From: Shimia aestuarii
Lineage (GTDB): Bacteria > Pseudomonadota > Alphaproteobacteria > Rhodobacterales > Rhodobacteraceae
DNA: 64,000 bases
Reading direction: 5' to 3'
NCBI RefSeq assembly: GCF_022814865.1
Contig: NZ_JAKVRD010000011.1
Span: forward strand, 1 to 64,000
Of this stretch, positions 1 through 64,000 are shown in pieces (the stretch's first letter is position 1; every line of letters begins with the position of its first letter). The notes below the pieces were generated by a model. It saw only the letters and a program-made list of their open reading frames with translations, was not told the origin of the DNA and made no database searches. A program made the translations under genes and the position numbers.

Positions 1-252
1 TTCCGAAACTCCCGAACCTCAGTCCGTCGCCCCGTCTGGCGTCCCGTTGTGCGCCTCAGCGCCGCCGGTGAGGGGGTATTTACGGATAACACCAAACACC
101 CGCAACCCCTTTTTCGCAATTTCGTCATCTTTTTTTGAATTTTCTGATTTTTCCCATGTTTTGAGGGGGTTGCACGCAATGCGTTTCAAAACCGGCCGCC
201 ATCACGCAAGAATGTTACCGCCTATCATGGGCCAGAAATGCTGCAGGTGCAG

Positions 253-261
253 TTATCCACA
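253..261 (+). promoter_or_regulatory. Perfect DnaA box
   Basis: The 9-mer TTATCCACA matches the canonical DnaA box exactly. It is the only perfect box noticed in the first 431 bases and lies about 90 bases from an AT-rich tract. It may be a titration or regulatory site, or part of an origin that continues outside the window. Confidence 0.5.
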
Positions 262-313
262 GGGTTGCTCGGGAATGAGCGCCTCAGACGCCCGAGTCAG
301 ACCGGGAATCCGC

Positions 314-359
314 CGGAATCGCGTGTCGGTATCACGTCGGTATTGCGTCTGTATCGCGT
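314..359 (+). repeat. Period-11 short repeat, copy 1
   Basis: Units CGGAATCGCGT, CGGTATCACGT, CGGTATTGCGT and CTGTATCGCGT follow one another, with two extra bases after the first. A 21-base stretch (325-345) recurs exactly, in inverted orientation, at 49374-49394. Function unknown. Confidence 0.75.
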
Positions 360-390
360 TGGTGGCGGATTCGGGGCGACAGATCGAGGC

Positions 391-433
391 GACTCGGGTG
401 TGGGGCCCGATCAAGGGCCCCACGGACCGAGTC
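391..433 (-). terminator. Long stem-loop at msrQ stop codon
   Basis: An inner perfect stem (GTGGGGCCC with GGGCCCCAC, loop of six) is enclosed by an outer stem (GACTCGG with CCGAGTC), the latter touching the msrQ stop codon. No U tract follows on the minus strand, so it may block 3' exonucleases or act as a non-canonical terminator. Confidence 0.5.
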
Positions 434-1034
434 AGGCAGCGCGCATGCGCCGGCGTCGGGGAATACGGCGCAGCGACAGAAGAAGAAGCACCGCGCCGAG
501 ATAGAGGAGCGGCTCGATCTGAAAGCCCTTCACCAGCAACACGTAATGCACCGCCCCTAGGATCGCGACGAGGTAGGTCAGTTTGTGCAGCGTGATCCAC
601 TTTCGCCCCAACCGCCGGACGGATGTGTTGTTTGACGTGATTGCAAGCGGCACCATGAGAAGGAACCCGGCCATGCCAATGGTGATATAGGGACGCTTCA
701 CGATGTCGGCCCAGACCTGCGAGGCGATCTGCACATCGAGGACGAACCACACGAGCAGATGCAGCGCGATATAGAAGAAGGTCAGCAGACCGAGCGCGCG
801 GCGGAACTTCAGGATGTTCAAACCGACGAAACGGCGTAGCGGCGTCACCAGCAGCGTCACCAACAGGAGCTGAAGCCCGGCTTTACCGATTGCGTGCTCC
901 AGCGCCTTGACCGGATCAACGCCAAGCGCCCCGGTCATCCCCTGATAGAGAAGCCAGACCGGATAAAGCACACCGAGTATATAGAGAGGCCATGTCGGCA
1001 CGCGCCTCAGCCAGAGATTCAGGTGGTCAATCAT
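432..1034 (-). CDS. msrQ: Heme-binding membrane subunit MsrQ
   Basis: MsrQ (YedZ) is the inner-membrane heme b protein that passes electrons from the quinone pool or flavin reductases to the periplasmic MsrP. The 200-residue protein has the expected length and about five to six hydrophobic helices. Histidines lie in the helix around residue 92 (IALHLLVW) and in the helices with ITLHKLTYL and GAVHYVLL, matching the ferric-reductase-like heme ligand pattern. It starts a few bases after the msrP stop codon, so the two are cotranscribed. The C-terminus is a short Arg-rich cytoplasmic tail. Confidence 0.9.
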   Translation of the reverse strand: MIDHLNLWLRRVPTWPLYILGVLYPVWLLYQGMTGALGVDPVKALEHAIGKAGLQLLLVTLLVTPLRRFVGLNILKFRRALGLLTFFYIALHLLVWFVLDVQIASQVWADIVKRPYITIGMAGFLLMVPLAITSNNTSVRRLGRKWITLHKLTYLVAILGAVHYVLLVKGFQIEPLLYLGAVLLLLSLRRIPRRRRMRAA

Positions 1035-1037
1035 GGC

Positions 1038-1940
1038 TCAGAAGTTCTTGGTCAGGTCCATGCCACTATAGAGAGATGCGACCTCTTTCTCGTAGCCATT
1101 GAACATGAGGGTCGGTTTGCGCTTGGCAAAGAAGCCGCCGCCGATGGGCCGTTCCGTTGCCTGCGACCAACGCGGGTGATCCACCTCCGGGTTCACATTA
1201 CTATAGAAGCCATACTCGGCGGCGTTCGCCTTGTTCCAGCTTGTCGGCGGTTCGCTATCCGTCAGGGTGATACGCACAATCGACTTGATCGACTTGAAAC
1301 CATATTTCCACGGCACCACGAGACGGATCGGCGCGCCATTCTGGTTCGGGATCGGTTTGCCATAGATACCCGTCGCCATGAGGGTCAACGGGTGCATTGC
1401 CTCATCAAGGCGCAATCCCTCGACATAAGGCCATTCAAGAACCGGGAAGCGTTGGCCCGGCATTTCCTCGGGGCGCACGAGGGTTTCAAAGGCTACATAC
1501 TTTGCCCCCTCTTTGACCCCGGCCATATCGAGAAGATCGGCAAGCTCGAACCCGTTCCACGGCACGACCATCGACCACGCCTCGACACAGCGGAAGCGGT
1601 AGATGCGTTCCTCGATCGTCATCTTCGCGAGAATGTCGCCCAAGGCATACGAACCGGGCCGTTCCACCATGCCGTCGATCTCAATGCTCCACGGCTCAGT
1701 GGTCAGGCGGTCGGCATATTTGAGCGGGTCGCCCTTGCCGGTGCCGAACTCATAGAAGTTGTTGTAGCTCGTGATTGCTTTCTCGTCCGACGGCTCGAGC
1801 GTTTCGGCGCGCGCAGCTGGGGCGGCCAGCCCGGCAAGCCCGACACCGGCCAGCCCGGCGATGATTTGGCGTCGATTCATGAAGAGCGACTCGGGCGTCA
1901 CATCCTCTTGGGTCAGGTCGGGGGTCCAGCGTTTGGCCAT
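1038..1940 (-). CDS. msrP: Protein-methionine-sulfoxide reductase catalytic subunit MsrP
   Basis: MsrP (YedY) is a periplasmic molybdopterin enzyme of the sulfite-oxidase fold that reduces methionine sulfoxide in envelope proteins. A twin-arginine signal is visible (NRRQIIAG at residues 22-29, then a hydrophobic Ala/Gly stretch ending at ARAE), so the folded cofactor-loaded protein is exported by Tat. The molybdenum-ligand cysteine lies in [10 protein letters not shown] near residue 118, and the conserved [18 protein letters not shown] block follows. Length (300 residues) is typical. The gene is upstream of msrQ in the same operon. Confidence 0.93.
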
Positions 1941-2005
1941 GGTCTATCCTCTTTGGTTTCTAAAAGAGGTATCGCCCCAGCCCGCCAAAGCCAAAGCACA
2001 GGTTC

Positions 2006-3505
2006 TCACGTTGGCGGGAGGGAATTGTAACTTGGATAGATCTTGTTCATCGGCACGGACCGACCATTCGGCTGCACGAGGCGCACGTGGCGGCGGCGCA
2101 TCTGGCGCGGTTCGGATACGCCAACGGAATGAGCGATGGTCTCCACTTCCTTGATGACCGCCTTGGCATAGCGCGCGACCCGCTTGTATTTACGTTCGAC
2201 CACGAGCCCCTTTTGCAGACGTTCGTCATGCGTGGTGATCCCTGTCGGGCAGGTGTTCTTGTTGCACTTGAGCGCCTGGATACAGCCGAGAGAGAACATG
2301 AAACCACGCGCCGAGGTCACGAAATCCGCTCCCGCCGCGATGGCCCATGCCACATCGCCGGGATTGACCAGCTTGCCCGAGGCGATGACGCGGATGCGGT
2401 CATGCAGGTGGAATTCATCGCGCAGATCGACGATCAGCGGCAGCGCCTCTCGCACGGGCATCCCCACCAGATCAATCAGCGGCATGGGCGCGGCCCCGGT
2501 GCCGCCTTCGCCGCCATCAATGGTAATGAAGTCCGGCGCCATATCCGAGCCACGCCGGTCAATCGTCTCGAACAATCCACGCATGGCGTCTTCGGAACCC
2601 GCGACCGTCTTGATGCCGACCGGCTTGCCTGTGACCTCGCGAATATGGGCGATCATGTCGAGCAGGTGATCGAAGGTGTCGATCTCCTTGTGGCGGTTTG
2701 GCGAGATACCGTCCTGTCCAACGCGCAGGCCGCGGATCTCGGCGATCTCTTCGGTCACCTTGGCGCCGGGCAGGATACCGCCCTTGCCGGGCTTGGCCCC
2801 TTGGGCGAGTTTGATCTCGAACATGCGGATTTGCGGATGGGCCGCGACGGCGCGCAGTTTCTCATCCGAAAGGCCGCCGTGTTCATCGCGCACGCCGAAT
2901 TTCGCGGTGCCGATTTGAAACACGAGGTCACAGCCCGCAGCGAGGTGAAACGGTGACACCCCACCCTCGCCCGTGTTGAGCCAGACGCCCGCCTCTTTCG
3001 CGCCTTGGGCCAGCGCCTCGACAGCGGGGCGCGAGATCGCCCCATAAGACATGCCGGAGATATTGAAGAAGGACGGCGCGAGGAAAGGCGCGCGCGCGGT
3101 CGGCCCGATCAAAAGCGGTTCGGTCGAGGCGAATTGATCGTCGAGCGGCGGAAAGGGGTCGTTGACGAAGATCGTCGTGCCCACGACGCTCAGGTTGCGG
3201 GTTGATCCGAAAGCCACGGTATTGCCCTTGCCCTCGCCCGCCCGCGTGACCCAGTCGCGCTGTGCCCGGTTGAAGGGGAGTTCCTCACGGTCCATGGCAA
3301 AGAAGTACTGACGGAAGAATTCCCCGAGCGTCGAGAACCAATGTCGGAAGCGCCCGATGAGCGGGTAGTTGCGGCGGATCGCGTCGCCTTTCTGGACCCG
3401 GTCGATGATGAAGAGCGCCAGCGCCACCATCAGCAGCAGCCCAACCAGACCCACGAAAATCAGACCGAGAAACTCGACGATATGAAAGGCGCCGCCGACA
3501 GACAT
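2006..3505 (-). CDS. Membrane-anchored FMN-binding glutamate synthase family protein
   Basis: The protein belongs to the FMN-binding glutamate-synthase-like domain family. Recognisable blocks are INT-type GEGGVSP, ITIDGGEGGTGAAPMPL (flavin/phosphate binding) and a cysteine cluster LKCNKNTCPTGITT near the C-terminus resembling the GltB iron-sulfur motif. It lacks the amidotransferase domain of true glutamate synthase, so its substrate is unknown. Residues 8-36 form one membrane-spanning helix at the N-terminus, anchoring the catalytic domain. The start at 3505 is preferred because CAGGAG lies 8 bases upstream; an in-frame start 45 bases earlier is less likely. The gene is divergent from the DUF302 gene. 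Length is 499 residues. Confidence 0.82.
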   Translation of the reverse strand: MSVGGAFHIVEFLGLIFVGLVGLLLMVALALFIIDRVQKGDAIRRNYPLIGRFRHWFSTLGEFFRQYFFAMDREELPFNRAQRDWVTRAGEGKGNTVAFGSTRNLSVVGTTIFVNDPFPPLDDQFASTEPLLIGPTARAPFLAPSFFNISGMSYGAISRPAVEALAQGAKEAGVWLNTGEGGVSPFHLAAGCDLVFQIGTAKFGVRDEHGGLSDEKLRAVAAHPQIRMFEIKLAQGAKPGKGGILPGAKVTEEIAEIRGLRVGQDGISPNRHKEIDTFDHLLDMIAHIREVTGKPVGIKTVAGSEDAMRGLFETIDRRGSDMAPDFITIDGGEGGTGAAPMPLIDLVGMPVREALPLIVDLRDEFHLHDRIRVIASGKLVNPGDVAWAIAAGADFVTSARGFMFSLGCIQALKCNKNTCPTGITTHDERLQKGLVVERKYKRVARYAKAVIKEVETIAHSVGVSEPRQMRRRHVRLVQPNGRSVPMNKIYPSYNSLPPT

Positions 3506-3632
3506 ATTCAAAACTCCTGATGTTTTGTTTGATCCGCAGCCCTGTCCCATGTATCAAGGGCGCAAACCTGTATGTGTTAAGAGTGCGGTGTCTATTGGCG
3601 CGCCGCAAGGGAAAGTATTTCGGGAGGACCAC

Positions 3633-4076
3633 ATGAAGACATTTTTCCTGGCCATCGCGCTGGCCATTGGCGCGACGCTTGCTGCGGCGGAGGAGACCGC
3701 GGTGACCTATACGGTCGACCAAGACTATGACGACGTCATCTTCGGCCTTGAAAGCGCGATCACCGATGAGGGGCTTCTGATCGACGCCGTGAACCATGTC
3801 GGCGCGATGCTCGAACGCACTAAGGAGGATGTCGGGGGAACACAGACCGTATTCCTCAAGGCAGAGGTCTTTAGCTTCTGCTCGGCCACGCTCTCGCGGA
3901 AAGTTATGGAAGCGGACCCGATGAACCTCCAGTTCTGCCCCTATGGCATCTTCGTCATGCAGACCCCGGAAAACCCCGAGCAAACCACCATCGGCTACCG
4001 CATCATGCCGGAAGGGCCGATGAAAGAGGTCGAGGCTCTGCTTGAGAAGATCGTGCAGGGCGCGATTGAGATGTGA
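3633..4076 (+). CDS. Exported DUF302 domain protein
   Basis: A 147-residue protein with a cleavable Sec signal (hydrophobic core LAIALAIGATLAAA, cleavage near residue 18) followed by a DUF302-type domain containing SFCSATLSRKVMEADP and the YGIFVM strand. DUF302 proteins are small alpha/beta proteins of unclear function, some linked to thiol or sulfur stress. The start at 3633 follows GGGAGGACC and puts the signal peptide at the extreme N-terminus. A strong intrinsic terminator follows at 4103-4137, so the gene appears monocistronic. Confidence 0.72.
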   Translation: MKTFFLAIALAIGATLAAAEETAVTYTVDQDYDDVIFGLESAITDEGLLIDAVNHVGAMLERTKEDVGGTQTVFLKAEVFSFCSATLSRKVMEADPMNLQFCPYGIFVMQTPENPEQTTIGYRIMPEGPMKEVEALLEKIVQGAIEM

Positions 4077-4102
4077 GGCGGGGGAGTAGGCCCGTTAGAA
4101 AG

Positions 4103-4137
4103 CGCCGTTGGTCGGAGACGATCAGCGGCGTTTTTTT
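4103..4137 (+). terminator. Intrinsic terminator after DUF302 gene
   Basis: An 11-bp stem (CGCCGTTGGTC with GATCAGCGGCG, two G-U pairs) with a six-base loop is followed by seven T residues. Confidence 0.8.
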
Positions 4138-4179
4138 ACGGAGCAAGGAAATAGCAGGCTTTAGACACGAGGTAAGGGT

Positions 4180-4554
4180 TCACCACACGGTCATTCTTTC
4201 CGTAGGTAGGAACTTTCGAGAGCCTAAGAGCCGCCGGAAAGCCACTTCAACTTTGTCGCGAAGGTCGTAGAACTCTTCCATGCTGATGTTGTTGATCTTG
4301 AAGCCGTCGTTGGGATCGGCGTGTGCCAGAAGGCTGACACCGACCACATACGAATAGATATCAAAGGCTATGCCTTTGATATCTTGGCTCGCCGACTCCA
4401 CCGCGAGTGCGTTTAGCGCGTCGGAAAGCTCGTGGAAGAGATAGTGGTCCCAGACACCCTCCTCGTGCAGCCGGCCCACGAACGAACCAGCCGAGTAATG
4501 TGGGCTAGTAACTGAATTCTGGCCGATAATGATTAGTGCTTCATGCGTGTCCAT
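4180..4554 (-). CDS. Probable Imm41-like immunity protein, orphan
   Basis: A 124-residue cytoplasmic protein with no signal peptide. The pattern SFVGRLHEEGVWD near the N-terminus, followed by HADPNDGFKINNI and a helix with FYDLRDKVEVAFRRLL, resembles what I recall of the Imm41 family of polymorphic-toxin immunity proteins; this is from memory and unverified. By eye the base composition is lower in G+C than its neighbours, suggesting horizontal acquisition. No toxin gene is adjacent: upstream on the same strand lies clpB. If the family call is right, the gene would be a stand-alone immunity gene protecting against toxins from other bacteria. Otherwise it is a hypothetical protein. Confidence 0.55.
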   Translation of the reverse strand: MDTHEALIIIGQNSVTSPHYSAGSFVGRLHEEGVWDHYLFHELSDALNALAVESASQDIKGIAFDIYSYVVGVSLLAHADPNDGFKINNISMEEFYDLRDKVEVAFRRLLGSRKFLPTERMTVW

Positions 4555-4690
4555 GCTCGGACGTTAGAGCAATGGAGTTTTCCCGGCAACGACCGCGCAA
4601 TGGGCTAGGAACCACCACAAGCTGCGTTGCATTCACAGGGCCGCTCAAGCCCATTCAAACTCATTCATGCCACCCCGCCCCCCAAACAAA

Positions 4691-4720
4691 AACACCCCCG
4701 CAGAACCCTGCGGGGGTGTT
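4691..4720 (-). terminator. Intrinsic terminator of clpB
   Basis: AACACCCCCGCAG pairs with CTGCGGGGGTGTT across a very short loop; read on the minus strand the stem ends in a T-rich tail. It lies 33 bases beyond the clpB stop codon. Confidence 0.85.
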
Positions 4721-4752
4721 CTAGATTCAGGCCTCAAGCGACCTATCTTCTC

Positions 4753-7368
4753 TTAATGCACCACGGCATCGTCCGGTTTGGGGCGATTGCTCGCGCCGAT
4801 GCGGTCGCCGATGATGAGGCCATCGGCGCCGGCGCTGACGGGGACGGTGTCGCCGTCGAGGATCTCGCCGCCGAGGAGCATTTCGGCCAGCGGGTTCTGC
4901 AAGGCGCTTTGGATCACGCGCTTGAGCGGGCGGGCACCGAAGACCGGGTCATAGCCCTCATCGGCCAGCCATTTGCGCGCGTCCGCGTCGAGGGAGATCT
5001 CGATCTTGCGCGATGCGAGACGCTTCTTGAGGCGGGCAAGCTGAATATCCACGATACCGTCCATATCCCCACGGCCAAGACGGTCGAAGATGATCGTCTC
5101 GTCGAGGCGGTTGAGGAATTCCGGGCGGAAATGGGCGCGCACGGCGTCCATCACATCGCGCTTGGCCTCGCTCGCATCGGCCCCATCCGGCAGCCGCGAC
5201 AGCGCCTGTGCCCCGAGGTTCGAGGTCAGGATGATGAGCGTCTGCTTGAAATCGACCGTGCGGCCCTGACCATCGGTCAGCACACCATCGTCCAGGACCT
5301 GCAACAGCACGTTGAACACGTCCGGATGCGCCTTTTCGACCTCATCGAAAAGGACGACCTGATAGGGGCGACGGCGCACCGCTTCGGTGAGCACCCCACC
5401 CTCGTCATAGCCGACATAGCCCGGAGGCGCGCCGATCAGGCGGGCAACCGAATGTTTCTCCATGAACTCGGACATGTCGATACGCACCATCGCGTTGTCG
5501 TCGTCAAAGAGGAACTCGGCCACGGCTTTGGTCAGCTCGGTCTTGCCAACACCCGTCGGCCCGAGGAACAGGAAGCTCCCAAGCGGGCGGTTCTCGTCGT
5601 TAAGCCCGGCCCGTGCGCGGCGCACGGCATTGGCGACGGCGGTCACGGCGGCATTTTGGCCGATCACGCGAGCATGAAGGTCGTCTTCCATGCGCAGGAG
5701 TTTCTCGCGCTCGCCTTCGAGCATCTTGGAGGTCGGGATACCCGTCCAACGCTCCACCACGGCAGCGATCTGCTCGGGGCGCACGGCCTCTTCGACCGTG
5801 ACGCCATCTTCCTGCGCCTCGGCCTCGGAGAGCTGTTTCTCAAGCTCGGGGATCACGCCATAGGACAGCTCCCCCGCCTTGCCGAGATTGCCTTCGCGCT
5901 TGGCGATGTCGAGTTCGGCGCGCGCCTGGTCGAGTTTTTCCTTGAGATCACGCGCGGAGGCGAGCTTATCGCGCCCGGCCTGCCATTGTGCCGTCATCTC
6001 GGCGGATTTCTCCTGAAGATCGGCGAGGTCTTTCTCGAGTTTCTCGAGCCGGTCTTTCGACGCGGTGTCGTCCTCGACCCGAAGCGCCTCAGCCTCGATC
6101 TGTTTCTGCAGGATTTCGCGGTCCAGCGCGTCGAGTTCTTCCGGCTTGGAATCCACCTCCATGCGCAGGCGCGACGAGGCCTCGTCCACGAGGTCGATCG
6201 CCTTATCCGGCAGGAAACGGTCGGTGATATAACGGTGCGAGAGCGTCGCCGCCGACACAAGCGCCGAGTCGGAGATGCGCACACCGTGGTGAAGCTCGTA
6301 CTTCTCCTTGATGCCGCGCAGGATCGAGATCGTGTCCTCGACCGTCGGCTCGGCGATCATCACCGGTTGGAAGCGGCGGGCAAGGGCGGCGTCTTTCTCG
6401 ACATATTTGCGATACTCGTCGAGCGTCGTCGCACCGATACAATGCAATTCCCCCCGCGCAAGCGCCGGTTTGATGAGGTTGGCCGCATCCATCGCGCCAT
6501 CGGATTTGCCCGCGCCCACAAGCGTGTGCATCTCGTCGATGAAGAGGATGATCTGGCCCGCGGCCTCGGTCACTTCGGTGAGGACGGCCTTGAGGCGTTC
6601 CTCGAATTCACCGCGGTATTTCGCACCAGCGATGAGCGCGCCCATATCAAGCGCGAGGAGTTTCTTGTTGCGCAGGGATTCGGGCACGTCGCCATTGATG
6701 ATCCGAAGCGCCATACCTTCGGCAATCGCGGTCTTACCGACGCCCGGTTCACCAATGAGGACTGGGTTGTTCTTGGTCCGGCGCGACAGAACCTGCATGG
6801 CGCGGCGAATCTCGTCGTCGCGGCCGATGATCGGGTCGATCTTGCCCTGTTCGGCGGCCTCGGTCAGGTCACGCGCGTATTTCTTGAGCGCGTCATAGCC
6901 CTCTTCGGCGCTGGCCGAGTCGGCGGTGCGGCCCTTGCGAATATCGTTGATCGCAGAGTTGAGCGCCTGTGCGTTCACCGCGCCCGTCTCAAGCGCGTCC
7001 TTGGCCTTGGATTTGACCATGACGAGCGCCATGAGGATACGCTCCACCGGCACGAAACTGTCGCCCGCTTTCTTGGCGAGGGTCTCGGCCTCGGCAAGCA
7101 CCTTGGCGGTTGTGTTGTCGAGATAGGTTTGCCCGGCATCGCCGCTCACCTGCGGGATCTTCCCAATGGCAAGGTCAACCGCTTCGCGGACCCGCTCGGG
7201 CGCACCGCCAGCGCGTTTGATAAGGTTGGCCGCGAGCCCCTGCTCGTCGTCCATCAGTGCTTTTAGAATATGCTCGGGTGCAAGCCGCTGATGGCTTTCC
7301 CGCATTGCAATGGTCTGCGCTGCCTGAATAAACCCGCGCGACCGTTCCGTGAACTTGCTCAAGTCCAT
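4753..7368 (-). CDS. clpB: ATP-dependent chaperone ClpB
   Basis: ClpB is the hexameric AAA+ disaggregase that threads aggregated proteins through its pore in cooperation with DnaK. The 871-residue protein shows the whole architecture: N-terminal Clp repeat domain, NBD1 with Walker A GEPGVGKT and the [13 protein letters not shown] pore-loop block, a coiled-coil middle domain (about residues 400-520), and NBD2 with GPTGVGKT and the [22 protein letters not shown] segment. The start at 7368 is chosen because AGGAGAGAG precedes it and the protein then begins [10 protein letters not shown], the usual ClpB N-terminus. A heat-shock-type promoter candidate lies upstream. Confidence 0.97.
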
Positions 7369-7447
7369 GGTCTCTCTCCTTTTTACAAGCGCCCGCGTCC
7401 TGAAGCGCCCGCTTTGCGGCACGCCCCTTGTTTGGGCCTCGTATCTC

Positions 7448-7476
7448 ATTTGGGCAATGCGTCACGTGGGTTCAAG
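7448..7476 (-). promoter_or_regulatory. Candidate RpoH (sigma-32) promoter for clpB
   Basis: On the minus strand CTTGAA (7471-7476) is followed after 16 bases by CCCAAAT (7448-7454). This resembles the alphaproteobacterial sigma-32 consensus (CTTGAA, then a C-rich -10). It is about 80 bases upstream of the clpB start, and clpB is a classical heat-shock gene. Confidence 0.5.
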
Positions 7477-7537
7477 ACCCATGCGACAAAACCGTCCCAC
7501 TAGACAAGCGCCGGGGCGTGGACGCAGACTAATCCTT

Positions 7538-8269
7538 ATGTCCCGTCTAGCTGATATCCGAGCCAAGAGCCGTCTTCGTGACATCCTCGAGGGCCAGCCG
7601 CAGCATATCGGCATGGCGGTCTTCATGGCCTGCGGCGCGGTGTTTCTCCTGCGCGAAGGGTTTGGCCCGGATCAATACACCCCGCTCGGCCTCGATGCGG
7701 CGCGATGGGCGATGATCGGCATTGCCTTCGCGATCCTGCATCAGGTGATCGTGGCGATTGGCTTTCGCCTGCAACTACATTGCAACCTGCTGTCGCGGCT
7801 TTTCGGGCGCTGGGACATGGCGATCTGGGCGGCCCTGTTCATGCCGCTTCTTGTGGCGCGACCGGTCTTTGTCAGTCTGGTGGGATGGACCGATTCCGTC
7901 CCGATCACCGAGTCGCGTGGCGTCGAGATCGCGCTTGGCCTCGCGCTCCTGGCCCCGGCGATCTGGGGGATGCATTCGGTTCTGGTGCATTTCACCATCC
8001 CTCGCGCCTTTGGCGGGGATCACTTTCGTGACGAGATCGCCGCCCTACCGCTCGTGAGCAAGGGCGTGTTCCGCTACGTGGACAATGCAATGTACGGGGT
8101 CGTCTTCCTTGGGCTATGGGGAATCGCGCTTCTCTTCGGGTCTTGGAACGCCCTCATCCTCGCCGCGTTTCAACACGCTTATATCTGGGTGCATATGTAT
8201 ACGGTCGAAGGCCCCGACATGGCGTGGATCTATGGAGACAGGGTTGAAGCGGAATCGGAACAGGGCTAA
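7538..8269 (+). CDS. Polytopic membrane protein, PEMT-like methyltransferase fold
   Basis: A 243-residue integral membrane protein with about five to six helices. The C-terminal part (RYVDNAMYGVVFLGLW, then HAYIWVHMYTVEGPDM) resembles the phospholipid/isoprenylcysteine methyltransferase (PEMT) family, in which a His/Glu pair near the C-terminus binds S-adenosylmethionine. The substrate cannot be inferred. The start at 7538 gives MSRLADIRAK and avoids overlap with the divergent clpB region; an in-frame extension to 7349 would run antisense into clpB and is rejected. It lies 27 bases upstream of pyrF and may be cotranscribed with it. Confidence 0.55.
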   Translation: MSRLADIRAKSRLRDILEGQPQHIGMAVFMACGAVFLLREGFGPDQYTPLGLDAARWAMIGIAFAILHQVIVAIGFRLQLHCNLLSRLFGRWDMAIWAALFMPLLVARPVFVSLVGWTDSVPITESRGVEIALGLALLAPAIWGMHSVLVHFTIPRAFGGDHFRDEIAALPLVSKGVFRYVDNAMYGVVFLGLWGIALLFGSWNALILAAFQHAYIWVHMYTVEGPDMAWIYGDRVEAESEQG

Positions 8270-8296
8270 GCAACGGCGAGCCACAGGAGCCTTCCC

Positions 8297-8995
8297 ATGA
8301 CCGCAGATGACCGCCTGATTGTCGCCCTCGACGTGCCCAACGCGCTTGAGGGCTTGAAGCTTGCCGAGACGATCGGCGATGCCGTGTCCTTCTACAAGAT
8401 CGGCCTTGGCATGCTGACCGGCGGGGGCCTCGCGCTCGCCAACGAACTCAAGCAGGATCATGGCAAGCGCATCTTCCTCGACATGAAGCTCTTCGATATC
8501 GGTGCGACGGTGGAGAACGCGGTGCGCGGACTGACGCAGTTTGATCTCGATTTCCTGACCGTGCATGGCGACCCATATGTCGTGAAGGCCGCCAAGGAAG
8601 GCGCGGCGGGCAAGGATTTGAAAATCCTTGGCGTGACCATCCTGACCTCGCTTGACCGGAATGACCTTGATGGCGCGCTTATCAAGGATGGCGATATCCG
8701 CGATCTCGTGCAGGAACGCGCGGGCAAGGCGTTCGAGGCCGGGGCCGATGGCGTCATCGCCTCGCCGCAAGAAGCGGCACTCATCCGCGCCCTGCCCGAA
8801 GCAGAAGGCCGCCTCATCGTGACCCCCGGCGTGCGTCCGACCGGCGCGGCGCTTGGCGATCAGAAACGCGTCGCCACCCCGGCCAGCGCGATTTCGGATG
8901 GCGCGGACCATATCGTCGTGGGCCGCCCGGTCTGGCAAGCACCGAGCCCGCGCGACGCCGCCCGCGCGATTGTCGTTGAGTTGGCCGCTCTCTAA
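8297..8995 (+). CDS. pyrF: Orotidine 5'-phosphate decarboxylase
   Basis: PyrF decarboxylates OMP to UMP, the last step of de novo pyrimidine synthesis. The 232-residue TIM-barrel protein carries the catalytic signature FLDMKLFDIGATVENAV (Asp-x-Lys-x-x-x-Asp) near residues 58-66, LIVTPGVRP in the phosphate-binding region, and a C-terminal DHIVVGRPVWQA block. Length and motifs match the bacterial group I family. It is followed closely by dinB. Confidence 0.95.
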   Translation: MTADDRLIVALDVPNALEGLKLAETIGDAVSFYKIGLGMLTGGGLALANELKQDHGKRIFLDMKLFDIGATVENAVRGLTQFDLDFLTVHGDPYVVKAAKEGAAGKDLKILGVTILTSLDRNDLDGALIKDGDIRDLVQERAGKAFEAGADGVIASPQEAALIRALPEAEGRLIVTPGVRPTGAALGDQKRVATPASAISDGADHIVVGRPVWQAPSPRDAARAIVVELAAL

Positions 8996-9022
8996 GGCAC
9001 TGCCCTGTGTTAGGCTGTGTTC

Positions 9023-10276
9023 ATGCAAGCACTTTGCCGCGATTGCCTGACCTCGTTTGACACGGAGGGGCGCTGCCCCTCCTGCGGTAGCCTGCGCGTC
9101 GTGCGTCACCCAGAACTATTCGACCTCTCCATCGCGCATATGGATTGCGATGCGTTCTATGCGAGCGTCGAGAAGCGCGACAATCCCGACCTCCGCGACA
9201 AGCCCGTCATCATCGGCGGCGGGCGGCGCGGCGTCGTCTCAACCGCCTGCTATGTGGCGCGCATCCGAGGCGTGCGCTCGGCCATGCCGATGTTTCAGGC
9301 GCTCAAGCTCTGCCCTGATGCCGTGGTGATCCGTCCGCGCATGGAAGTCTATGCCGATATCTCGCGCAAGATCCGCGCGATGATGGACGAGATGACCCCG
9401 ATCATAGAGCCTCTCTCGCTCGATGAAGCATTCATGGACCTCTCTGGCACGGCGAAACTCCACGGTGCGCCACCGGCGGTCATGCTTGCGCGACTGACCA
9501 AGCGCATGAAGGAGGAGCTCGGCCTCACCGGCTCGATCGGTCTCAGCCACAACAAGTTCCTCGCCAAAGTGGCCTCGGACCTCGAAAAGCCACGCGGGTT
9601 CTCTGTTATTGGCAAGACGGAAACCGCGGATTTCCTACATGACAAACCGGTGCGCATGATCTGGGGCGTGGGGGCCGCAACGCAGGCCTCTCTTGACCGC
9701 GCAGGCATCCATACCTTTGCTGATCTCCTGCGCTGGGACGAACGCGACCTGACGGCGCGGTTCGGCTCGATGGGAACCCGGCTCTGGCATTTGGCGCGGG
9801 GCGAGGACCGGCGCCGCGTCTCGGCCAACGCACCGATGAAATCTATCTCCAACGAGACCACCTTTTTCGAGGATACCGGCAACCTCGATATCCTCGACGG
9901 GCATCTCTGGCGGATGGCGGAAAAAGTCTCGGACCGGGCCAAGGCCAAAGGCAAGGCGGGCCGGGTTGTCACGCTCAAACTCAAGCGCGCCGATCATAGC
10001 CTGATCTCGCGCCGCATTGCCCTCAGGGACGCGACGCAAATGGCCGACACCGTGTATCACGAGGCACGCGCGCTCTTTGACCATGTGGGCGATCAAGGGC
10101 CCTATCGCCTTCTCGGTGTTGGCCTCTCCGATCTTGTGTCGGCGGAGGCGGCAGACCTCTATGGCGACCTTCTCGACCCGAAGGCCGCACAACGGCGCAA
10201 GGCCGAACGCGCCACGGACGAGATTCGCAAAAGGTTCGGAAGCGACGCAATCCTCAAGGGGCGCTCCATGCGCTAA
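9023..10276 (+). CDS. dinB: DNA polymerase IV with N-terminal zinc-ribbon extension
   Basis: DinB is a Y-family translesion polymerase. The catalytic core shows AHMDCDAFYASVE (first metal-binding Asp), the YVARIRGVRSAMP block and PLSLDEAFMDL with the catalytic Asp-Glu pair; the helix-hairpin-helix region and C-terminal little-finger domain follow. Unusually, about 35 residues precede the core and carry a CxxC-x9-CxxC motif (Cys 5, 8, 18, 21), a probable zinc ribbon absent from E. coli DinB. The ATG at 9023 is preferred over a GTG two codons earlier. The extension might bind DNA or a partner such as the sliding clamp. Length is 417 residues. Confidence 0.92.
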   Translation: MQALCRDCLTSFDTEGRCPSCGSLRVVRHPELFDLSIAHMDCDAFYASVEKRDNPDLRDKPVIIGGGRRGVVSTACYVARIRGVRSAMPMFQALKLCPDAVVIRPRMEVYADISRKIRAMMDEMTPIIEPLSLDEAFMDLSGTAKLHGAPPAVMLARLTKRMKEELGLTGSIGLSHNKFLAKVASDLEKPRGFSVIGKTETADFLHDKPVRMIWGVGAATQASLDRAGIHTFADLLRWDERDLTARFGSMGTRLWHLARGEDRRRVSANAPMKSISNETTFFEDTGNLDILDGHLWRMAEKVSDRAKAKGKAGRVVTLKLKRADHSLISRRIALRDATQMADTVYHEARALFDHVGDQGPYRLLGVGLSDLVSAEAADLYGDLLDPKAAQRRKAERATDEIRKRFGSDAILKGRSMR

Positions 10277-10278
10277 CG

Positions 10279-11139
10279 CTACTCCGCCGCGAGGCTTTGG
10301 CGCGGAAGGCCGAGTCCCACAAGCTCGGACACCACCGTGTCGATGAGGGCCTTGAAGCTGTCGAAGTTGCTATTGGGGAGAATCTCTTTCTCATCGAGAT
10401 ACAGCGCGCGGTCGATCTCGATCTGGATCGCGTGCTGCTTGCGGGCGGGACGCCCATAATGGCGCGTCACATAGGCCCCGGCAAAAGGTGCATTGCGCGC
10501 GACCCGCAGGCCCGCCCCGGCAAAGATCGCCTCGATCTGGTCCACGATCTCCGACTCGGCAGACGCGCCAAAGCGATCCCCAAGGACGATCTCCGGGCGC
10601 GACAGGCCCGAGCGCGCGACACTGTTCACCGCCTCGTGCGGCATGGAATGGCAATCAATGAGAATCGCCCGCCCGAACGTTTCGCGCGATTCATCGAGAA
10701 GCGCCTGAAGCTGCGTGTGGTAGGGGCGCCAGTATTTCTCGATTCGCGCCTCGGCCTCGGAGAGGGGCATCTTGCCCTCGTAGATCGGCCGCCCGTTCGA
10801 GACCACGCGGGGAATCACGCCGAGCCCGGAGGCGACGCGCGGATTGTGTGGCGCCTTGGAAACCCCCCGGATCAGGGCCGGGTCGAGTTCGTTGGAATCG
10901 CGGTTGAGATCAAGGAAGGCCCGTGGCGCCCCGGCAACGAGAAAGGGCGCACCGTATTGCGGTGCACTCTCGAAGAGCTTGTCGACAAAGGCATCTTCAG
11001 AGCTTCGGATCGTATGGGCATCAAGAAGCGAGCGGCGCACGAACCATTCCGGATAGTCACAAGCACTATGAGGCGACGCAAAAACCACCGCAGAGGTCCT
11101 CTCGGACGGGCGCAGAAGTGTAAACGGGCGCTTCGGCAT
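10279..11139 (-). CDS. N-formylglutamate amidohydrolase family protein
   Basis: Members hydrolyse N-formyl-L-glutamate to formate and glutamate (HutG-type, last step of one histidine degradation route) or related substrates. Visible marks are ASPHSACDYP near the N-terminus (zinc-ligand His), AFLDLNRDSNELDP (the conserved Asp-Leu-Asn-Arg block) and ILIDCHSMPHE (metal-ligand His). The start at 11139 follows CAGGAG; the 63-base upstream extension is unlikely. The protein has 286 residues. No other hut gene is nearby, so the physiological substrate is uncertain. It converges on dinB. Confidence 0.85.
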   Translation of the reverse strand: MPKRPFTLLRPSERTSAVVFASPHSACDYPEWFVRRSLLDAHTIRSSEDAFVDKLFESAPQYGAPFLVAGAPRAFLDLNRDSNELDPALIRGVSKAPHNPRVASGLGVIPRVVSNGRPIYEGKMPLSEAEARIEKYWRPYHTQLQALLDESRETFGRAILIDCHSMPHEAVNSVARSGLSRPEIVLGDRFGASAESEIVDQIEAIFAGAGLRVARNAPFAGAYVTRHYGRPARKQHAIQIEIDRALYLDEKEILPNSNFDSFKALIDTVVSELVGLGLPRQSLAAE

Positions 11140-11347
11140 CGGTTCTCCTGATGCGACCGGCGTTTGCCCAGTGATAGCGGGCTCATGGCGGGGCGCATGC
11201 AACGCTCTTCAGTGTCTCCGCATCCCGCCAGACGCCATGTCTCAGGCTTTGGGCGGGACGCTTTGTTAAAAAAATATATAGCCTGAAAAAGAAAGGAACC
11301 AAAAGCCCTTGAACCCTGCCGCGATTCCTTTTAAAGACCCCGCTACC

Positions 11348-11365
11348 GGCGCGGAATTCCGCGCC
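11348..11365. repeat. 18-bp perfect palindrome upstream of tRNA-Val
   Basis: GGCGCGGAATTCCGCGCC reads the same on both strands and sits 39 bases before the tRNA gene. It could be an operator or a transcript hairpin; nothing identifies a binding protein. Confidence 0.5.
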
Positions 11366-11404
11366 CCTGTTTGTTCGGGGGCAAGTTTTTCAGTTGGTTA
11401 GAGT

Positions 11405-11479
11405 GGGCGATTAGCTCAGCGGTAGAGCACTTCGTTGACATCGAAGGGGTCACAAGTTCGATCCTTGTATCGCCCACCA
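11405..11479 (+). tRNA. tRNA-Val (anticodon GAC)
   Basis: The acceptor stem GGGCGAT pairs with ATCGCCC, the D arm is GCTC-AGCGGTAGA-GC, the anticodon stem CTTCG/CGAAG encloses loop TTGACAT with anticodon GAC, and the T stem ACAAG/CTTGT encloses TTCGATC. The CCA end is encoded. It reads valine codons GUC and GUU. Confidence 0.97.
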
Positions 11480-11555
11480 TTCTTATTCACCGCTCCCATG
11501 TTTGGGGGTGCCCGTTCAACCCGGCGCATGTCGCGCCCAATTGAGGAGAAAGGCC

Positions 11556-11681
11556 ATGAAGGTCAAGAACTCGCTCCGCTCGCTCAAGCAGCGTCACCGC
11601 GACTGCCGTGTTGTGCGCCGCAAGGGCCGCGTTTATGTCATCAACAAGACGCAGCGCCGCTTCAAGGCACGTCAGGGCTAA
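11556..11681 (+). CDS. rpmJ: 50S ribosomal protein L36
   Basis: A 41-residue, very basic protein beginning [14 protein letters not shown] and ending RRFKARQG, matching the longer YkgO-like L36 type found in alphaproteobacteria. Only Cys at residue 17 (RDCRVV) remains of the zinc-ligand set, so it is the zinc-independent form. GAGGAG lies about 10 bases upstream of the ATG. A strong terminator follows. Confidence 0.95.
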
Positions 11682-11706
11682 GCCCAGACGCCTTAGCGAC
11701 CCGATC

Positions 11707-11733
11707 AAAGCCGCCCCTCGAGGCGGCTTTTTT
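11707..11733 (+). terminator. Intrinsic terminator after rpmJ
   Basis: AAAGCCGCC pairs with GGCGGCTTT around a short CCTCGA loop, followed by a T run. Confidence 0.85.
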
Positions 11734-11762
11734 CTTGTCTGCTGCCGATCACCGGCCATGAA

Positions 11763-11799
11763 AAAACCCGCCGCGCCGGGAGGTCAGCGGGCGGGTTTT
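11763..11799 (-). terminator. Convergent intrinsic terminator
   Basis: AAAACCCGCC pairs with GGCGGGTTTT (10-bp stem, 17-base loop). On the minus strand the stem ends in six T residues, suiting termination of the long minus-strand operon that ends at 11932. Confidence 0.7.
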
Positions 11800-11819
11800 C
11801 TCATTGGAGGAGAGGTGGT

Positions 11820-11934
11820 TAAAGCGTTTCGAGAAAAACCTGAGGCGCAGCTTTTCGCGAAACGCGTGCAACATATGAACGTCGCACGCGTTTCACCTTA
11901 TCTTCGTGCCTCAGGTATAATGTGAAACGCTTTA
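11820..11934. repeat. 115-bp nested palindrome made of two modules
   Basis: The arms 11820-11869 and 11884-11934 are imperfect inverted copies sharing AAAGCGTTTC, ACCTGAGGC and GAAACGCGTGC, separated by 14 bases. Each arm is itself palindromic: GCGTTTCG/CGAAACGC at 11824-11865 and GCGTTTCAC/GTGAAACGC at 11888-11930. The element touches the stop codon of the PaaK-like gene and lies between two terminators. It resembles a REP-type mobile palindromic unit present as a head-to-head pair. Confidence 0.85.
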
Positions 11935-13152
11935 GTCGTATTTCCGTTGATCTTCGATGACGATGCCATCCTTGGGAAGACTATCTGGCGCGACGATCTC
12001 GATCTTGCCCTTGAGCTTGAGCGTGTCCGCCACAGAGGCGCCATAGGCGGTGGCGTCGTCCGCCGTTGTCTCGATCTGGACGGTCATCACATCCATCTCG
12101 CCGTCGCGGGTGGCAATCACACGCGCTTTCGAGACTTCCTCATGCTTGGCCACGAATTGCGCGACCTGCTCGGGGCGCACGAACATGCCCTTAATCTTGG
12201 CAGTCTGGTCCGCGCGGCCCATCCAGCCCTTGATACGCATGTTGGTCCGACCACAGGGGCTTTCGCCTTCCATCACCGCCGAAAGATCGCCCGTCGCGAA
12301 ACGGATCAGCGGGTAATCGGGGTTGAATGTCGTGACCAGAACCTCGCCAACTTCGCCCGGTGCGACCGGGGTGCCGGTGCCGGGGGTGACGATCTCGATC
12401 AGCACACCCTCGTCGACGATCATGCCTTCCATGGCTTCAGATTCGTAGGCAACCGACCCGAGATCGGCCGTACCATAGCCCTGAAGACACTGAATGCCGC
12501 GATCGGCATATTCCTGACGCAGCGAGGGAAAGAGCGCCCCGCCGCCGACGATGGCCTTGGTGATCTTGAGCGTCTCGCCCATCTCGTCGGCCTTATCGAG
12601 GATGATCTTGAGGTAGTCGGGCGTCCCGGCGTAGGCGGTCGTGCCGATATCGGCGGCAGCGCGCACCTGAAGCTCGGTCTGGCCAATGCCCGCGGGAAGC
12701 ACCTTGGCGCCGACAGCGCGTGCACCGCTTTCAAACATGATCCCCGCCGGGGTCAGGTGATAGGCGAAGCAGTTGTGCACAATATCGTCTTTGCCGATCC
12801 CCGCAGCATGAAGTGCGCGGCCAAAGCGGAACCAATCGCCGCCGTTGCTGCCGGGTTCGTAGATCGGACCGGGGGATTGGAAGACGTGGGAAATGCTCTC
12901 GCGAGTCATGTCGGCATATCCCCCGAGCGGAGGATGCGCCTTCTGCGCCGCGCCGATTTCGGACTTGCGCAGAACCGGAAGCGCGACAAGATCTTCCACG
13001 CTCGTGATCTTGGCGGGATCCACGTCGGCGAAGGCTTCGGCATAGCCCGGAAGCGCCTTGGCGCGGGCGATCTGCTCGGGAAGCTTCTTGGCGATATCCG
13101 CCGCGCGGTCTTGCGCGGAGCGCGTTTCCAGGGTGTCGAAATACTGGCTCAT
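11932..13152 (-). CDS. Phenylacetate-CoA ligase-like AMP-forming enzyme
   Basis: A 406-residue adenylate-forming protein resembling PaaK, which activates an aromatic or other carboxylate to its CoA thioester. The PaaK-like features are an N-terminal arginine-rich helix, SPGPIYEPGSNGGDWFRFG in the nucleotide-binding region, YGTADLGSVAYE (A5-type motif) and RFATGDLSAV followed by GRADQTAKIKGMFV. The start at 13152 follows a GAGGA-type site. It is the last gene of the transporter operon, 171 bases after livF, suggesting that the imported substrate is CoA-activated. The substrate is not identifiable by eye. Confidence 0.82.
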   Translation of the reverse strand: MSQYFDTLETRSAQDRAADIAKKLPEQIARAKALPGYAEAFADVDPAKITSVEDLVALPVLRKSEIGAAQKAHPPLGGYADMTRESISHVFQSPGPIYEPGSNGGDWFRFGRALHAAGIGKDDIVHNCFAYHLTPAGIMFESGARAVGAKVLPAGIGQTELQVRAAADIGTTAYAGTPDYLKIILDKADEMGETLKITKAIVGGGALFPSLRQEYADRGIQCLQGYGTADLGSVAYESEAMEGMIVDEGVLIEIVTPGTGTPVAPGEVGEVLVTTFNPDYPLIRFATGDLSAVMEGESPCGRTNMRIKGWMGRADQTAKIKGMFVRPEQVAQFVAKHEEVSKARVIATRDGEMDVMTVQIETTADDATAYGASVADTLKLKGKIEIVAPDSLPKDGIVIEDQRKYD

Positions 13153-13323
13153 CAGGCCGTCCTCTTCATCTGCGCGGACCCAATCACGCGGGTCGCTCTA
13201 TGCCCTTTGGGCGTAGCTGTCTCGGGAACAGGGCGGGATCGCCCTGCTCGGTGATATCTTTGGTCGTGTCAGACCTTGGGCCGGATATGTCAGGCGGTCA
13301 TCCGGCAACCCGCGGTCCCGTGC

Positions 13324-14142
13324 TTAGCTCAGCCAACGCTTGCGGCGACGATAGGAACGCACATCGCGGAACGACTTGCGGCCCTCGTCGGACATGCCGA
13401 GGTAGAATTCCTTCACGTCCGGGTTCTCGCGCAGTTCGGCAGCGGGGCCGTCCATCACGATACGACCACTTTCAAGAATGTAGCCATAATGCGCATAGCG
13501 CAGCGCGACGTTGGTGTTCTGCTCGGCGAGAAGGAAGGTCACGCCCTCGTTCTCGTTGAGGCTTTTGACGATCCCGAAGATCTCTTCCACGAGCTGCGGC
13601 GCGAGGCCCATCGACGGTTCGTCAAGAAGGATCGTCTCGGGGCGGGACATGAGCGCGCGGCCAATGGCAACCATCTGCTGCTCACCGCCCGAGGTATAGC
13701 CAGCCTGCGATTTGCGGCGTTCGCGCAGGCGGGGGAAATAGTCATAAACCATCTCAAGATCGCGGGCGACCTCGGCGCCGGAGCGGGTATAGGCCCCGGT
13801 CAGCAGGTTTTCTTCAACGGTCAGGTGTTCGAAGCAATGGCGCCCTTCCATGACCTGGATCACGCCTTTCTTCACAAGCCCAGCCGGGTCAAAACCCTCG
13901 AGCTTTTCACCTCGATATTGGATCGAGCCCTTCGTCACCTCACCACGCTCCGATTGAAGCAGGCTGGAGATGGCTTTGAGCGTCGTGGTCTTGCCGGCGC
14001 CGTTGCCGCCGAGAAGCGCGGTGATGCCGCCCTTGGGGACCGAAAGGCTGACACCTTTCAGCACGAGGATCACGTGGTTGTAGATCACCTCGATGTTGTT
14101 GACCTCGAGAAGGGTCTCTTCAGTGTGACCAGCGTCGAGCAT
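13324..14142 (-). CDS. livF: Branched-chain-type ABC transporter ATPase LivF
   Basis: The 272-residue ATPase belongs to the LivF half of HAAT-type importers. Walker A is GGNGAGKTT near residues 45-53, the signature is TSGGEQQMVAIGRAL and Walker B is ETILLDEPSMGL. Residues 250-272 form a basic tail. It partners LivG (17968-18783) under the LivH/LivM permeases. It follows the binding-protein gene by 78 bases that contain a strong stem-loop. Confidence 0.9.
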   Translation of the reverse strand: MLDAGHTEETLLEVNNIEVIYNHVILVLKGVSLSVPKGGITALLGGNGAGKTTTLKAISSLLQSERGEVTKGSIQYRGEKLEGFDPAGLVKKGVIQVMEGRHCFEHLTVEENLLTGAYTRSGAEVARDLEMVYDYFPRLRERRKSQAGYTSGGEQQMVAIGRALMSRPETILLDEPSMGLAPQLVEEIFGIVKSLNENEGVTFLLAEQNTNVALRYAHYGYILESGRIVMDGPAAELRENPDVKEFYLGMSDEGRKSFRDVRSYRRRKRWLS

Positions 14143-14173
14143 GTGCCTTGTCTTTCCTGTCGCGTTTGGGATC

Positions 14174-14200
14174 CCCCGGCCGGATCAGGCCCGGCCGGGG
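14174..14200 (-). other. Strong intercistronic stem-loop between binding protein and livF
   Basis: CCCCGGCCGG pairs perfectly with CCGGCCGGGG across seven bases. No U tract follows on the minus strand, so it looks like an mRNA-stabilising hairpin behind the binding-protein gene rather than a terminator. Confidence 0.65.
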
Positions 14201-14219
14201 AAAAGTCACTACCGTGTGC

Positions 14220-15500
14220 TTACTTGCACTGCGGCTCGATGTTGTTCTCGGAGGCATACGAGGCCGAGTCGGCTTCGATCAGGCCACCGATGACTTCGGT
14301 GTCGGTCGGTTTGAAGTCAGAGATCAGCGACCAGGTCTTGGTGTCCGCGTCCCACTGGGTCACACCAACGAGGCCGGGGCCACCGTGGTTTTCGCAGGAA
14401 ACGTTGAACGCCGGACCAAAGTTCGGCATGCCGAGGGCCGCCATTTTCTCTTCGGTGATCTCGAGGGCTTCCATACCGTCGCGCATCATCGCCGGGGTGA
14501 TGTCCTTGGTGCCGTGGATGTCCATCGCGGTTTTCGCGGCTTCTGCTGCGAGCATCGCGGCATAGAGACCACGGTTGTAGAGGACGTTACCGATCTGATC
14601 GCCAGCACCGGCTGCTTTACCCGTATCGACAACATACTTCTGGATGTCGTCGAAGACCGGGAAGTCGCGGCCAACGTTGTGGAAGGTCAGAGCCTTGTAG
14701 CCATCCGACGCAGCGCCCGAGGGCAGCACGTCATGCTCGGCACCGGACCACCAGATACCGATGAAGTTTTCCATCGGGAAACGGATGTTCGCGGCTTCCT
14801 GAATGGCAACCTGGTTCATCACGCCCCAGCCCCACATCACGACATAGTCGGGACGCTCGCGGCGGATCTGAAGCCACTGCGACTTCTGTTCCTGACCGGG
14901 GTGGTCGACCGGCAGAAGGCTCAGCTCGAAGCCGTGCTTCTTCTGGAGCTCTTCGAGGGTACGGATCGGTTCCTTACCATAGGCCGAGTTGTGATAGACC
15001 AGCGCGATGCGCTTGCCTTCGATGTTGCCATCGTTGGTTTCGAGCAGGTAGTTGATCGCGCCCGAAGCACCGTTCCAGTAGTTCGCCGGATAGTTGAAGG
15101 TGTGGCTGAACACGTCGCCGTTTGCCGCCGAGGTCCGACCATAGCCCATGGTGTGCATCGGGATGTCGTCTGCGGTGGTTTTCGGGATCAGCTGATAGGT
15201 GATGCCGGTCGAAAGCGGCTGATACACCAGAGCGCCTTCGCCCTTGGTCGATTCGTAGCACTCAACGCCTTTTTCGGTGTTGTAGCCGGTTTCACACTCG
15301 ACCATGCGGGTCGGCACACCGTTGATGCCGCCATCACGCTCGTTGAGCAGGGTGAAATAGTCGGCATACCCGTCTGCAAACGGGATACCACCCGCGGCGT
15401 AGGGGCCGGTGCGGTAGCTAAGCGACGTGAACGTCAGGTCAGCCAGCGCAGGGGCTGCGGCCATAACGGCGGCAACTGCAGTGATAATTGTCTTTTTCAT
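14220..15500 (-). CDS. Periplasmic substrate-binding protein of Liv-type ABC importer
   Basis: A 426-residue type-1 periplasmic binding protein. A Sec signal (MKKTIITAVAAVMAAAPALA, cleaved before DLTF) precedes a Leu/Ile/Val-binding fold with TGPYAAGGIPFADGYADYF and RIALVYHNSAYGKEPI. The start at 15500 is set by GGAGG 9 bases upstream; the longer frame to 15647 has no signal peptide. The family also serves aromatic acids, urea and amides, and the accompanying CoA ligases favour a carboxylate. Confidence 0.9.
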   Translation of the reverse strand: MKKTIITAVAAVMAAAPALADLTFTSLSYRTGPYAAGGIPFADGYADYFTLLNERDGGINGVPTRMVECETGYNTEKGVECYESTKGEGALVYQPLSTGITYQLIPKTTADDIPMHTMGYGRTSAANGDVFSHTFNYPANYWNGASGAINYLLETNDGNIEGKRIALVYHNSAYGKEPIRTLEELQKKHGFELSLLPVDHPGQEQKSQWLQIRRERPDYVVMWGWGVMNQVAIQEAANIRFPMENFIGIWWSGAEHDVLPSGAASDGYKALTFHNVGRDFPVFDDIQKYVVDTGKAAGAGDQIGNVLYNRGLYAAMLAAEAAKTAMDIHGTKDITPAMMRDGMEALEITEEKMAALGMPNFGPAFNVSCENHGGPGLVGVTQWDADTKTWSLISDFKPTDTEVIGGLIEADSASYASENNIEPQCK

Positions 15501-15582
15501 CGGGTTAATCCTCCCTTTGGTTTGTCCGATGTTGTGGTCCGGGGCCTCCTCCTGCCCCGAATGGTATGGTCGCGGCCCCGCC

Positions 15583-16659
15583 TTAGTGCGGGAAGGGCCA
15601 CAGCCGAAGTTTCTCCTTAGCCACGCGCCAGAGTTGGGCGAGACCATGGGGTTCCGCGATCAGGAAGACGATAATAAGCGCCCCCACGATCAGGAATTCG
15701 AAATGCGCCGCTGTATCCGTCGGCCAGCCGAGGCTCCCGACGAGCACGTTCTTCAGGAACACCGGCAGCAGGACGAGGAACGCCGCACCGGCAAAGCTCC
15801 CGAAGATCGATCCAAGTCCGCCGATGATGATCATGAACAGCACGAGGAACGATTTGTTGATGCCAAAGGCTTCGCCAACTTCCACGGCCCCAAGATAGAC
15901 CGAGAAGAACAGCGCGCCGGAAATCCCGATAAAGAAACCGGAGACGGCAAAGGCGCTTAGCTTGGCGGTCAGCGGGTTCACCCCGATGATCTCGGCGGCG
16001 ATGTCCATGTCGCGAATGGCCATCCATTTCCGGCCCGTCATGCCACGCGTCAGGTTACGGGCAATGATGGCGCTCCCGACCAGGAAGACAAGGCAGAACA
16101 GGTAAACCGCCCAAGCTTCGGTGTTGGGACCGGTGACCTCGATGCCGAACACCGTGCGTTCCGGCGCGTTGATCTGACCCGAGGCAGAGTAGTTGTAGAA
16201 CCACGGCACCCGGTTGAAGAGCCAGACGAGGAAGAACTGCGCCGCGAGCGTCGCCACCGCGAGGTAGAACCCCTTGATGCGCAGCGACGGCAGACCGAAC
16301 AGAACACAGACAATCGCCGTGATTCCCCCGGAAAAGATGACGTGGAAGAAGATATTGATCTCGGGGAAGCCGGTCATGAACTTGTAGCAGGCATAGGCCC
16401 CCACAGCCATGAACCCCCCGGTCCCGAGAGACACCTGCCCGCAGTAGCCCACGAGGATGTTCAGACCAATCGCCGCAATGGCGTAGATCAGGAACGGCAG
16501 GAAGATCGCGCTGGCCCAGTAATCATTGATGATGAACGGGATGACCAGGAACGAGACCAGCAGCACGAAGTAATAGCGATACCGGTCGAAACGGATCGGG
16601 AATGTCTGGTTGTCAGCAGCATAGGACGTTTTGAAATCGCCCGCTTCACGATAGAACAT
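15583..16659 (-). CDS. livM: Branched-chain-type ABC transporter permease LivM
   Basis: A 358-residue inner-membrane permease of the LivM family with about ten helices. The conserved block MAIRDMDIAAEIIGVN with the following helix and GGLGSIFGSFAGAAFL are typical of the permease loop contacting the ATPase. GGGAGATAAG lies upstream of the ATG. It is preceded by a small membrane protein and followed by the binding protein in the same operon. Confidence 0.92.
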   Translation of the reverse strand: MFYREAGDFKTSYAADNQTFPIRFDRYRYYFVLLVSFLVIPFIINDYWASAIFLPFLIYAIAAIGLNILVGYCGQVSLGTGGFMAVGAYACYKFMTGFPEINIFFHVIFSGGITAIVCVLFGLPSLRIKGFYLAVATLAAQFFLVWLFNRVPWFYNYSASGQINAPERTVFGIEVTGPNTEAWAVYLFCLVFLVGSAIIARNLTRGMTGRKWMAIRDMDIAAEIIGVNPLTAKLSAFAVSGFFIGISGALFFSVYLGAVEVGEAFGINKSFLVLFMIIIGGLGSIFGSFAGAAFLVLLPVFLKNVLVGSLGWPTDTAAHFEFLIVGALIIVFLIAEPHGLAQLWRVAKEKLRLWPFPH

Positions 16660-16665
16660 TGTTTC

Positions 16666-16947
16666 TTATCTCCCCTCGACCTCGGCAACCGCTTCGGCGT
16701 TTATTTCGTGTGCGCGGTTGCGTTCTTCCGCGCTGAGTTGGTTGGTGCGGCGGGCATAGCCGGTGGCTTCTGCCGCGCGCACAAGACGGAAATAGGCAAG
16801 CATCCCAACGATCAGGCCGACAAAGGCCAGGATTGCAGCGGTGGTCATCTGGGCGGAGCCAAGATCACCCGATGTGAGGGCGATGTATCCGAAGGCCCAA
16901 AACCCAGACCACGCGACCACGTTGAGAACGGCAATCAGCTTGCTCAT
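16666..16947 (-). CDS. Small two-helix membrane protein in Liv operon
   Basis: A 93-residue protein with two predicted membrane helices (about residues 5-25 and 33-53) and a charged cytoplasmic tail rich in Ala, Glu and Arg. It lies between livH and livM with only a few bases on either side, so it is translated with the transporter. I do not recognise a family. It could be an accessory subunit of the permease or an assembly factor. Confidence 0.72.
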   Translation of the reverse strand: MSKLIAVLNVVAWSGFWAFGYIALTSGDLGSAQMTTAAILAFVGLIVGMLAYFRLVRAAEATGYARRTNQLSAEERNRAHEINAEAVAEVEGR

Positions 16948-16951
16948 GATG

Positions 16952-17953
16952 CTACACCCTCTCGATGATCTTCTCGCCGAACAGACCTTGCGGACGGAAG
17001 ACGAGGAAGAGGAGCGCGAGCACGTAGGCGAACCAGTTTTCGGTTGCACCGCCGAGCATCGGGCCGAATTGATATTCGAAGAGCTTTTCGCCCACCCCGA
17101 TGATGAGCCCGCCGACAATCGCGCCGGGGATCGAGGTAAAGCCGCCAAGCATCAGCACCGGAAGCGCCTTGAGAGCGATCAGGGAGAGCGAGAACTGCAC
17201 CCCGGATTTGGCACCCCACATGACGCCGGCGACGATGGCAACGAAGCCTGCGAGCGACCACACCAGAACCCAGATGAAGTTCAGCGAGATACCGACCGAC
17301 AGCGCGGCCTGGTGATCGTCAGCCACGGCGCGCATGGCGCGGCCTTGCTTGGTATATTGCGCGAAAAGAACGAGCGCGATCACGAGGATGGCCGCCACGA
17401 CGGTCGCCACCATATCGAGGTTATCGATATACATCCCGTAGTAACGCGCACCTTCGGCAGCCCAACCCGCCGTCAGGTCTTCGATGGCAAAGGAGCCACC
17501 CTGCGGCAGACCAACATCAAGCGTCTTGATGTCCGAGCCCCACATCAGGTCACCAAGACCTTCCATGAAATAGGCCAGACCGATGGTCGCCATGAAAAGG
17601 ATGATTGGCTCCTGCCCGACGAGATGCCGGAACACGAAGCGCTGCACACAATAGGCCAGCGCCACCATCACCACCATGGTGAATAGGATGCCGAAGAAGG
17701 CATTGATATGCCACCCAAAGTGGTGAATCTCAGTGCCCAGAACAGCGTTGATGAGGTGGCTGAAAGGGACTTGCCCTTCCATGATCCCAACAAGCGTCAG
17801 AGCCGAGAAGAGCGCCATGACGCCCTGTGCGTAGTTGAAGATTCCCGACGCCTTGTAGATGAGCACGAAGCCCAGAGCGACGAGTGCATAGAGGACGCCA
17901 GCCATGAGGCCGTTCATCGTCACTTCCATGAAGTTTAGAAATGCTACGGGCAT
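16952..17953 (-). CDS. livH: Branched-chain-type ABC transporter permease LivH
   Basis: A 333-residue permease of the LivH family with about eight to nine helices. The loop AMRAVADDHQAALSVGIS and the motif VLMLGGFTSIPGAIVGGLIIG are characteristic. It forms the heterodimeric channel with LivM. The ATG at 17953 follows GGAGG. Confidence 0.92.
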   Translation of the reverse strand: MPVAFLNFMEVTMNGLMAGVLYALVALGFVLIYKASGIFNYAQGVMALFSALTLVGIMEGQVPFSHLINAVLGTEIHHFGWHINAFFGILFTMVVMVALAYCVQRFVFRHLVGQEPIILFMATIGLAYFMEGLGDLMWGSDIKTLDVGLPQGGSFAIEDLTAGWAAEGARYYGMYIDNLDMVATVVAAILVIALVLFAQYTKQGRAMRAVADDHQAALSVGISLNFIWVLVWSLAGFVAIVAGVMWGAKSGVQFSLSLIALKALPVLMLGGFTSIPGAIVGGLIIGVGEKLFEYQFGPMLGGATENWFAYVLALLFLVFRPQGLFGEKIIERV

Positions 17954-17967
17954 ATTGCCTGTCCTCC

Positions 17968-18783
17968 TTAGTCGTGCGCCACGCCGAGATAGGCGTCGAT
18001 CACTTCCTGATTGTTGCGCACCTCGTCGGGGGTGCCGTCACCGATCTTCTTGCCGTAGTCCATGACCACGACACGGTCGGAAAGGTCCATCACCACGCCC
18101 ATATCGTGTTCGATAAGCGCGATCGTGGTTCCGAATTCGTCGTTCATGTCGAGAATGAAGCGCGACATGTCTTCCTTTTCCTCGACGTTCATGCCGGCCA
18201 TCGGCTCATCGAGAAGCAGGATCGAAGGCTCCGCTGCAAGTGCACGCGCAAGTTCCACACGCTTCTTGAGACCATAGGGCAGACGGCCCACAGGGGTTTT
18301 CCGGATGGCCTGGATTTCGAGGAAGTCGATGATCTTCTCGACGAACTCGCGGTTCTCAACTTCTTCCTTCTCGGCCTTACCCTTCCATAGCGCCTGAGAC
18401 AGAAGCCCGGCGTTCATCTGGCGCAAACGCCCTGTCATCACGTTATCAAGCACGGACATGCCTTCAAAAAGCGCGATGTTCTGGAAGGTCCGGGCGATGC
18501 CCTGCTGCGCGACCTGATAGGGTTTCATCGGCGGGCGCTTCTTGCCCTTGTACCAAACCTCGCCTTCCTGCGGGACATAGAACCCCGAGATCACGTTGAG
18601 CATCGACGATTTCCCGGCACCGTTCGGGCCGATGATCGCACGAATTTCGCCTTCGCGAATATCAAAGGAGATGTCTGTGATTGCCTTCACACCGCCAAAG
18701 CGCAGCGTGATGTTCTTCATTTCCATCACGGTCGGGCCGATGGTGCGGCCGTCCTCGGTGACGTAGCTTTCCTGCGTACTCAT
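17968..18783 (-). CDS. livG: Branched-chain-type ABC transporter ATPase LivG
   Basis: A 271-residue ATPase with Walker [11 protein letters not shown], the LivG-specific insertion after Walker A (VWYKGKKRPPMKPYQVAQQ), signature LPYGLKKRVELARAL and Walker B SILLLDEPMAGM, followed by the LIEHDMGVVMDL switch region. Its ATG overlaps the TGA of the upstream acyl-CoA ligase by four bases, so translation of the two is coupled. It pairs with LivF. Confidence 0.93.
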   Translation of the reverse strand: MSTQESYVTEDGRTIGPTVMEMKNITLRFGGVKAITDISFDIREGEIRAIIGPNGAGKSSMLNVISGFYVPQEGEVWYKGKKRPPMKPYQVAQQGIARTFQNIALFEGMSVLDNVMTGRLRQMNAGLLSQALWKGKAEKEEVENREFVEKIIDFLEIQAIRKTPVGRLPYGLKKRVELARALAAEPSILLLDEPMAGMNVEEKEDMSRFILDMNDEFGTTIALIEHDMGVVMDLSDRVVVMDYGKKIGDGTPDEVRNNQEVIDAYLGVAHD

Positions 18784-20750
18784 TCTGCGGCTACCTTGCT
18801 GGCGGTGGGGAAGACCTTGGCGTCGCGCAGCTCGAGCGTGGCGCTGATGCTGCCCTTGCGGCCATCCTCATAGGTGACTTCGGTTTTGGTCGAGACGGTC
18901 GTGGACCCGTCATAGAGCCCTTCCACGAGGTCTTTGAACTTCTCCGCCACGATGACACGGCGCACCTTGCGGGTCCGGGTCATCTCGCCGTCATCGGCAT
19001 CGAGTTCCTTGTGCAGAACGAGGAAGCGATGGATCTGGCAGCCCGAAAGCATCGGGTCTTGCGCGACCGATTCATTCACGGCTTCCACGTGCTGCTGAAT
19101 CGACTCGAGCACACGCGGGTGTCCGGCAAGCTCTTGGTACGATGCATAGGCGACGTTGTTCCGCTCGGCCCAGTTGCCGACCGCCGTCAGGTCGATGTTG
19201 ATGAAGGCAACGCATTTCTCCTTGCCATTGCCAAACAGCACCGCCTCGAGAATGTCGGGATAGAACTTGAGCTTGTTCTCGACATATTTCGGAGCGAACA
19301 TGGACCCATCGGCCATTTTGCCCACATCTTTCGCGCGGTCGATGATGCGCAGGTGGCCTGTCTCTTCCTCGAAGAAACCGGCATCGCCCGTGGCAACCCA
19401 ACCCTCTGCGTCCTTGGTCGATGCCGTGGATTCGGGGTTGTTGTAATATTCGACAAAAACGCCCGGCGAGCGGTAGTAGATCTCGCCGTTGTCCTCGATA
19501 CGGATCTCAACGTCCGGCGCAGGCACACCGACGGTATCGGCGCGCACTTCGCCATCGGGCTGCACCGTGATGAACACGGTCGCCTCGGTCTGGCCGTAGA
19601 GCTGTTTGAGGTTGATACCGAGCGAGCGGTAGAACTCAAAGATCTCCGGCCCGATCGCCTCACCAGCGGTATAGCCGACACGCACACGACCAAAGCCGAG
19701 CGTGTCCTTGAGCGGCCCATAGACGAGTGCATTGCCCAGCGCGTATTTCAGGCGATCCATCGCGCCGACGGGTTTGCCGTCGAGGATCTTGCCACCGACC
19801 TTCTTGGCGTGGGCCATGAAGTAATGGAACATCTTGCGCTTGAAGTTGCCCGCGTCTTCCATCCGGATCATGACGTTGGTCAGCTGCGTCTCGAAAATCC
19901 GCGGCGGCGCAAAATAGTAGGTCGGCCCGATCTCGCGCAGGTCGGTCATCATCGTGTCCGCGCTTTCGGGACAGTTGACGCAGAACCCGCACCAATAGGC
20001 CTGACCGAGCGAGAAGATGAAGTCCCCGACCCATGCCATTGGCAGGTACGAAAGGATTTCTTCGCCCGCGCCAAGATTGTCGAACTCAGCCGAGTTCTTG
20101 GCGCTTTCGATCACGTTGCGATTCGACAGAACCACACCCTTCGGCTTGCCCGTGGTGCCCGAGGTGTAGAGCATCACACAGGTGTCGTCATAGGTCAGCT
20201 TTTCACGGCGTGCCTTGAGATCGGTGATGAACTCGTCATAGGCGGCACGGCCCTGATTCTGAATATGGCTATATTCATGGAGCGCATGGTGATCGTATTT
20301 CCGCATGCCGCGCGGATCGATATAGATCATGTGCTCAAACTGGTGCAGGTGCTCTTGGATCTCGATGATCTTGTCGACCTGCTCTTGGTCCTCGACGATC
20401 GCGAAGCGCGCGCCGCAATGACCAAGAATATATTCCATCTCTTCCGCCGCGCTGTCGTTGTAGACAGGAACCGGAACCGCGCCCACAGATTGGGCCGCGG
20501 TCATTGCGAAATAGAAATGCGGGCGGTTGCGCCCGATGATGGCGATGAAATCGCCTTCGTTTACCCCAAGGTTGATGAGACCGAGGGCCAGAGCTTCGAC
20601 CTCTTTCTCGGTTTCCGCCCAGGTCCAGGTCTGCCAGATCCCGAACTCCTTCTCCCGATATGCGGACTTCTCCGCATAGAGGGTGGCGTTCCGCTGCAAA
20701 AGCGCCGGAATGGACGCAAGTCCCCCGGTCGCCTGTGACGACTGTGCCAA
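18780..20750 (-). CDS. Long-chain acyl-CoA synthetase-like AMP-binding protein
   Basis: A 656-residue adenylate-forming enzyme of the FadD/long-chain acyl-CoA synthetase type. The AMP-binding motif is MLYTSGTTGKPKGVVLSNRN, followed by YGQTEATVF and GWVATGDAGFFEEETGHLRIIDRAKD. The start is assigned to TTG at 20750 because GGAGG lies 8 bases upstream and the protein then begins with a short polar segment before LASIPALLQRNA. The first gene of the operon, it is coupled to livG, implying activation of the imported acid to its CoA ester. Confidence 0.87.
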   Translation of the reverse strand: MAQSSQATGGLASIPALLQRNATLYAEKSAYREKEFGIWQTWTWAETEKEVEALALGLINLGVNEGDFIAIIGRNRPHFYFAMTAAQSVGAVPVPVYNDSAAEEMEYILGHCGARFAIVEDQEQVDKIIEIQEHLHQFEHMIYIDPRGMRKYDHHALHEYSHIQNQGRAAYDEFITDLKARREKLTYDDTCVMLYTSGTTGKPKGVVLSNRNVIESAKNSAEFDNLGAGEEILSYLPMAWVGDFIFSLGQAYWCGFCVNCPESADTMMTDLREIGPTYYFAPPRIFETQLTNVMIRMEDAGNFKRKMFHYFMAHAKKVGGKILDGKPVGAMDRLKYALGNALVYGPLKDTLGFGRVRVGYTAGEAIGPEIFEFYRSLGINLKQLYGQTEATVFITVQPDGEVRADTVGVPAPDVEIRIEDNGEIYYRSPGVFVEYYNNPESTASTKDAEGWVATGDAGFFEEETGHLRIIDRAKDVGKMADGSMFAPKYVENKLKFYPDILEAVLFGNGKEKCVAFINIDLTAVGNWAERNNVAYASYQELAGHPRVLESIQQHVEAVNESVAQDPMLSGCQIHRFLVLHKELDADDGEMTRTRKVRRVIVAEKFKDLVEGLYDGSTTVSTKTEVTYEDGRKGSISATLELRDAKVFPTASKVAAE

Positions 20751-20945
20751 ATTATATTCCTCCCTTAAGCCCGCCTCCACGGGCCAAATCGCCGAAGCGA
20801 TTCCTATGACCAATAAGGTGCGGGAATCACACTGGTCGTCAACTTTTTCCTGAACATTTCCCAAATCTTACGAATTGTAACAGGATCGATTTGAGACTTT
20901 CCGCCCCCCGCGCCGGGTGCTAGCGAATAAGAGGGAGGACGTTCC

Positions 20946-22853
20946 ATGGAGGCCAGCTCCGCAAGCCGACAGACGATGATCAACGCGGGTCTGAACCTGA
21001 TCCAGCAAGCGTTGACCATCTATGACAGCGATCTAAAGCTCGTGGTTGCGAACCGCCGCTTCCGCGACATGTTTCGCCTGCCCGACCCGTTCAATACGCC
21101 GGGCGCCGATTTCGGCGCCACGATCCGTTATCTCGCGGAACAAGGCGAATATGGCGATATCTCTGATATCGATGCCTTTGTGCAGTCCCGCGTTGATCAG
21201 GCGATGGCCTTTGAGCCGCATTACCTTGAGCGTCGGATGAAGAACGGCCGCTGGATCAGTGTCGAAGGCTCGCCCTTGCCCGAAGGCGGCTGGGTCGCGG
21301 TCTATACCGACATCACCCGCACCAAGCGACAAGAACAACTCCTGCGCTCGCGCTCTGAGGAGTTGTCGGATCAGCTTTTGCTTTACGCAGAAGAGCTCTC
21401 AGCCACCAACCGCCAGCTCGAATCAACGGTGACGGCGCTCGAAGAAGCCAAGCGGCAGATTTCCGAATCAGAGGCCCGCACCCGGCTCACGGCGGAAATG
21501 ATGCCCGCCCATATCGCTCATGTCGGGCCAGACCGGCACTATACCTACTCGAACCGCCGCCTCTCTGCTGTGATGCCGGGGCGCGGGTCCGATATCATCG
21601 GTCGCCCGATCCGTGAGGTGCTCGGCGAGATCACCTACCGCGCCATTCGCCCCCACCTCGACGAAGCATTCAGCGGGCGGCAATCGGTGTTCGAGTTTAC
21701 CGATCACGAATCGACCCGCCGAATCCGCGGGGCCTTTACCCCCGATGGCAACACCGGACAGGACCGCGGCGTCTATATCCTGTCGATGGATGTGACCGAG
21801 GAAACTCAGGCCCGCGTCGCCCTGCAACAGACCCGCCGTCGCGAGATTGCGGCGCAAATGACAAGCGGCCTCGCGCATGATTTCTCAAATCTGCTGACCG
21901 TGATCCTCGGTCTTCAAAGCAAACTGCAGCGCCTCAACCGCAACAAAGAAGCAGGCGAGTTGATCGAGGCGACGCTTGCCGCGGCGCGACGCGGCGGAAC
22001 GCTCCTCGATCAGATCGCTGACATGACCGGTCATCGCGCGCCAGAGGTGCAGCCAACAGACATCACGCAATTCCTCACCGACTTGCACACGCTCGCCCAT
22101 TCGACCCTGCCACCGGGCATTTCACTCGAGATAGACAACACGATCGCCTCCACGCCGATCCTCGTCGATCCCGGTATGTTGCAGGATTCGCTCGTCAACC
22201 TGATCCTCAACGCCCGCGATGCCTGTGACGGTGAGGGCGAAATTCGCATCTCGGCCTGCACCGTGCAGGATACATGGGTCCAGTTTCAGATTTTCGATAC
22301 CGGCACCGGCTTTGGCGAAGAAGCGTTGAAACATGCGCTCGACCCCTTCTTTACCACCAAGGGCGCCGAAGGCTCCGGACTTGGTCTCGCCATGGTCTAT
22401 GACATGACCAAGCTTGCAGGCGGCGAGGTCCGTATCGGCAATACCGAGACCGGGGGCTGCGTGACGCTGCGCCTGCCGCTCCGGCGTGGTAAGACCGATA
22501 GCAGCCCCGGCCTCGTCCTCCTTGTCGAAGACAATGCCGACCTGCGCGGGTTGATCCGCGAAATGCTGACCGGCATGGGTCATTCCGTGATCGAGGCCAC
22601 ATCGGTGGACGAGGCCCAAACGCTTATCGCCGACCTGCCCGATATCTCTCTTGTGCTGTCGGATATCTCTCTCGAAGGCGCCGCTACGGGCGTCGATCTC
22701 ATCCGAGCCTTGCCCGCCGACGGCGTTCCGACATTCCTGATGACGTCCTTGCCGAAGACGCACCCGCTCTATATCGAGGGCGCGGCCCGGGCTCCGGTGC
22801 TATCCAAACCCTTCGATTCCGGCCGCTTGGCCGCTTTCCTGCATCCGAGGTAA
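20946..22853 (+). CDS. Hybrid histidine kinase with two PAS domains and receiver
   Basis: A 635-residue cytoplasmic hybrid sensor kinase without membrane helices. In order: a PAS domain at about 12-125, a coiled coil (about 130-180), a second PAS at about 180-290, the HisKA region with phospho-acceptor His near 311 (GLAHDFSNLLTVILG), the HATPase with N box (NLILNARDACD) and G2 box (GSGLGLAMVYDM), and a C-terminal receiver (about 520-635) with VLSDISL around residue 572 and the LSKPF lysine. The next gene, four bases downstream, is a separate response regulator, so the receiver may modulate rather than deliver the signal. The stimulus is unknown; soluble PAS domains suggest a redox or small-molecule cue. 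Confidence 0.9.
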   Translation: MEASSASRQTMINAGLNLIQQALTIYDSDLKLVVANRRFRDMFRLPDPFNTPGADFGATIRYLAEQGEYGDISDIDAFVQSRVDQAMAFEPHYLERRMKNGRWISVEGSPLPEGGWVAVYTDITRTKRQEQLLRSRSEELSDQLLLYAEELSATNRQLESTVTALEEAKRQISESEARTRLTAEMMPAHIAHVGPDRHYTYSNRRLSAVMPGRGSDIIGRPIREVLGEITYRAIRPHLDEAFSGRQSVFEFTDHESTRRIRGAFTPDGNTGQDRGVYILSMDVTEETQARVALQQTRRREIAAQMTSGLAHDFSNLLTVILGLQSKLQRLNRNKEAGELIEATLAAARRGGTLLDQIADMTGHRAPEVQPTDITQFLTDLHTLAHSTLPPGISLEIDNTIASTPILVDPGMLQDSLVNLILNARDACDGEGEIRISACTVQDTWVQFQIFDTGTGFGEEALKHALDPFFTTKGAEGSGLGLAMVYDMTKLAGGEVRIGNTETGGCVTLRLPLRRGKTDSSPGLVLLVEDNADLRGLIREMLTGMGHSVIEATSVDEAQTLIADLPDISLVLSDISLEGAATGVDLIRALPADGVPTFLMTSLPKTHPLYIEGAARAPVLSKPFDSGRLAAFLHPR

Positions 22854-22857
22854 CGCG

Positions 22858-23562
22858 ATGACCGCCCCGCTTGTGACCATTCTGGACGATGAACCGGAAA
22901 TCCGCTCGATGCTCGCCGATGCGCTTGAGGATGCGGGCTTTCGCACCATGGGCTTTGGCCGCGCCACAGAGTTCGAAGCCATGCTCAAGACCACGGTGCC
23001 GGATGTCTGCCTCGTCGATCTGGGCCTGCCGGATAAGGACGGTCTCACCCTTGTGCATCGCCTCGCCCTCGAACAGGGCGCTGCCGTCATCATCATATCT
23101 GGCCGCGCCCATGTGAAGGATCGCGTAACGGGGCTCGAACTTGGGGCCGATGACTATATCATCAAGCCCTTCGATCCCGCCGAGGTCGTTGCCCGCGTCC
23201 GCGCACGCCTGCGCAAGGGAGCCACGACAACGCCTGCGACGGGCATGGTCGCGCGGTTCAATGGTTGGACGGCCTATTTCGATCGCTATGTGCTCGAGGA
23301 TGAAACCGGCACGGAAACCCCGTTCAGCCATGCCGAGGGCGAAGTCCTGCGCCTTTTCCTCGAAAGCCCCAAGCGCCTTATAAGCCGGTCCCAGATGCAG
23401 GAAATCCTCGGTGGCGCGGCGGGCGAGAGTTTTGACCGGGCCATGGACGTGCGCATCTCTCGCCTGCGCACGAAGCTGCGCGAAGATCCGAAGAACCCCC
23501 GCCTTATCAAAACGATCTACGGCGCCGGATATATCTTTCTCGGGGATGTGAACTGGGCCTGA
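22858..23562 (+). CDS. OmpR/PhoB-family response regulator
   Basis: A 234-residue regulator: receiver domain (residues 1-115) with acidic pair LDDEPEIR, phospho-acceptor Asp in CLVDLGLPDKDGL and the conserved Lys in YIIKPFDPAEVVARVRARLR, then a winged-helix DNA-binding domain ending DVRISRLRTKLREDPKNPRLIKTIYGAGYIF (quoted in pieces). It is the probable cognate regulator of the upstream kinase, which ends four bases before it. Targets may include the PepSY and cytochrome b genes that follow. Confidence 0.92.
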   Translation: MTAPLVTILDDEPEIRSMLADALEDAGFRTMGFGRATEFEAMLKTTVPDVCLVDLGLPDKDGLTLVHRLALEQGAAVIIISGRAHVKDRVTGLELGADDYIIKPFDPAEVVARVRARLRKGATTTPATGMVARFNGWTAYFDRYVLEDETGTETPFSHAEGEVLRLFLESPKRLISRSQMQEILGGAAGESFDRAMDVRISRLRTKLREDPKNPRLIKTIYGAGYIFLGDVNWA

Positions 23563-23716
23563 AACGGTCCCAACCACGGTTTAGCCCCCCAAACTCGGGT
23601 TCAGAGGCCCCGCCCCAAACCTTGGTCCAATAGCGCGACCCGTCCTTCCGCCGCATGTTCGCTTGAGCAACGACACACCTGTCGCCTGCCGCAACATGAC
23701 AACGAAAGGACACCTC

Positions 23717-23986
23717 ATGCTCAAACCGCTCACGCTCGCCGCCTGCATGGCACTCGCCGCACCGATCAGCGCTCAGGCCTCGTCGGACGACAGCTATGAC
23801 TATGCCCGCTTGACGCCCGAAACCAAGGCCCAGATCCGTGCCCAGCTTACCGAAAAGGGCTATGAGGTGCGCAAGATCAAGATGGATGACGGCTACTACG
23901 AAGCCTACGCCCTGAAGGACGGCGCACGCCTGGAGATCTACCTCGACAAGGATCTGAAGATCGTCAAAACTAAGTCCGACGACTGA
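23717..23986 (+). CDS. Periplasmic PepSY-domain protein
   Basis: An 89-residue exported protein: signal peptide (MLKPLTLAACMALAAPISAQA) followed by one PepSY-like domain with the pattern AQLTEKGYEVRKIKMDDGYYEAYA and ending in EIYLDKDLKIVKTK. Small PepSY proteins often accompany membrane cytochromes and two-component systems. The start at 23717 follows AAAGGA. It lies nine bases before a cytochrome b gene, which argues for a shared envelope electron-transfer role. Confidence 0.78.
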   Translation: MLKPLTLAACMALAAPISAQASSDDSYDYARLTPETKAQIRAQLTEKGYEVRKIKMDDGYYEAYALKDGARLEIYLDKDLKIVKTKSDD

Positions 23987-23994
23987 GGCACATC

Positions 23995-24510
23995 ATGGCA
24001 CGTATCAAGGTCTGGGATCCGTTTATCCGCCTGTTTCACTGGTCGCTTGTGATCCTCTTTGCGGCGAATTCCCTTTTCGTCGATGACGACAGCAAGCTGC
24101 ACATCTGGGTCGGCTACGCGATCCTCGCCCTTGTCGGCCTGCGGATCGTCTGGGGGTTTGTCGGCACGCCCCATGCCCGTTTTGCCGATTTTCCCCCGTC
24201 CCTCAAGCGCGGTATGGCGCAACTTTCAGAGATGGCCACGCGGCGCAAACATGCCCATGCCGGGCATAGCCCGCTCGGCGCTCTCATGATCTATAACCTG
24301 ATCCTGACGCTTCTTGTCATTTCGCTCTCTGGCTACCTGATGACCACCAATATGTTCTGGGGAACGGAATGGCCCGAAGAACTGCACGAGGTTGCCGTGG
24401 CCTGGGCCCAGATTTCCGTGGTCGCCCATATCGCCGCGGTCTTCTTCGAAACCCGGCGGCTCGGCGTGAACCTCGCGCGCGCGATGGTCACTGGCTATAA
24501 AAACATGTGA
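23995..24510 (+). CDS. Cytochrome b/b6 (cytochrome b561-like) membrane protein
   Basis: A 171-residue four-helix membrane protein of the prokaryotic cytochrome b561/Ni-hydrogenase b-subunit type. Candidate heme ligands are His in RLFHWSLVI (helix 1), KLHIWVGY (helix 2), AHAGHSPLGA (helix 3 start) and VVAHIAAVFFE (helix 4). The N-terminal KVWDPFIRLFHW is typical of the family. It likely moves electrons between quinol and a soluble c-type or PepSY partner. Confidence 0.85.
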   Translation: MARIKVWDPFIRLFHWSLVILFAANSLFVDDDSKLHIWVGYAILALVGLRIVWGFVGTPHARFADFPPSLKRGMAQLSEMATRRKHAHAGHSPLGALMIYNLILTLLVISLSGYLMTTNMFWGTEWPEELHEVAVAWAQISVVAHIAAVFFETRRLGVNLARAMVTGYKNM

Positions 24511-24522
24511 CGGACCCACACC

Positions 24523-25041
24523 ATGCGCCTGACCCCCAAATCGAAAACTCCGAAAGGCGTGCTGCTCCTGATCGCGGCACAGATCATCTGTGCCGTGTTT
24601 TTCCTCAGCGACGTGATCGACGATTTCCGCGGCTATGGCGCGACGGCCCTATACGACACACATATCCTGATCGAGAGCGCCTCGGCGTTTTTGCTCTGGA
24701 TGGCGATCCTGTTCGAAATCCGCCTGTTCTTCGGTCTGCTGCGCCGCACGGCGCATCTTGAGTCGAGCCTCTCCATCGCACAGGCCGCCATGCATGACGT
24801 GATCGAGGCGCATTTCGAAAGCTGGGGGCTGACACCTTCGGAGCAGGATGTCGCGACCTTCATGGTCAAGGGGATGAGCATCTCCGAAATCGCCGCCCTA
24901 CGCGGCAGCGCCGAAGGCACGATCAAAGCACATATGCACGCGATCTATCGCAAGTCGGGCACCCACAATCGCGGCGAGGTGCTCAGCCTTCTGATCGACA
25001 GCCTGATGGAGGACTCACCCCCCACCAACGAGACCACCTAA
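24523..25041 (+). CDS. Membrane-anchored LuxR-type transcriptional regulator
   Basis: A 172-residue protein with two N-terminal membrane helices (about residues 12-30 and 48-70) and a C-terminal LuxR/GerE helix-turn-helix (LTPSEQDVATFMVKGMSISEIAALRGSAEGTIKAHMHAIYRK in pieces, about 100-160). LuxR regulators are normally soluble, so membrane anchoring is uncommon. It is the last gene after the cytochrome b, with a 12-base gap. It may sense the redox state of the membrane and regulate the block. No receiver or ligand-binding domain is present. Confidence 0.82.
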   Translation: MRLTPKSKTPKGVLLLIAAQIICAVFFLSDVIDDFRGYGATALYDTHILIESASAFLLWMAILFEIRLFFGLLRRTAHLESSLSIAQAAMHDVIEAHFESWGLTPSEQDVATFMVKGMSISEIAALRGSAEGTIKAHMHAIYRKSGTHNRGEVLSLLIDSLMEDSPPTNETT

Positions 25042-25083
25042 GAGCCTATTGCGGCGCGAATCGTGGTGGATTAGTCTCTGTTT

Positions 25084-25332
25084 ATGGCTGTCTGCATCCT
25101 CTATCGAAAGACCGGCGAACGCCGCCCGCGATACTACCGCGTTGAGATCGCCATGAACCTTTTCGAAGAGATTTCCGTGTTGCGCGAATGGGGTGTGAGC
25201 GGCGGCAAGGGCCGCACGCGGATCGACCTTTTCGGCAACCTGCGCGAGGCCTCGAGCGCCGCCGACCGCTATCGTTCACGCGCGCAGCGGCGCGGCTATT
25301 CCCGCACCGACCGCGCGCTTGTCCCTGTCTAA
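25084..25332 (+). CDS. Small WGR-domain protein
   Basis: An 82-residue protein consisting of one WGR domain, recognised by [22 protein letters not shown] domains occur in PARPs and MolR-type proteins and bind nucleic acids or mediate contacts. Its 3' end overlaps the converging amidase gene by four bases. The stand-alone form has no assigned role. Confidence 0.78.
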
Positions 25333-26528
25333 TTCGTCAGCCGCGCCACCGCCCCGGCCAAGACCTCAAGCCCGGTGACGAGATCCGCTTCGTCCGTGTC
25401 TTCCTCAAACGCATGGCTGATTCCGTTGATCGAGGGCACGAAAAGCATCGCAACCGGCAGATGCACCGCCACGTTCGTCGCGTCATGAAGCGCGCCCGAG
25501 GGCATCTCGCGCCAACGTTCTCCGGCTACCGATCCGGCGCTTTCGGCCAGCGCACCACGCAGGCGGGGATCCATCGCCACAGGTTCAAGCCCGAGCATCG
25601 GACCATAAGAAAGCGCAAGACCGCGCGCCTCGGCCACCTCTGCGATGGTGCTGCGGATGATCTCTTCCATCTTGCCAAGCCGCTCTGAACTCCCATCGCG
25701 CCACTGCATAGAGAACACCGCCTCGCCCGGTACGATCGAGCTCGCATTCGGCCGCAACGCCACGTGCCCGATGGTCCAGACGGTCTCGGGCGTCACCACC
25801 TCGGCCAGCGCCTCATTGAGCCGCGTCGCAATCTCGGCCAGCCCTTGGAACGCATCCTTGCGCAAGTGCATCGGCGTCGTCCCGGCATGGTTCTGTTCGC
25901 CCGTGAGCGTGACGCGCATGTCGCGGATACCGACAATATCCGTCACCACGCCAACCGCCTCGCCCGCCTTGTCGAGCCAGGGGCCTTGTTCGATATGCAT
26001 CTCGATGAATCCGGTGAACCGATTTGGGTCGACAAAATCGCCCGCCATATCGGCCATCTTCGCGCGGGCATCGGCAAAACTGATCCCGGCGTGGTCGATA
26101 AAGCCATCCGCCTCGGCAAGCGGCACCTTCCCGGACCAAACCGTACTTCCCGTGGTGACGCCGAACCGGCCTTCTTCGTCTTGAAACGATACAACAGACA
26201 CCGCAGGTCCGCCCGCCTCCTGTGCCGCGCGGGCGACCTCAAGCGCAGCCATCACACCCAGCGCCCCGTCGAGCCAACCGCCCTCGGGCTGGCTATCAGA
26301 ATGCGACCCGAGAAGAAGCGACGGCCCCTCGGCCAGCCCCCAGACAGAGCCGACAGGATCGACATGTACCGAAAGCCCCGCAGCCTCCATCCTCTCCATG
26401 AGCCATTTGCGCGCGGCGATGTCCGCGTCGGAATAGGCCGGGCGCACGACCCCTTTGCCAACGCCCGCCGCACCAAAGCTCCGCAATTCGTGCAACTCTG
26501 CGAGAAACCGCTCTGCGTTGATCTTCAT
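25329..26528 (-). CDS. M20-family hydantoinase/carbamoylase amidase
   Basis: A 399-residue zinc-dependent hydrolase of the N-carbamoyl-L-amino acid hydrolase/allantoate amidohydrolase type. Metal and catalytic blocks are [20 protein letters not shown] (His and Asp ligands), [11 protein letters not shown] (general-base Glu) and [13 protein letters not shown], with a C-terminal [11 protein letters not shown] His. Which carbamoyl or ureido substrate is used cannot be told by eye. The start at 26528 follows GGGG; the upstream extension overlaps intergenic DNA. It lies downstream of the formate dehydrogenase gene with about 120 bases between them. Confidence 0.87.
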
Positions 26529-26650
26529 AGCACCCCTGCCTTCTACTCTGTGAAAATACGCCCGACGAAGACGCCCCCAAAAGAAGCGGGAGTCGCATCC
26601 GAACGGATACGACTCCCTTACCACCCGCGGATGGCGAATTGCAAAAAGGC

Positions 26651-29422
26651 TTACTCCGCCGCGATCTGTTCTGCCGCCTCAACCCGCACCGCTGAGAACT
26701 TGAACTCGGGGATCTTGCCATAGGGGTCGATGGCCGGGTTGGTAAGCACGTTGGCCGCCGCCTCGACATAGGCGAAGGGTACGAACACCATGTCCTCGGC
26801 CACAGCCCGGTCGGCCCGCGCCATGATCTCGATGGATCCGCGCCGCGTTGTCAGGCGCACCATGCCGCCCGGCTCGACCCCAAGACGGCGCAGCGTCTTG
26901 GGATGCAGGGAACAGTTGGCCTCCGGCTCGACCGCGTCGAGCACCATCGAGCGCCGCGTCATCGACCCGGTGTGCCAATGCTCGAGCTGCCGCCCCGTGG
27001 TCATGACCATCGGGAATTCCGCGTCTGGCGCTTCATCCGGCGGGATGACGGCGGCAGGGGTAAAGCGCGCCTTGCCCTCAGAGCGCGGGAATCCATCGCC
27101 GAACACAATCGCCTGACCGGGATCTTCCGGGCTGAGCGACGGATAGGTAACGGTCTCGGTCTTGAGGCGCTCCCACGTGATATTGTTGAGCGACGGCATG
27201 GTGCGCTTCATCTCGGCAAAGACTTCGCTCACGTCCGCATAGGGCCAATCAAGACCAATGCGGCGGGCAAGCTCGACCGTGATCGCCCAGTCTTCGCGCG
27301 CCTCACCCGGCGGCGTGACGGCGGGGCGCACACGCTGGACCTGACGGTTGGTGTTGGAGACCGTGCCGTTCTTCTCATAAAGCGCCGAGGCCGGCAGGAT
27401 GATATCGGCAAAGTTCGCCGTCTCAGTAAGGAAGATATCCTGCACAACAAGGAGGTCGAGCTTGGCAAAGGCATCGCGCGCATGTTCGACATCGGGGTCG
27501 GACATGGCCGGGTTTTCGCCTTGGATATACATGCCCTTGATGTTGCCCGCATAGACCTGATCCACGATCTCGGTCACGGTCAGGCCCTTCTCGTTCGAGA
27601 AATCCCCCATGCCCCAGACCTCGGAGGCCAGCGCACGCGCATCATCATCGGTGACCGATTTGTAATCGGGCAGGAACATCGGGATAAGCCCCGCATCCGA
27701 CGCGCCCTGCACGTTGTTCTGACCGCGCAGCGGGTGCAGGCCTGCGCCGGGCTTGCCAACATTGCCCGTCATAAGCGCCAGCGAAATGAGGCAGCGCGAA
27801 TTGTCCGTGCCGTGGATATGCTGCGACACACCCATGCCCCAGAAGATCATCCCGGCCTTGCCTTCCGCAAAGGTCCGCGCGACGCGGCGGAGTTGCTCTG
27901 GGGAAACGCCGCAGATCTCGCTCATCGCCTCGGGACTGAAGCCCTTGAGGTGCTCGCGCTCCGCGTCCCAATTCTCGGTCCAGCGGTGGATATACTGGCT
28001 ATCGTAAAGGCCCTCTTCGACGATCACATGCATGATCGCGTTGAGCATCGACACATCCGCGCCGGGGCGGAACTGCACCATCTCGGTCGCGAACCGACGC
28101 AAGCCAACGCCGCGCGGGTCCATCACGATGAGCTTGCCGCCGCGCTTGGTGAACTGTTTGAAATAGGTCGCGGCGACGGGGTGGTTCTCGATCGGGTTGG
28201 CCCCAATGATGATCGCCACATCCGCGTTCTCGATCTCGTTGAACGTCGCGGTCACAGCGCCCGACCCGACGTTTTCCATCAGCGCCGCAACCGACGACGC
28301 GTGACAAAGACGCGTGCAGTGGTCGACGTTGTTATGGCCAAAGCCCTGACGGATGAACTTCTGGAAGAGATAGGCCTCTTCGTTGGTGCATTTCGCCGAA
28401 CCGAACCCGGCGACGTTGCGCGGGTTCTCGTCACGCAGGTCCATGAACCCTTTGGCCGCCAGATCAAGCGCCTCGTCCCAGGTCGCCTCGCGGAAATGGG
28501 TCGAGAGATCACCGGGATCGACGTTGAGCCCCTTCGCCGGGGCATCCTCGCGCCGGATAAGCGGCTTGGTGAGGCGATGTGGGTGGTGGATATAGTCGAA
28601 CCCGAACCGCCCCTTGACGCAGAGACGGCCTTCGTTCGCCGGGCCATTGATGCCCTCAACGTATTTGACCTTCCCGTCCTTGACCTTGAGGCTGACCTTG
28701 CAGCCCACACCACAGAACGGACAGACGCTTTCGGTCTCGCTATCGAAATCGGCGCGATCCCCGACCTGATTCTCGTCCACCACGGTCGCGGGCATGAGCG
28801 CGCCCGTCGGACAGGCCTGCACACATTCGCCGCAAGCCACACAGGTCGAAGCGCCCATCGGGTCGCTGATGTCGAAGGTGGGATAGGCGTCATGTCCACG
28901 GCCTGCCATGCCGATCACGTCATTGACCTGCACTTCGCGACAGGCCCGCACGCAAAGACCACAAGAGATACAGGCGTCGAGATTGACGCTCATTGCCACG
29001 TGCGAATCGTCCAAGAGCGGGATGCGCCCCTCTTCGATCTTGGGGAATCGGCTCTCGGTGACGCCGTTGAGATCGGCCATGTCCCAAAGATGGGCGGATT
29101 TGTCATGTGCGTCCTCGCGCGGCGGCTGATCCGCGACAAGCATCTCGACCACCATCTTGCGCGCGCTTTCGGCGCGGTTGGAATTGGTGGTGACAACCAT
29201 GCCCTCGGCGGGTTCGCGAATGCAGGACGCAGCCAGCGTGCGCTCGCCCTCGATCTCGACCATGCAGGCCCGGCAATTGCCATCGGGGCGATAGCCCGGT
29301 GCGGGCTTGTGGCACAGATGCGGAATCACGAGACCGCGGCCATTGGCGACTTCCCAGATGGTCTCGCCGGCCTGAGCCTCGACGGTTTCTCCATCCAGCG
29401 TGAAGGTGATGGTCTTGGACAT
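26651..29422 (-). CDS. fdhF: Formate dehydrogenase alpha subunit (molybdopterin enzyme)
   Basis: A 923-residue molybdopterin oxidoreductase with an N-terminal [2Fe-2S] ferredoxin domain ([20 protein letters not shown]), two [4Fe-4S] motifs ([15 protein letters not shown] and [16 protein letters not shown]), a further [12 protein letters not shown] cluster, then the bis-MGD catalytic domain. The molybdenum ligand is a Cys (CTRLCHASS) at about residue 373, encoded by TGT, so no selenocysteine is used. It oxidises formate to CO2. The usual partners fdsB/fdsG and chaperones fdhD/fdsC are not adjacent. The start at 29422 follows GGGAG. Confidence 0.93.
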
Positions 29423-29593
29423 GACAAACTCCCTATTCGCGGCCACTCTATCCTAGCATAGCCGGAACGCGAGTCGTCCAATCCGACAAGCCAATGCCGA
29501 TTTGCGCCAAGGCGCACGCGACGGAACAGGTTTTCCCCCTTCCGCTTCACGCCCCGAAACAGTAGGCAAAAGCGGCAAGTTGAGAGGTTCCCG

Positions 29594-30253
29594 ATGCCCC
29601 ACATCACCCTTGTGCGCCACGGCCAAGCCAATACCGCGGCCCGCGACGAAATCAGCTATGACAGGCTCTCTGATCTCGGCCATCAGCAGGCCCGCTGGCT
29701 CGGCGCGCATATGGATGCGACGGGGGATCGGTTTCAGCGTGTCTATTGCGGCACCATGCGACGCCACGAAGAAACGGCGCAGGGCATGAATGTCGCCCCC
29801 GAGGCCGCGATCATCCGCGATCCACGCCTCAACGAATTCGCCTATTTCACCCTGTCACAGCTCATGGAAGAGCAACACGGCCTCTCAGTCCCGTCCGAGC
29901 GCGAAGAGTTCGTGCGCCACCTGCCTGCGGTGCTTGGCGCGTGGGAACGGGGCGAGATCGAGGGCGCGCCGGAGAGCTTTGATTCGTTTTATGGCCGCAT
30001 CCGTGACGCCATGGCAGAAATCGCCGCCGGAGAAGGCCGCGCGCTTGTCGTGACCTCGGGCGGGCTCATTGGCACGGTATTGCGGCAGACGCTTTCGCTT
30101 GATGTGACGGGCTGGGCCTCTATGTGCCTCGCGATCATGAACACCTCGGTGCATCGCTGGCAGATGGTTCTGGATAAGCCGCTTCTGGTGCAATTCAACG
30201 GCGTCCCGCATCTCGAGACGCCAGATCGCCACCACGCGCAAACGCATCTTTGA
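29594..30253 (+). CDS. Histidine phosphatase family protein
   Basis: A 219-residue protein of the phosphoglycerate-mutase-like superfamily. The catalytic RHG motif is in LVRHGQAN near residue 8, with the second catalytic His expected in the ALVVTSGG region (here Ser-Gly-Gly, a noticeable variation from the usual VSHGG). Such proteins dephosphorylate small metabolites or proteins. Divergent from the formate dehydrogenase gene; no operon partner. The missing canonical second His lowers confidence that it is an active phosphatase. Confidence 0.75.
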   Translation: MPHITLVRHGQANTAARDEISYDRLSDLGHQQARWLGAHMDATGDRFQRVYCGTMRRHEETAQGMNVAPEAAIIRDPRLNEFAYFTLSQLMEEQHGLSVPSEREEFVRHLPAVLGAWERGEIEGAPESFDSFYGRIRDAMAEIAAGEGRALVVTSGGLIGTVLRQTLSLDVTGWASMCLAIMNTSVHRWQMVLDKPLLVQFNGVPHLETPDRHHAQTHL

Positions 30254-30261
30254 CAAAGAAA

Positions 30262-30283
30262 AAAGGGCCTGCGAAAGCCCTTT
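30262..30283 (-). terminator. Intrinsic terminator of the CHCC zinc protein gene
   Basis: AAAGGGC pairs with GCCCTTT across eight bases; on the minus strand the stem runs into a T tract. It also lies just after the + strand phosphatase gene and might serve both. Confidence 0.7.
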
Positions 30284-30335
30284 CACGCGATGTCGAAATC
30301 ACGTCAGACGCGCCTTCGACGGCGCTTGGCGAGGA

Positions 30336-30521
30336 TTAGGCCGCTGCGTCGTCGGCAATGCTCGTGTGGATGAACTTGCAGTCGCAATAGGGGCACTCGA
30401 CCCAGCCTTGTTCGCGCGGAATCTGCAGGTAGACGCGCGGATGCCCAAGCGCGCCTTCACCGCCATCACAGGCCACCTTGTAGCTGTCTACGATCTTGGT
30501 CTCGGGGGCTTCGGTTGTCAT
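30336..30521 (-). CDS. CHCC zinc-finger protein (NDUFS6-like)
   Basis: A 61-residue protein with a zinc-ligand pattern Cys18-x8-His27-x15-Cys43-x2-Cys46 ([24 protein letters not shown]), the CHCC family that includes the mitochondrial complex I accessory subunit NDUFS6. In alphaproteobacteria the homologue is thought to assist complex I. The start at 30521 is the first ATG; the upstream extension has no domain content. Confidence 0.83.
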
Positions 30522-30608
30522 CTTTGCTGGATCCTTCCGGTTGTCGTTCCGCTCTGGCTTGGATATGCGCAAATATGCGGCAAGCACAGCGTCGGAGCAA
30601 GAGCAGCC

Positions 30609-31541
30609 ATGTCACAGAATGCCATCGAAATTCGCAACCTGCGCAAAACCTATCGGGGCAACAAGGGCACACCTCCCAAAGAGGCGCTCAAAGGTGTCGA
30701 CCTCGACATCCCAAAAGGCTCGATCTTTGGCCTGCTCGGTCCCAACGGGGCAGGCAAATCCACGATGATCAATATTCTTGCCGGCCTTGTTGTGAAATCC
30801 TCTGGGGCGGTGCGTATATGGGGCTTCGATCAGGATCAGAACCCGCGCCAGTCTCGCGCCGCGATCGGGGTCATGCCGCAGGAACTCAACCTTGATCCGT
30901 TCTTTACCCCGCGTGGTACGCTCGAGGTGCAGGCCGGTCTTTACGGCGTTCCCAAAGCCCAGCGCCAAAGCGACGCCATCCTCGAGATGGTAGGCCTCTC
31001 AGACAAGGCCGAGGCCTACGCCCGCACGCTTTCAGGCGGGATGCGGCGCCGTCTCCTGCTTGGCAAGGCGCTGGTGCATGAGCCGCATATCCTTGTCCTC
31101 GACGAGCCGACCGCAGGCGTCGATATCGAACTGCGCCAGATGCTCTGGAGCAATATCCGCCGCCTCAACGAAGAACGCGGTATGACCATCATCCTGACAA
31201 CGCATTACCTCGAAGAAGCCGAGGAAATGTGTGACGAGATCGCGATCATCAACCACGGCGAGCTTGTGGCGCGCGACAGCACCTCGAACCTTCTAGGACG
31301 TCTCGACCAGCGCACGCTTCTGATTGACCCCGCCGCGCCGCTTCCGGCCTTGCCGGAGCTTGCCGGAATCACGGTCGAGACCCGAGGCGACGGCACATTG
31401 GCCCTGACCTACCACGCCAAGGAAAAGAACGCGGGCGATGTGCTTGAGATGTTGCGCGAGGCAGGGGTGCGCATTCGCGATATCCGCACCGAACAGGCCG
31501 ACCTCGAAGATGTCTTCCTGTCGCTGACCGCCTCGCACTAA
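30609..31541 (+). CDS. ABC-2-type exporter ATPase without adjacent permease
   Basis: A 310-residue ATPase with Walker [14 protein letters not shown], a Q loop near [13 protein letters not shown], signature [16 protein letters not shown] and Walker [13 protein letters not shown], followed by a C-terminal extension ([29 protein letters not shown] in pieces) typical of CcmA/NodI-like ATPases. The start at 30609 follows GGAGC. The expected ABC-2 permease does not follow: the next gene is on the other strand. It must pair with a permease encoded elsewhere. Confidence 0.88.
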
Positions 31542-33115
31542 TCCTCGAAAAGGTGTTGCGTGCTGGCGATGGCTTCGGCGCTGTCGCGATCAACCGATAG
31601 GAAATCCATCAGAACACCGATGTGATCGTCGGTGCTGTCGATCTCGCGCATGCGCACGTGATTCTCGAAGTTCGCATCGCGGATTCGGTCGCTCTCGAGC
31701 ACCATATCCTGACGGATCGTCGGCAGGATGCGTTCGATCGTTTCCTGCGGCGTCTGTGACCCGGCAAGCCCGATCCGCGTTGCGTGACCGATGAGGTAAT
31801 CATCCGAGAACTTGCACTGAATCTCGAGAAGCCGCGTCCGCGACCGGTCTCCAAAGAAATCGTACAACAGGTCAAGCGAGGACGGGTCGAGGCAGACCAC
31901 GAGCCGGTTCGTATCGTAATAGTCAAACAGCATCCGCATGAGGGCACGGCGATGTCGTGTGCGTTTGCCAAGCGTGCCCTGAATGCCGCCAAGATCGGGC
32001 AGCGGCGTGCTTTCTTCGTTGAAGAGATAGGCAATCGACGGCACGCCAGTCTGGGCGTGGATGCTCTCTAGAAGACGCTTGGCGACGTGCCATTTCTTGC
32101 ACACGATGATCATCAGCTCGCGGTCGCGCCCGAGCGTCGATTCCGTCTCCCAGAAGCGCGTTGCAAACCGTCTCCCGATCCGCCCCCGCCCGGTCAAAAA
32201 ACGAAACAGGCTCGGCCCCTCCGCCGAAATCTGGAACGACACACCAGTTTCACCAAACAGCGACCCAAGCCGCTCTTTCAACTCGACCGCCTCAGAGCTG
32301 ATCTTGCGGGCGAAAAGGAAATCCTGACTCAAAAGCAGATCATAGTGATCGTTGTAAAAGGTAAGCGGCATCCCGTAGTCGGTAAACATCAGGAAAGTGA
32401 GCGTCCGGGTGCGGATTTCCTTTTCCGGCACAAGATGGCGCACGATGGTCTGAAAGAACGTTTCGTCCGGGATCCACGTGGTCCGAAAGAACCGCATCAC
32501 ATCCCGGCGCGCGCGCTTGAAATCAAGAACCTTTTCAATGGTTTCTCGCCGCAGACACCACCATTGCGATCCAATCTGCACTTGGATATCCGCCGGTATC
32601 TCGCGGGTGAGACCAAAGCGTTTCTGAAAATTGAAAGTCGCGTAGAAGCGCCATTTCTGGGTCCGTTCGTTGAACCAATGACGATAGATCAGGCGCTCTT
32701 TCTTCATCCCCGTCTTGATCCAGTCGCTTTCGAAGAAATCGAAACTCTCGATCCAATCGCAATCGTTCTCGTCGAGATAGCTATGGATGTAGTCAGCGGT
32801 CTTGATCGGCTGGCAATCGCCCGACAGCATGTAGAAATGTGTCGCCCGCGGAAAGGTCTCGACAGCGGCCTCAACGGCGTAAAGCGTCGCCTCGACGAGG
32901 GACCACTCGCCCCAACCGCATTTGATCCGCCGCTTGGCAAAGGCGACATTGGGATTGTCCTTGAGCCCCTCGCGGATCGTCTCAAACGCCTCGCGCTTGG
33001 CCCGCGCATCGAAATGGATCGAGATATAGTCGCCCTTCGATGTGAGCATCTGGGCCTGTTTGACAATCGCCTCCGGGTCTTTGTGACAGAGTAGAATGAA
33101 GGCGATTTTTGCCAT
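31538..33115 (-). CDS. GT14-like glycosyltransferase
   Basis: A 525-residue protein. Residues 1-260 resemble GT14 (branch-type beta-1,6-GlcNAc transferase and peptide O-xylosyltransferase family): FILLCHKDPEAI at the N-terminus, CGWGEWSLVEATLYAVEAA, YMLSGDCQPIK, GSQWWCLRRE and WIPDETFFQTIV. The C-terminal half (about 300-525) is a further domain common in Rhodobacteraceae members (DUF5928-like, from memory). The protein is cytosolic by sequence. Divergent from it is a sulfotransferase gene, suggesting modification of a glycan. Start chosen at ATG 33115; a GTG 15 bases earlier is possible. Confidence 0.8.
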   Translation of the reverse strand: MAKIAFILLCHKDPEAIVKQAQMLTSKGDYISIHFDARAKREAFETIREGLKDNPNVAFAKRRIKCGWGEWSLVEATLYAVEAAVETFPRATHFYMLSGDCQPIKTADYIHSYLDENDCDWIESFDFFESDWIKTGMKKERLIYRHWFNERTQKWRFYATFNFQKRFGLTREIPADIQVQIGSQWWCLRRETIEKVLDFKRARRDVMRFFRTTWIPDETFFQTIVRHLVPEKEIRTRTLTFLMFTDYGMPLTFYNDHYDLLLSQDFLFARKISSEAVELKERLGSLFGETGVSFQISAEGPSLFRFLTGRGRIGRRFATRFWETESTLGRDRELMIIVCKKWHVAKRLLESIHAQTGVPSIAYLFNEESTPLPDLGGIQGTLGKRTRHRRALMRMLFDYYDTNRLVVCLDPSSLDLLYDFFGDRSRTRLLEIQCKFSDDYLIGHATRIGLAGSQTPQETIERILPTIRQDMVLESDRIRDANFENHVRMREIDSTDDHIGVLMDFLSVDRDSAEAIASTQHLFED

Positions 33116-33263
33116 AACGGAAACCTGCACCCCGGATTTACATTGATTGTTTACCTCAATAATGCTGAACGGACGTTGAATAAACAGGATTTCTTTGCTT
33201 TTTTATCCCCAAATCAAACTGTGGCCGCTTTGTCGGACGACAGGATAATCGGAGACAATCTAT

Positions 33264-34082
33264 ATGGGCTTTCCCGGGACTTGGATGACCGAGAGCGAAA
33301 CCGTCGTGTATCGGGTCGTTCCCAAATGCGCCTGCTCGACCATCGGCCAGATCATGTACTACTCCGATCATGGCGAATTCTTTGATGGCGATATCCACGA
33401 TGCCGAGGGCGGTATCCACAAGTGGGCAATCGAGGCGAGCCAGGAGCCGATCACGCGGAACGTCGTGGGGCATGAATCCTACGCCTTCACCTGCGTGCGC
33501 AACCCCTACACGCGCATCCTGTCCTCCTTCTTCGACAAGATCTGCGGCATTCAGCGCAACGGCCGCCGCTATCGCGGCAATCTCGTGCCGACGCTGGTGC
33601 AGAAATACGGGATCGAGGTTGGCGGCGACGATGGCAAGCAGGAGTTCGACCAGATCAAGAGCTTCCGCCGCTTCCTTCTCTTCGCCCGCGACACCATCCG
33701 CTGGCGCCGCCCGATGGATCCGGACATTCATTGGTCCGCCATGTCGGGCCATGTCTCGACCTTCATCGTCAATGGCGGACGCTACAACAACATCTTCTGG
33801 ACCGAGAAGTTCAACGAAGGCATGCAATCCGTCCTCGACGCGATCGAGACGCCGCATTCCGTCGATCTCGAGCAGATCCCGCGTTTCAACGAATCCGAGG
33901 GCCACGGCCCCAAGCGCGCGCACCCGGTCGAAGACTATTTCGACGACCTGTCGATGCATCTCGTCTATGAAATCTACAAGCGCGACTTCCAGCTCTTCAA
34001 ATACGATTTCGAAGACCCGTCCAACAAGATGCCCATCGGCGAGATCGACCTCGACGAGATCCACGCCAAGCTTGGCGACTGA
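33264..34082 (+). CDS. Sulfotransferase family 2-like protein
   Basis: A 272-residue protein with the sulfotransferase PAPS-binding signatures: VVPKCACSTIGQI (5'-phosphosulfate loop) near residue 19 and FTCVRNPYTRILSSFFDK (3'-phosphate loop) near residue 75. It belongs to the family that includes eukaryotic carbohydrate sulfotransferases. No signal peptide is seen, so a cytosolic donor-dependent role is likely. Divergent from the GT14 gene with 148 bases between, containing the promoters of both. A terminator follows at 34088. Confidence 0.83.
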   Translation: MGFPGTWMTESETVVYRVVPKCACSTIGQIMYYSDHGEFFDGDIHDAEGGIHKWAIEASQEPITRNVVGHESYAFTCVRNPYTRILSSFFDKICGIQRNGRRYRGNLVPTLVQKYGIEVGGDDGKQEFDQIKSFRRFLLFARDTIRWRRPMDPDIHWSAMSGHVSTFIVNGGRYNNIFWTEKFNEGMQSVLDAIETPHSVDLEQIPRFNESEGHGPKRAHPVEDYFDDLSMHLVYEIYKRDFQLFKYDFEDPSNKMPIGEIDLDEIHAKLGD

Positions 34083-34087
34083 ACGAC

Positions 34088-34119
34088 AAAGCCGCGCCCC
34101 TTAGGGACGCGGCTTTTTT
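34088..34119 (+). terminator. Intrinsic terminator after sulfotransferase gene
   Basis: AAAGCCGCG pairs with CGCGGCTTT around CCCCTTAGGGA, followed by a T run. It lies between convergent genes. Confidence 0.85.
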
Positions 34120-34137
34120 CTTCGATTTCGGCGATCC

Positions 34138-35010
34138 TCAGATCAGGCCGGCATGCGCCATCGCGGCATCGACCTGTGCGCGCACCTTGTCGGAAAGCCC
34201 GACAAGCGGAAGGCGCACTTCCTCGTTGCAAAGACCAAGCTTCGACATGGCGTATTTCGCCCCGACAAGCCCCGGCTCGGCGAAGATCGCGATATGAAGC
34301 GGCATCAGGCGGTCCTGGTACTCAAGCGCCTTGGCGTAGTCACCCGCAAGCGTCGCCGCCTGGAACTCGGCACAGAGGCGCGGCGCAACATTCGCGGTCA
34401 CAGAAATACAGCCCACACCGCCATGCGCGTTAAAGCCAAGCGCAGTCGCATCCTCGCCCGAAAGCTGGATGAAATCTTTGCCACAGGTGATCCGCTGTTG
34501 CGGCACGCGGGCAAGATCGCCCGTCGCATCCTTGACGCCGACAATGCGCGGCAGCTCGGCAAGCTTGCCCATCGTCTCGGGGCTCATGTCAATGACCGAC
34601 CGGCCGGGGATGTTGTAAATGATGATCGGCAGTTCACAGCAATCATGCACCGCGGTGAAATGCGCGATGAGGCCCTGCTGCGTCGGCTTGTTGTAATAGG
34701 GCGTCACGACAAGAATCGCGTCCGCACCAACCTTTTCCGCGTGTTGAGCAAGGCGGATCGACTCAAGCGTGTTGTTCGATCCTGCCCCGGCAATGACCGG
34801 CACCCGGCCCGCTGCGGCGCGCACGACTTCCTCGACCACCTGCTCGTGCTCGCGGTGCGTGAGCGTCGGGCTCTCGCCAGTGGTGCCGACCGGCACGAAT
34901 CCGCTCGTGCCTTCGCCGATATGCCATTCCACGAGTTTCTTGAGCGTCTCAATATCCAGCTCGCCGTTCGTGAACGGCGTGACGAGTGCGGGAATAGACC
35001 CTTTGAACAT
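34138..35010 (-). CDS. dapA: 4-hydroxy-tetrahydrodipicolinate synthase
   Basis: DapA condenses pyruvate with aspartate semialdehyde in lysine and diaminopimelate synthesis. The 290-residue TIM barrel shows [14 protein letters not shown] (pyruvate carboxylate binding), [10 protein letters not shown] (catalytic Tyr), IPGRSVIDM and the Schiff-base Lys in VGVKDATGD near residue 161. Length is standard. It converges on the sulfotransferase gene. Confidence 0.95.
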
Positions 35011-35165
35011 GACACGCTCCTTTTCTGCGGTGTACTGGCGAAACGCCCGGTTGATTTCAAACCGCGCGGACCCTACCCCTAGGGGGGTGGTCTTGCCAAG
35101 TTTGTGATTTGTGGCACGACCCGCGCAGATTTATGGTTCGGTTCTATCCTTTGTCACATTGGAAA

Positions 35166-37124
35166 ATGCAAGACATGTTGCGCCTTCTTCCCGTTGTTTT
35201 CGTGACCTTCCTGACCGCAATCCCCGTTGCGCTCAGCGCCGAGACCCCGATTGCGCGCGCGCTCGACGCTGTACGCGCCAGAGATTGGCCCGCCGCAGCC
35301 GAAGAAGTGAAGGGCGCTGGACCGGTCGCGCGTGACATCGTCGAATGGCACCGCCTGCGCACCGGACAAGGCCGCCCGAAAGAGGTGCTCGCCTTCCTTG
35401 CCCGCCGTCCGAGCTGGCCCGGGCTTCCTTATTTGCGCGAGAAATCGGAAGACGCTTTCGCCTCGGCAAGTACCAATGACCTCGCCGCGCTCTTTGCCTA
35501 TGGCCCGGCCCAGACCGCCGAGGGCGTGCTCTTGCAGGCGCGTCTCCTTGAGCGACAGAACCGCGAAGACGAGGCCAAGGCGCTTGTCATCAAGGCCTGG
35601 ACAAGCATGGCCGTCGGACCCGGTGCACATGATGCCTTTCTCGATCGCTATGGCCGCCTCTTGCGCGCCCATCATGAGGACCGGATGGATTTCGTCCTCT
35701 GGCAAGGCTGGGAGAACAACACCAGTCGCATGATGCCGCTGGTGAATGACGGCTGGAAACGCCTCGCCAAGGCGCGGCTCGGCCTGCGCCAGCAGGTCAA
35801 TGGCGTTGATGATCTGATCGCCGCCGTCCCCGCGAATCTGCGCGATCATCCGGGGCTGAACTACGAACGCTTCCTGTGGCGCGCGCGCAAGAACCGCGAC
35901 GCCTCAGCCATCGAGCTTCTTTTGTCCGAAAGCGAAGCCGGGAAACTTGGCCGTGCTGAGGAATGGGCCGGACGCCGCCGAGGCCTCGCCCGCGAAAAGA
36001 TGCGCGACGGTGCCTATGGCACGGCCTATCGCATCGCCGCAACGCATGGGCTTTCGCCGGACGTGGGCTATGCCTATTCCGATTGCGAGTGGATCGCGGG
36101 CTATATCGCCCTGCGCTTCCTCAACAAGCCCGGCGTCGCGGCCCAACATTTCGTCCGCTTCAAACAGTCCGTCGAAACCCCGATCTCGCTTGGACGCGCG
36201 GGGTATTGGCTTGGCCGCGCCTATGAGGCGATGGGCGACGCCGAAGCGGCCCAGCGCGCCTACCGCGAAGGCGGTGAGCACCAAACGAGCTTTTACGGCC
36301 TCCTCGCCGCCGAGAAGGCCGGCATGCCCCCAAGCAGCGATCTGCGCGGAGACGAGGTTTTCCCCGATTGGAAAACCGCCGCCTTCACCCAAAGCTCGGT
36401 CCATGAGGCCGCGCGCCTGCTCCTTGAGGGGGGCGAGCTTGCTCTGGCAGAGCGGTTCTGGCTCCACCTTTCCGAGACACAGGACCGCGAAACGCTTGGC
36501 CAGATGGGCACCATGGCGCAAGAGCTCGGCGCACCGCACGTTGCCGTCATGCTTGGCAAGAAGATGGCCCAGCGTGGCATCGTCCTTCCGGGGCCCTACT
36601 ATGCGCTACACCCGCTGGTGAACGCCCGCCTTCCCGTGCCGCCGGAAATGGCCCTCGCCATCGCCCGCCGTGAGAGCGAATTCGACCCCTCCGTTGTCAG
36701 TGGCGCAGGGGCGCGCGGGTTGATGCAGGTGATGCCCGGCACCGCACGACAGGTCGCCGCCGCCATTGGCCAGCCCTATAGCCACGCGTGGCTGACATCG
36801 AACCCAGAGTACAACGTGACCCTCGGCACGTCCTATCTCGCCGGGCTGGCGCGGGAATTCGATGGCAACGTGATCCTGATCTCTGCGGGCTACAACGCCG
36901 GACCAAGCCGTCCGGAACGCTGGATGCGTGAACGTGGCGATCCCCGCCGACGCGGCGTCGACATAATCGACTGGATTGAACACATCCCCTTCTCGGAAAC
37001 CCGCAACTACGTCATGCGCGTCGCCGAGAGTCTGCCGGTCTACCGCGCGCGTTTGGGGCGCAACCCCCATCCCGTGCCGTTCAGCCAGGAACTCGTCGGA
37101 AGCACCATCCGCGCCACCCGGTAG
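35166..37124 (+). CDS. Lytic murein transglycosylase
   Basis: A 652-residue soluble lytic transglycosylase of the Slt70 type, cleaving peptidoglycan glycan strands to 1,6-anhydro ends. An export signal (LRLLPVVFVTFLTAIPVALSA) precedes a long alpha-helical superhelix (about 30-480). The SLT catalytic domain follows with the catalytic Glu in ARRESEFDPSVVSGAGARGLMQV (quoted in part) and GYNAGPSRPERW. Two start codons (35166, 35175) fit; the first is used. The first gene in a small block with no coupled neighbour. Confidence 0.9.
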   Translation: MQDMLRLLPVVFVTFLTAIPVALSAETPIARALDAVRARDWPAAAEEVKGAGPVARDIVEWHRLRTGQGRPKEVLAFLARRPSWPGLPYLREKSEDAFASASTNDLAALFAYGPAQTAEGVLLQARLLERQNREDEAKALVIKAWTSMAVGPGAHDAFLDRYGRLLRAHHEDRMDFVLWQGWENNTSRMMPLVNDGWKRLAKARLGLRQQVNGVDDLIAAVPANLRDHPGLNYERFLWRARKNRDASAIELLLSESEAGKLGRAEEWAGRRRGLAREKMRDGAYGTAYRIAATHGLSPDVGYAYSDCEWIAGYIALRFLNKPGVAAQHFVRFKQSVETPISLGRAGYWLGRAYEAMGDAEAAQRAYREGGEHQTSFYGLLAAEKAGMPPSSDLRGDEVFPDWKTAAFTQSSVHEAARLLLEGGELALAERFWLHLSETQDRETLGQMGTMAQELGAPHVAVMLGKKMAQRGIVLPGPYYALHPLVNARLPVPPEMALAIARRESEFDPSVVSGAGARGLMQVMPGTARQVAAAIGQPYSHAWLTSNPEYNVTLGTSYLAGLAREFDGNVILISAGYNAGPSRPERWMRERGDPRRRGVDIIDWIEHIPFSETRNYVMRVAESLPVYRARLGRNPHPVPFSQELVGSTIRATR

Positions 37125-37126
37125 CC

Positions 37127-37993
37127 CTACTTCGCCTGCCGCTCCCGCCAGAGGGTGAATAGCCCTGCCGCCACGATGATCGCCGCGCCGATGGCCACGT
37201 TGGTGCGCAGCGTCTCGCCAAAGGCAAAAATGCCGAGCGCCGAAGCAAAGGGCAGTTGCAGATAGGCAAAGGGCTGCACCGCGCTGGCCTCGGCATGGTC
37301 ATAGGTCTTGATCAAGAGCCAATGCCCAAGCACCCCGGTAATACAGAGCGTGATCATCCAATACCAATCCGTGCCGATGATCGGCTCCCAAAAGAACACG
37401 CCCACGGCGGTCATGCAGACCATACCGACGGTGCCCGTATAGAAAAAGCTCACAGCCGAGCCGTCATCCGTCGCGACATAGCGCGTCGCTAGACCATACA
37501 CCGCAAACATGAGCGCGCCGACGATGGGCACGATGGCCGCGGGCGAAAAGACGCCATAACCGGGCTGCAGGATAATCAGCACCCCGATAAGCCCGACCCC
37601 GATCGCCGCCCAACGCCGCCAGCCGACACTTTCGCCAAGGATCGGCCCCGAAAGCGCGGCAATCATCAGCGGGTAACAGATAAAGATCGCATGGGTCTCG
37701 GTAAGACCCAGAAGCGTGAAAGACACCACCGTGACGACGATCTCCGCCGCCAGTAGCGCACCGCGAAACACCTGAAGCCAGAGATGCTTGGTCTTTACCG
37801 CCTTCCTCAATCCCCCCGGACGCCGCGCCGAAAGCGCAACGACAAAGGCGGCAAAGAACCAATAGCGGATCATCACCACGAGATAGGCGTTATACTCGCT
37901 CGCCATATAGCGCGAGATGCCGTCCTGCATCGCAAAGACAAAGGTCGTCAGGCACATCAACAGGATGCCGAGGCGGTTGTTCGTGCCGCTCAT
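37127..37993 (-). CDS. EamA-family DMT transporter
   Basis: A 288-residue inner-membrane protein with ten predicted helices and the two EamA repeats, beginning LGILLMCLTTFVFAMQDGISR and containing FTLLGLTETHAIFICYPLM. Substrates of this family range from amino acids to purines. Its start codon overlaps the mnmD stop by four bases, so the pair is translationally coupled. The 3' end abuts the transglycosylase stop. Confidence 0.88.
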   Translation of the reverse strand: MSGTNNRLGILLMCLTTFVFAMQDGISRYMASEYNAYLVVMIRYWFFAAFVVALSARRPGGLRKAVKTKHLWLQVFRGALLAAEIVVTVVSFTLLGLTETHAIFICYPLMIAALSGPILGESVGWRRWAAIGVGLIGVLIILQPGYGVFSPAAIVPIVGALMFAVYGLATRYVATDDGSAVSFFYTGTVGMVCMTAVGVFFWEPIIGTDWYWMITLCITGVLGHWLLIKTYDHAEASAVQPFAYLQLPFASALGIFAFGETLRTNVAIGAAIIVAAGLFTLWRERQAK

Positions 37994-38664
37994 CCGCGTT
38001 TCCTCGCAACGCTCATATGGCGCTTGCGACCAAAGCCGGGAACGCGCGTGACATCGAACCCCGCCGCGTCGAGCCCGCGCCGCACAAACCCCGCCGCCGT
38101 ATAGGTCGCCGCGCTGCCGCCCGATTTGGTATGTCGCCCCACCTCTGCCATGAGGTCAGCGTCCCAGAGTTCCGGGTTCTTGGCCGGGGAAAACCCGTCA
38201 AGAAACCATGCATCCGCGACAAAATCCTGTCTTGCCAGCGTTTCGCGCGCATCCCCGATCACCACCCGTGCCTCGACGCCCTCAAGCGTGGCAAGCGTCG
38301 GGTCCTCCCCCCACGCAGACACGAGGCGCGCGGCATAGGGCGCAAGCTCGGGAAAGGCCTCCAGCGCGCGCGCCATCTCATCGGCGCTCATCGGAAAGCC
38401 CTCGAAACTCGTGAACCGAAGCGGCCCGTCAACGCCCGCACCCTCCCAAGCCGCCCAAGTGGTCAGAAAGTTCAGCCCCGTGCCAAAGCCCAATTCTGCA
38501 ATATGAAATCCCGGCACGAACCGTTCCGGCAGATCATTGCCCTGAAGAAACACATGCCGCGTTTCCGCAAGCCCGTTGTCGAGGCTGAAATACGGGTCGT
38601 CAAACCGCGTCGATACAGGGATAGCGCCATCGCGCCATTCCAGATTTGCTCTCTGGTCGCTCAT
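37990..38664 (-). CDS. mnmD: tRNA (mnm5s2U34)-methyltransferase MnmD
   Basis: A 224-residue SAM-dependent methyltransferase, the stand-alone equivalent of the E. coli MnmC N-terminal half, which methylates nm5s2U34 in tRNAs. The N-terminus (RANLEWRDGAIPVSTRFDDPYFS) and VFLQGNDLPERF match MnmC, and HIAELGFGTGLNFL is the SAM-binding loop. DAWFLDGFSPAKNPELW is the catalytic-core motif. The start at 38664 is preferred on homology; ATG at 38697 is an alternative. It is coupled to the EamA gene and divergent from a FAD oxidoreductase. Confidence 0.88.
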   Translation of the reverse strand: MSDQRANLEWRDGAIPVSTRFDDPYFSLDNGLAETRHVFLQGNDLPERFVPGFHIAELGFGTGLNFLTTWAAWEGAGVDGPLRFTSFEGFPMSADEMARALEAFPELAPYAARLVSAWGEDPTLATLEGVEARVVIGDARETLARQDFVADAWFLDGFSPAKNPELWDADLMAEVGRHTKSGGSAATYTAAGFVRRGLDAAGFDVTRVPGFGRKRHMSVARKRG

Positions 38665-38721
38665 GTCGGGATGCCTTAAACCGTCCGCGATGAGCATTGG
38701 TCCAAGGCGAGGGGTTTGGCA

Positions 38722-39756
38722 ATGGTGGATGTGACCGTAATGGGCGCCGGGGCGTTTGGCCTCTCGGTCGCGTGGTCCTGTGTCAAACGCGGCGCCTCGG
38801 TACGCGTGGTGGACCCCTATGGCCTCGGCTCCGGCTCGTCCGGTGGCACGGTCGGCGCGCTTTCTCCGCACACGCCCGAGAACTGGAACGACAAGAAAGA
38901 GTTTCAGTTTCAAAGCCTCATCATGGCCGAAGACTACTGGTCCGAGATCGAAGACGTGAGCGGCCAGCACTCGGGCTACGGCCGCGTTGGGCGGCTTCAG
39001 CCAGTCATGAACGCGCGTGGCCTCGAGCTGGCCCGCGCCCGCGAAGAGACCGCCCGAGAGCTATGGCGCGGCAAGGCGGCATGGCGCGTGATCGAGGCTG
39101 CGGAAGCCGGTGATTGGGCACCCCTGACGCCGACAGGCTACCTCATCCACGACACGCTATCCGCCCGCATGAGCCCGCGTATGGCCTGCACCGCTCTGGC
39201 GGCGGCGCTGCGGGCGAAAGACACTGAAATCGTCTCTAACGCACCTGAAAATGGAAAAGTGGTCTGGGCGACCGGCTGGCGCGGGTTGGTCGATCTTTCC
39301 GAGGAGATGGGCCGCATGGTCGGCAATGGTGTCAAAGGGCAATCCGCCCTTCTGCGCCTCTCGCGCCCTGACGCACCACAACTCTACGCCGACGCCGTGC
39401 ATATCATCCCGCATGTGGATGGCACCGTCGCCATCGGCTCCACCTCCGAGCGCGACTTCGACGCACCGGACACGACCGACGCGCTACTCGATGAGGTGAT
39501 CGCCCGCGCCTTCGCCGCCGTGCCTGCCCTCGAAGGGGCCGAAGTCATCGAGCGTTGGGCCGGGGTCCGCCCCCGCGCCAAGAGTCGTGCGCCGATGCTT
39601 GGGGCGCACCCGACCAAACCGGGTCAGTTCATCGCCAATGGCGGCTTCAAGATCGGCTTTGGCATGGCCCCCAAAGTCGGAGAGGTCATGGCCGACCTGA
39701 TCCTCGACGGAGAGGACAATATCCCCGAGCCCTTCAAACCCGAGGCGTCGCTCTAG
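38722..39756 (+). CDS. FAD-dependent oxidoreductase (DAO family), possible MnmC(o) counterpart
   Basis: A 344-residue flavoprotein with an N-terminal FAD motif VTVMGAGAFGLSVAWSCVKRG and a C-terminal ANGGFKIGFGMAPKVGEVM block typical of the D-amino-acid oxidase superfamily. In E. coli the MnmC C-terminal half is a FAD oxidase of this superfamily that converts cmnm5 to nm5. Here the divergent position next to mnmD suggests a split MnmC. A glycine-oxidase-like role is the alternative. The start at ATG 38722 follows GGCGAGG; a TTG two codons upstream is possible. Confidence 0.75.
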   Translation: MVDVTVMGAGAFGLSVAWSCVKRGASVRVVDPYGLGSGSSGGTVGALSPHTPENWNDKKEFQFQSLIMAEDYWSEIEDVSGQHSGYGRVGRLQPVMNARGLELARAREETARELWRGKAAWRVIEAAEAGDWAPLTPTGYLIHDTLSARMSPRMACTALAAALRAKDTEIVSNAPENGKVVWATGWRGLVDLSEEMGRMVGNGVKGQSALLRLSRPDAPQLYADAVHIIPHVDGTVAIGSTSERDFDAPDTTDALLDEVIARAFAAVPALEGAEVIERWAGVRPRAKSRAPMLGAHPTKPGQFIANGGFKIGFGMAPKVGEVMADLILDGEDNIPEPFKPEASL

Positions 39757-39766
39757 GGTCAGGACC

Positions 39767-40570
39767 CTAACCCGCCTCGGCGATCATGCACTGCCGCCCA
39801 TCCGGCCCCCGGACCCAGGCCGCATTGTCATCGCCCCAACAGAATTCGGCCTTCTCGAAATGCATGACCGGCGCGGTCGCACGGAAAGAGAACCGCCGCA
39901 GCCCGCCAAGCCGCTTTTCGGCCATGAGCATCAAAAGCTGCGCCAAGAGCGGCCCATGCACCACCAGCCCCTCATAGCCTTCGACATCGCGCGCATAGTC
40001 GAGGTCATAGTGGATGCGATGGCCGTTGAAGGTGAGCGCCGAGTAGCGGAACAACAGGGTCGAATCGAACCCTCTCTCCTCAACATGGATCTCGTCTCTC
40101 CGCGCCTTGGGTGGCACGGGCTTTGGCGCGCCGGGCATCGGGTCTTCGCGATATACAAGGTCTTGGAACTCGGTCACGCAAAGCGCGCCCGCCTGCTCCA
40201 CATCATGACGTAGTTTGACGAATCCAAGCGGCCCTGTGCGCCCTTCCTTATGCTCTGCCGAGGCAACCGTGGTCGTTTTCACCGCCTCGATCCCGGCCTT
40301 CAGCGGCGCGTGAAACTCAAGCTGCCCGCCCGCCCACATGCGGCGCGGCAATCCCATGTCGGGGATGATCCCGCCAACCTTCGGATGCCCATCCCGGCCA
40401 AGCGCGCCGGGCGGCTGTGCATCCCAGAAATAGAGATAGTGAAAAAACGGTGGCAGGGCGTCGCCCGCCTCCACCTCTGCGGGCAGGTCGAGCGAGGTCA
40501 GGCAGGCCGCCGCGCGGGCGGGATCCATGGGATCGGTTTGACGGTGCATTGAAGTCTCGGCATTGTGCAT
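39767..40570 (-). CDS. MaoC/HTD2-like acyl thioester dehydratase
   Basis: A 267-residue double hot-dog protein. The C-terminal motif RIHYDLDYARDVEGYEGLVVHGPLLAQLLM is the hydratase-2 type signature with Asp and His residues (quoted within limits in parts). The family includes mesaconyl-C4-CoA hydratase and mycolic-type dehydratases; the substrate is not evident. Start placed at 40570, though an ATG at 40549 (MHRQTDPMD) is equally plausible. It shares a divergent promoter region with the VOC gene. Confidence 0.72.
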   Translation of the reverse strand: MHNAETSMHRQTDPMDPARAAACLTSLDLPAEVEAGDALPPFFHYLYFWDAQPPGALGRDGHPKVGGIIPDMGLPRRMWAGGQLEFHAPLKAGIEAVKTTTVASAEHKEGRTGPLGFVKLRHDVEQAGALCVTEFQDLVYREDPMPGAPKPVPPKARRDEIHVEERGFDSTLLFRYSALTFNGHRIHYDLDYARDVEGYEGLVVHGPLLAQLLMLMAEKRLGGLRRFSFRATAPVMHFEKAEFCWGDDNAAWVRGPDGRQCMIAEAG

Positions 40571-40611
40571 GGCCAGACGCTAAGTCAGCCCCACAGGAGG
40601 CACAAGACCGG

Positions 40612-41010
40612 ATGACACCCTCTCTCGCCTCCCTTGATCACCTCGTCCTGACCGTTGCGGATATCCCGGCCACTTGCCGGTTCTACGAAGACGTGCTTGG
40701 CATGACCGCAACGCGCTTTTCCCCCGCCGATGGCAGTACGCGCTGGGCTCTTTCCTTTGGGGCACAGAAAATCAACCTGCATAGGGCCGGGGCGGAATTC
40801 GACCCCAAAGCCGCCTTTCCGACGCCCGGCTCGGCCGATCTCTGTTTCCTCTCCAAGACGCCGGTTTCCGAGTGGCAAGACCACCTCGCAGCCAAGGACA
40901 TCCCGATAGCAGACGGCCCGATCACACGCACAGGTGCAACCGGGCCGATCCTGTCGATCTATATTCGTGATCCCGACGGCAATCTCATCGAGATCAGCAA
41001 CGTGACTTAG
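40612..41010 (+). CDS. VOC (glyoxalase/bleomycin resistance-like) protein
   Basis: A 132-residue metal-dependent VOC-fold protein. It begins with LDHLVLTVADIPATCRFYEDVLGM and ends with RDPDGNLIEISN; the metal-ligand candidates are the N-terminal His, the central His in KINLHRAG and the C-terminal Glu. Members act on glyoxal adducts, thiols or antibiotics; the substrate is unknown. AGGAGG lies upstream. Its stop overlaps the converging FMN reductase gene by four bases. Confidence 0.82.
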   Translation: MTPSLASLDHLVLTVADIPATCRFYEDVLGMTATRFSPADGSTRWALSFGAQKINLHRAGAEFDPKAAFPTPGSADLCFLSKTPVSEWQDHLAAKDIPIADGPITRTGATGPILSIYIRDPDGNLIEISNVT

Positions 41011-41567
41011 GCGGCTGTCGCCTTGGCAACCGCGTTGCGGTGCACCTCATCGCGCAGGTTCTCCATGAGCGGCTTGAGAAGCACCTCATAGTTGTCCGCA
41101 ATACGGCCCTCGCCATTGAACTGATCCATCGCGGCCGCGACCATGATCTCCGGTCCATGCACAATCCGCGCCGGGAATGGTGCCATGGCAAGGCGCAGGT
41201 TGTGAAGCGCGCGTGCCCCCCCGGCCCGGCCCGCAGCGGCACTCATGATGGCAACCGGCTTGCCCGCCCAAGGCTTCACATCCGAACGGCTGATCCAATC
41301 GAGCGCGTTCTTGAGCACGCCGGGAATACCGCCGTTATATTCCGGTGTCGAAATGAGCACCGCATCCGCCGAAGCGATCTCGGCAACAAGAGTCTTCACG
41401 CTTTCGGGCAACCCCTCTGCGTCCTCGAGATCCCCGTCATAGAGCGGCAGCGCGAGGTCCGCTTCGACGAAGTCCACGTCGCCGTAAATCCGCACCGCCT
41501 CGCGCAGGAGTTTGCGGTTGGTCGAGCTTTTGCGAAGCGCCCCTGAGAGGCCAACAATCTTGGTCAT
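41007..41567 (-). CDS. NADPH-dependent FMN reductase
   Basis: A 186-residue flavodoxin-fold reductase beginning TKIVGLSGALRKSSTNRKLL (flavin phosphate loop) and containing ISTPEYNGGIPGVLKNALDW, the FMN-binding signature of ChrR/SsuE-like enzymes. Of two in-frame ATG codons (41576 and 41567) the second has AGGA at a normal distance. It may supply reduced FMN or detoxify quinones and chromate. Confidence 0.87.
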   Translation of the reverse strand: MTKIVGLSGALRKSSTNRKLLREAVRIYGDVDFVEADLALPLYDGDLEDAEGLPESVKTLVAEIASADAVLISTPEYNGGIPGVLKNALDWISRSDVKPWAGKPVAIMSAAAGRAGGARALHNLRLAMAPFPARIVHGPEIMVAAAMDQFNGEGRIADNYEVLLKPLMENLRDEVHRNAVAKATAA

Positions 41568-41670
41568 TTTGGTCATCCTGATCTGCGTGTCCTAGCTTTG
41601 ATACCAAAATAGACCCCCGCCCTGCGAACACAACTGCGCAAAATGAGGGGTGCCTGTGCAAATATGCAGA

Positions 41671-42321
41671 TTAGCCCTGAGGCAGGATCACGATCTCGAC
41701 CCGACGATTCTGCGCCTTGCCTGCTTCCGAAAGGTTCGACGCCACCGGATCGCTCTCGCCGCGCCCGATCGTCTCGATCCGGTCAAAGGCAACGCCCGCA
41801 TCCATGAGCTTGTCCGCCACCGCCTCGGCACGAAGCTCCGAGAGGTTCTGGTTATACTCGGCCGAAGCGGTGTTGTCGGTATGGCCAATGACCTGCACGA
41901 TAGAGTTCGGATATTTCTGCAGGCTCTGCGCCACCACGCGAAGGTCATCTGTCAGACCCGGCTGCACCGCGTAGCTGTCCGAGGCAAAAAGGATATCCTG
42001 CGGCAGGGTCACGATCAGGCGGTCGCCCGTGTTCTCAATCTGCACATCGTCATCAAGGTCTTCGCGCAGCTCCGCTTCCTGCTTGTCGAGCGCACTCCCG
42101 ACAAGCGCCCCGGCCCCGGCACCAACCGCCGCACCCACCGCGACGTTGCTATCGGTGACAGCCGCTATCCCGGCACCAAGGATGCCGCCAAAGATCGCGC
42201 CCTGCTTGGCTTGGCGGTATTCGTCCCGCGCCTCGCCATCCCCGGTCACATAGGCCGGATCGGTACAGGCTGTGACACCGGCAAGCGACAGCGCACAAAT
42301 CGACAGGATGGATTTCTTCAT
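41671..42321 (-). CDS. OmpA-family outer-membrane lipoprotein
   Basis: A 216-residue protein with a lipoprotein signal (MKKSILSICALSLAGVTAC, lipobox VTAC), a Gly/Ala-rich segment (GAIFGGILGAGIAAVTDSNV, then VGAAVGAGAGALVGSALDK), and a C-terminal OmpA peptidoglycan-binding domain (VQVIGHTDNTASAEYNQNLS and LSEAGKAQNRRVEIVI). This resembles YiaD. It tethers the outer membrane to peptidoglycan. No coupled neighbour. Confidence 0.92.
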   Translation of the reverse strand: MKKSILSICALSLAGVTACTDPAYVTGDGEARDEYRQAKQGAIFGGILGAGIAAVTDSNVAVGAAVGAGAGALVGSALDKQEAELREDLDDDVQIENTGDRLIVTLPQDILFASDSYAVQPGLTDDLRVVAQSLQKYPNSIVQVIGHTDNTASAEYNQNLSELRAEAVADKLMDAGVAFDRIETIGRGESDPVASNLSEAGKAQNRRVEIVILPQG

Positions 42322-42438
42322 GACAGGGCCTCATATGCTCGTTTTGCCCACCATTGCGGTGGTTTTGGCCCAATATAAGCAAATCCCCGCCAACTCCCAA
42401 GAGGCAAGCCTGAACTGGTCGGCAGGAAGGTGCCTACC

Positions 42439-43287
42439 CTACCCCGCCTCGGCCTGCGCGGTCTCATAGGCGAGCAGCGCGCGCTTGACCGGCAGGCCCC
42501 AGTGATAGCCGCCCAAGCCGCCGGACTTGCGCATCGCCCGGTGGCACGGGATGAGCCAGCTCACCGGGTTGCGCCCGACCGCCGTGCCAACCGCGCGCAC
42601 CGCTGCGGGCTTGCCGATCGCCCGGGCGATTTCCGAATAGGTCGTGACCTCGCCCGAGGGAATCCGCATGAGCGCCTCCCAGACCTTGATCTGCAACGGC
42701 GAGCCGATCATGTGCAGCGGCGTCTTGCCCTCCGCACCAGCCTTACCCGCATAGGCGCTCTCAACCCAAGGCCGAAGCCGCTCCGGCGCCTCGACGAATG
42801 CGGCCTCCGGCCAGCGTGACGTCAGATCCTGCATTGCTTCGGCCTCGCCCATCTCGGCGGCAAAGCCGATACCGCAAATGCCCTTCTCCGTACCCATAAC
42901 AAGCGACAGGCCAAACGGGCTCGGGAACCAGCCCCAGTAGATCACGAGCCCCGCGCCCTTGCGCGCGAACTCGCCCGGACTCATCGCCTCCCAGCGCAAA
43001 AACAGATCATGCAACCGCCCCGACCCCGAAAGCCCCACGGCGTTTGACGTGTCGAGCGTGGTGAAATGATCATGCAAAAGCGCCTTGGCGTGGCCAAGCG
43101 TTAGGTATTGCTGAAACCGCTTCGGCGATACCCCGGCCCATTTGGTAAAGAGCCGTTGGAAATGCGCCGGGCTCATCCCCATTTCCCCTGCAAGATCCTC
43201 GAGCGATTTCGCCTCGTCACCTGCATCGATACTCTCGATCGCGCGGCGCATGACATTGAAATGATAGCCCTGCTCCATGTCGCTCAT
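42439..43287 (-). CDS. AraC-type HTH fused to methylguanine-DNA methyltransferase
   Basis: A 282-residue fusion: an AraC-type helix-turn-helix at about residues 10-105 (LAGEMGMSPAHFQRLFTKWAG and VGLSGSGRLHDLFLRWEAMSP) followed by an O6-alkylguanine-DNA alkyltransferase domain with the active-site motif VSWLIPCHRAM near the C-terminus. E. coli Ada has an additional N-terminal zinc-binding domain; this protein lacks it. The HTH may allow self-regulation. The start at 43287 follows AGAGGA. It repairs O6-alkylguanine by suicidal methyl transfer. Confidence 0.88.
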   Translation of the reverse strand: MSDMEQGYHFNVMRRAIESIDAGDEAKSLEDLAGEMGMSPAHFQRLFTKWAGVSPKRFQQYLTLGHAKALLHDHFTTLDTSNAVGLSGSGRLHDLFLRWEAMSPGEFARKGAGLVIYWGWFPSPFGLSLVMGTEKGICGIGFAAEMGEAEAMQDLTSRWPEAAFVEAPERLRPWVESAYAGKAGAEGKTPLHMIGSPLQIKVWEALMRIPSGEVTTYSEIARAIGKPAAVRAVGTAVGRNPVSWLIPCHRAMRKSGGLGGYHWGLPVKRALLAYETAQAEAG

Positions 43288-43419
43288 GGTCCGGTCCTCT
43301 TGCTGGCATGTGTCTATCGACAATACGCGCCTCCCCCCGACGGTTCGACCCGAATATTGCGCAAAGCTGCGGCATTGCGGGGCTTGTGCGCCCGTGTCGC
43401 CCCGTGCATGTAAGTGCGC

Positions 43420-44064
43420 ATGGCCAAGCAACTTGATTACCACACGATCCGCGAGATCTTTACCCGCTTCCAAGCCGCCGAGCAGGAACCCAAGGGAGAA
43501 CTCGACCACGTCAACGCCTATACGCTCGTCGTGGCCGTGGCGCTTTCGGCGCAGGCGACCGATGCGGGCGTCAACAAGGCGACCAAGGACCTCTTCAAGA
43601 TTGCCGACACACCGCAGAAGATGCTCGACCTTGGCGAAGAGCAACTGATCGAACATATCAAGACCATCGGCCTTTACCGCAACAAGGCCAAGAACGTCAT
43701 CAAGCTCTCGCGCATCCTTGTCGAGCAGTATGATGGCGAGGTGCCCTGTTCTCGCGCCGCGCTCGAAGGGCTTCCGGGTGTTGGCCGCAAGACGGCCAAT
43801 GTCGTGCTCAACATGTGGTGGCGTTATCCGGCCCAGGCTGTCGATACCCACATCTTTCGCTTTGGCAACCGCTCCGGCGTCTGCCCCGGTAAGGATGTCG
43901 TCGCCGTCGAGCGCGCCATCGAAGACCATATTCCGGTGGATTTCCAACTCCACGCCCATCACTGGATGATCCTGCACGGGCGCTATGTCTGTAAGGCGCG
44001 CAAACCGTTGTGCAGCACCTGCCTCATCCGCGATCTCTGCCTATTCGAGGAAAAAACCCTATGA
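43420..44064 (+). CDS. nth: Endonuclease III
   Basis: A 214-residue base-excision-repair glycosylase/AP lyase for oxidised pyrimidines. The helix-hairpin-helix is ALEGLPGVGRKTANVVL with the catalytic Lys, the catalytic Asp is in VDTHIFRFGN, and the iron-sulfur cluster is C-x6-C-x2-C-x5-C (CKARKPLCSTCLIRDLC) at the C-terminus. It is coupled to the adenosine kinase gene by a 4-base ATGA overlap. Start at ATG 43420; a GTG two codons earlier is possible. Confidence 0.95.
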   Translation: MAKQLDYHTIREIFTRFQAAEQEPKGELDHVNAYTLVVAVALSAQATDAGVNKATKDLFKIADTPQKMLDLGEEQLIEHIKTIGLYRNKAKNVIKLSRILVEQYDGEVPCSRAALEGLPGVGRKTANVVLNMWWRYPAQAVDTHIFRFGNRSGVCPGKDVVAVERAIEDHIPVDFQLHAHHWMILHGRYVCKARKPLCSTCLIRDLCLFEEKTL

Positions 44065-45044
44065 GCAAGTACCAGGTTGTCGGCATCGGCAACGCCGTTG
44101 TCGATGTCATCTCGCAATCCGATGACGCCTTCCTAAGCCGCAACGGCATTCAAAAAGGGGTCATGCAGCTCATCGAGCAGGAGCGCGGCGAGATGCTCTA
44201 TGACGCGATGACCAACCGCACGCAATCGCCCGGCGGCTCTGTCGCCAATACCATCGCGGGGCTTGGCAGCCTTGGCCTCTCCACCGGTTTTATCGGCCGC
44301 GTGCATGACGATGAGCTTGGCCGGTTTTACGCCGACGGCATGGCCGAGGACGGCACCGTGTTCGTCAATCCGCCGGTGCCGGGCGGCGAACTGCCGACTT
44401 CGCGCTCGATGATCTTTGTCTCGCCCGATGGCGAGCGGTCGATGAATACCTATCTCGGCATCTCCGCCGAACTTGGCCCCGAGGATGTGCCGGACGATGT
44501 GGCGGGCCAAGCCGACCTCCTGTTCCTCGAGGGCTATCTCTACGACAAGCCCAAGGGCAAGGATGCCTTCGAGGCCGCGGCCCGCGCCTGTCGCGCAGGC
44601 GGCGGCAAGGCCGGCATCGCCCTCTCCGATCCGTTCTGTGTCGAGCGTCACCGCGCCGATTTCCGCCGCCTCGTGAAAGAGCTCGATTTCGTGATCGGCA
44701 ACGAACATGAATGGCAGTCGCTCTATGAAACCGACCTCTCCAGCGCGCTGGAACAGGCGGCGGCCGAGGTGGGTATCGTCGTCTGCACGCGCTCGGGTCA
44801 CGATGTTGTCCTCGTGCAGGGCGACAAAGAGGCCGTGGTGCCTGTGACAGAGATCACCCCGGTCGATGCCACCGGCGCAGGCGATCAATTCGCTGCCGGG
44901 TTTCTCTATGGGGTGGCCACGGGGAAGACCCTCGAGGTTGCCGGGCGCATGGGCTGTCTCTGCGCCGCCGAGGTGATCTCGCATTACGGTGCGCGGCCCG
45001 AGGCGGACCTGCTCGAGATGTTCAAGGCCGAGGGCCTCGTCTAA
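44061..45044 (+). CDS. PfkB-family adenosine kinase
   Basis: A 327-residue ribokinase-family enzyme. The N-terminal VVGIGNAVVDVI, the QSPGGSVANTIAGL block and the C-terminal signature DATGAGDQFAAGFLYG (anion hole and catalytic Asp) define it. Alphaproteobacterial members of this shape are annotated as adenosine kinase, which salvages adenosine to AMP; another sugar or nucleoside kinase role is possible. It overlaps nth by four bases. Confidence 0.82.
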   Translation: MSKYQVVGIGNAVVDVISQSDDAFLSRNGIQKGVMQLIEQERGEMLYDAMTNRTQSPGGSVANTIAGLGSLGLSTGFIGRVHDDELGRFYADGMAEDGTVFVNPPVPGGELPTSRSMIFVSPDGERSMNTYLGISAELGPEDVPDDVAGQADLLFLEGYLYDKPKGKDAFEAAARACRAGGGKAGIALSDPFCVERHRADFRRLVKELDFVIGNEHEWQSLYETDLSSALEQAAAEVGIVVCTRSGHDVVLVQGDKEAVVPVTEITPVDATGAGDQFAAGFLYGVATGKTLEVAGRMGCLCAAEVISHYGARPEADLLEMFKAEGLV

Positions 45045-45061
45045 CGCTGGTCTCAAGCGGA

Positions 45062-45130
45062 GCGCGCCCTAGGGCGCGCACAGGTTTAGCAGGCCCTAAT
45101 GGGGCCTGCCGATGCGAGGCGCTGCCTCGC
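45062..45130. repeat. Three consecutive hairpins
   Basis: GCGCGCCCTAGGGCGCGC (45062-45079, perfect palindrome), GCAGGCCC/GGGCCTGC (45089-45109) and GCGAGGC/GCCTCGC (45114-45130) follow one another between convergent genes for adenosine kinase and UbiB. No T tract follows. They could stop transcripts from both sides or form a structured RNA end. Confidence 0.75.
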
Positions 45131-45159
45131 GCTCCGGAGTATTTTCACAAAGGGGAAGA

Positions 45160-46701
45160 TCAAAGGAGCAAGAGCGCAACCGCCACCGCAACCCCCGAGG
45201 CCGCAACACCCCCTGCCGCGCCAAGCGTGATCCATGGCCAGAGGCGGCGCTTTTCATCCTGCGGCGGGCTCGCCTGTGCGATGAGCGCGGATTCGACGAG
45301 ATCCGGAAGGCGCGGACCGAACCGGGCCAAGACCCTTCCTGTCTTCAGGAGATCGCGCGCAAGGGCGCGCGGGCCGAGGCTCTTCTTGATGTACGCCTCG
45401 ACCTCGGGCTTGGCGACATCCCAGATGTTGAGGCTCGGATCGAGCGAGCGTGCCACGCCTTCGACCACGACCATCGTGCGTTGCAGGAGGATCAGCTCGG
45501 TGCGGGTTTCCATGCCAAAGCGTTCTGTCACCTCGAACAGGTAGGAGAGCAGCCGCCCCATGGAAATCCGCGTGGCATCCATGCCGAAGATCGGCTCGCC
45601 CACGGCGCGCAGGGCACGGGCAAAGGCATCCACGTCGCGATCCGCCGGGACATAACCCGCCTCGAAATGCACCTCAGCAACGCGTTGGTAATCACGCTGG
45701 ATAAAGCCGAACAGGATCTCGGCATAGACCCGGCGTGTATATTCGTCGATATAGCCCATAATCCCGAAATCATAAGCGATGATATCGCCATTCGCCGCGA
45801 CCTTGAGATTGCCCTGGTGCATGTCGGCGTGGAAGAACCCGTCGCGCAGCGCGTGGCGCAGGAAGAGCGACAGAACACGGCTCCCAAGGGCGTGCCGGTC
45901 ATGCCCAGCTGCATCGAGCGCCGCGTTGTCACCAAGCGACACGCCCTCGGCCCAGCTCATGGTCATCACCCGACGGCCCGAAAGATCCCATTGAATCCGG
46001 GGCACCTGAAAGCCGGGATCGCCGGCGGTATTGTCGGAGAACTCGCTCGCACTCGCGCTTTCGAGGCGCAAGTCCAACTCGCCCGTCACCACCCCGTCGA
46101 AATGTTCGATCACGTCGCGAGGGCGCAAGCGGCGCGAGGCGGGAGAGAGAAACTCGATCACATCCGCCGCGAAATAAAACGCATCGACATCCTTACGAAA
46201 GGCGCGCTCGATCCCCGGACGCAGAACCTTGACCGCGACCTCTTCGCCGGTCTCGGCAAGCTGCGCCTTATGCACCTGCGCGATGGAGGCGGCGGCAACC
46301 GGTTCGGAAAACGCCGAGAACACCTCGTCGACTGGGCGGCCAAGCTCATCCTCGACGGCGCGCTTGGCTGTGGCAACCGGGAAGGGCGGCAGGCGATCCT
46401 GCAGCACGCGCAGCTGCGTCGCAAGCTCCGTGCCAACCACATCGGGCCGTGTCGAGAGCACCTGACCGAACTTGATATAGGCCGGGCCAAGCGCCGTCAG
46501 CGCGCGGGTGATCGGCGGCATGGCCGGGTCGCCCTTGATCCCGAGCCAACGAAACGGCCAGACCAATGCGCGCGCCGCGATACGGATCAACTTGGGCGCT
46601 TCGAACGCATCAAGGACGGCGCGCATCGCGCCTGTGCGCTCGAGCGTTGCGCCCGTCCGGATCAATCGCCAGAGATTATGCGGCCCCTTCAAATCTTCCA
46701 C
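45160..46701 (-). CDS. ubiB: UbiB (ABC1/COQ8) ubiquinone biosynthesis kinase-like protein
   Basis: A 513-residue atypical kinase needed for ubiquinone synthesis, probably through ATPase-driven handling of lipid intermediates. The KxGQ motif is in [16 protein letters not shown] and the Ala-rich loop in [21 protein letters not shown] is the ATP-anchoring Lys and DMHQGNLKV the catalytic loop. The C-terminus (about 490-513) is a membrane helix ([17 protein letters not shown]). The ubiE stop overlaps its start by 13 bases. Confidence 0.94.
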
Positions 46702-47441
46702 CCCGAATGCAGCGCCGCGATCCCCATCGAGAGGTTGCGATACTTGGCGTTCTCAAAGCCCGCCGCCTTCACCATGTCGAGGAAGGTCTCCTGATCAGGG
46801 AACTTGCGGATCGACTCCACGAGATATTGGTAACTGTCGCGATCCCCGGCAATCGCCTGCCCCATGCGCGGGATGATGTTGAAGGAGTAGAGATCATAGG
46901 CCTTCTGCATCATGTCATTGGGGATCTGGCTAAACTCGAGCACCATGAGCCGTCCGCCGGGGCGCAGCACGCGATACGCCTCGTTGAGAGCCTCCTGCGG
47001 TCGCGTCACGTTCCGAATGCCAAAGGAGATCGTGTAGACATCAAACGTATTGTCCTCGAACGGGAGCGCCATCGCATCGCCCACGACCCAATCGAGGCTC
47101 GAGGCCATCTGCTCCGCTTCGGCGCGTTTGCGCCCCTCGACAAGCATCGGCTCCGTGAGGTCGAGCACCGTGGCATGGCCCGTCCCCGCACGGTCGAGAA
47201 AGCGGAAGGAAATATCGCCCGTGCCGCCCGCCACATCGAGCAACCTCTGCCCCGGGCGCGGCGCGAGCCAATCCATCATCGCGTCTTTCCAGACGCGGTG
47301 AATCCCGACGCTCATCACATCGTTCATGATGTCATATTTCGAGGCCACCGAGCCGAACACGCCCTGCACGCGCCCTGCCTTCTCGTCCTCGCGGACAGTC
47401 TCGAAACCGAAATGGGTTGTGTTGGAGGAGGGATCACTCAT
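46689..47441 (-). CDS. ubiE: Ubiquinone/menaquinone biosynthesis C-methyltransferase UbiE
   Basis: A 250-residue SAM-dependent methyltransferase for the C-methylation step of ubiquinone synthesis. Recognisable blocks are [35 protein letters not shown] (SAM motif I), [20 protein letters not shown] and [20 protein letters not shown]. The start gives [16 protein letters not shown]. It is upstream of and overlaps ubiB, so the two form an operon. It is divergent from mutM. Confidence 0.94.
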
Positions 47442-47564
47442 GACAGACGCCTTCTTTTGTCGCGCCCTACATATAGCGCAGGACAAAGGCATACAATGCG
47501 CCGCTCTACCCTGCGCGCTCAAAAGCCGCTAAACCCTTTCGAAATTCATCCTCACGAGGCCCTC

Positions 47565-48416
47565 ATGCCCGAACTGCCCGAAGTTGAAACCGTCCGCCGC
47601 GGCCTTGCCCCTTCGATGGAAGGCGCGGTGATTGCGCGGGCGCAGGTCAATCGCCCCGATCTGCGCTGGCCCTTTCCGGAGCGCATGGCCGAGCGCCTGA
47701 CCGGGGCGCGGGTGCTGATGCTGCGGCGACGGTCGAAGTATATCCTCGCGGATCTCGACACGGGCGAAACCCTCCTGATCCATCTCGGCATGTCCGGGCG
47801 GATGACGGTTTCGGGCGATCCCTTGGGCCAATTCGTCCATGACCACCCCGCGCAAGAGAAACATGACCACGTGATCTTTGACATGGAGAACGGCGCCCGG
47901 GTGACGTTCAACGATCCCCGTCGTTTCGGCGCGATGGATCTCCTGACAACCGCCGAGGCCGACACCCACGCGCTTCTTGCGTCGCTCGGGCCAGAGCCGC
48001 TCGGCAATGCATTCGACGAAGAGTACCTCGTCCAGCGACTCAAGAACCGGCGCACGCCGATCAAAACCGCCCTTCTGGATCAACATATCGTCGCCGGTCT
48101 TGGCAATATCTACGTCTGCGAGACCCTCTACAGGGGCGGCGTGTCGCCACGTCGCAAGGCCGCGAACCTCTCGGAAAAGCGTATTCGCACCCTCGTCCCG
48201 ATCATCCGTGAGGTGCTTTCGGACGCCATCGAGGCGGGCGGTTCTTCCCTGCGCGATTTCCGCCAAGCCGATGGAGAGCTTGGATATTTTCAGCATAGTT
48301 TCGATGTGTACGGTCGCGAAGGCGCACCCTGTCACCGGTCGGGATGCGGCGGCACGATCGCCCGAATCACCCAATCGGGCCGGTCGTCCTTCTACTGCCC
48401 GCAATGCCAAAGATAG
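47565..48416 (+). CDS. mutM: Formamidopyrimidine-DNA glycosylase MutM
   Basis: A 283-residue bifunctional glycosylase/AP lyase removing 8-oxoguanine. The N-terminal catalytic Pro and Glu are in [31 protein letters not shown] lies in the helix-two-turn-helix, and the C-terminal zinc finger is CHRSGCGG with YCPQCQR. Length and motifs are canonical. Upstream lies a 123-base divergent region shared with ubiE. Confidence 0.97.
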
Positions 48417-48480
48417 CTTGAACCACGAAGCAACAATGGTAAGGAATCGTCCCTGACCGGAACAAAGGAAAGCTTCACTC

Positions 48481-49257
48481 ATGGCTTTTGAGACGATCAT
48501 CGTCGAAATTGAGGACCACGTGGCCCTCATCAAACTGAACCGCCCGAACGCTCTGAACGCGCTCAACCAACAGCTCATTACCGAACTGGCGACCGCGCTC
48601 GAAGAGGCAGACGCGAATGACAAGGTGCGCTGTATCGTTCTGACCGGGTCGGACAAGGCCTTCGCCGCTGGCGCGGACATCAAGGAAATGTCCTCGATGA
48701 CCTACGCCGAGGTGAACGTTTCGAACCTCTTTGCCTCGACCAATGATCGGATCGTGGCGATCCGCAAGCCGATCATCGCCGCTGTCTCCGGCTATGCGCT
48801 GGGCGGTGGATGCGAACTGGCCATGGCGTGCGATTTCATCATCGCCTCCGACACGGCCAAGTTCGGCCAGCCCGAGGTCAATCTCGGTGTGATCGCCGGG
48901 ATTGGCGGCACCCAGCGCCTGACCCGCCTTGTTGGCAAATCCAAAGCGATGGACATGAACCTCACCGGCCGCTTCATGGACGCCGAAGAGGCCGAGCGTG
49001 CAGGTCTCGTGAGCCGCGTTGTGCCCGCCAAAAAGCTGATGGACGAAGCGATGGGCGCCGCCCAGAAGATCGCCGAGAAATCCATGATCGCGACCCGCGC
49101 CGCCAAGGAAGCCGTGAACCGCTCCTACGAGACCACGCTCGCCGAGGGTCTCTTGTTTGAGCGCCGCCTCTTCCATTCTCTGTTCGCGACCGACGATCAG
49201 AAAGAAGGCATGGCCGCCTTCATGGAAAAGCGCACCGCGCAATTCCGCGACAAGTAA
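48481..49257 (+). CDS. Enoyl-CoA hydratase
   Basis: A 258-residue crotonase-family enzyme hydrating trans-2-enoyl-CoA in beta-oxidation or amino acid breakdown. The oxyanion-hole block [15 protein letters not shown], the catalytic Glu in [16 protein letters not shown] (Glu112-type) and [21 protein letters not shown] (second Glu; quoted in part) are visible. AAAGGA lies upstream of the ATG. It is monocistronic, ending in a strong terminator. Confidence 0.92.
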
Positions 49258-49282
49258 CTCAAAGCGCGACAATCCCATCATG

Positions 49283-49309
49283 AGGGCAGGCTTCGGCCTG
49301 CCCTTTTTG
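49283..49309 (+). terminator. Intrinsic terminator after enoyl-CoA hydratase gene
   Basis: AGGGCAGGC and GCCTGCCCT pair around a TTCG tetraloop, followed by TTTTTG. Confidence 0.9.
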
Positions 49310-49373
49310 TTGGCGGGAGGGCCTTGCAACCTCCGGGTTCGGTCCGATCCGGTACCGAAAACCCGCACCACCA

Positions 49374-49405
49374 CAATACCGACGTGATACCGACGCGATA
49401 CAGAC
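49374..49405 (-). repeat. Period-11 short repeat, copy 2
   Basis: On the minus strand the units CTGTATCGCGT, CGGTATCACGT and CGGTATTGTGG occur in tandem. A 21-base part (49374-49394) is identical, in reverse orientation, to 325-345. The repeat lies in the 249-base gap before a glycosyltransferase gene. Confidence 0.75.
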
Positions 49406-49506
49406 CCTTGTTTTTCGCGCTTTCAAACTCGTAAGAAGGAAGAAACGACCTCGCTATGCAGGCGCGTGCCGGGCCGTCCTGTCATCGTCGTCGCCGGAAC
49501 CGCTCA

Positions 49507-50430
49507 ATGAGTCCTTCCCCAAATCGCACCCCCCCGTCCTCGACCTGCGTCGCGATTTGCACCTGTGATCGACATGCCCACCTGCACAAACTCCTGTCGC
49601 ATATGCCGCACAGCTTCGAAGGTCAGCAGGTCACGATCTTTGTCGCCGACAACGGCAATGCCAGCGCCGCCAAGACCCTCGACCCGTTCCGCGATCGGTT
49701 CGACATTCGCTATCTTCGCGTCGCGCAATCCGGGGTTTCACCGGCCCGAAACGCCGTCCTGCGCGCCGCCTTTGATGCGGGCTATGCCTTTGTCGCCTGC
49801 ATCGACGATGACGAATGGCCAACGCCGCAATGGCTCACCAGCCTAAGCGCCCCCGGCCTTGCAGGGCAGGCCGATATCGTCATTGGCCCGTCCAAGGCCG
49901 ACCTGCAACAGAACGATCCAAGCTGGATCATCGACGGCGCGCTGCTCGACCGCTATGGCCTCTTGTTCGGCACCCATAACATCCTGCTAAGCGCCGCCGT
50001 CATGCCCCCCTCCGAGACGGACTGGTTCAAGGATGAGTTCGCCCATAGCGGCGGCGGGGATTGGGAATTCATTACGCGGATGGAAAAGGCCGGCGCCCGG
50101 CTGGCCTATGCGCCTGATGCGCTGGTGCACGAACATGTGCCCGCACGGCGCAAGACGATCCGCTATTTCCTATCGCTCGGTGTGCGCGAAGGCACCACCT
50201 TCGTCAAAGCCGCCCGCCTGCAAAACAAGGGCAGACTGCGCCCTGTGTTGCTGTCCCTACGCGAGATGCTGCGCAAGATCGGGTTCGGGCTGTATCACAT
50301 CGCCCTCTCTCCGACCGCGCGCTGGCACCTTGTGCGCGCAGGCATGGATTTCTCCGCCGCCGCCGCGATTCTCCCGGCCCTGCTTGGACAGAGCTTTGCC
50401 TTCTATGGCCGTGAGCGGACACGCTCCTGA
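49507..50430 (+). CDS. Family 2 glycosyltransferase, tandem copy 1
   Basis: A 307-residue GT-A fold transferase. The N-terminal SSTCVAICTCDRHAHLHKLL, the acidic donor motif FVACIDDDEWPTPQWL and a later FAHSGGGDWEFITRMEKAGA form the catalytic core. The C-terminal GLYHIALSPTARWHLVRAGM is shared with the next gene. The stop codon is immediately followed by the next ATG. Probably builds a surface polysaccharide; the donor sugar is unknown. The upstream ribosome site is weak. Confidence 0.8.
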   Translation: MSPSPNRTPPSSTCVAICTCDRHAHLHKLLSHMPHSFEGQQVTIFVADNGNASAAKTLDPFRDRFDIRYLRVAQSGVSPARNAVLRAAFDAGYAFVACIDDDEWPTPQWLTSLSAPGLAGQADIVIGPSKADLQQNDPSWIIDGALLDRYGLLFGTHNILLSAAVMPPSETDWFKDEFAHSGGGDWEFITRMEKAGARLAYAPDALVHEHVPARRKTIRYFLSLGVREGTTFVKAARLQNKGRLRPVLLSLREMLRKIGFGLYHIALSPTARWHLVRAGMDFSAAAAILPALLGQSFAFYGRERTRS

Positions 50431-51324
50431 ATGGAATCGCCCCCCCGCATATCCGTCGGCGTCGCCCTAAGCACATGTGACAGACCCGCCTATCTGCGCC
50501 ACTTGCTCGCAACCCTGCAAAACGATCCAACCAGCCCCGAGATCGTCATTTACGTCGCTGACAATGGCCATGCATCGATGCAAGAGATCGCTGCCGAGTT
50601 TGGCGTACAATACCGTCGTATCGACGCACCGGGCATCTCGGTGTCCCGCAATGCAGCGCTCGACATGGCTGTATCTGGCGGGCACGCCTATATTGCCTTT
50701 ATCGACGATGATGAATGGCCCGCGCCAGGCTGGCTCGCCGCGCTCCTTGAAACCGCAACACGCCAAAAGGCCCAGCTCGTCGGTGGCCCGGCTCTGCCCG
50801 ATCCGAACGCCACCATTCCGCAATGGCTTCATGAGGGCGATTATCTCGCCAAGGGACCGGGCAACTACGGCACCTACAATCTCCTGATCGAGACCGCCGC
50901 GCTACCGCCGCGCGGAGAATGGTTTTCCGATCATTGCAATCTCGTCGGTGGCGAGGATGACGAGATGATCCGCCGTATTCGCGCAAAAGGTGCCCGGTTT
51001 GTCTACTGCGAGGCGGCCCTCGTCTATGAACACGTGCCGCCAAGTCGACTTCATCCAAGCCGCTATGTGCGCAACGGCCTGCGCCAAGGCGCCACCGCGG
51101 TCGCCGCCATGCGTTTCCGTGGCGTCTCGCCCCTGCGCATGTGGCAACGAATCTTGGCCCGCGCGTCTCGAAAAACTGCCTTCGGCCTCTATCACCTGCT
51201 CCTCATCCCAACCGGCTATTGGCACCTTGTTCAGGCCCGAAAGGACTTTGCCACCGCCCGCAGCCTGATTCTAAGCGGTCTCGGCAAACGCTATGTCTTC
51301 TATAGCCGTGATGCAGACCACTAG
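50431..51324 (+). CDS. Family 2 glycosyltransferase, tandem copy 2
   Basis: A 297-residue paralogue of the preceding protein, with the same layout: VGVALSTCDRPAYLRHLLATL, the donor motif YIAFIDDDEWPAPGWL, NLVGGEDDEMIRRIRAKGA and the C-terminal FGLYHLLLIPTGYWHLVQAR. It starts directly after the upstream stop, so translation is coupled. The pair probably arose by tandem duplication and acts on the same glycan with different acceptors. It is followed by rpsT after 170 bases. Confidence 0.82.
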   Translation: MESPPRISVGVALSTCDRPAYLRHLLATLQNDPTSPEIVIYVADNGHASMQEIAAEFGVQYRRIDAPGISVSRNAALDMAVSGGHAYIAFIDDDEWPAPGWLAALLETATRQKAQLVGGPALPDPNATIPQWLHEGDYLAKGPGNYGTYNLLIETAALPPRGEWFSDHCNLVGGEDDEMIRRIRAKGARFVYCEAALVYEHVPPSRLHPSRYVRNGLRQGATAVAAMRFRGVSPLRMWQRILARASRKTAFGLYHLLLIPTGYWHLVQARKDFATARSLILSGLGKRYVFYSRDADH

Positions 51325-51342
51325 GACCGCCACAGTTTCCTG

Positions 51343-51371
51343 TTTGCATCCTTGGCAAAAACCTCTATAGA
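51343..51371 (+). promoter_or_regulatory. Candidate sigma-70 promoter for rpsT
   Basis: TTTGCA (51343-51348) and TATAGA (51366-51371) are separated by 17 bases, close to the sigma-70 consensus. The start codon of rpsT lies about 125 bases downstream, leaving a leader that may allow feedback control. Confidence 0.5.
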
Positions 51372-51494
51372 CCGCCGTCATACATGCGCGTGCAGCCCGC
51401 TCAGGCTTGAATCGATTCTCCCCAGACGGAGAGATCCCGTTCGGGTCGTGGCACGCATTTAACGAACTGAACAAACGACAAGGATCTTAGATTC

Positions 51495-51758
51495 ATGGCA
51501 AATTCGCCCCAGGCAAAGAAACGCGCGCGTCAGAACGAACGCCGCTTCGCCGTCAACAAAGCTCGCCGCTCGCGCATCCGTACTTTCCTGCGCGGCGTTG
51601 AAGAAGCCATCGCATCCGGCGACAAAGAAGCAGCGACCGCAGCTCTGCGCGCAGCTCAGCCCGAACTGATGCGTGGCGTCTCCAAAGGCGTTTACCACAA
51701 GAACACCGCGTCGCGTAAAATCTCGCGCCTCGCAGCGCGCGTCAAAGCGCTCGGCTAA
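51495..51758 (+). CDS. rpsT: 30S ribosomal protein S20
   Basis: An 87-residue basic protein beginning [17 protein letters not shown] and ending [11 protein letters not shown], the canonical S20 pattern. It binds 16S rRNA in early 30S assembly. The gene sits directly upstream of the dnaA region, as in other alphaproteobacteria. Terminator follows. Confidence 0.97.
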
Positions 51759-51795
51759 GGCGTTCGGCCGGATTTTACGGCCAACTCGTTGATAG

Positions 51796-51825
51796 AAAAG
51801 GCGTCCTGCATGGGACGCCTTTTTT
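51796..51825 (+). terminator. Intrinsic terminator after rpsT
   Basis: AAAAGGCGTCC pairs with GGGACGCCTTTT around a TGCAT loop, followed by a T run. Confidence 0.9.
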
Positions 51826-52285
51826 GCATCTTTTAGGCATCTTCAGGGCGCGAGAGATTCTTTTCCACAAAACACAGAGTCAAGTTCGAAGATCGGTTGC
51901 CCGAGCCGTAATCCAGTTGCTAATTTCAGACCTGCGAGTCACTTCGCCCTGGGGGGACAGGTTCACACAACGGTCGATTTAGACCGCTCTATTCGATACG
52001 GCACCGATGCCTGCTTCGGAGTTTCGAGTCGGATCAAGAGGTTCTTGTTGTGCGACGCCATCGGCGTCATGTCTGTCTTCTCTTCATCAAGCGCAACCTG
52101 CGCGCACGCTAAGCCTACCCGCCATGTGGGGACATGGACGGGGCCAAGAAGGCTTTGCCTGTGCAGGTTGAAACGTTGAAGGCCCCAAGACCGTGACACG
52201 CGGGAATTGCTGGTATCGTGGGCAACCACGCGGGGCTTCTGCGGCCCATGTATATATAGGGCTTAAGGCCTGGGAACGGGGACAG
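51826..52285. other. rpsT-dnaA intergenic region with DnaA-box-like and GANTC sites
   Basis: No gene is seen in these 460 bases. TTTTCCACA at 51861-51869 matches the relaxed DnaA box. Four GANTC (CcrM-type) sites lie at 51856, 51877, 51936 and 52026. Small inverted repeats are GACGCC-ATC-GGCGTC (52054-52068) and CATGT-GGGG-ACATG (52123-52136). A TATATATA stretch at about 52251-52258 could be a -10 element for dnaA. Minus-strand open frames that run into dnaA are judged spurious. Confidence 0.55.
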
Positions 52286-53659
52286 ATGACGAAAGAACAA
52301 TGGGGTGCACTGCAACAGGATCTTCTCAAGACGGTGGGCGAGAACAACTACAAGACATGGATCGCACCGATTGAGTTTGCCGAAGTGAGCGAGGGCGTCG
52401 CGACGTTCCATGTTCCGACCAACTTCATCGGCAATTACGTCTCACAGAATTTCGGGGATTTGATCCTGCATCGCCTGACCAGCCTTGGCGAGCAGGTTCA
52501 GCGCATCCATTTCACCGTCGCCGCCAACTCGACCGCGCGTCCGGGCCCTCGTGTCGTGTCCTCCGCGGCTCCGTCCGAAGACTCCAAGACACCGGCACCT
52601 GCCGCAAAGCGGGGGGATTTGCCGGGCGCACCGCTCGATCCGCGCTTTACCTTCGAGACCTTCGTGGTCGGCAAACCGAACGAGCTTGCCAACGCCGCCG
52701 CGCGCCGCGTTGCCGAGGGCGGTCCGGTGACGTTCAACCCGCTCTTTCTCTATGGCGGTGTAGGCCTTGGTAAAACGCACCTCATGCACGCAATCGCATG
52801 GGAGCTGCAATCGCGCCGTCCGGATCTCAACGTGCTTTACCTCTCTGCGGAACAGTTCATGTACCGCTTTGTTCAGGCCCTGCGCGATCGCAAGATGATG
52901 GACTTCAAAGAGCTTTTCCGCTCGGTCGATGTTCTCATGGTGGATGACGTGCAATTCATCTCGGGCAAGGATTCGACACAGGAAGAATTCTTCCACACGT
53001 TCAACGCCCTCGTGGATCAGAACAAACAGATCATCATCTCCGCCGACCGCGCGCCGGGCGAGATCAAGGATCTTGAGGACCGGATCAAATCGCGCCTGCA
53101 ATGCGGCCTCGTCGTCGATCTGCACCCGACGGATTACGAACTCCGCCTCGGCATCCTGCAATCCAAAGTCGACCAATATCGCGCGCAGTATCCCGAACTC
53201 GTGCTTCAGGACGGCGTGCTCGAATTCCTCGCCCATCGCATCTCGACCAACGTGCGTGTGCTTGAAGGCGCTTTGACCCGTCTCTTCGCCTTCGCCTCGC
53301 TTGTCGGCCGTGAAATCACCATGGACCTGACTCAGGACTGTCTGTCTGATGTCTTGCGGGCCTCCGAGCGCAAGATCACCGTCGAAGAGATCCAGCGTCA
53401 GGTCTCCGAGCACTACAATATCCGCCTGTCCGACATGATCGGTCCCAAGCGCGTTCGCACGTTGGCCCGCCCGCGTCAGGTCGCGATGTACCTGAGCAAG
53501 CAACTGACCTCGCGCTCTCTGCCCGAGATCGGCCGCCGCTTTGGTGGGCGCGATCATACAACGGTCATGCACGGCGTGAAGCGCATCGAAGAGCTGCGCA
53601 CGCAGGACGGCCAGATTGCAGAAGACCTCGAGATGCTGCGCCGGACGCTCGAAGCCTGA
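52286..53659 (+). CDS. dnaA: Chromosomal replication initiator DnaA
   Basis: A 457-residue initiator. Domain I begins MTKEQWGALQQDLLKTVG; a variable linker ends near residue 120. The AAA+ core has Walker A GGVGLGKTHLMHAI and Walker B DVLMVDDVQFISG, and the C-terminal DNA-binding domain has the DnaA-box recognition motif GRDHTTVMHGVKRI. The start at 52286 gives the classic N-terminus; upstream in-frame codons lie in the leader. It binds DnaA boxes to open the origin and probably controls its own promoter through the box at 51861. Confidence 0.97.
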   Translation: MTKEQWGALQQDLLKTVGENNYKTWIAPIEFAEVSEGVATFHVPTNFIGNYVSQNFGDLILHRLTSLGEQVQRIHFTVAANSTARPGPRVVSSAAPSEDSKTPAPAAKRGDLPGAPLDPRFTFETFVVGKPNELANAAARRVAEGGPVTFNPLFLYGGVGLGKTHLMHAIAWELQSRRPDLNVLYLSAEQFMYRFVQALRDRKMMDFKELFRSVDVLMVDDVQFISGKDSTQEEFFHTFNALVDQNKQIIISADRAPGEIKDLEDRIKSRLQCGLVVDLHPTDYELRLGILQSKVDQYRAQYPELVLQDGVLEFLAHRISTNVRVLEGALTRLFAFASLVGREITMDLTQDCLSDVLRASERKITVEEIQRQVSEHYNIRLSDMIGPKRVRTLARPRQVAMYLSKQLTSRSLPEIGRRFGGRDHTTVMHGVKRIEELRTQDGQIAEDLEMLRRTLEA

Positions 53660-53680
53660 GCAACGCCCCGATACAAACAC

Positions 53681-53715
53681 GCGAAAGCCACGCCCGTAAA
53701 CGGCGTGGCTTTCGC
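53681..53715 (+). terminator. Stem-loop after dnaA
   Basis: A perfect 14-bp stem (GCGAAAGCCACGCC with GGCGTGGCTTTCGC) around CGTAAAC. No long T tract follows, but the structure is strong enough to attenuate read-through into dnaN. Confidence 0.7.
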
Positions 53716-53873
53716 CGTTTCGGCCCCTGCCCCCTTGTTCTTGGCCCAAATACTCCCGCCAGAGGCGCCATCCACCTTGACGCCCCCGACGATTAAGCCG
53801 ACAAAAGCAAAAAAGCTTGCGTCAGAAGGGGAAACAGCTAGTTTGCCCCTCCCGGCAACCGGAGGATATCGGT

Positions 53874-54992
53874 ATGAAAATCAGCATCGAACGCGCCATC
53901 CTGCTCAAGGCTGTCAGCCAGGCGCAATCCGTCGTGGAACGACGCAACACCATCCCGATCCTTGCCAACGTCCTGATCGAGGCCGAAGGCAACACGGTGC
54001 AGTTCCGCGCCACCGACCTCGACATCGAAGTGGTCGACAAGGCGCCCGCCATGGTCGAACGCGCCGGGGCGACCACTGTGGCCGCAACGACGCTGCATGA
54101 AATCGTCCGTAAACTGCCCGATGGCGCACTTGTGACGCTGACCGACGATGGCGCTTCCGGTCGCTTGACCGTCGAAGCGGGCCGCTCCAACTTCTCGCTG
54201 GCCACTCTGCCCAAAGAAGATTTCCCGGTCATGGCCTCGTCGGAATATGCGTCGAACTTCTCGGCTCCCGCGCCGGTGCTGCGTCGCCTCTTCGACAAAT
54301 CGAAATTCGCTATCTCGACCGAGGAAACCCGCTATTACCTGAACGGCGTCTACATGCATGTCTCCGACGGTGAAGGCGGCAAGGTTCTGCGCTGCGTCGC
54401 GACCGATGGCCACCGCCTCGCCCGCATTGATGCCGACCTGCCCGATGGGGCCGCCGACATGCCCGGCGTGATCGTGCCGCGCAAGACCGTTGGTGAGCTG
54501 CGCAAGCTTCTCGAAGATGACGAGATGCAGATCGCCGTCTCCGTCTCGGAAACCAAGATCCGCTTCGCAACCCCAGACATCACCCTGACCTCCAAGGTCA
54601 TCGACGGCACCTTCCCCGACTACACCCGCGTCATTCCGCAGGGCAACACCCGCAAGCTCGAAGTAGACGCCGCCGAATTCGCGCAGGCCGTGGACCGCGT
54701 CGCGACGGTTTCGTCCGAACGCTCCCGCGCGGTGAAACTGCAACTCGATGAAGATCGCCTCGTGCTCTCCGTCAATGCCCCCGATAGCGGCGCGGCAGAG
54801 GAAGAACTTGCCGTGGCCTATAGCGACGAGCGCCTCGAGATCGGCTTCAACGCCAAGTACCTGCTCGAAATCGCGAGCCAGGTCGACCGCGAGAACGCTG
54901 TCTTCATGTTCAACTCTGCCGGTGACCCGACGCTCATGCGCGAAGGCAACGACACCAGCGCGGTTTATGTCGTCATGCCGATGCGCGTGTGA
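53874..54992 (+). CDS. dnaN: DNA polymerase III beta sliding clamp
   Basis: A 372-residue clamp subunit: three repeats of the processivity fold, beginning MKISIERAILLKAVSQAQSV and ending TSAVYVVMPMRV, typical of DnaN. The start at 53874 is fixed by GGAGGATATCGGT. The dimer encircles DNA and tethers polymerase III and repair enzymes. It lies between dnaA and recF in the standard order. Confidence 0.97.
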   Translation: MKISIERAILLKAVSQAQSVVERRNTIPILANVLIEAEGNTVQFRATDLDIEVVDKAPAMVERAGATTVAATTLHEIVRKLPDGALVTLTDDGASGRLTVEAGRSNFSLATLPKEDFPVMASSEYASNFSAPAPVLRRLFDKSKFAISTEETRYYLNGVYMHVSDGEGGKVLRCVATDGHRLARIDADLPDGAADMPGVIVPRKTVGELRKLLEDDEMQIAVSVSETKIRFATPDITLTSKVIDGTFPDYTRVIPQGNTRKLEVDAAEFAQAVDRVATVSSERSRAVKLQLDEDRLVLSVNAPDSGAAEEELAVAYSDERLEIGFNAKYLLEIASQVDRENAVFMFNSAGDPTLMREGNDTSAVYVVMPMRV

Positions 54993-55000
54993 CGGGGCGC

Positions 55001-55045
55001 GGAATTTTCCCAGAATTCCGGCCCGTTTTCTTTGAAAGAAAACGG
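55001..55045. repeat. Two palindromes between dnaN and recF
   Basis: GGAATTTTCCCAGAATTCC (55001-55019) is an inverted repeat with a seven-base centre. A 23-bp palindrome follows at 55023-55045, with arms CCGTTTTCTTT and AAAGAAAACGG around a single G. The second ends eight bases before the recF ATG. Confidence 0.8.
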
Positions 55046-55053
55046 ACGCGCCC

Positions 55054-56157
55054 ATGACCCGCCTCGCGATCACCCATCTGACGCTGTCGCATTTCCGCTC
55101 GCACCGCAAAGGCGCGATCGATTGTGATGCGCGCCCAGTGGCGATCCATGGGCCGAACGGCGCGGGCAAGACCAATATCCTCGAGGCGATCTCGCTCTTT
55201 TCGCCCGGTCGCGGTTTGCGCCGCGCCAGCGCCGAGGACATGACCCGCCGCCCTGAAGCCTTGGGATGGAAGTTGACGGGGCATCTTCACTCCCTCGACC
55301 GCCTGCACGAGATCGAGATCTGGTCCGAAAGCGGCGCGGCCCGGCAATTGCGCATCGACGGCAAGACCGCCCCGCAAACCGCCCTTGGCCGCATCGCCCG
55401 CGTCCTCTGGCTCATCCCCGCGATGGACCGGCTCTGGATCGAAGGGGCCGAGGGACGCCGCCGTTTCCTCGACCGCATGGCGCTCTCCTTCTTTCCGGCC
55501 CATGCCGAGGCCGCGCTCGCCTATGAGAAATCCATGCGCGAGCGCAATCGCCTCCTCAAGGATCAGGTCCGCGATGCCGCTTGGTACGGTGCGCTTGAAT
55601 CGCAGATGGCCGACGCCGCCGAGGTTATTCACGCAAATCGCCTCGCGACCATCGTCTATCTCGCCGCCGCACAGGCCAATGCCGAGACCGCTTTTCCCGT
55701 CGCTGACCTGGGCCTGACCCATGCCGAGGGTGACATGCCCGACACCGCCGATGCCCTGCGCGCCGCCTTTGCCGAAAGCCGCCCCCGCGATCTCATGGCC
55801 GGTCGGACGCTCATTGGCCCGCATCGCAGCGACCTTGACGCCACATTCGCGGCCAAGGGTGTCCCGGCCCGCGATTGTTCCACCGGCGAGCAGAAGGCTC
55901 TCCTGATCTCGCTGATCCTTGCCAATGGGCGGGCGCTCGCCGCAGAATTCGGCGCGCCGCCAATCCTCCTTCTCGACGAGGTCGCCGCCCATCTCGACGC
56001 CACCCGCCGCGCCGCGCTCTATGACGAGATATGCGCCCTCGGCGCCCAGGCCTGGATGACCGGGACAGGCCCAGAGCTCTTTGCCGAGCTCGGGGCTCGC
56101 GCCCAGTCTCTTGAAGTCACCGAAGAGAACGGTATCTCGGCGATTTCGACCGGCTGA
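55054..56157 (+). CDS. recF: DNA replication and repair protein RecF
   Basis: A 367-residue SMC-like ATPase that loads RecA at gaps. Walker A is IHGPNGAGKTNILEAIS near residue 30, the signature region is STGEQKALLISLILANGR, and Walker B is PPILLLDEVAAHLDATRR. The N-terminus ITHLTLSHFRSHRKGAI is typical. The ribosome site is hard to identify and may lie in the palindrome at 55023-55045. Confidence 0.94.
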   Translation: MTRLAITHLTLSHFRSHRKGAIDCDARPVAIHGPNGAGKTNILEAISLFSPGRGLRRASAEDMTRRPEALGWKLTGHLHSLDRLHEIEIWSESGAARQLRIDGKTAPQTALGRIARVLWLIPAMDRLWIEGAEGRRRFLDRMALSFFPAHAEAALAYEKSMRERNRLLKDQVRDAAWYGALESQMADAAEVIHANRLATIVYLAAAQANAETAFPVADLGLTHAEGDMPDTADALRAAFAESRPRDLMAGRTLIGPHRSDLDATFAAKGVPARDCSTGEQKALLISLILANGRALAAEFGAPPILLLDEVAAHLDATRRAALYDEICALGAQAWMTGTGPELFAELGARAQSLEVTEENGISAISTG

Positions 56158-56241
56158 GTCCCGCCGCCGAATGGGTAAAAAATCTTGTCTCATTTGCGTG
56201 ACATTCCCCGCCAAAACCCATATTTTGACCGGACTGAGTAG

Positions 56242-58671
<2,430 letters not shown>

Positions 58672-58698
58672 ACCCGCGACTCAGCCTTGTTTTCCAAG

Positions 58699-58729
58699 CG
58701 CGGCGTCGGTCCCCCGGCGCCGCGTTTTT
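58699..58729 (+). terminator. Intrinsic terminator after gyrB
   Basis: CGCGGCG pairs with CGCCGCG over a GC-rich loop and is followed by TTTTT. Confidence 0.8.
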
Positions 58730-58747
58730 CATGAAAAGGAGCGCCCG

Positions 58748-59863
58748 ATGAGCTACCGCCTCCATATCGGCCCGAACATCCGCAAATCCCCCTATTTCGA
58801 CGCGACCGTGCGCGACGGGGTCGCAACCTTCTCGGTCTACAATCACATGTTCATCCCCGGCAATTTCGGCGACCCGGAGGCCGAATATGACCGCCTCCTG
58901 AACGGTGTCGCCATGTGGGACGTCGCCGCCCAGAGACAGGTCGAGCTTCACGGCCCCGACGCAGGTGCCCTCGCGCAATATCTCACACCCCGCAATCTCG
59001 ACGCGACCAAGGTCGGCCAAGGCCGCTATGTCCCGATCTGCGACCATGACGGCCACCTGATCAACGACCCAGTCCTGCAAAAGCTCTCCGAGGATCGTTA
59101 TTGGCTCTCCATCGCCGACAGTGACCTCCTCCTTTGGGCCAAGGCCATCGCACATGAGCGCGGCCTGAACGTCACGGTGCGCGAACCGGACGTTTCCCCC
59201 CTCGCGATCCAAGGTCCAAAGGCCGAGGACGTGACCGCCGCGCTTCTTGGCGACTGGGTGCGCGACCTCAAGTATTTTTGGTTCCGCGAAGTGATGCTCG
59301 ACGACATGCCGCTCCTCGTCGCCCGCTCTGGCTGGTCAAAACAGGGCGGGTTCGAGCTTTACCTGCGCGACGCCCGCTTCGGCACCGCCCTTTGGGATCG
59401 CGTGAAGGAGGCTGGCGCGCCCTTTGGCATCGGCCCCGGTGCCCCAAACGACATCGAACGCCTCGAAAGCGGGCTGATCTCCTACGGCGCCGACATGCGC
59501 CATCAGACCCACCCCGTCACACCTTTCGAGATGGGCTTTGGCAAGATGCTCGACCTCAATGGCCCGCATGAGTTCGTCGGCAAACCGGCCTTACGCGCCT
59601 TGCGCGAAAGCGGCCAGACCCGCCGCCGCACCGGTCTTGTCCTCGACGGCGCGCCGGTCGCAGGCAATGAACACCCCCTGCCGCTCTTTCACGAGGGCAA
59701 GGAGGTCGGCTTTGCCGCCGAAATCGCCTTCTCCAAACGCCTCAGCAAGAATATCGGCGTTGGCCTCGTCGCTGTTGATCTGCCCACGGGCACAACCGGC
59801 CTCTCCGTCGCGCTTGCAGAAGGCCCTCGAACGGTGACACTGGCCGACCTGCCCTTCGCCTGA
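58748..59863 (+). CDS. DmdA-like GcvT-family protein
   Basis: A 371-residue glycine-cleavage-T-family protein. Blocks such as FSVYNHMFIPGNFGDPEAEY, GVAMWDVAAQRQVELHGPDA, LTPRNLDATKVGQGRYVPI, YWLSIADSDLLLW, EPDVSPLAIQGPKAED and RSGWSKQGGFELY closely follow dimethylsulfoniopropionate demethylase DmdA, which transfers a methyl group from DMSP to tetrahydrofolate. The match is from memory of DmdA and not quantified. It may instead be a DmdA paralogue acting on another methylated compound. AAAAGGAG lies upstream; no dmdB/C/D genes are adjacent. Confidence 0.75.
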   Translation: MSYRLHIGPNIRKSPYFDATVRDGVATFSVYNHMFIPGNFGDPEAEYDRLLNGVAMWDVAAQRQVELHGPDAGALAQYLTPRNLDATKVGQGRYVPICDHDGHLINDPVLQKLSEDRYWLSIADSDLLLWAKAIAHERGLNVTVREPDVSPLAIQGPKAEDVTAALLGDWVRDLKYFWFREVMLDDMPLLVARSGWSKQGGFELYLRDARFGTALWDRVKEAGAPFGIGPGAPNDIERLESGLISYGADMRHQTHPVTPFEMGFGKMLDLNGPHEFVGKPALRALRESGQTRRRTGLVLDGAPVAGNEHPLPLFHEGKEVGFAAEIAFSKRLSKNIGVGLVAVDLPTGTTGLSVALAEGPRTVTLADLPFA

Positions 59864-59952
59864 AGCCCTTTTTACTTTCAAACAAGGCCCCAAAAGCGTA
59901 GACGAGACCCGAAATATCGCCCCCTTACGGGCCGTGAATGAGGACGCAGACG

Positions 59953-61071
59953 ATGAAAAAAGCCCTGATAACCGGCGTCACAGGTCAGGATGGCTCTTAC
60001 CTTGCCGAATTCCTGCTCGAGAAAGGCTACGAGGTCCACGGGATCAAGCGCCGCGCCTCCTCGTTCAACACCCAGCGGATCGACCACATCTTCCAAGACC
60101 CGCACACGACCAATGCCCGGCTCAAGCTGCACTACGGCGATCTCACCGATAGCTCGAACCTGACCCGCATCCTGCAAGAGGTGCAGCCAGACGAGGTCTA
60201 TAACCTCGCCGCCCAGAGCCACGTCGCTGTGAGCTTTGAAAGCCCCGAATATACCGCCGACGTGGACGCCACCGGCACGCTGCGCCTACTCGAAGCGATC
60301 CGCTTTCTCGGTCTCGAGAAAAAGACCCGCTTCTATCAGGCCTCGACCTCCGAACTCTACGGTCTCGTGCAGGAAATCCCACAGACCGAAACCACCCCCT
60401 TCCACCCACGTAGCCCCTACGCAGTGGCCAAGATGTATGCCTATTGGATCACGGTGAACTACCGCGAGGCCTATGGCATGTATGCCTGCAACGGCATCCT
60501 CTTCAATCACGAGTCCCCCCGCCGCGGCGAGACATTCGTGACCCGCAAGATCACCCGCGGCCTCGCCAATATCGCCCAAGGGCTCGAGCCCTGCCTCTAC
60601 ATGGGCAATATCGACGCCCTGCGCGATTGGGGCCACGCCAAGGATTACGTCCGCATGCAGTGGATGATGCTGCAACAGGAGACACCGGACGACTTCGTGA
60701 TCGCCACGGGCGTGCAATATTCCGTCCGCCAGTTCATCGAATGGACGGCGGCCGAGCTTGGCATCAAAGTCCGCTTCGAAGGCGAAGGGCTTGAGGAAAT
60801 CGGCATCGTCGAAGCGATCGAGGGCGACGACGCCCCCGCGCTCTCCGTCGGCGACGTGATCCTGCGCATCGACCCGCGCTATTTCCGTCCCGCAGAGGTC
60901 GAGACCCTTCTCGGAGACCCCTCCAAGGCCAAGGCCAAACTTGGCTGGACCCCGGAAATCACCGTGCAGGAAATGTGCGCCGAGATGGTCGCCCATGACC
61001 TCAAGAACGCCCGCCGCACCCGCCTTCTGCGCGAGCACGGCCTCGAACTCCCGGTCTCAACGGAAAGCTGA
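59953..61071 (+). CDS. gmd: GDP-mannose 4,6-dehydratase
   Basis: A 372-residue short-chain dehydrogenase converting GDP-D-mannose to GDP-4-keto-6-deoxymannose. The NADP motif is [15 protein letters not shown], the catalytic Ser/Thr is in [10 protein letters not shown] and the YxxxK pair in [28 protein letters not shown] is a Gmd signature. Start at 59953, preceded by GAGGAC; an ATG 15 bases earlier is possible. It heads the sugar-nucleotide operon. Confidence 0.95.
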
Positions 61072-61076
61072 TCACC

Positions 61077-62009
61077 ATGGCCAAGCAAACCCTGCTCCTC
61101 ACGGGCGGTTCCGGCATGGTCGGGCGCAACATACTCGAACATCCCTCAGCATCAGAGTGGACGATCCTCGCCCCCGCCTCGCGCGAACTGGACCTGACGG
61201 ATGCCGGGGCCGTTTCCGCCTATGTAGAGACACATAAACCCGACCTCGTGATCCACGCCGCCGGTCAGGTCGGTGGGATTCAGGCCAACATGGCCCACCC
61301 CGTCGCCTTTCTCGAACGCAACACGGCGATGGGCCGCAATATCATCATGGCCGCCTACCAATCCGGTGTGCGCAACCTTCTAAACCTCGCCTCGACCTGT
61401 ATGTATCCCCGCGCCGCCGCAAACCCGCTGCGCGAAGAGATGATCCTCACGGGCGAGCTGGAGCCGACCAACGAGGGCTATGCGCTGGCCAAGATCATGG
61501 CGACACGCCTCTGCCAATATATCCGCCGCGAGGATGAAACCGCGCAATACAAGACGCTCATCCCCTGCAACCTCTATGGTCGCCACGACAAGTTCGACCC
61601 GAAACACTCGCACCTCCTGCCCGCCATCATCCACAAGGTCCACCTCGCCAAGCAGAACGGCGAAAAGACCGTCGAAATCTGGGGCGATGGCACGGCGCGG
61701 CGCGAATTCATGTATGCGGGCGATCTGGCCGACGCGGTGATGAAGGCCGCCGCCGATCTCGACGCCCTGCCCGAGCTGATGAATTGCGGCCTAGGCCATG
61801 ACCACACGATCAACGCCTATTACGAGACCGTCGCCGATGTGATCGGCTGGGACGGAGAGTTCACCCATGATCTCTCCAAACCCGTCGGCATGAAGCAAAA
61901 ACTCTGCGCCACCGACCGACAGGACGGCTGGGGCTGGAGCGCGCCGACCTCGCTCCGCGACGGCATCAAGACCACCTATGATTTCTATCTGAACGAGGCC
62001 ACGAAATGA
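61077..62009 (+). CDS. GDP-fucose synthase / possible GDP-colitose synthase (Fcl/ColC)
   Basis: A 310-residue epimerase-reductase of the Fcl family. NADP motif LLTGGSGMVGRNIL; catalytic residues Ser106, Cys108, Tyr135 and Lys139 (STCMYP, GYALAK) align with Fcl. It acts on the product of Gmd, giving GDP-L-fucose, or, as ColC, on the ColD product, giving GDP-L-colitose. The neighbouring ColD-like gene makes the second option attractive; the two families cannot be separated by eye. Its stop overlaps the next ATG by four bases. Confidence 0.88.
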   Translation: MAKQTLLLTGGSGMVGRNILEHPSASEWTILAPASRELDLTDAGAVSAYVETHKPDLVIHAAGQVGGIQANMAHPVAFLERNTAMGRNIIMAAYQSGVRNLLNLASTCMYPRAAANPLREEMILTGELEPTNEGYALAKIMATRLCQYIRREDETAQYKTLIPCNLYGRHDKFDPKHSHLLPAIIHKVHLAKQNGEKTVEIWGDGTARREFMYAGDLADAVMKAAADLDALPELMNCGLGHDHTINAYYETVADVIGWDGEFTHDLSKPVGMKQKLCATDRQDGWGWSAPTSLRDGIKTTYDFYLNEATK

Positions 62010-63172
62010 GCTTTCGCTTCCCGCTTGCCACCTCTTCCTGGGACCAGAAAGAGCTCGACGCGCTGCAACGTGTGATCGCCTCCGATCGCTACTCCATGGG
62101 TGATGAGGTGGCCGAGTTCGAACGCCGATTTGCCGCGTATTTCGGCTCTAAATATGCGGTTATGGTCAATTCCGGTTCCTCCGCGAACCTGCTGATGACC
62201 GCCGCGCTGGCCTATACCAAGAACCCCGCGCTCAAGCTCGCGCCCGGCGACGAAATCATCGTCCCCGCCGTAAGCTGGCCGACGACCTACTACCCGCTCA
62301 ACCAATACGGGCTGCACCTCAAATTCGTCGATATCGACCTCGAGACACTGAACTATGATCTCGCCGCACTCGAAGAGGCGGTCACCGACAAGACCCGCGC
62401 CATCATGGTCGTGAACCTGCTTGGCAACCCGAATGATTTCGACGCCATCACCCGTATCATCGACGGGCGCGACATCGTCGTGATCGAGGACAACTGTGAA
62501 TCCATGGGCGCGACGCTCGGTGGCAAACAGGCCGGAACCTTCGGCGTCATGGGCACCTATTCCTGCTTCTTCTCGCACCATATCTCGACCATGGAAGGCG
62601 GCATGGTCGTGACGGATGACGAGGAGCTTTACCACGTCATGCTCGTTCTGCGCGCCCACGGCTGGACCCGCAACCTCCCCAAGTTCAACCACGTCACCGG
62701 CGAGAAATCCGACGATCCCTTCGAGGAGAGCTTCCGCTTCGTCCTGCCCGGCTACAACCTGCGCCCGCTCGAGATGTCAGGCGCGCTCGGCATTGCCCAG
62801 CTTGAAAAGCTCCCCGCCCTGATCGAAGGCCGTCGCGCCAATGGCGCCCTCGTGCAACAGCGCCTTTCCGGCCATCCGAAATTCATGATCCAGAAGGAAA
62901 TCGGCAACTCAAGCTGGTTCGGTTTCTCCCTCGTGATCCGTCCCGAGGCGGGCCTGAAACGCGCCGATCTGGTCAAGGAATTGATCGAGACAGGCTTTGA
63001 ATGTCGCCCCATCGTCGGCGGCAACTTTGCCAAGAACGACGTGATGCAATACTTCGACTATTCCATTCACGCAGAGTTAAAGAATGCCGACTACATCGAC
63101 GCCAATGGCCTCTTCGTCGGCAACCACCACTACCCGATTGCCGACGCCGTGGACGCCCTCGCCGCGCTCTAA
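62006..63172 (+). CDS. ColD-like PLP-dependent sugar 3-dehydratase
   Basis: A 388-residue protein of the DegT/DnrJ/EryC1/StrS fold. The PLP region has NSGSSANLLMTAAL and IEDNCESMGATLGG. The position of the Schiff-base lysine (pattern SFxxxK) is His191 in CFFSHHISTMEGGM, as in GDP-4-keto-6-deoxymannose 3-dehydratase ColD and in RfbH, where the His acts as base for C3 deoxygenation instead of transamination. With Gmd upstream, the substrate is most likely GDP-4-keto-6-deoxymannose. It ends by overlapping the converging thiQ gene by three bases. Confidence 0.83.
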   Translation: MSFRFPLATSSWDQKELDALQRVIASDRYSMGDEVAEFERRFAAYFGSKYAVMVNSGSSANLLMTAALAYTKNPALKLAPGDEIIVPAVSWPTTYYPLNQYGLHLKFVDIDLETLNYDLAALEEAVTDKTRAIMVVNLLGNPNDFDAITRIIDGRDIVVIEDNCESMGATLGGKQAGTFGVMGTYSCFFSHHISTMEGGMVVTDDEELYHVMLVLRAHGWTRNLPKFNHVTGEKSDDPFEESFRFVLPGYNLRPLEMSGALGIAQLEKLPALIEGRRANGALVQQRLSGHPKFMIQKEIGNSSWFGFSLVIRPEAGLKRADLVKELIETGFECRPIVGGNFAKNDVMQYFDYSIHAELKNADYIDANGLFVGNHHYPIADAVDALAAL

Positions 63173-63861
63173 CCGAGATACGCCCGGAGCGCGGGCGGCG
63201 GATTGTCGAGCAAGTCCTGCGTCGTGACCGGCGGTTCCGCCCGCCCATCGGCGACGAGGATCGTCTGCGGCGCGATCCGGCGCGCATCTTCCGGTTCGTG
63301 GCTCACGATCAAGAGCCCCGCGCCCGTCTCCTCGAGCACCTCTTCCACAAGGTCGAGCATCTCTGCCTTGAGCGCCGGACCAAGCGCCGCAAACGGCTCA
63401 TCCAAAAGGACAAAGGCCCGATCCTGCACCAATACCCGCGCCAGCGCCGCGCGGCTCTGTTGTCCGCCGGAAAGCGCCGCCGGCTTGCGCGTGCCATATC
63501 CCTCAAGACCGACGCGCCCAAGCGCTGTCTCAACCCGGTCCCGCTCGGTCTCCGTCAGACGTAGGTTGTGCCGCAGGCCAAGCCCCACGTTCTCCGCCAC
63601 CGTGAGATGTGGGAAAAGGTTGTTGTCCTGAAAAAGCATCGCCACAGGCCGCTTGCCCGGTGCCGCGCCTGTCATATCTTTCCCGTCCCATAGGATGCGC
63701 CCGCGATCCGGCGCAATGAACCCCGCGATGAGCGACAGGAGCGTGGATTTCCCCGCCCCCGATGGCCCGATGACGGCGACCCGCGCGCCCGTCTCGACCG
63801 CGAGATCGGCCCGCAGCGCGAAATCCCCCTGCCGGAGCCTCACATCCTCAAGCATCAACAT
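63169..63861 (-). CDS. thiQ: Thiamine ABC transporter ATPase ThiQ
   Basis: A 230-residue ATPase beginning MLMLEDVRLRQGDFALRADL, with Walker A VIGPSGAGKSTLLSLIAGF, signature ALSGGQQSRAALARVL and Walker B FVLLDEPFAALG. These and the short length fit ThiQ, which energises uptake of thiamine or its phosphates. It overlaps the end of thiP by 14 bases. The start at 63861 follows GGGGAGGG. Confidence 0.85.
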   Translation of the reverse strand: MLMLEDVRLRQGDFALRADLAVETGARVAVIGPSGAGKSTLLSLIAGFIAPDRGRILWDGKDMTGAAPGKRPVAMLFQDNNLFPHLTVAENVGLGLRHNLRLTETERDRVETALGRVGLEGYGTRKPAALSGGQQSRAALARVLVQDRAFVLLDEPFAALGPALKAEMLDLVEEVLEETGAGLLIVSHEPEDARRIAPQTILVADGRAEPPVTTQDLLDNPPPALRAYLG

Positions 63862-64000
63862 GGCTGCGCCCTCCCCTGTCAAAAGCCCAGAACAGGCCGA
63901 AACTCGTCACCAAAAGCACAACAGCCGCCCCCGCCGCCGCCTCCATTTGGTAACTGCCCATGAGGCGATACATCTGGAGCGGCAAGGTCGCCGTCTCCGA
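63848..64000 (-). CDS. thiP: Thiamine ABC transporter permease ThiP, C-terminal end (partial)
   Basis: Fifty codons and the stop of a permease reading frame that continues beyond the window. The visible part contains TLPLQMYRLMGSYQMEAAAG and one final membrane helix (AAVVLLVTSFGLFWAF), matching the C-terminus of ThiP-like inner-membrane permeases. It is upstream of and overlaps thiQ; a thiB gene and any TPP riboswitch would lie outside the window. Confidence 0.75.
   Translation of the reverse strand, partial: SETATLPLQMYRLMGSYQMEAAAGAAVVLLVTSFGLFWAFDRGGRSHVDA

Follow-up and report, generated by a model that had tools for sequence, protein, structure and literature searches.

We suggest that three adjacent genes in the window (the whole stretch of 64,000 nucleotides of Shimia aestuarii DNA analysed here) very probably form a gmd-colC-colD cassette for the synthesis of GDP-L-colitose (Table 1). 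An earlier note on this DNA had proposed this pathway on the basis of (i) an HHIST motif, aligned with ColD/RfbH, at the site where the DegT family of aminotransferases carries Lys, (ii) a gmd gene upstream, and (iii) an Fcl/ColC-type gene coupled to the DegT gene. All three observations are borne out, and the pathway proposal is supported by scores and identity to ColD, the placement of ColC in a tree, residues at diagnostic columns and gene order. The enzymes of colitose synthesis are of known kinds and their chemistry is known.

Table 1. Coordinates of the cassette genes and of two sites within them
Feature	Position	Strand	Basis
gmd, GDP-mannose 4,6-dehydratase, 377 aa	59938..61071	+	TIGR01472, 590.7 bits (cut-off 415)
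colC, putative GDP-L-colitose synthase (C5-epimerase/C4-reductase); reads as Fcl	61077..62009	+	identity, 13 columns, tree, Fcl-model score
ATGA shared by the colC stop and the colD start	62006..62009	+	sequence; translational coupling inferred
colD, putative GDP-4-keto-6-deoxymannose 3-dehydratase (PMP/PLP, DegT fold), 388 aa	62006..63172	+	PDB ColD matches, 62-64% identity to E. coli ColD
His191 codon, equivalent of ColD His188, in place of the aminotransferase Lys	62576..62578	+	alignment, sequence

The DegT-fold protein resembles ColD

In a PDB search, the top match of the window ColD is E. coli ColD 2gms (8e-165, 551 bits), and the ColD entries 2gms, 3b8x, 2r0t and 3gr9 all score 546-552 bits; RfbH follows at 205 bits, 346 bits behind, and the perosamine synthases at 131 bits. 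Identity to the ColD proteins of E. coli O55, O111 and PSS-12 amounts to 62.1, 63.4 and 62.9%, respectively, over 385 positions. Judged by these scores, the match to ColD is far beyond chance. The first His of the motif HHISTME is residue 191 of the protein and falls on the column of His188 of E. coli O55 ColD in a MAFFT alignment, for which 108 of 119 rows were kept after removal of those outside 330-480 aa or identical. His occupies this column in all 90 strong ColD rows, defined by more than 300 bits to the window ColD, and the 18 weaker DegT rows have Lys in 11 cases and His in seven, one of the latter, from locus L039, being RfbH by its NCBIfam score. The four DegT paralogues that the window ColD finds in its own genome all have Lys.

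These residues bear on the idea that a Lys-independent aminotransferase serves the synthesis of perosamine or another 4-aminosugar. The fold is shared between the two kinds of enzyme and, according to a review, crystal 3B8X shows GDP-perosamine bound to a ColD variant altered at His188 (PMC8987622). Yet the same review records no transferase activity of ColD under the conditions tested (PMC8987622), and with His for Lys throughout the strong ColD rows and just 131 bits to perosamine synthase we regard this idea as extremely improbable. As to residue 188 of 3B8X, a legend in that review gives Lys (PMC8987622), the deposited 3b8x sequence has Asn, and the Lys variant is 2r0t.

It is equally hard to credit that the protein is an RfbH-like CDP-hexose 3-dehydratase of the abequose, paratose or tyvelose type. 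The RfbH model NF011936 is its best NCBIfam match (276 bits), no ColD model being present among the 25 NCBIfam families matched, and RfbH too has His at the site. However, 276 bits lies below the cut-off of 423, as does the score of E. coli O55 ColD (263 bits), whereas the RfbH of locus L039, which is 34% identical to the window ColD, reaches 726 bits. Moreover, the window protein has Cys at positions 164, 187 and 333 only and is without the [2Fe-2S] cysteine cluster seen in the L039 RfbH, and the neighbouring genes are GDP-sugar genes. In total, scores, identity and residues support an assignment of this protein nearest to His-type ColD and not to the Lys aminotransferases or RfbH.

The reductase groups with ColC against Fcl

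The window ColC is 50-52% identical to three E. coli ColC proteins and 37% identical to E. coli Fcl. According to an alternative explanation, the window encodes a GDP-L-fucose pathway consisting of gmd and Fcl, with a DegT gene that is unrelated or acts on another sugar. This explanation draws on the best PDB match of the window ColC, a GDP-L-fucose synthase, on its score of 306 bits with the model NF047922 for GDP-L-fucose synthase, and on catalytic residues common to Fcl and ColC: Ser107, Cys109, Tyr136, Lys140 and His179 of E. coli Fcl, which we take to be the SDR triad and the epimerase Cys and His, are conserved in 111 of 111 rows, including all 90 on the ColC side. The score of 306 bits, however, is below the cut-off of 500 and on a par with that of E. 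coli O55 and O111 ColC (304 and 311 bits), whereas E. coli K-12 Fcl and an Fcl of the family (L112) score 553 and 513 bits.

The tree of Fcl/ColC proteins points in the same direction. We kept 112 of 125 rows, dropping those outside 290-345 aa or identical. From these, 64 were hand-picked for an IQ-TREE analysis, without the long-branch rows L105, L106, L107, L072, L085 and L091_17156m, and assigned beforehand to one side or the other according to whether ColD is encoded at the same locus. The analysis placed 43 rows on the ColC side, the window protein and the three E. coli ColC proteins among them, and split them with support 100/100 from 21 Fcl rows, namely E. coli K-12 Fcl and 20 rows of the family. 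A quick tree of all 112 rows agrees (SH-aLRT 100 for the Fcl clade); it contains L091_17156m as a very long stray branch and one ColC-side row without ColD in its locus (L106). In the 111 rows used for residue counts (21 Fcl and 90 ColC, L091_17156m left out), 13 columns separate the two groups, with a fixation of at least 90% in each; the window protein agrees with ColC at 13 of 13 of them and the three E. coli ColC proteins do so at 12. Given this split and these columns, we consider the fucose pathway very unlikely. On scores, residues and the ColC/Fcl tree, we thus reject the fucose, perosamine synthase and RfbH readings.

Alternatively, the product may be a 3,6-dideoxy sugar other than colitose, made by a reductase that has drifted in its specificity at C4/C5. 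An identity of only 50-52% to E. coli ColC would allow for this, but the tested catalytic residues and the 13 of 13 separating columns fit the ColC group, and we consider such a product very unlikely. In the genome of the L106 row (G209, of the family), gmd lies beside a ColC-type gene and there is no ColD match at 1e-10; ColC alone is therefore no proof of colitose. Gene loss, an assembly gap or another use of ColC are candidate explanations for this pair.

Gene order, surroundings and supply of GDP-mannose

gmd lies directly upstream of colC, the start of which is 5 bases past the gmd stop; gmd may instead start at an in-frame ATG at 59953. The four-base overlap of colC and colD may give rise to translational coupling of the two genes. 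The cassette has a DmdA-like gene on one side and thiQ on the other, lies downstream of gyrB and is not within a polysaccharide cluster, a location that counts against the colitose reading. In the window, we name gyrB, dnaA, dnaN and recF by their sequences. We also looked for signs that the cassette is a recent foreign insert: the three genes (GC 0.595-0.617, GC3 0.79-0.80) resemble the flanking genes (GC 0.619-0.668, GC3 0.78-0.81), and composition is thus no sign of recent insertion. The DmdA-like/GcvT-like protein encoded upstream (58748-59863) scores 367 bits on a DMSP demethylase model, below the cut-off of 410, and G210, the only further genome sampled from the genus, has as its best match a protein just 44% identical.

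The source assembly comprises 3.97 Mb in 70 contigs (completeness 99.99). It contains one gmd (E<=1e-30) and one ColC/Fcl-type gene (E<=1e-10), with no second gmd or fcl at these thresholds. Hence, no separate GDP-fucose synthase was found, which also speaks against the fucose pathway. A single GMP/PMI enzyme (ManC; 577 bits, cut-off 373) is encoded elsewhere in the genome, near genes for UDP-galactopyranose mutase, an ABC ATPase, a GT2 and a Stealth protein. The phosphomannomutase of this genome is likely, by sequence, to be a PGM/PMM-family protein on C5; the best score of that protein, 273.7 bits against a cut-off of 600, is under the cut-offs of the curated PMM models and counts against the colitose reading.

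The cassette is widespread

The gmd-colC-colD cassette is widespread. Among 202 candidate loci of the genome_contigs collection that encode a relative, we tallied the neighbourhoods of the 80 best. In 79 of these 80, colC lies at most 150 bases upstream of colD, a further argument against the fucose pathway, and 75 contain the full gmd-colC-colD run, the exceptions being L041, L053, L073, L084 and L093; in several of the 75, gmd is partial and reaches the contig end (e.g. L014, L046, L069, L087). The 80 best loci belong to Alphaproteobacteria (47), Betaproteobacteria (16), Gammaproteobacteria (6), Bdellovibrionia (4), Flavobacteriia (3), an Epsilonproteobacterium (1) and others (3), with shares that lean toward relatives of the window because only the best 80 matches were kept. 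The earlier note had expected a 3,6-dideoxyhexose to be unusual in this group of bacteria. At the gene level this expectation is weakened, as 40 of the 80 best loci of 202 are from Rhodobacterales, 39 of them with the full run; yet of the 295 species sampled from the family, ColD (E<=1e-100) was found in only nine, counting that of the window. G210, from the same genus, yielded neither ColD at E<=1e-100 nor a ColC/Fcl match at 1e-50.

Cohaesibacter marisflavi (L016) belongs to another order, but its cassette proteins are 85-90% identical to those of the window (ColD 86%), and its ColC groups with the window ColC in the quick 112-row tree (SH-aLRT 94). This closeness across orders suggests horizontal transfer of the cassette. 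In DNA searches of E. coli genomes, the window colD gave no match, and the colD of Tenacibaculum matched 86 of 5426.

Of the 80 best loci of 202, 29 have manC in the fetched flanks, 19 have GT11 and six have FkbM. Seven loci (L039, at 13163-14329, L042, L043, L045, L048, L074 and L091) have a second His-type DegT gene with a PAHHI motif in the flanks of colD. As NCBIfam identifies the one in L039 as RfbH, two different dideoxy sugars may be made by such clusters.

A candidate module for transfer of colitose

The window's genome encodes one GT11 protein (C2:240054-240905 in G000; PF01531, 98 bits, cut-off 23.9), which has no PDB match at 1e-3. It is 34% identical to the product of the gene annotated as alpha-1,2-fucosyltransferase in the E. 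coli O55 locus, which we take to be WbgN. Two papers describe O55 WbgN as an alpha-1,2-colitosyltransferase that can use GDP-fucose as well (PMC12723683; PMC12409901). Far from the cassette, the GT11 gene forms a divergent pair with an FkbM methyltransferase gene (G000 C2:240054-241710, i.e. L131 8055-9711). Such pairs, less than 400 bases apart, occur in five genomes, all of which have ColD (G000, G100, G055, G174 and G036); in G036 the GT11 gene starts 27 bases past colD, and in G174 a stop lies inside the GT11 frame.

Within the family, GT11 (E<=1e-20) is present in seven of nine ColD genomes and in 36 of 286 others (Fisher p 2.6e-5), and FkbM (E<=1e-30) in seven of nine and six of 286 (p 1.7e-9); both tests ignore shared ancestry, and the genes and thresholds were picked after the linkage had been seen. 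GT11 is also present elsewhere. Among genomes without ColD it occurs in 24 of 94 with Fcl and in 12 of 192 with neither (p 1.3e-5), the pattern expected of a fucosyltransferase; 12 of 43 GT11 genomes have neither a ColD nor an Fcl-type match (1e-50), and the ColD genomes G120 and G129 gave no GT11 or FkbM match. GT11 may therefore use another donor in some genomes. Of the 19 cassette loci with GT11 in their flanks, four are from Rhodobacterales.

Combining these data, we suggest that the WbgN-type GT11 and the adjoining FkbM protein are a candidate colitosyltransferase module, the co-occurrence of which with ColD is new here. It is possible, if rather doubtful, that a branch of the Rhodobacterales displays O-methylated L-colitose on a surface glycan and that the parts of this system may lie apart in the genome: gmd-colC-colD, a WbgN-like GT11, and a divergent FkbM that would cap the sugar or its acceptor.

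Proposed pathway and comparison with known systems

In the pathway that we favor, gmd, colC and colD would be transcribed as one operon and convert GDP-D-mannose, supplied by the GMP/PMI enzyme, to GDP-L-colitose. Gmd would form GDP-4-keto-6-deoxymannose. ColC would act last, epimerising C5 and reducing C4 to give GDP-L-colitose, reactions that Alam et al. reportedly described in 2004. In the intervening step, ColD would bind PMP, His191 would act as base and acid so that the C3 hydroxyl is expelled to yield GDP-4-keto-3,6-dideoxymannose, and glutamate would regenerate PMP, in line with the ColD mechanism given in a review (PMC8987622). Transfer of colitose to a surface glycan would follow, possibly with the GT11 protein as the enzyme.

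Reports of colitose exist for Vibrio cholerae O139 and Aeromonas trota (PMC3210612), Pseudoalteromonas carrageenovora (PMC4052302) and Colwellia psychrerythraea (PMC8914368), and an account of a verrucomicrobial endosymbiont describes its ColC and ColD genes (PMC8204192). Another study surveyed 12,939 genomes for the L-colitose pathway and notes its absence in TACK archaea (PMC7725333), wording that suggests a wide spread of the pathway. In a search of titles and abstract openings, confined largely to papers outside subscription, we found no report of colitose from Rhodobacterales.

The earlier note had also held that the pathway could be missed because the genes read as a fucose pathway. This is plausible: besides the lack of a ColD model among the matched NCBIfam families, RefSeq names mislead, with E. 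coli O111 ColD called "DegT/DnrJ/EryC1/StrS family aminotransferase" and O55 ColC "GDP-L-fucose synthase family protein". With colC and colD annotated as fucose synthase and aminotransferase, genome reading may credit fucose to probable makers of colitose. The His site together with the 13 ColC/Fcl columns provides a simple test that corrects this annotation trap. Colitose can be sought directly in the cassette-bearing strains Shimia thalassica, Roseovarius nubinhibens and Paracoccus denitrificans, and the data also point to the candidate transferase.

The window enzymes have relatives with related but distinct functions. RfbH (E1) shares with the window ColD the DegT fold and His at the catalytic site and, according to the review, differs in its CDP-sugar substrate and iron-sulphur cysteines (PMC8987622). 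Similarly, Fcl has the fold and the tested catalytic residues in common with the window ColC, but lies on the opposite side of the 100/100 branch and differs at the 13 fixed columns. E. coli O55 and O111 share with the window the three enzymes Gmd, ColC and ColD, the catalytic His, the ColC-type residues, and a colC that immediately precedes colD and overlaps it by 4 bases. In these strains, however, gmd is not contiguous with colC and the genes are inside or adjacent to the O-antigen cluster (manC, manB, wzx, wzy, glycosyltransferases), whereas in the window gmd and colC are contiguous and the cassette is set apart, with gyrB and thiQ as neighbours. The gmd-colC-colD order of the window is that of the cassettes in Shimia, Roseovarius, Paracoccus, Cohaesibacter marisflavi and others, and thiQ follows colD, as it does in the window, in just two of the 80 best loci of 202, those of the nearest MAG (L014) and of Shimia thalassica (L015).
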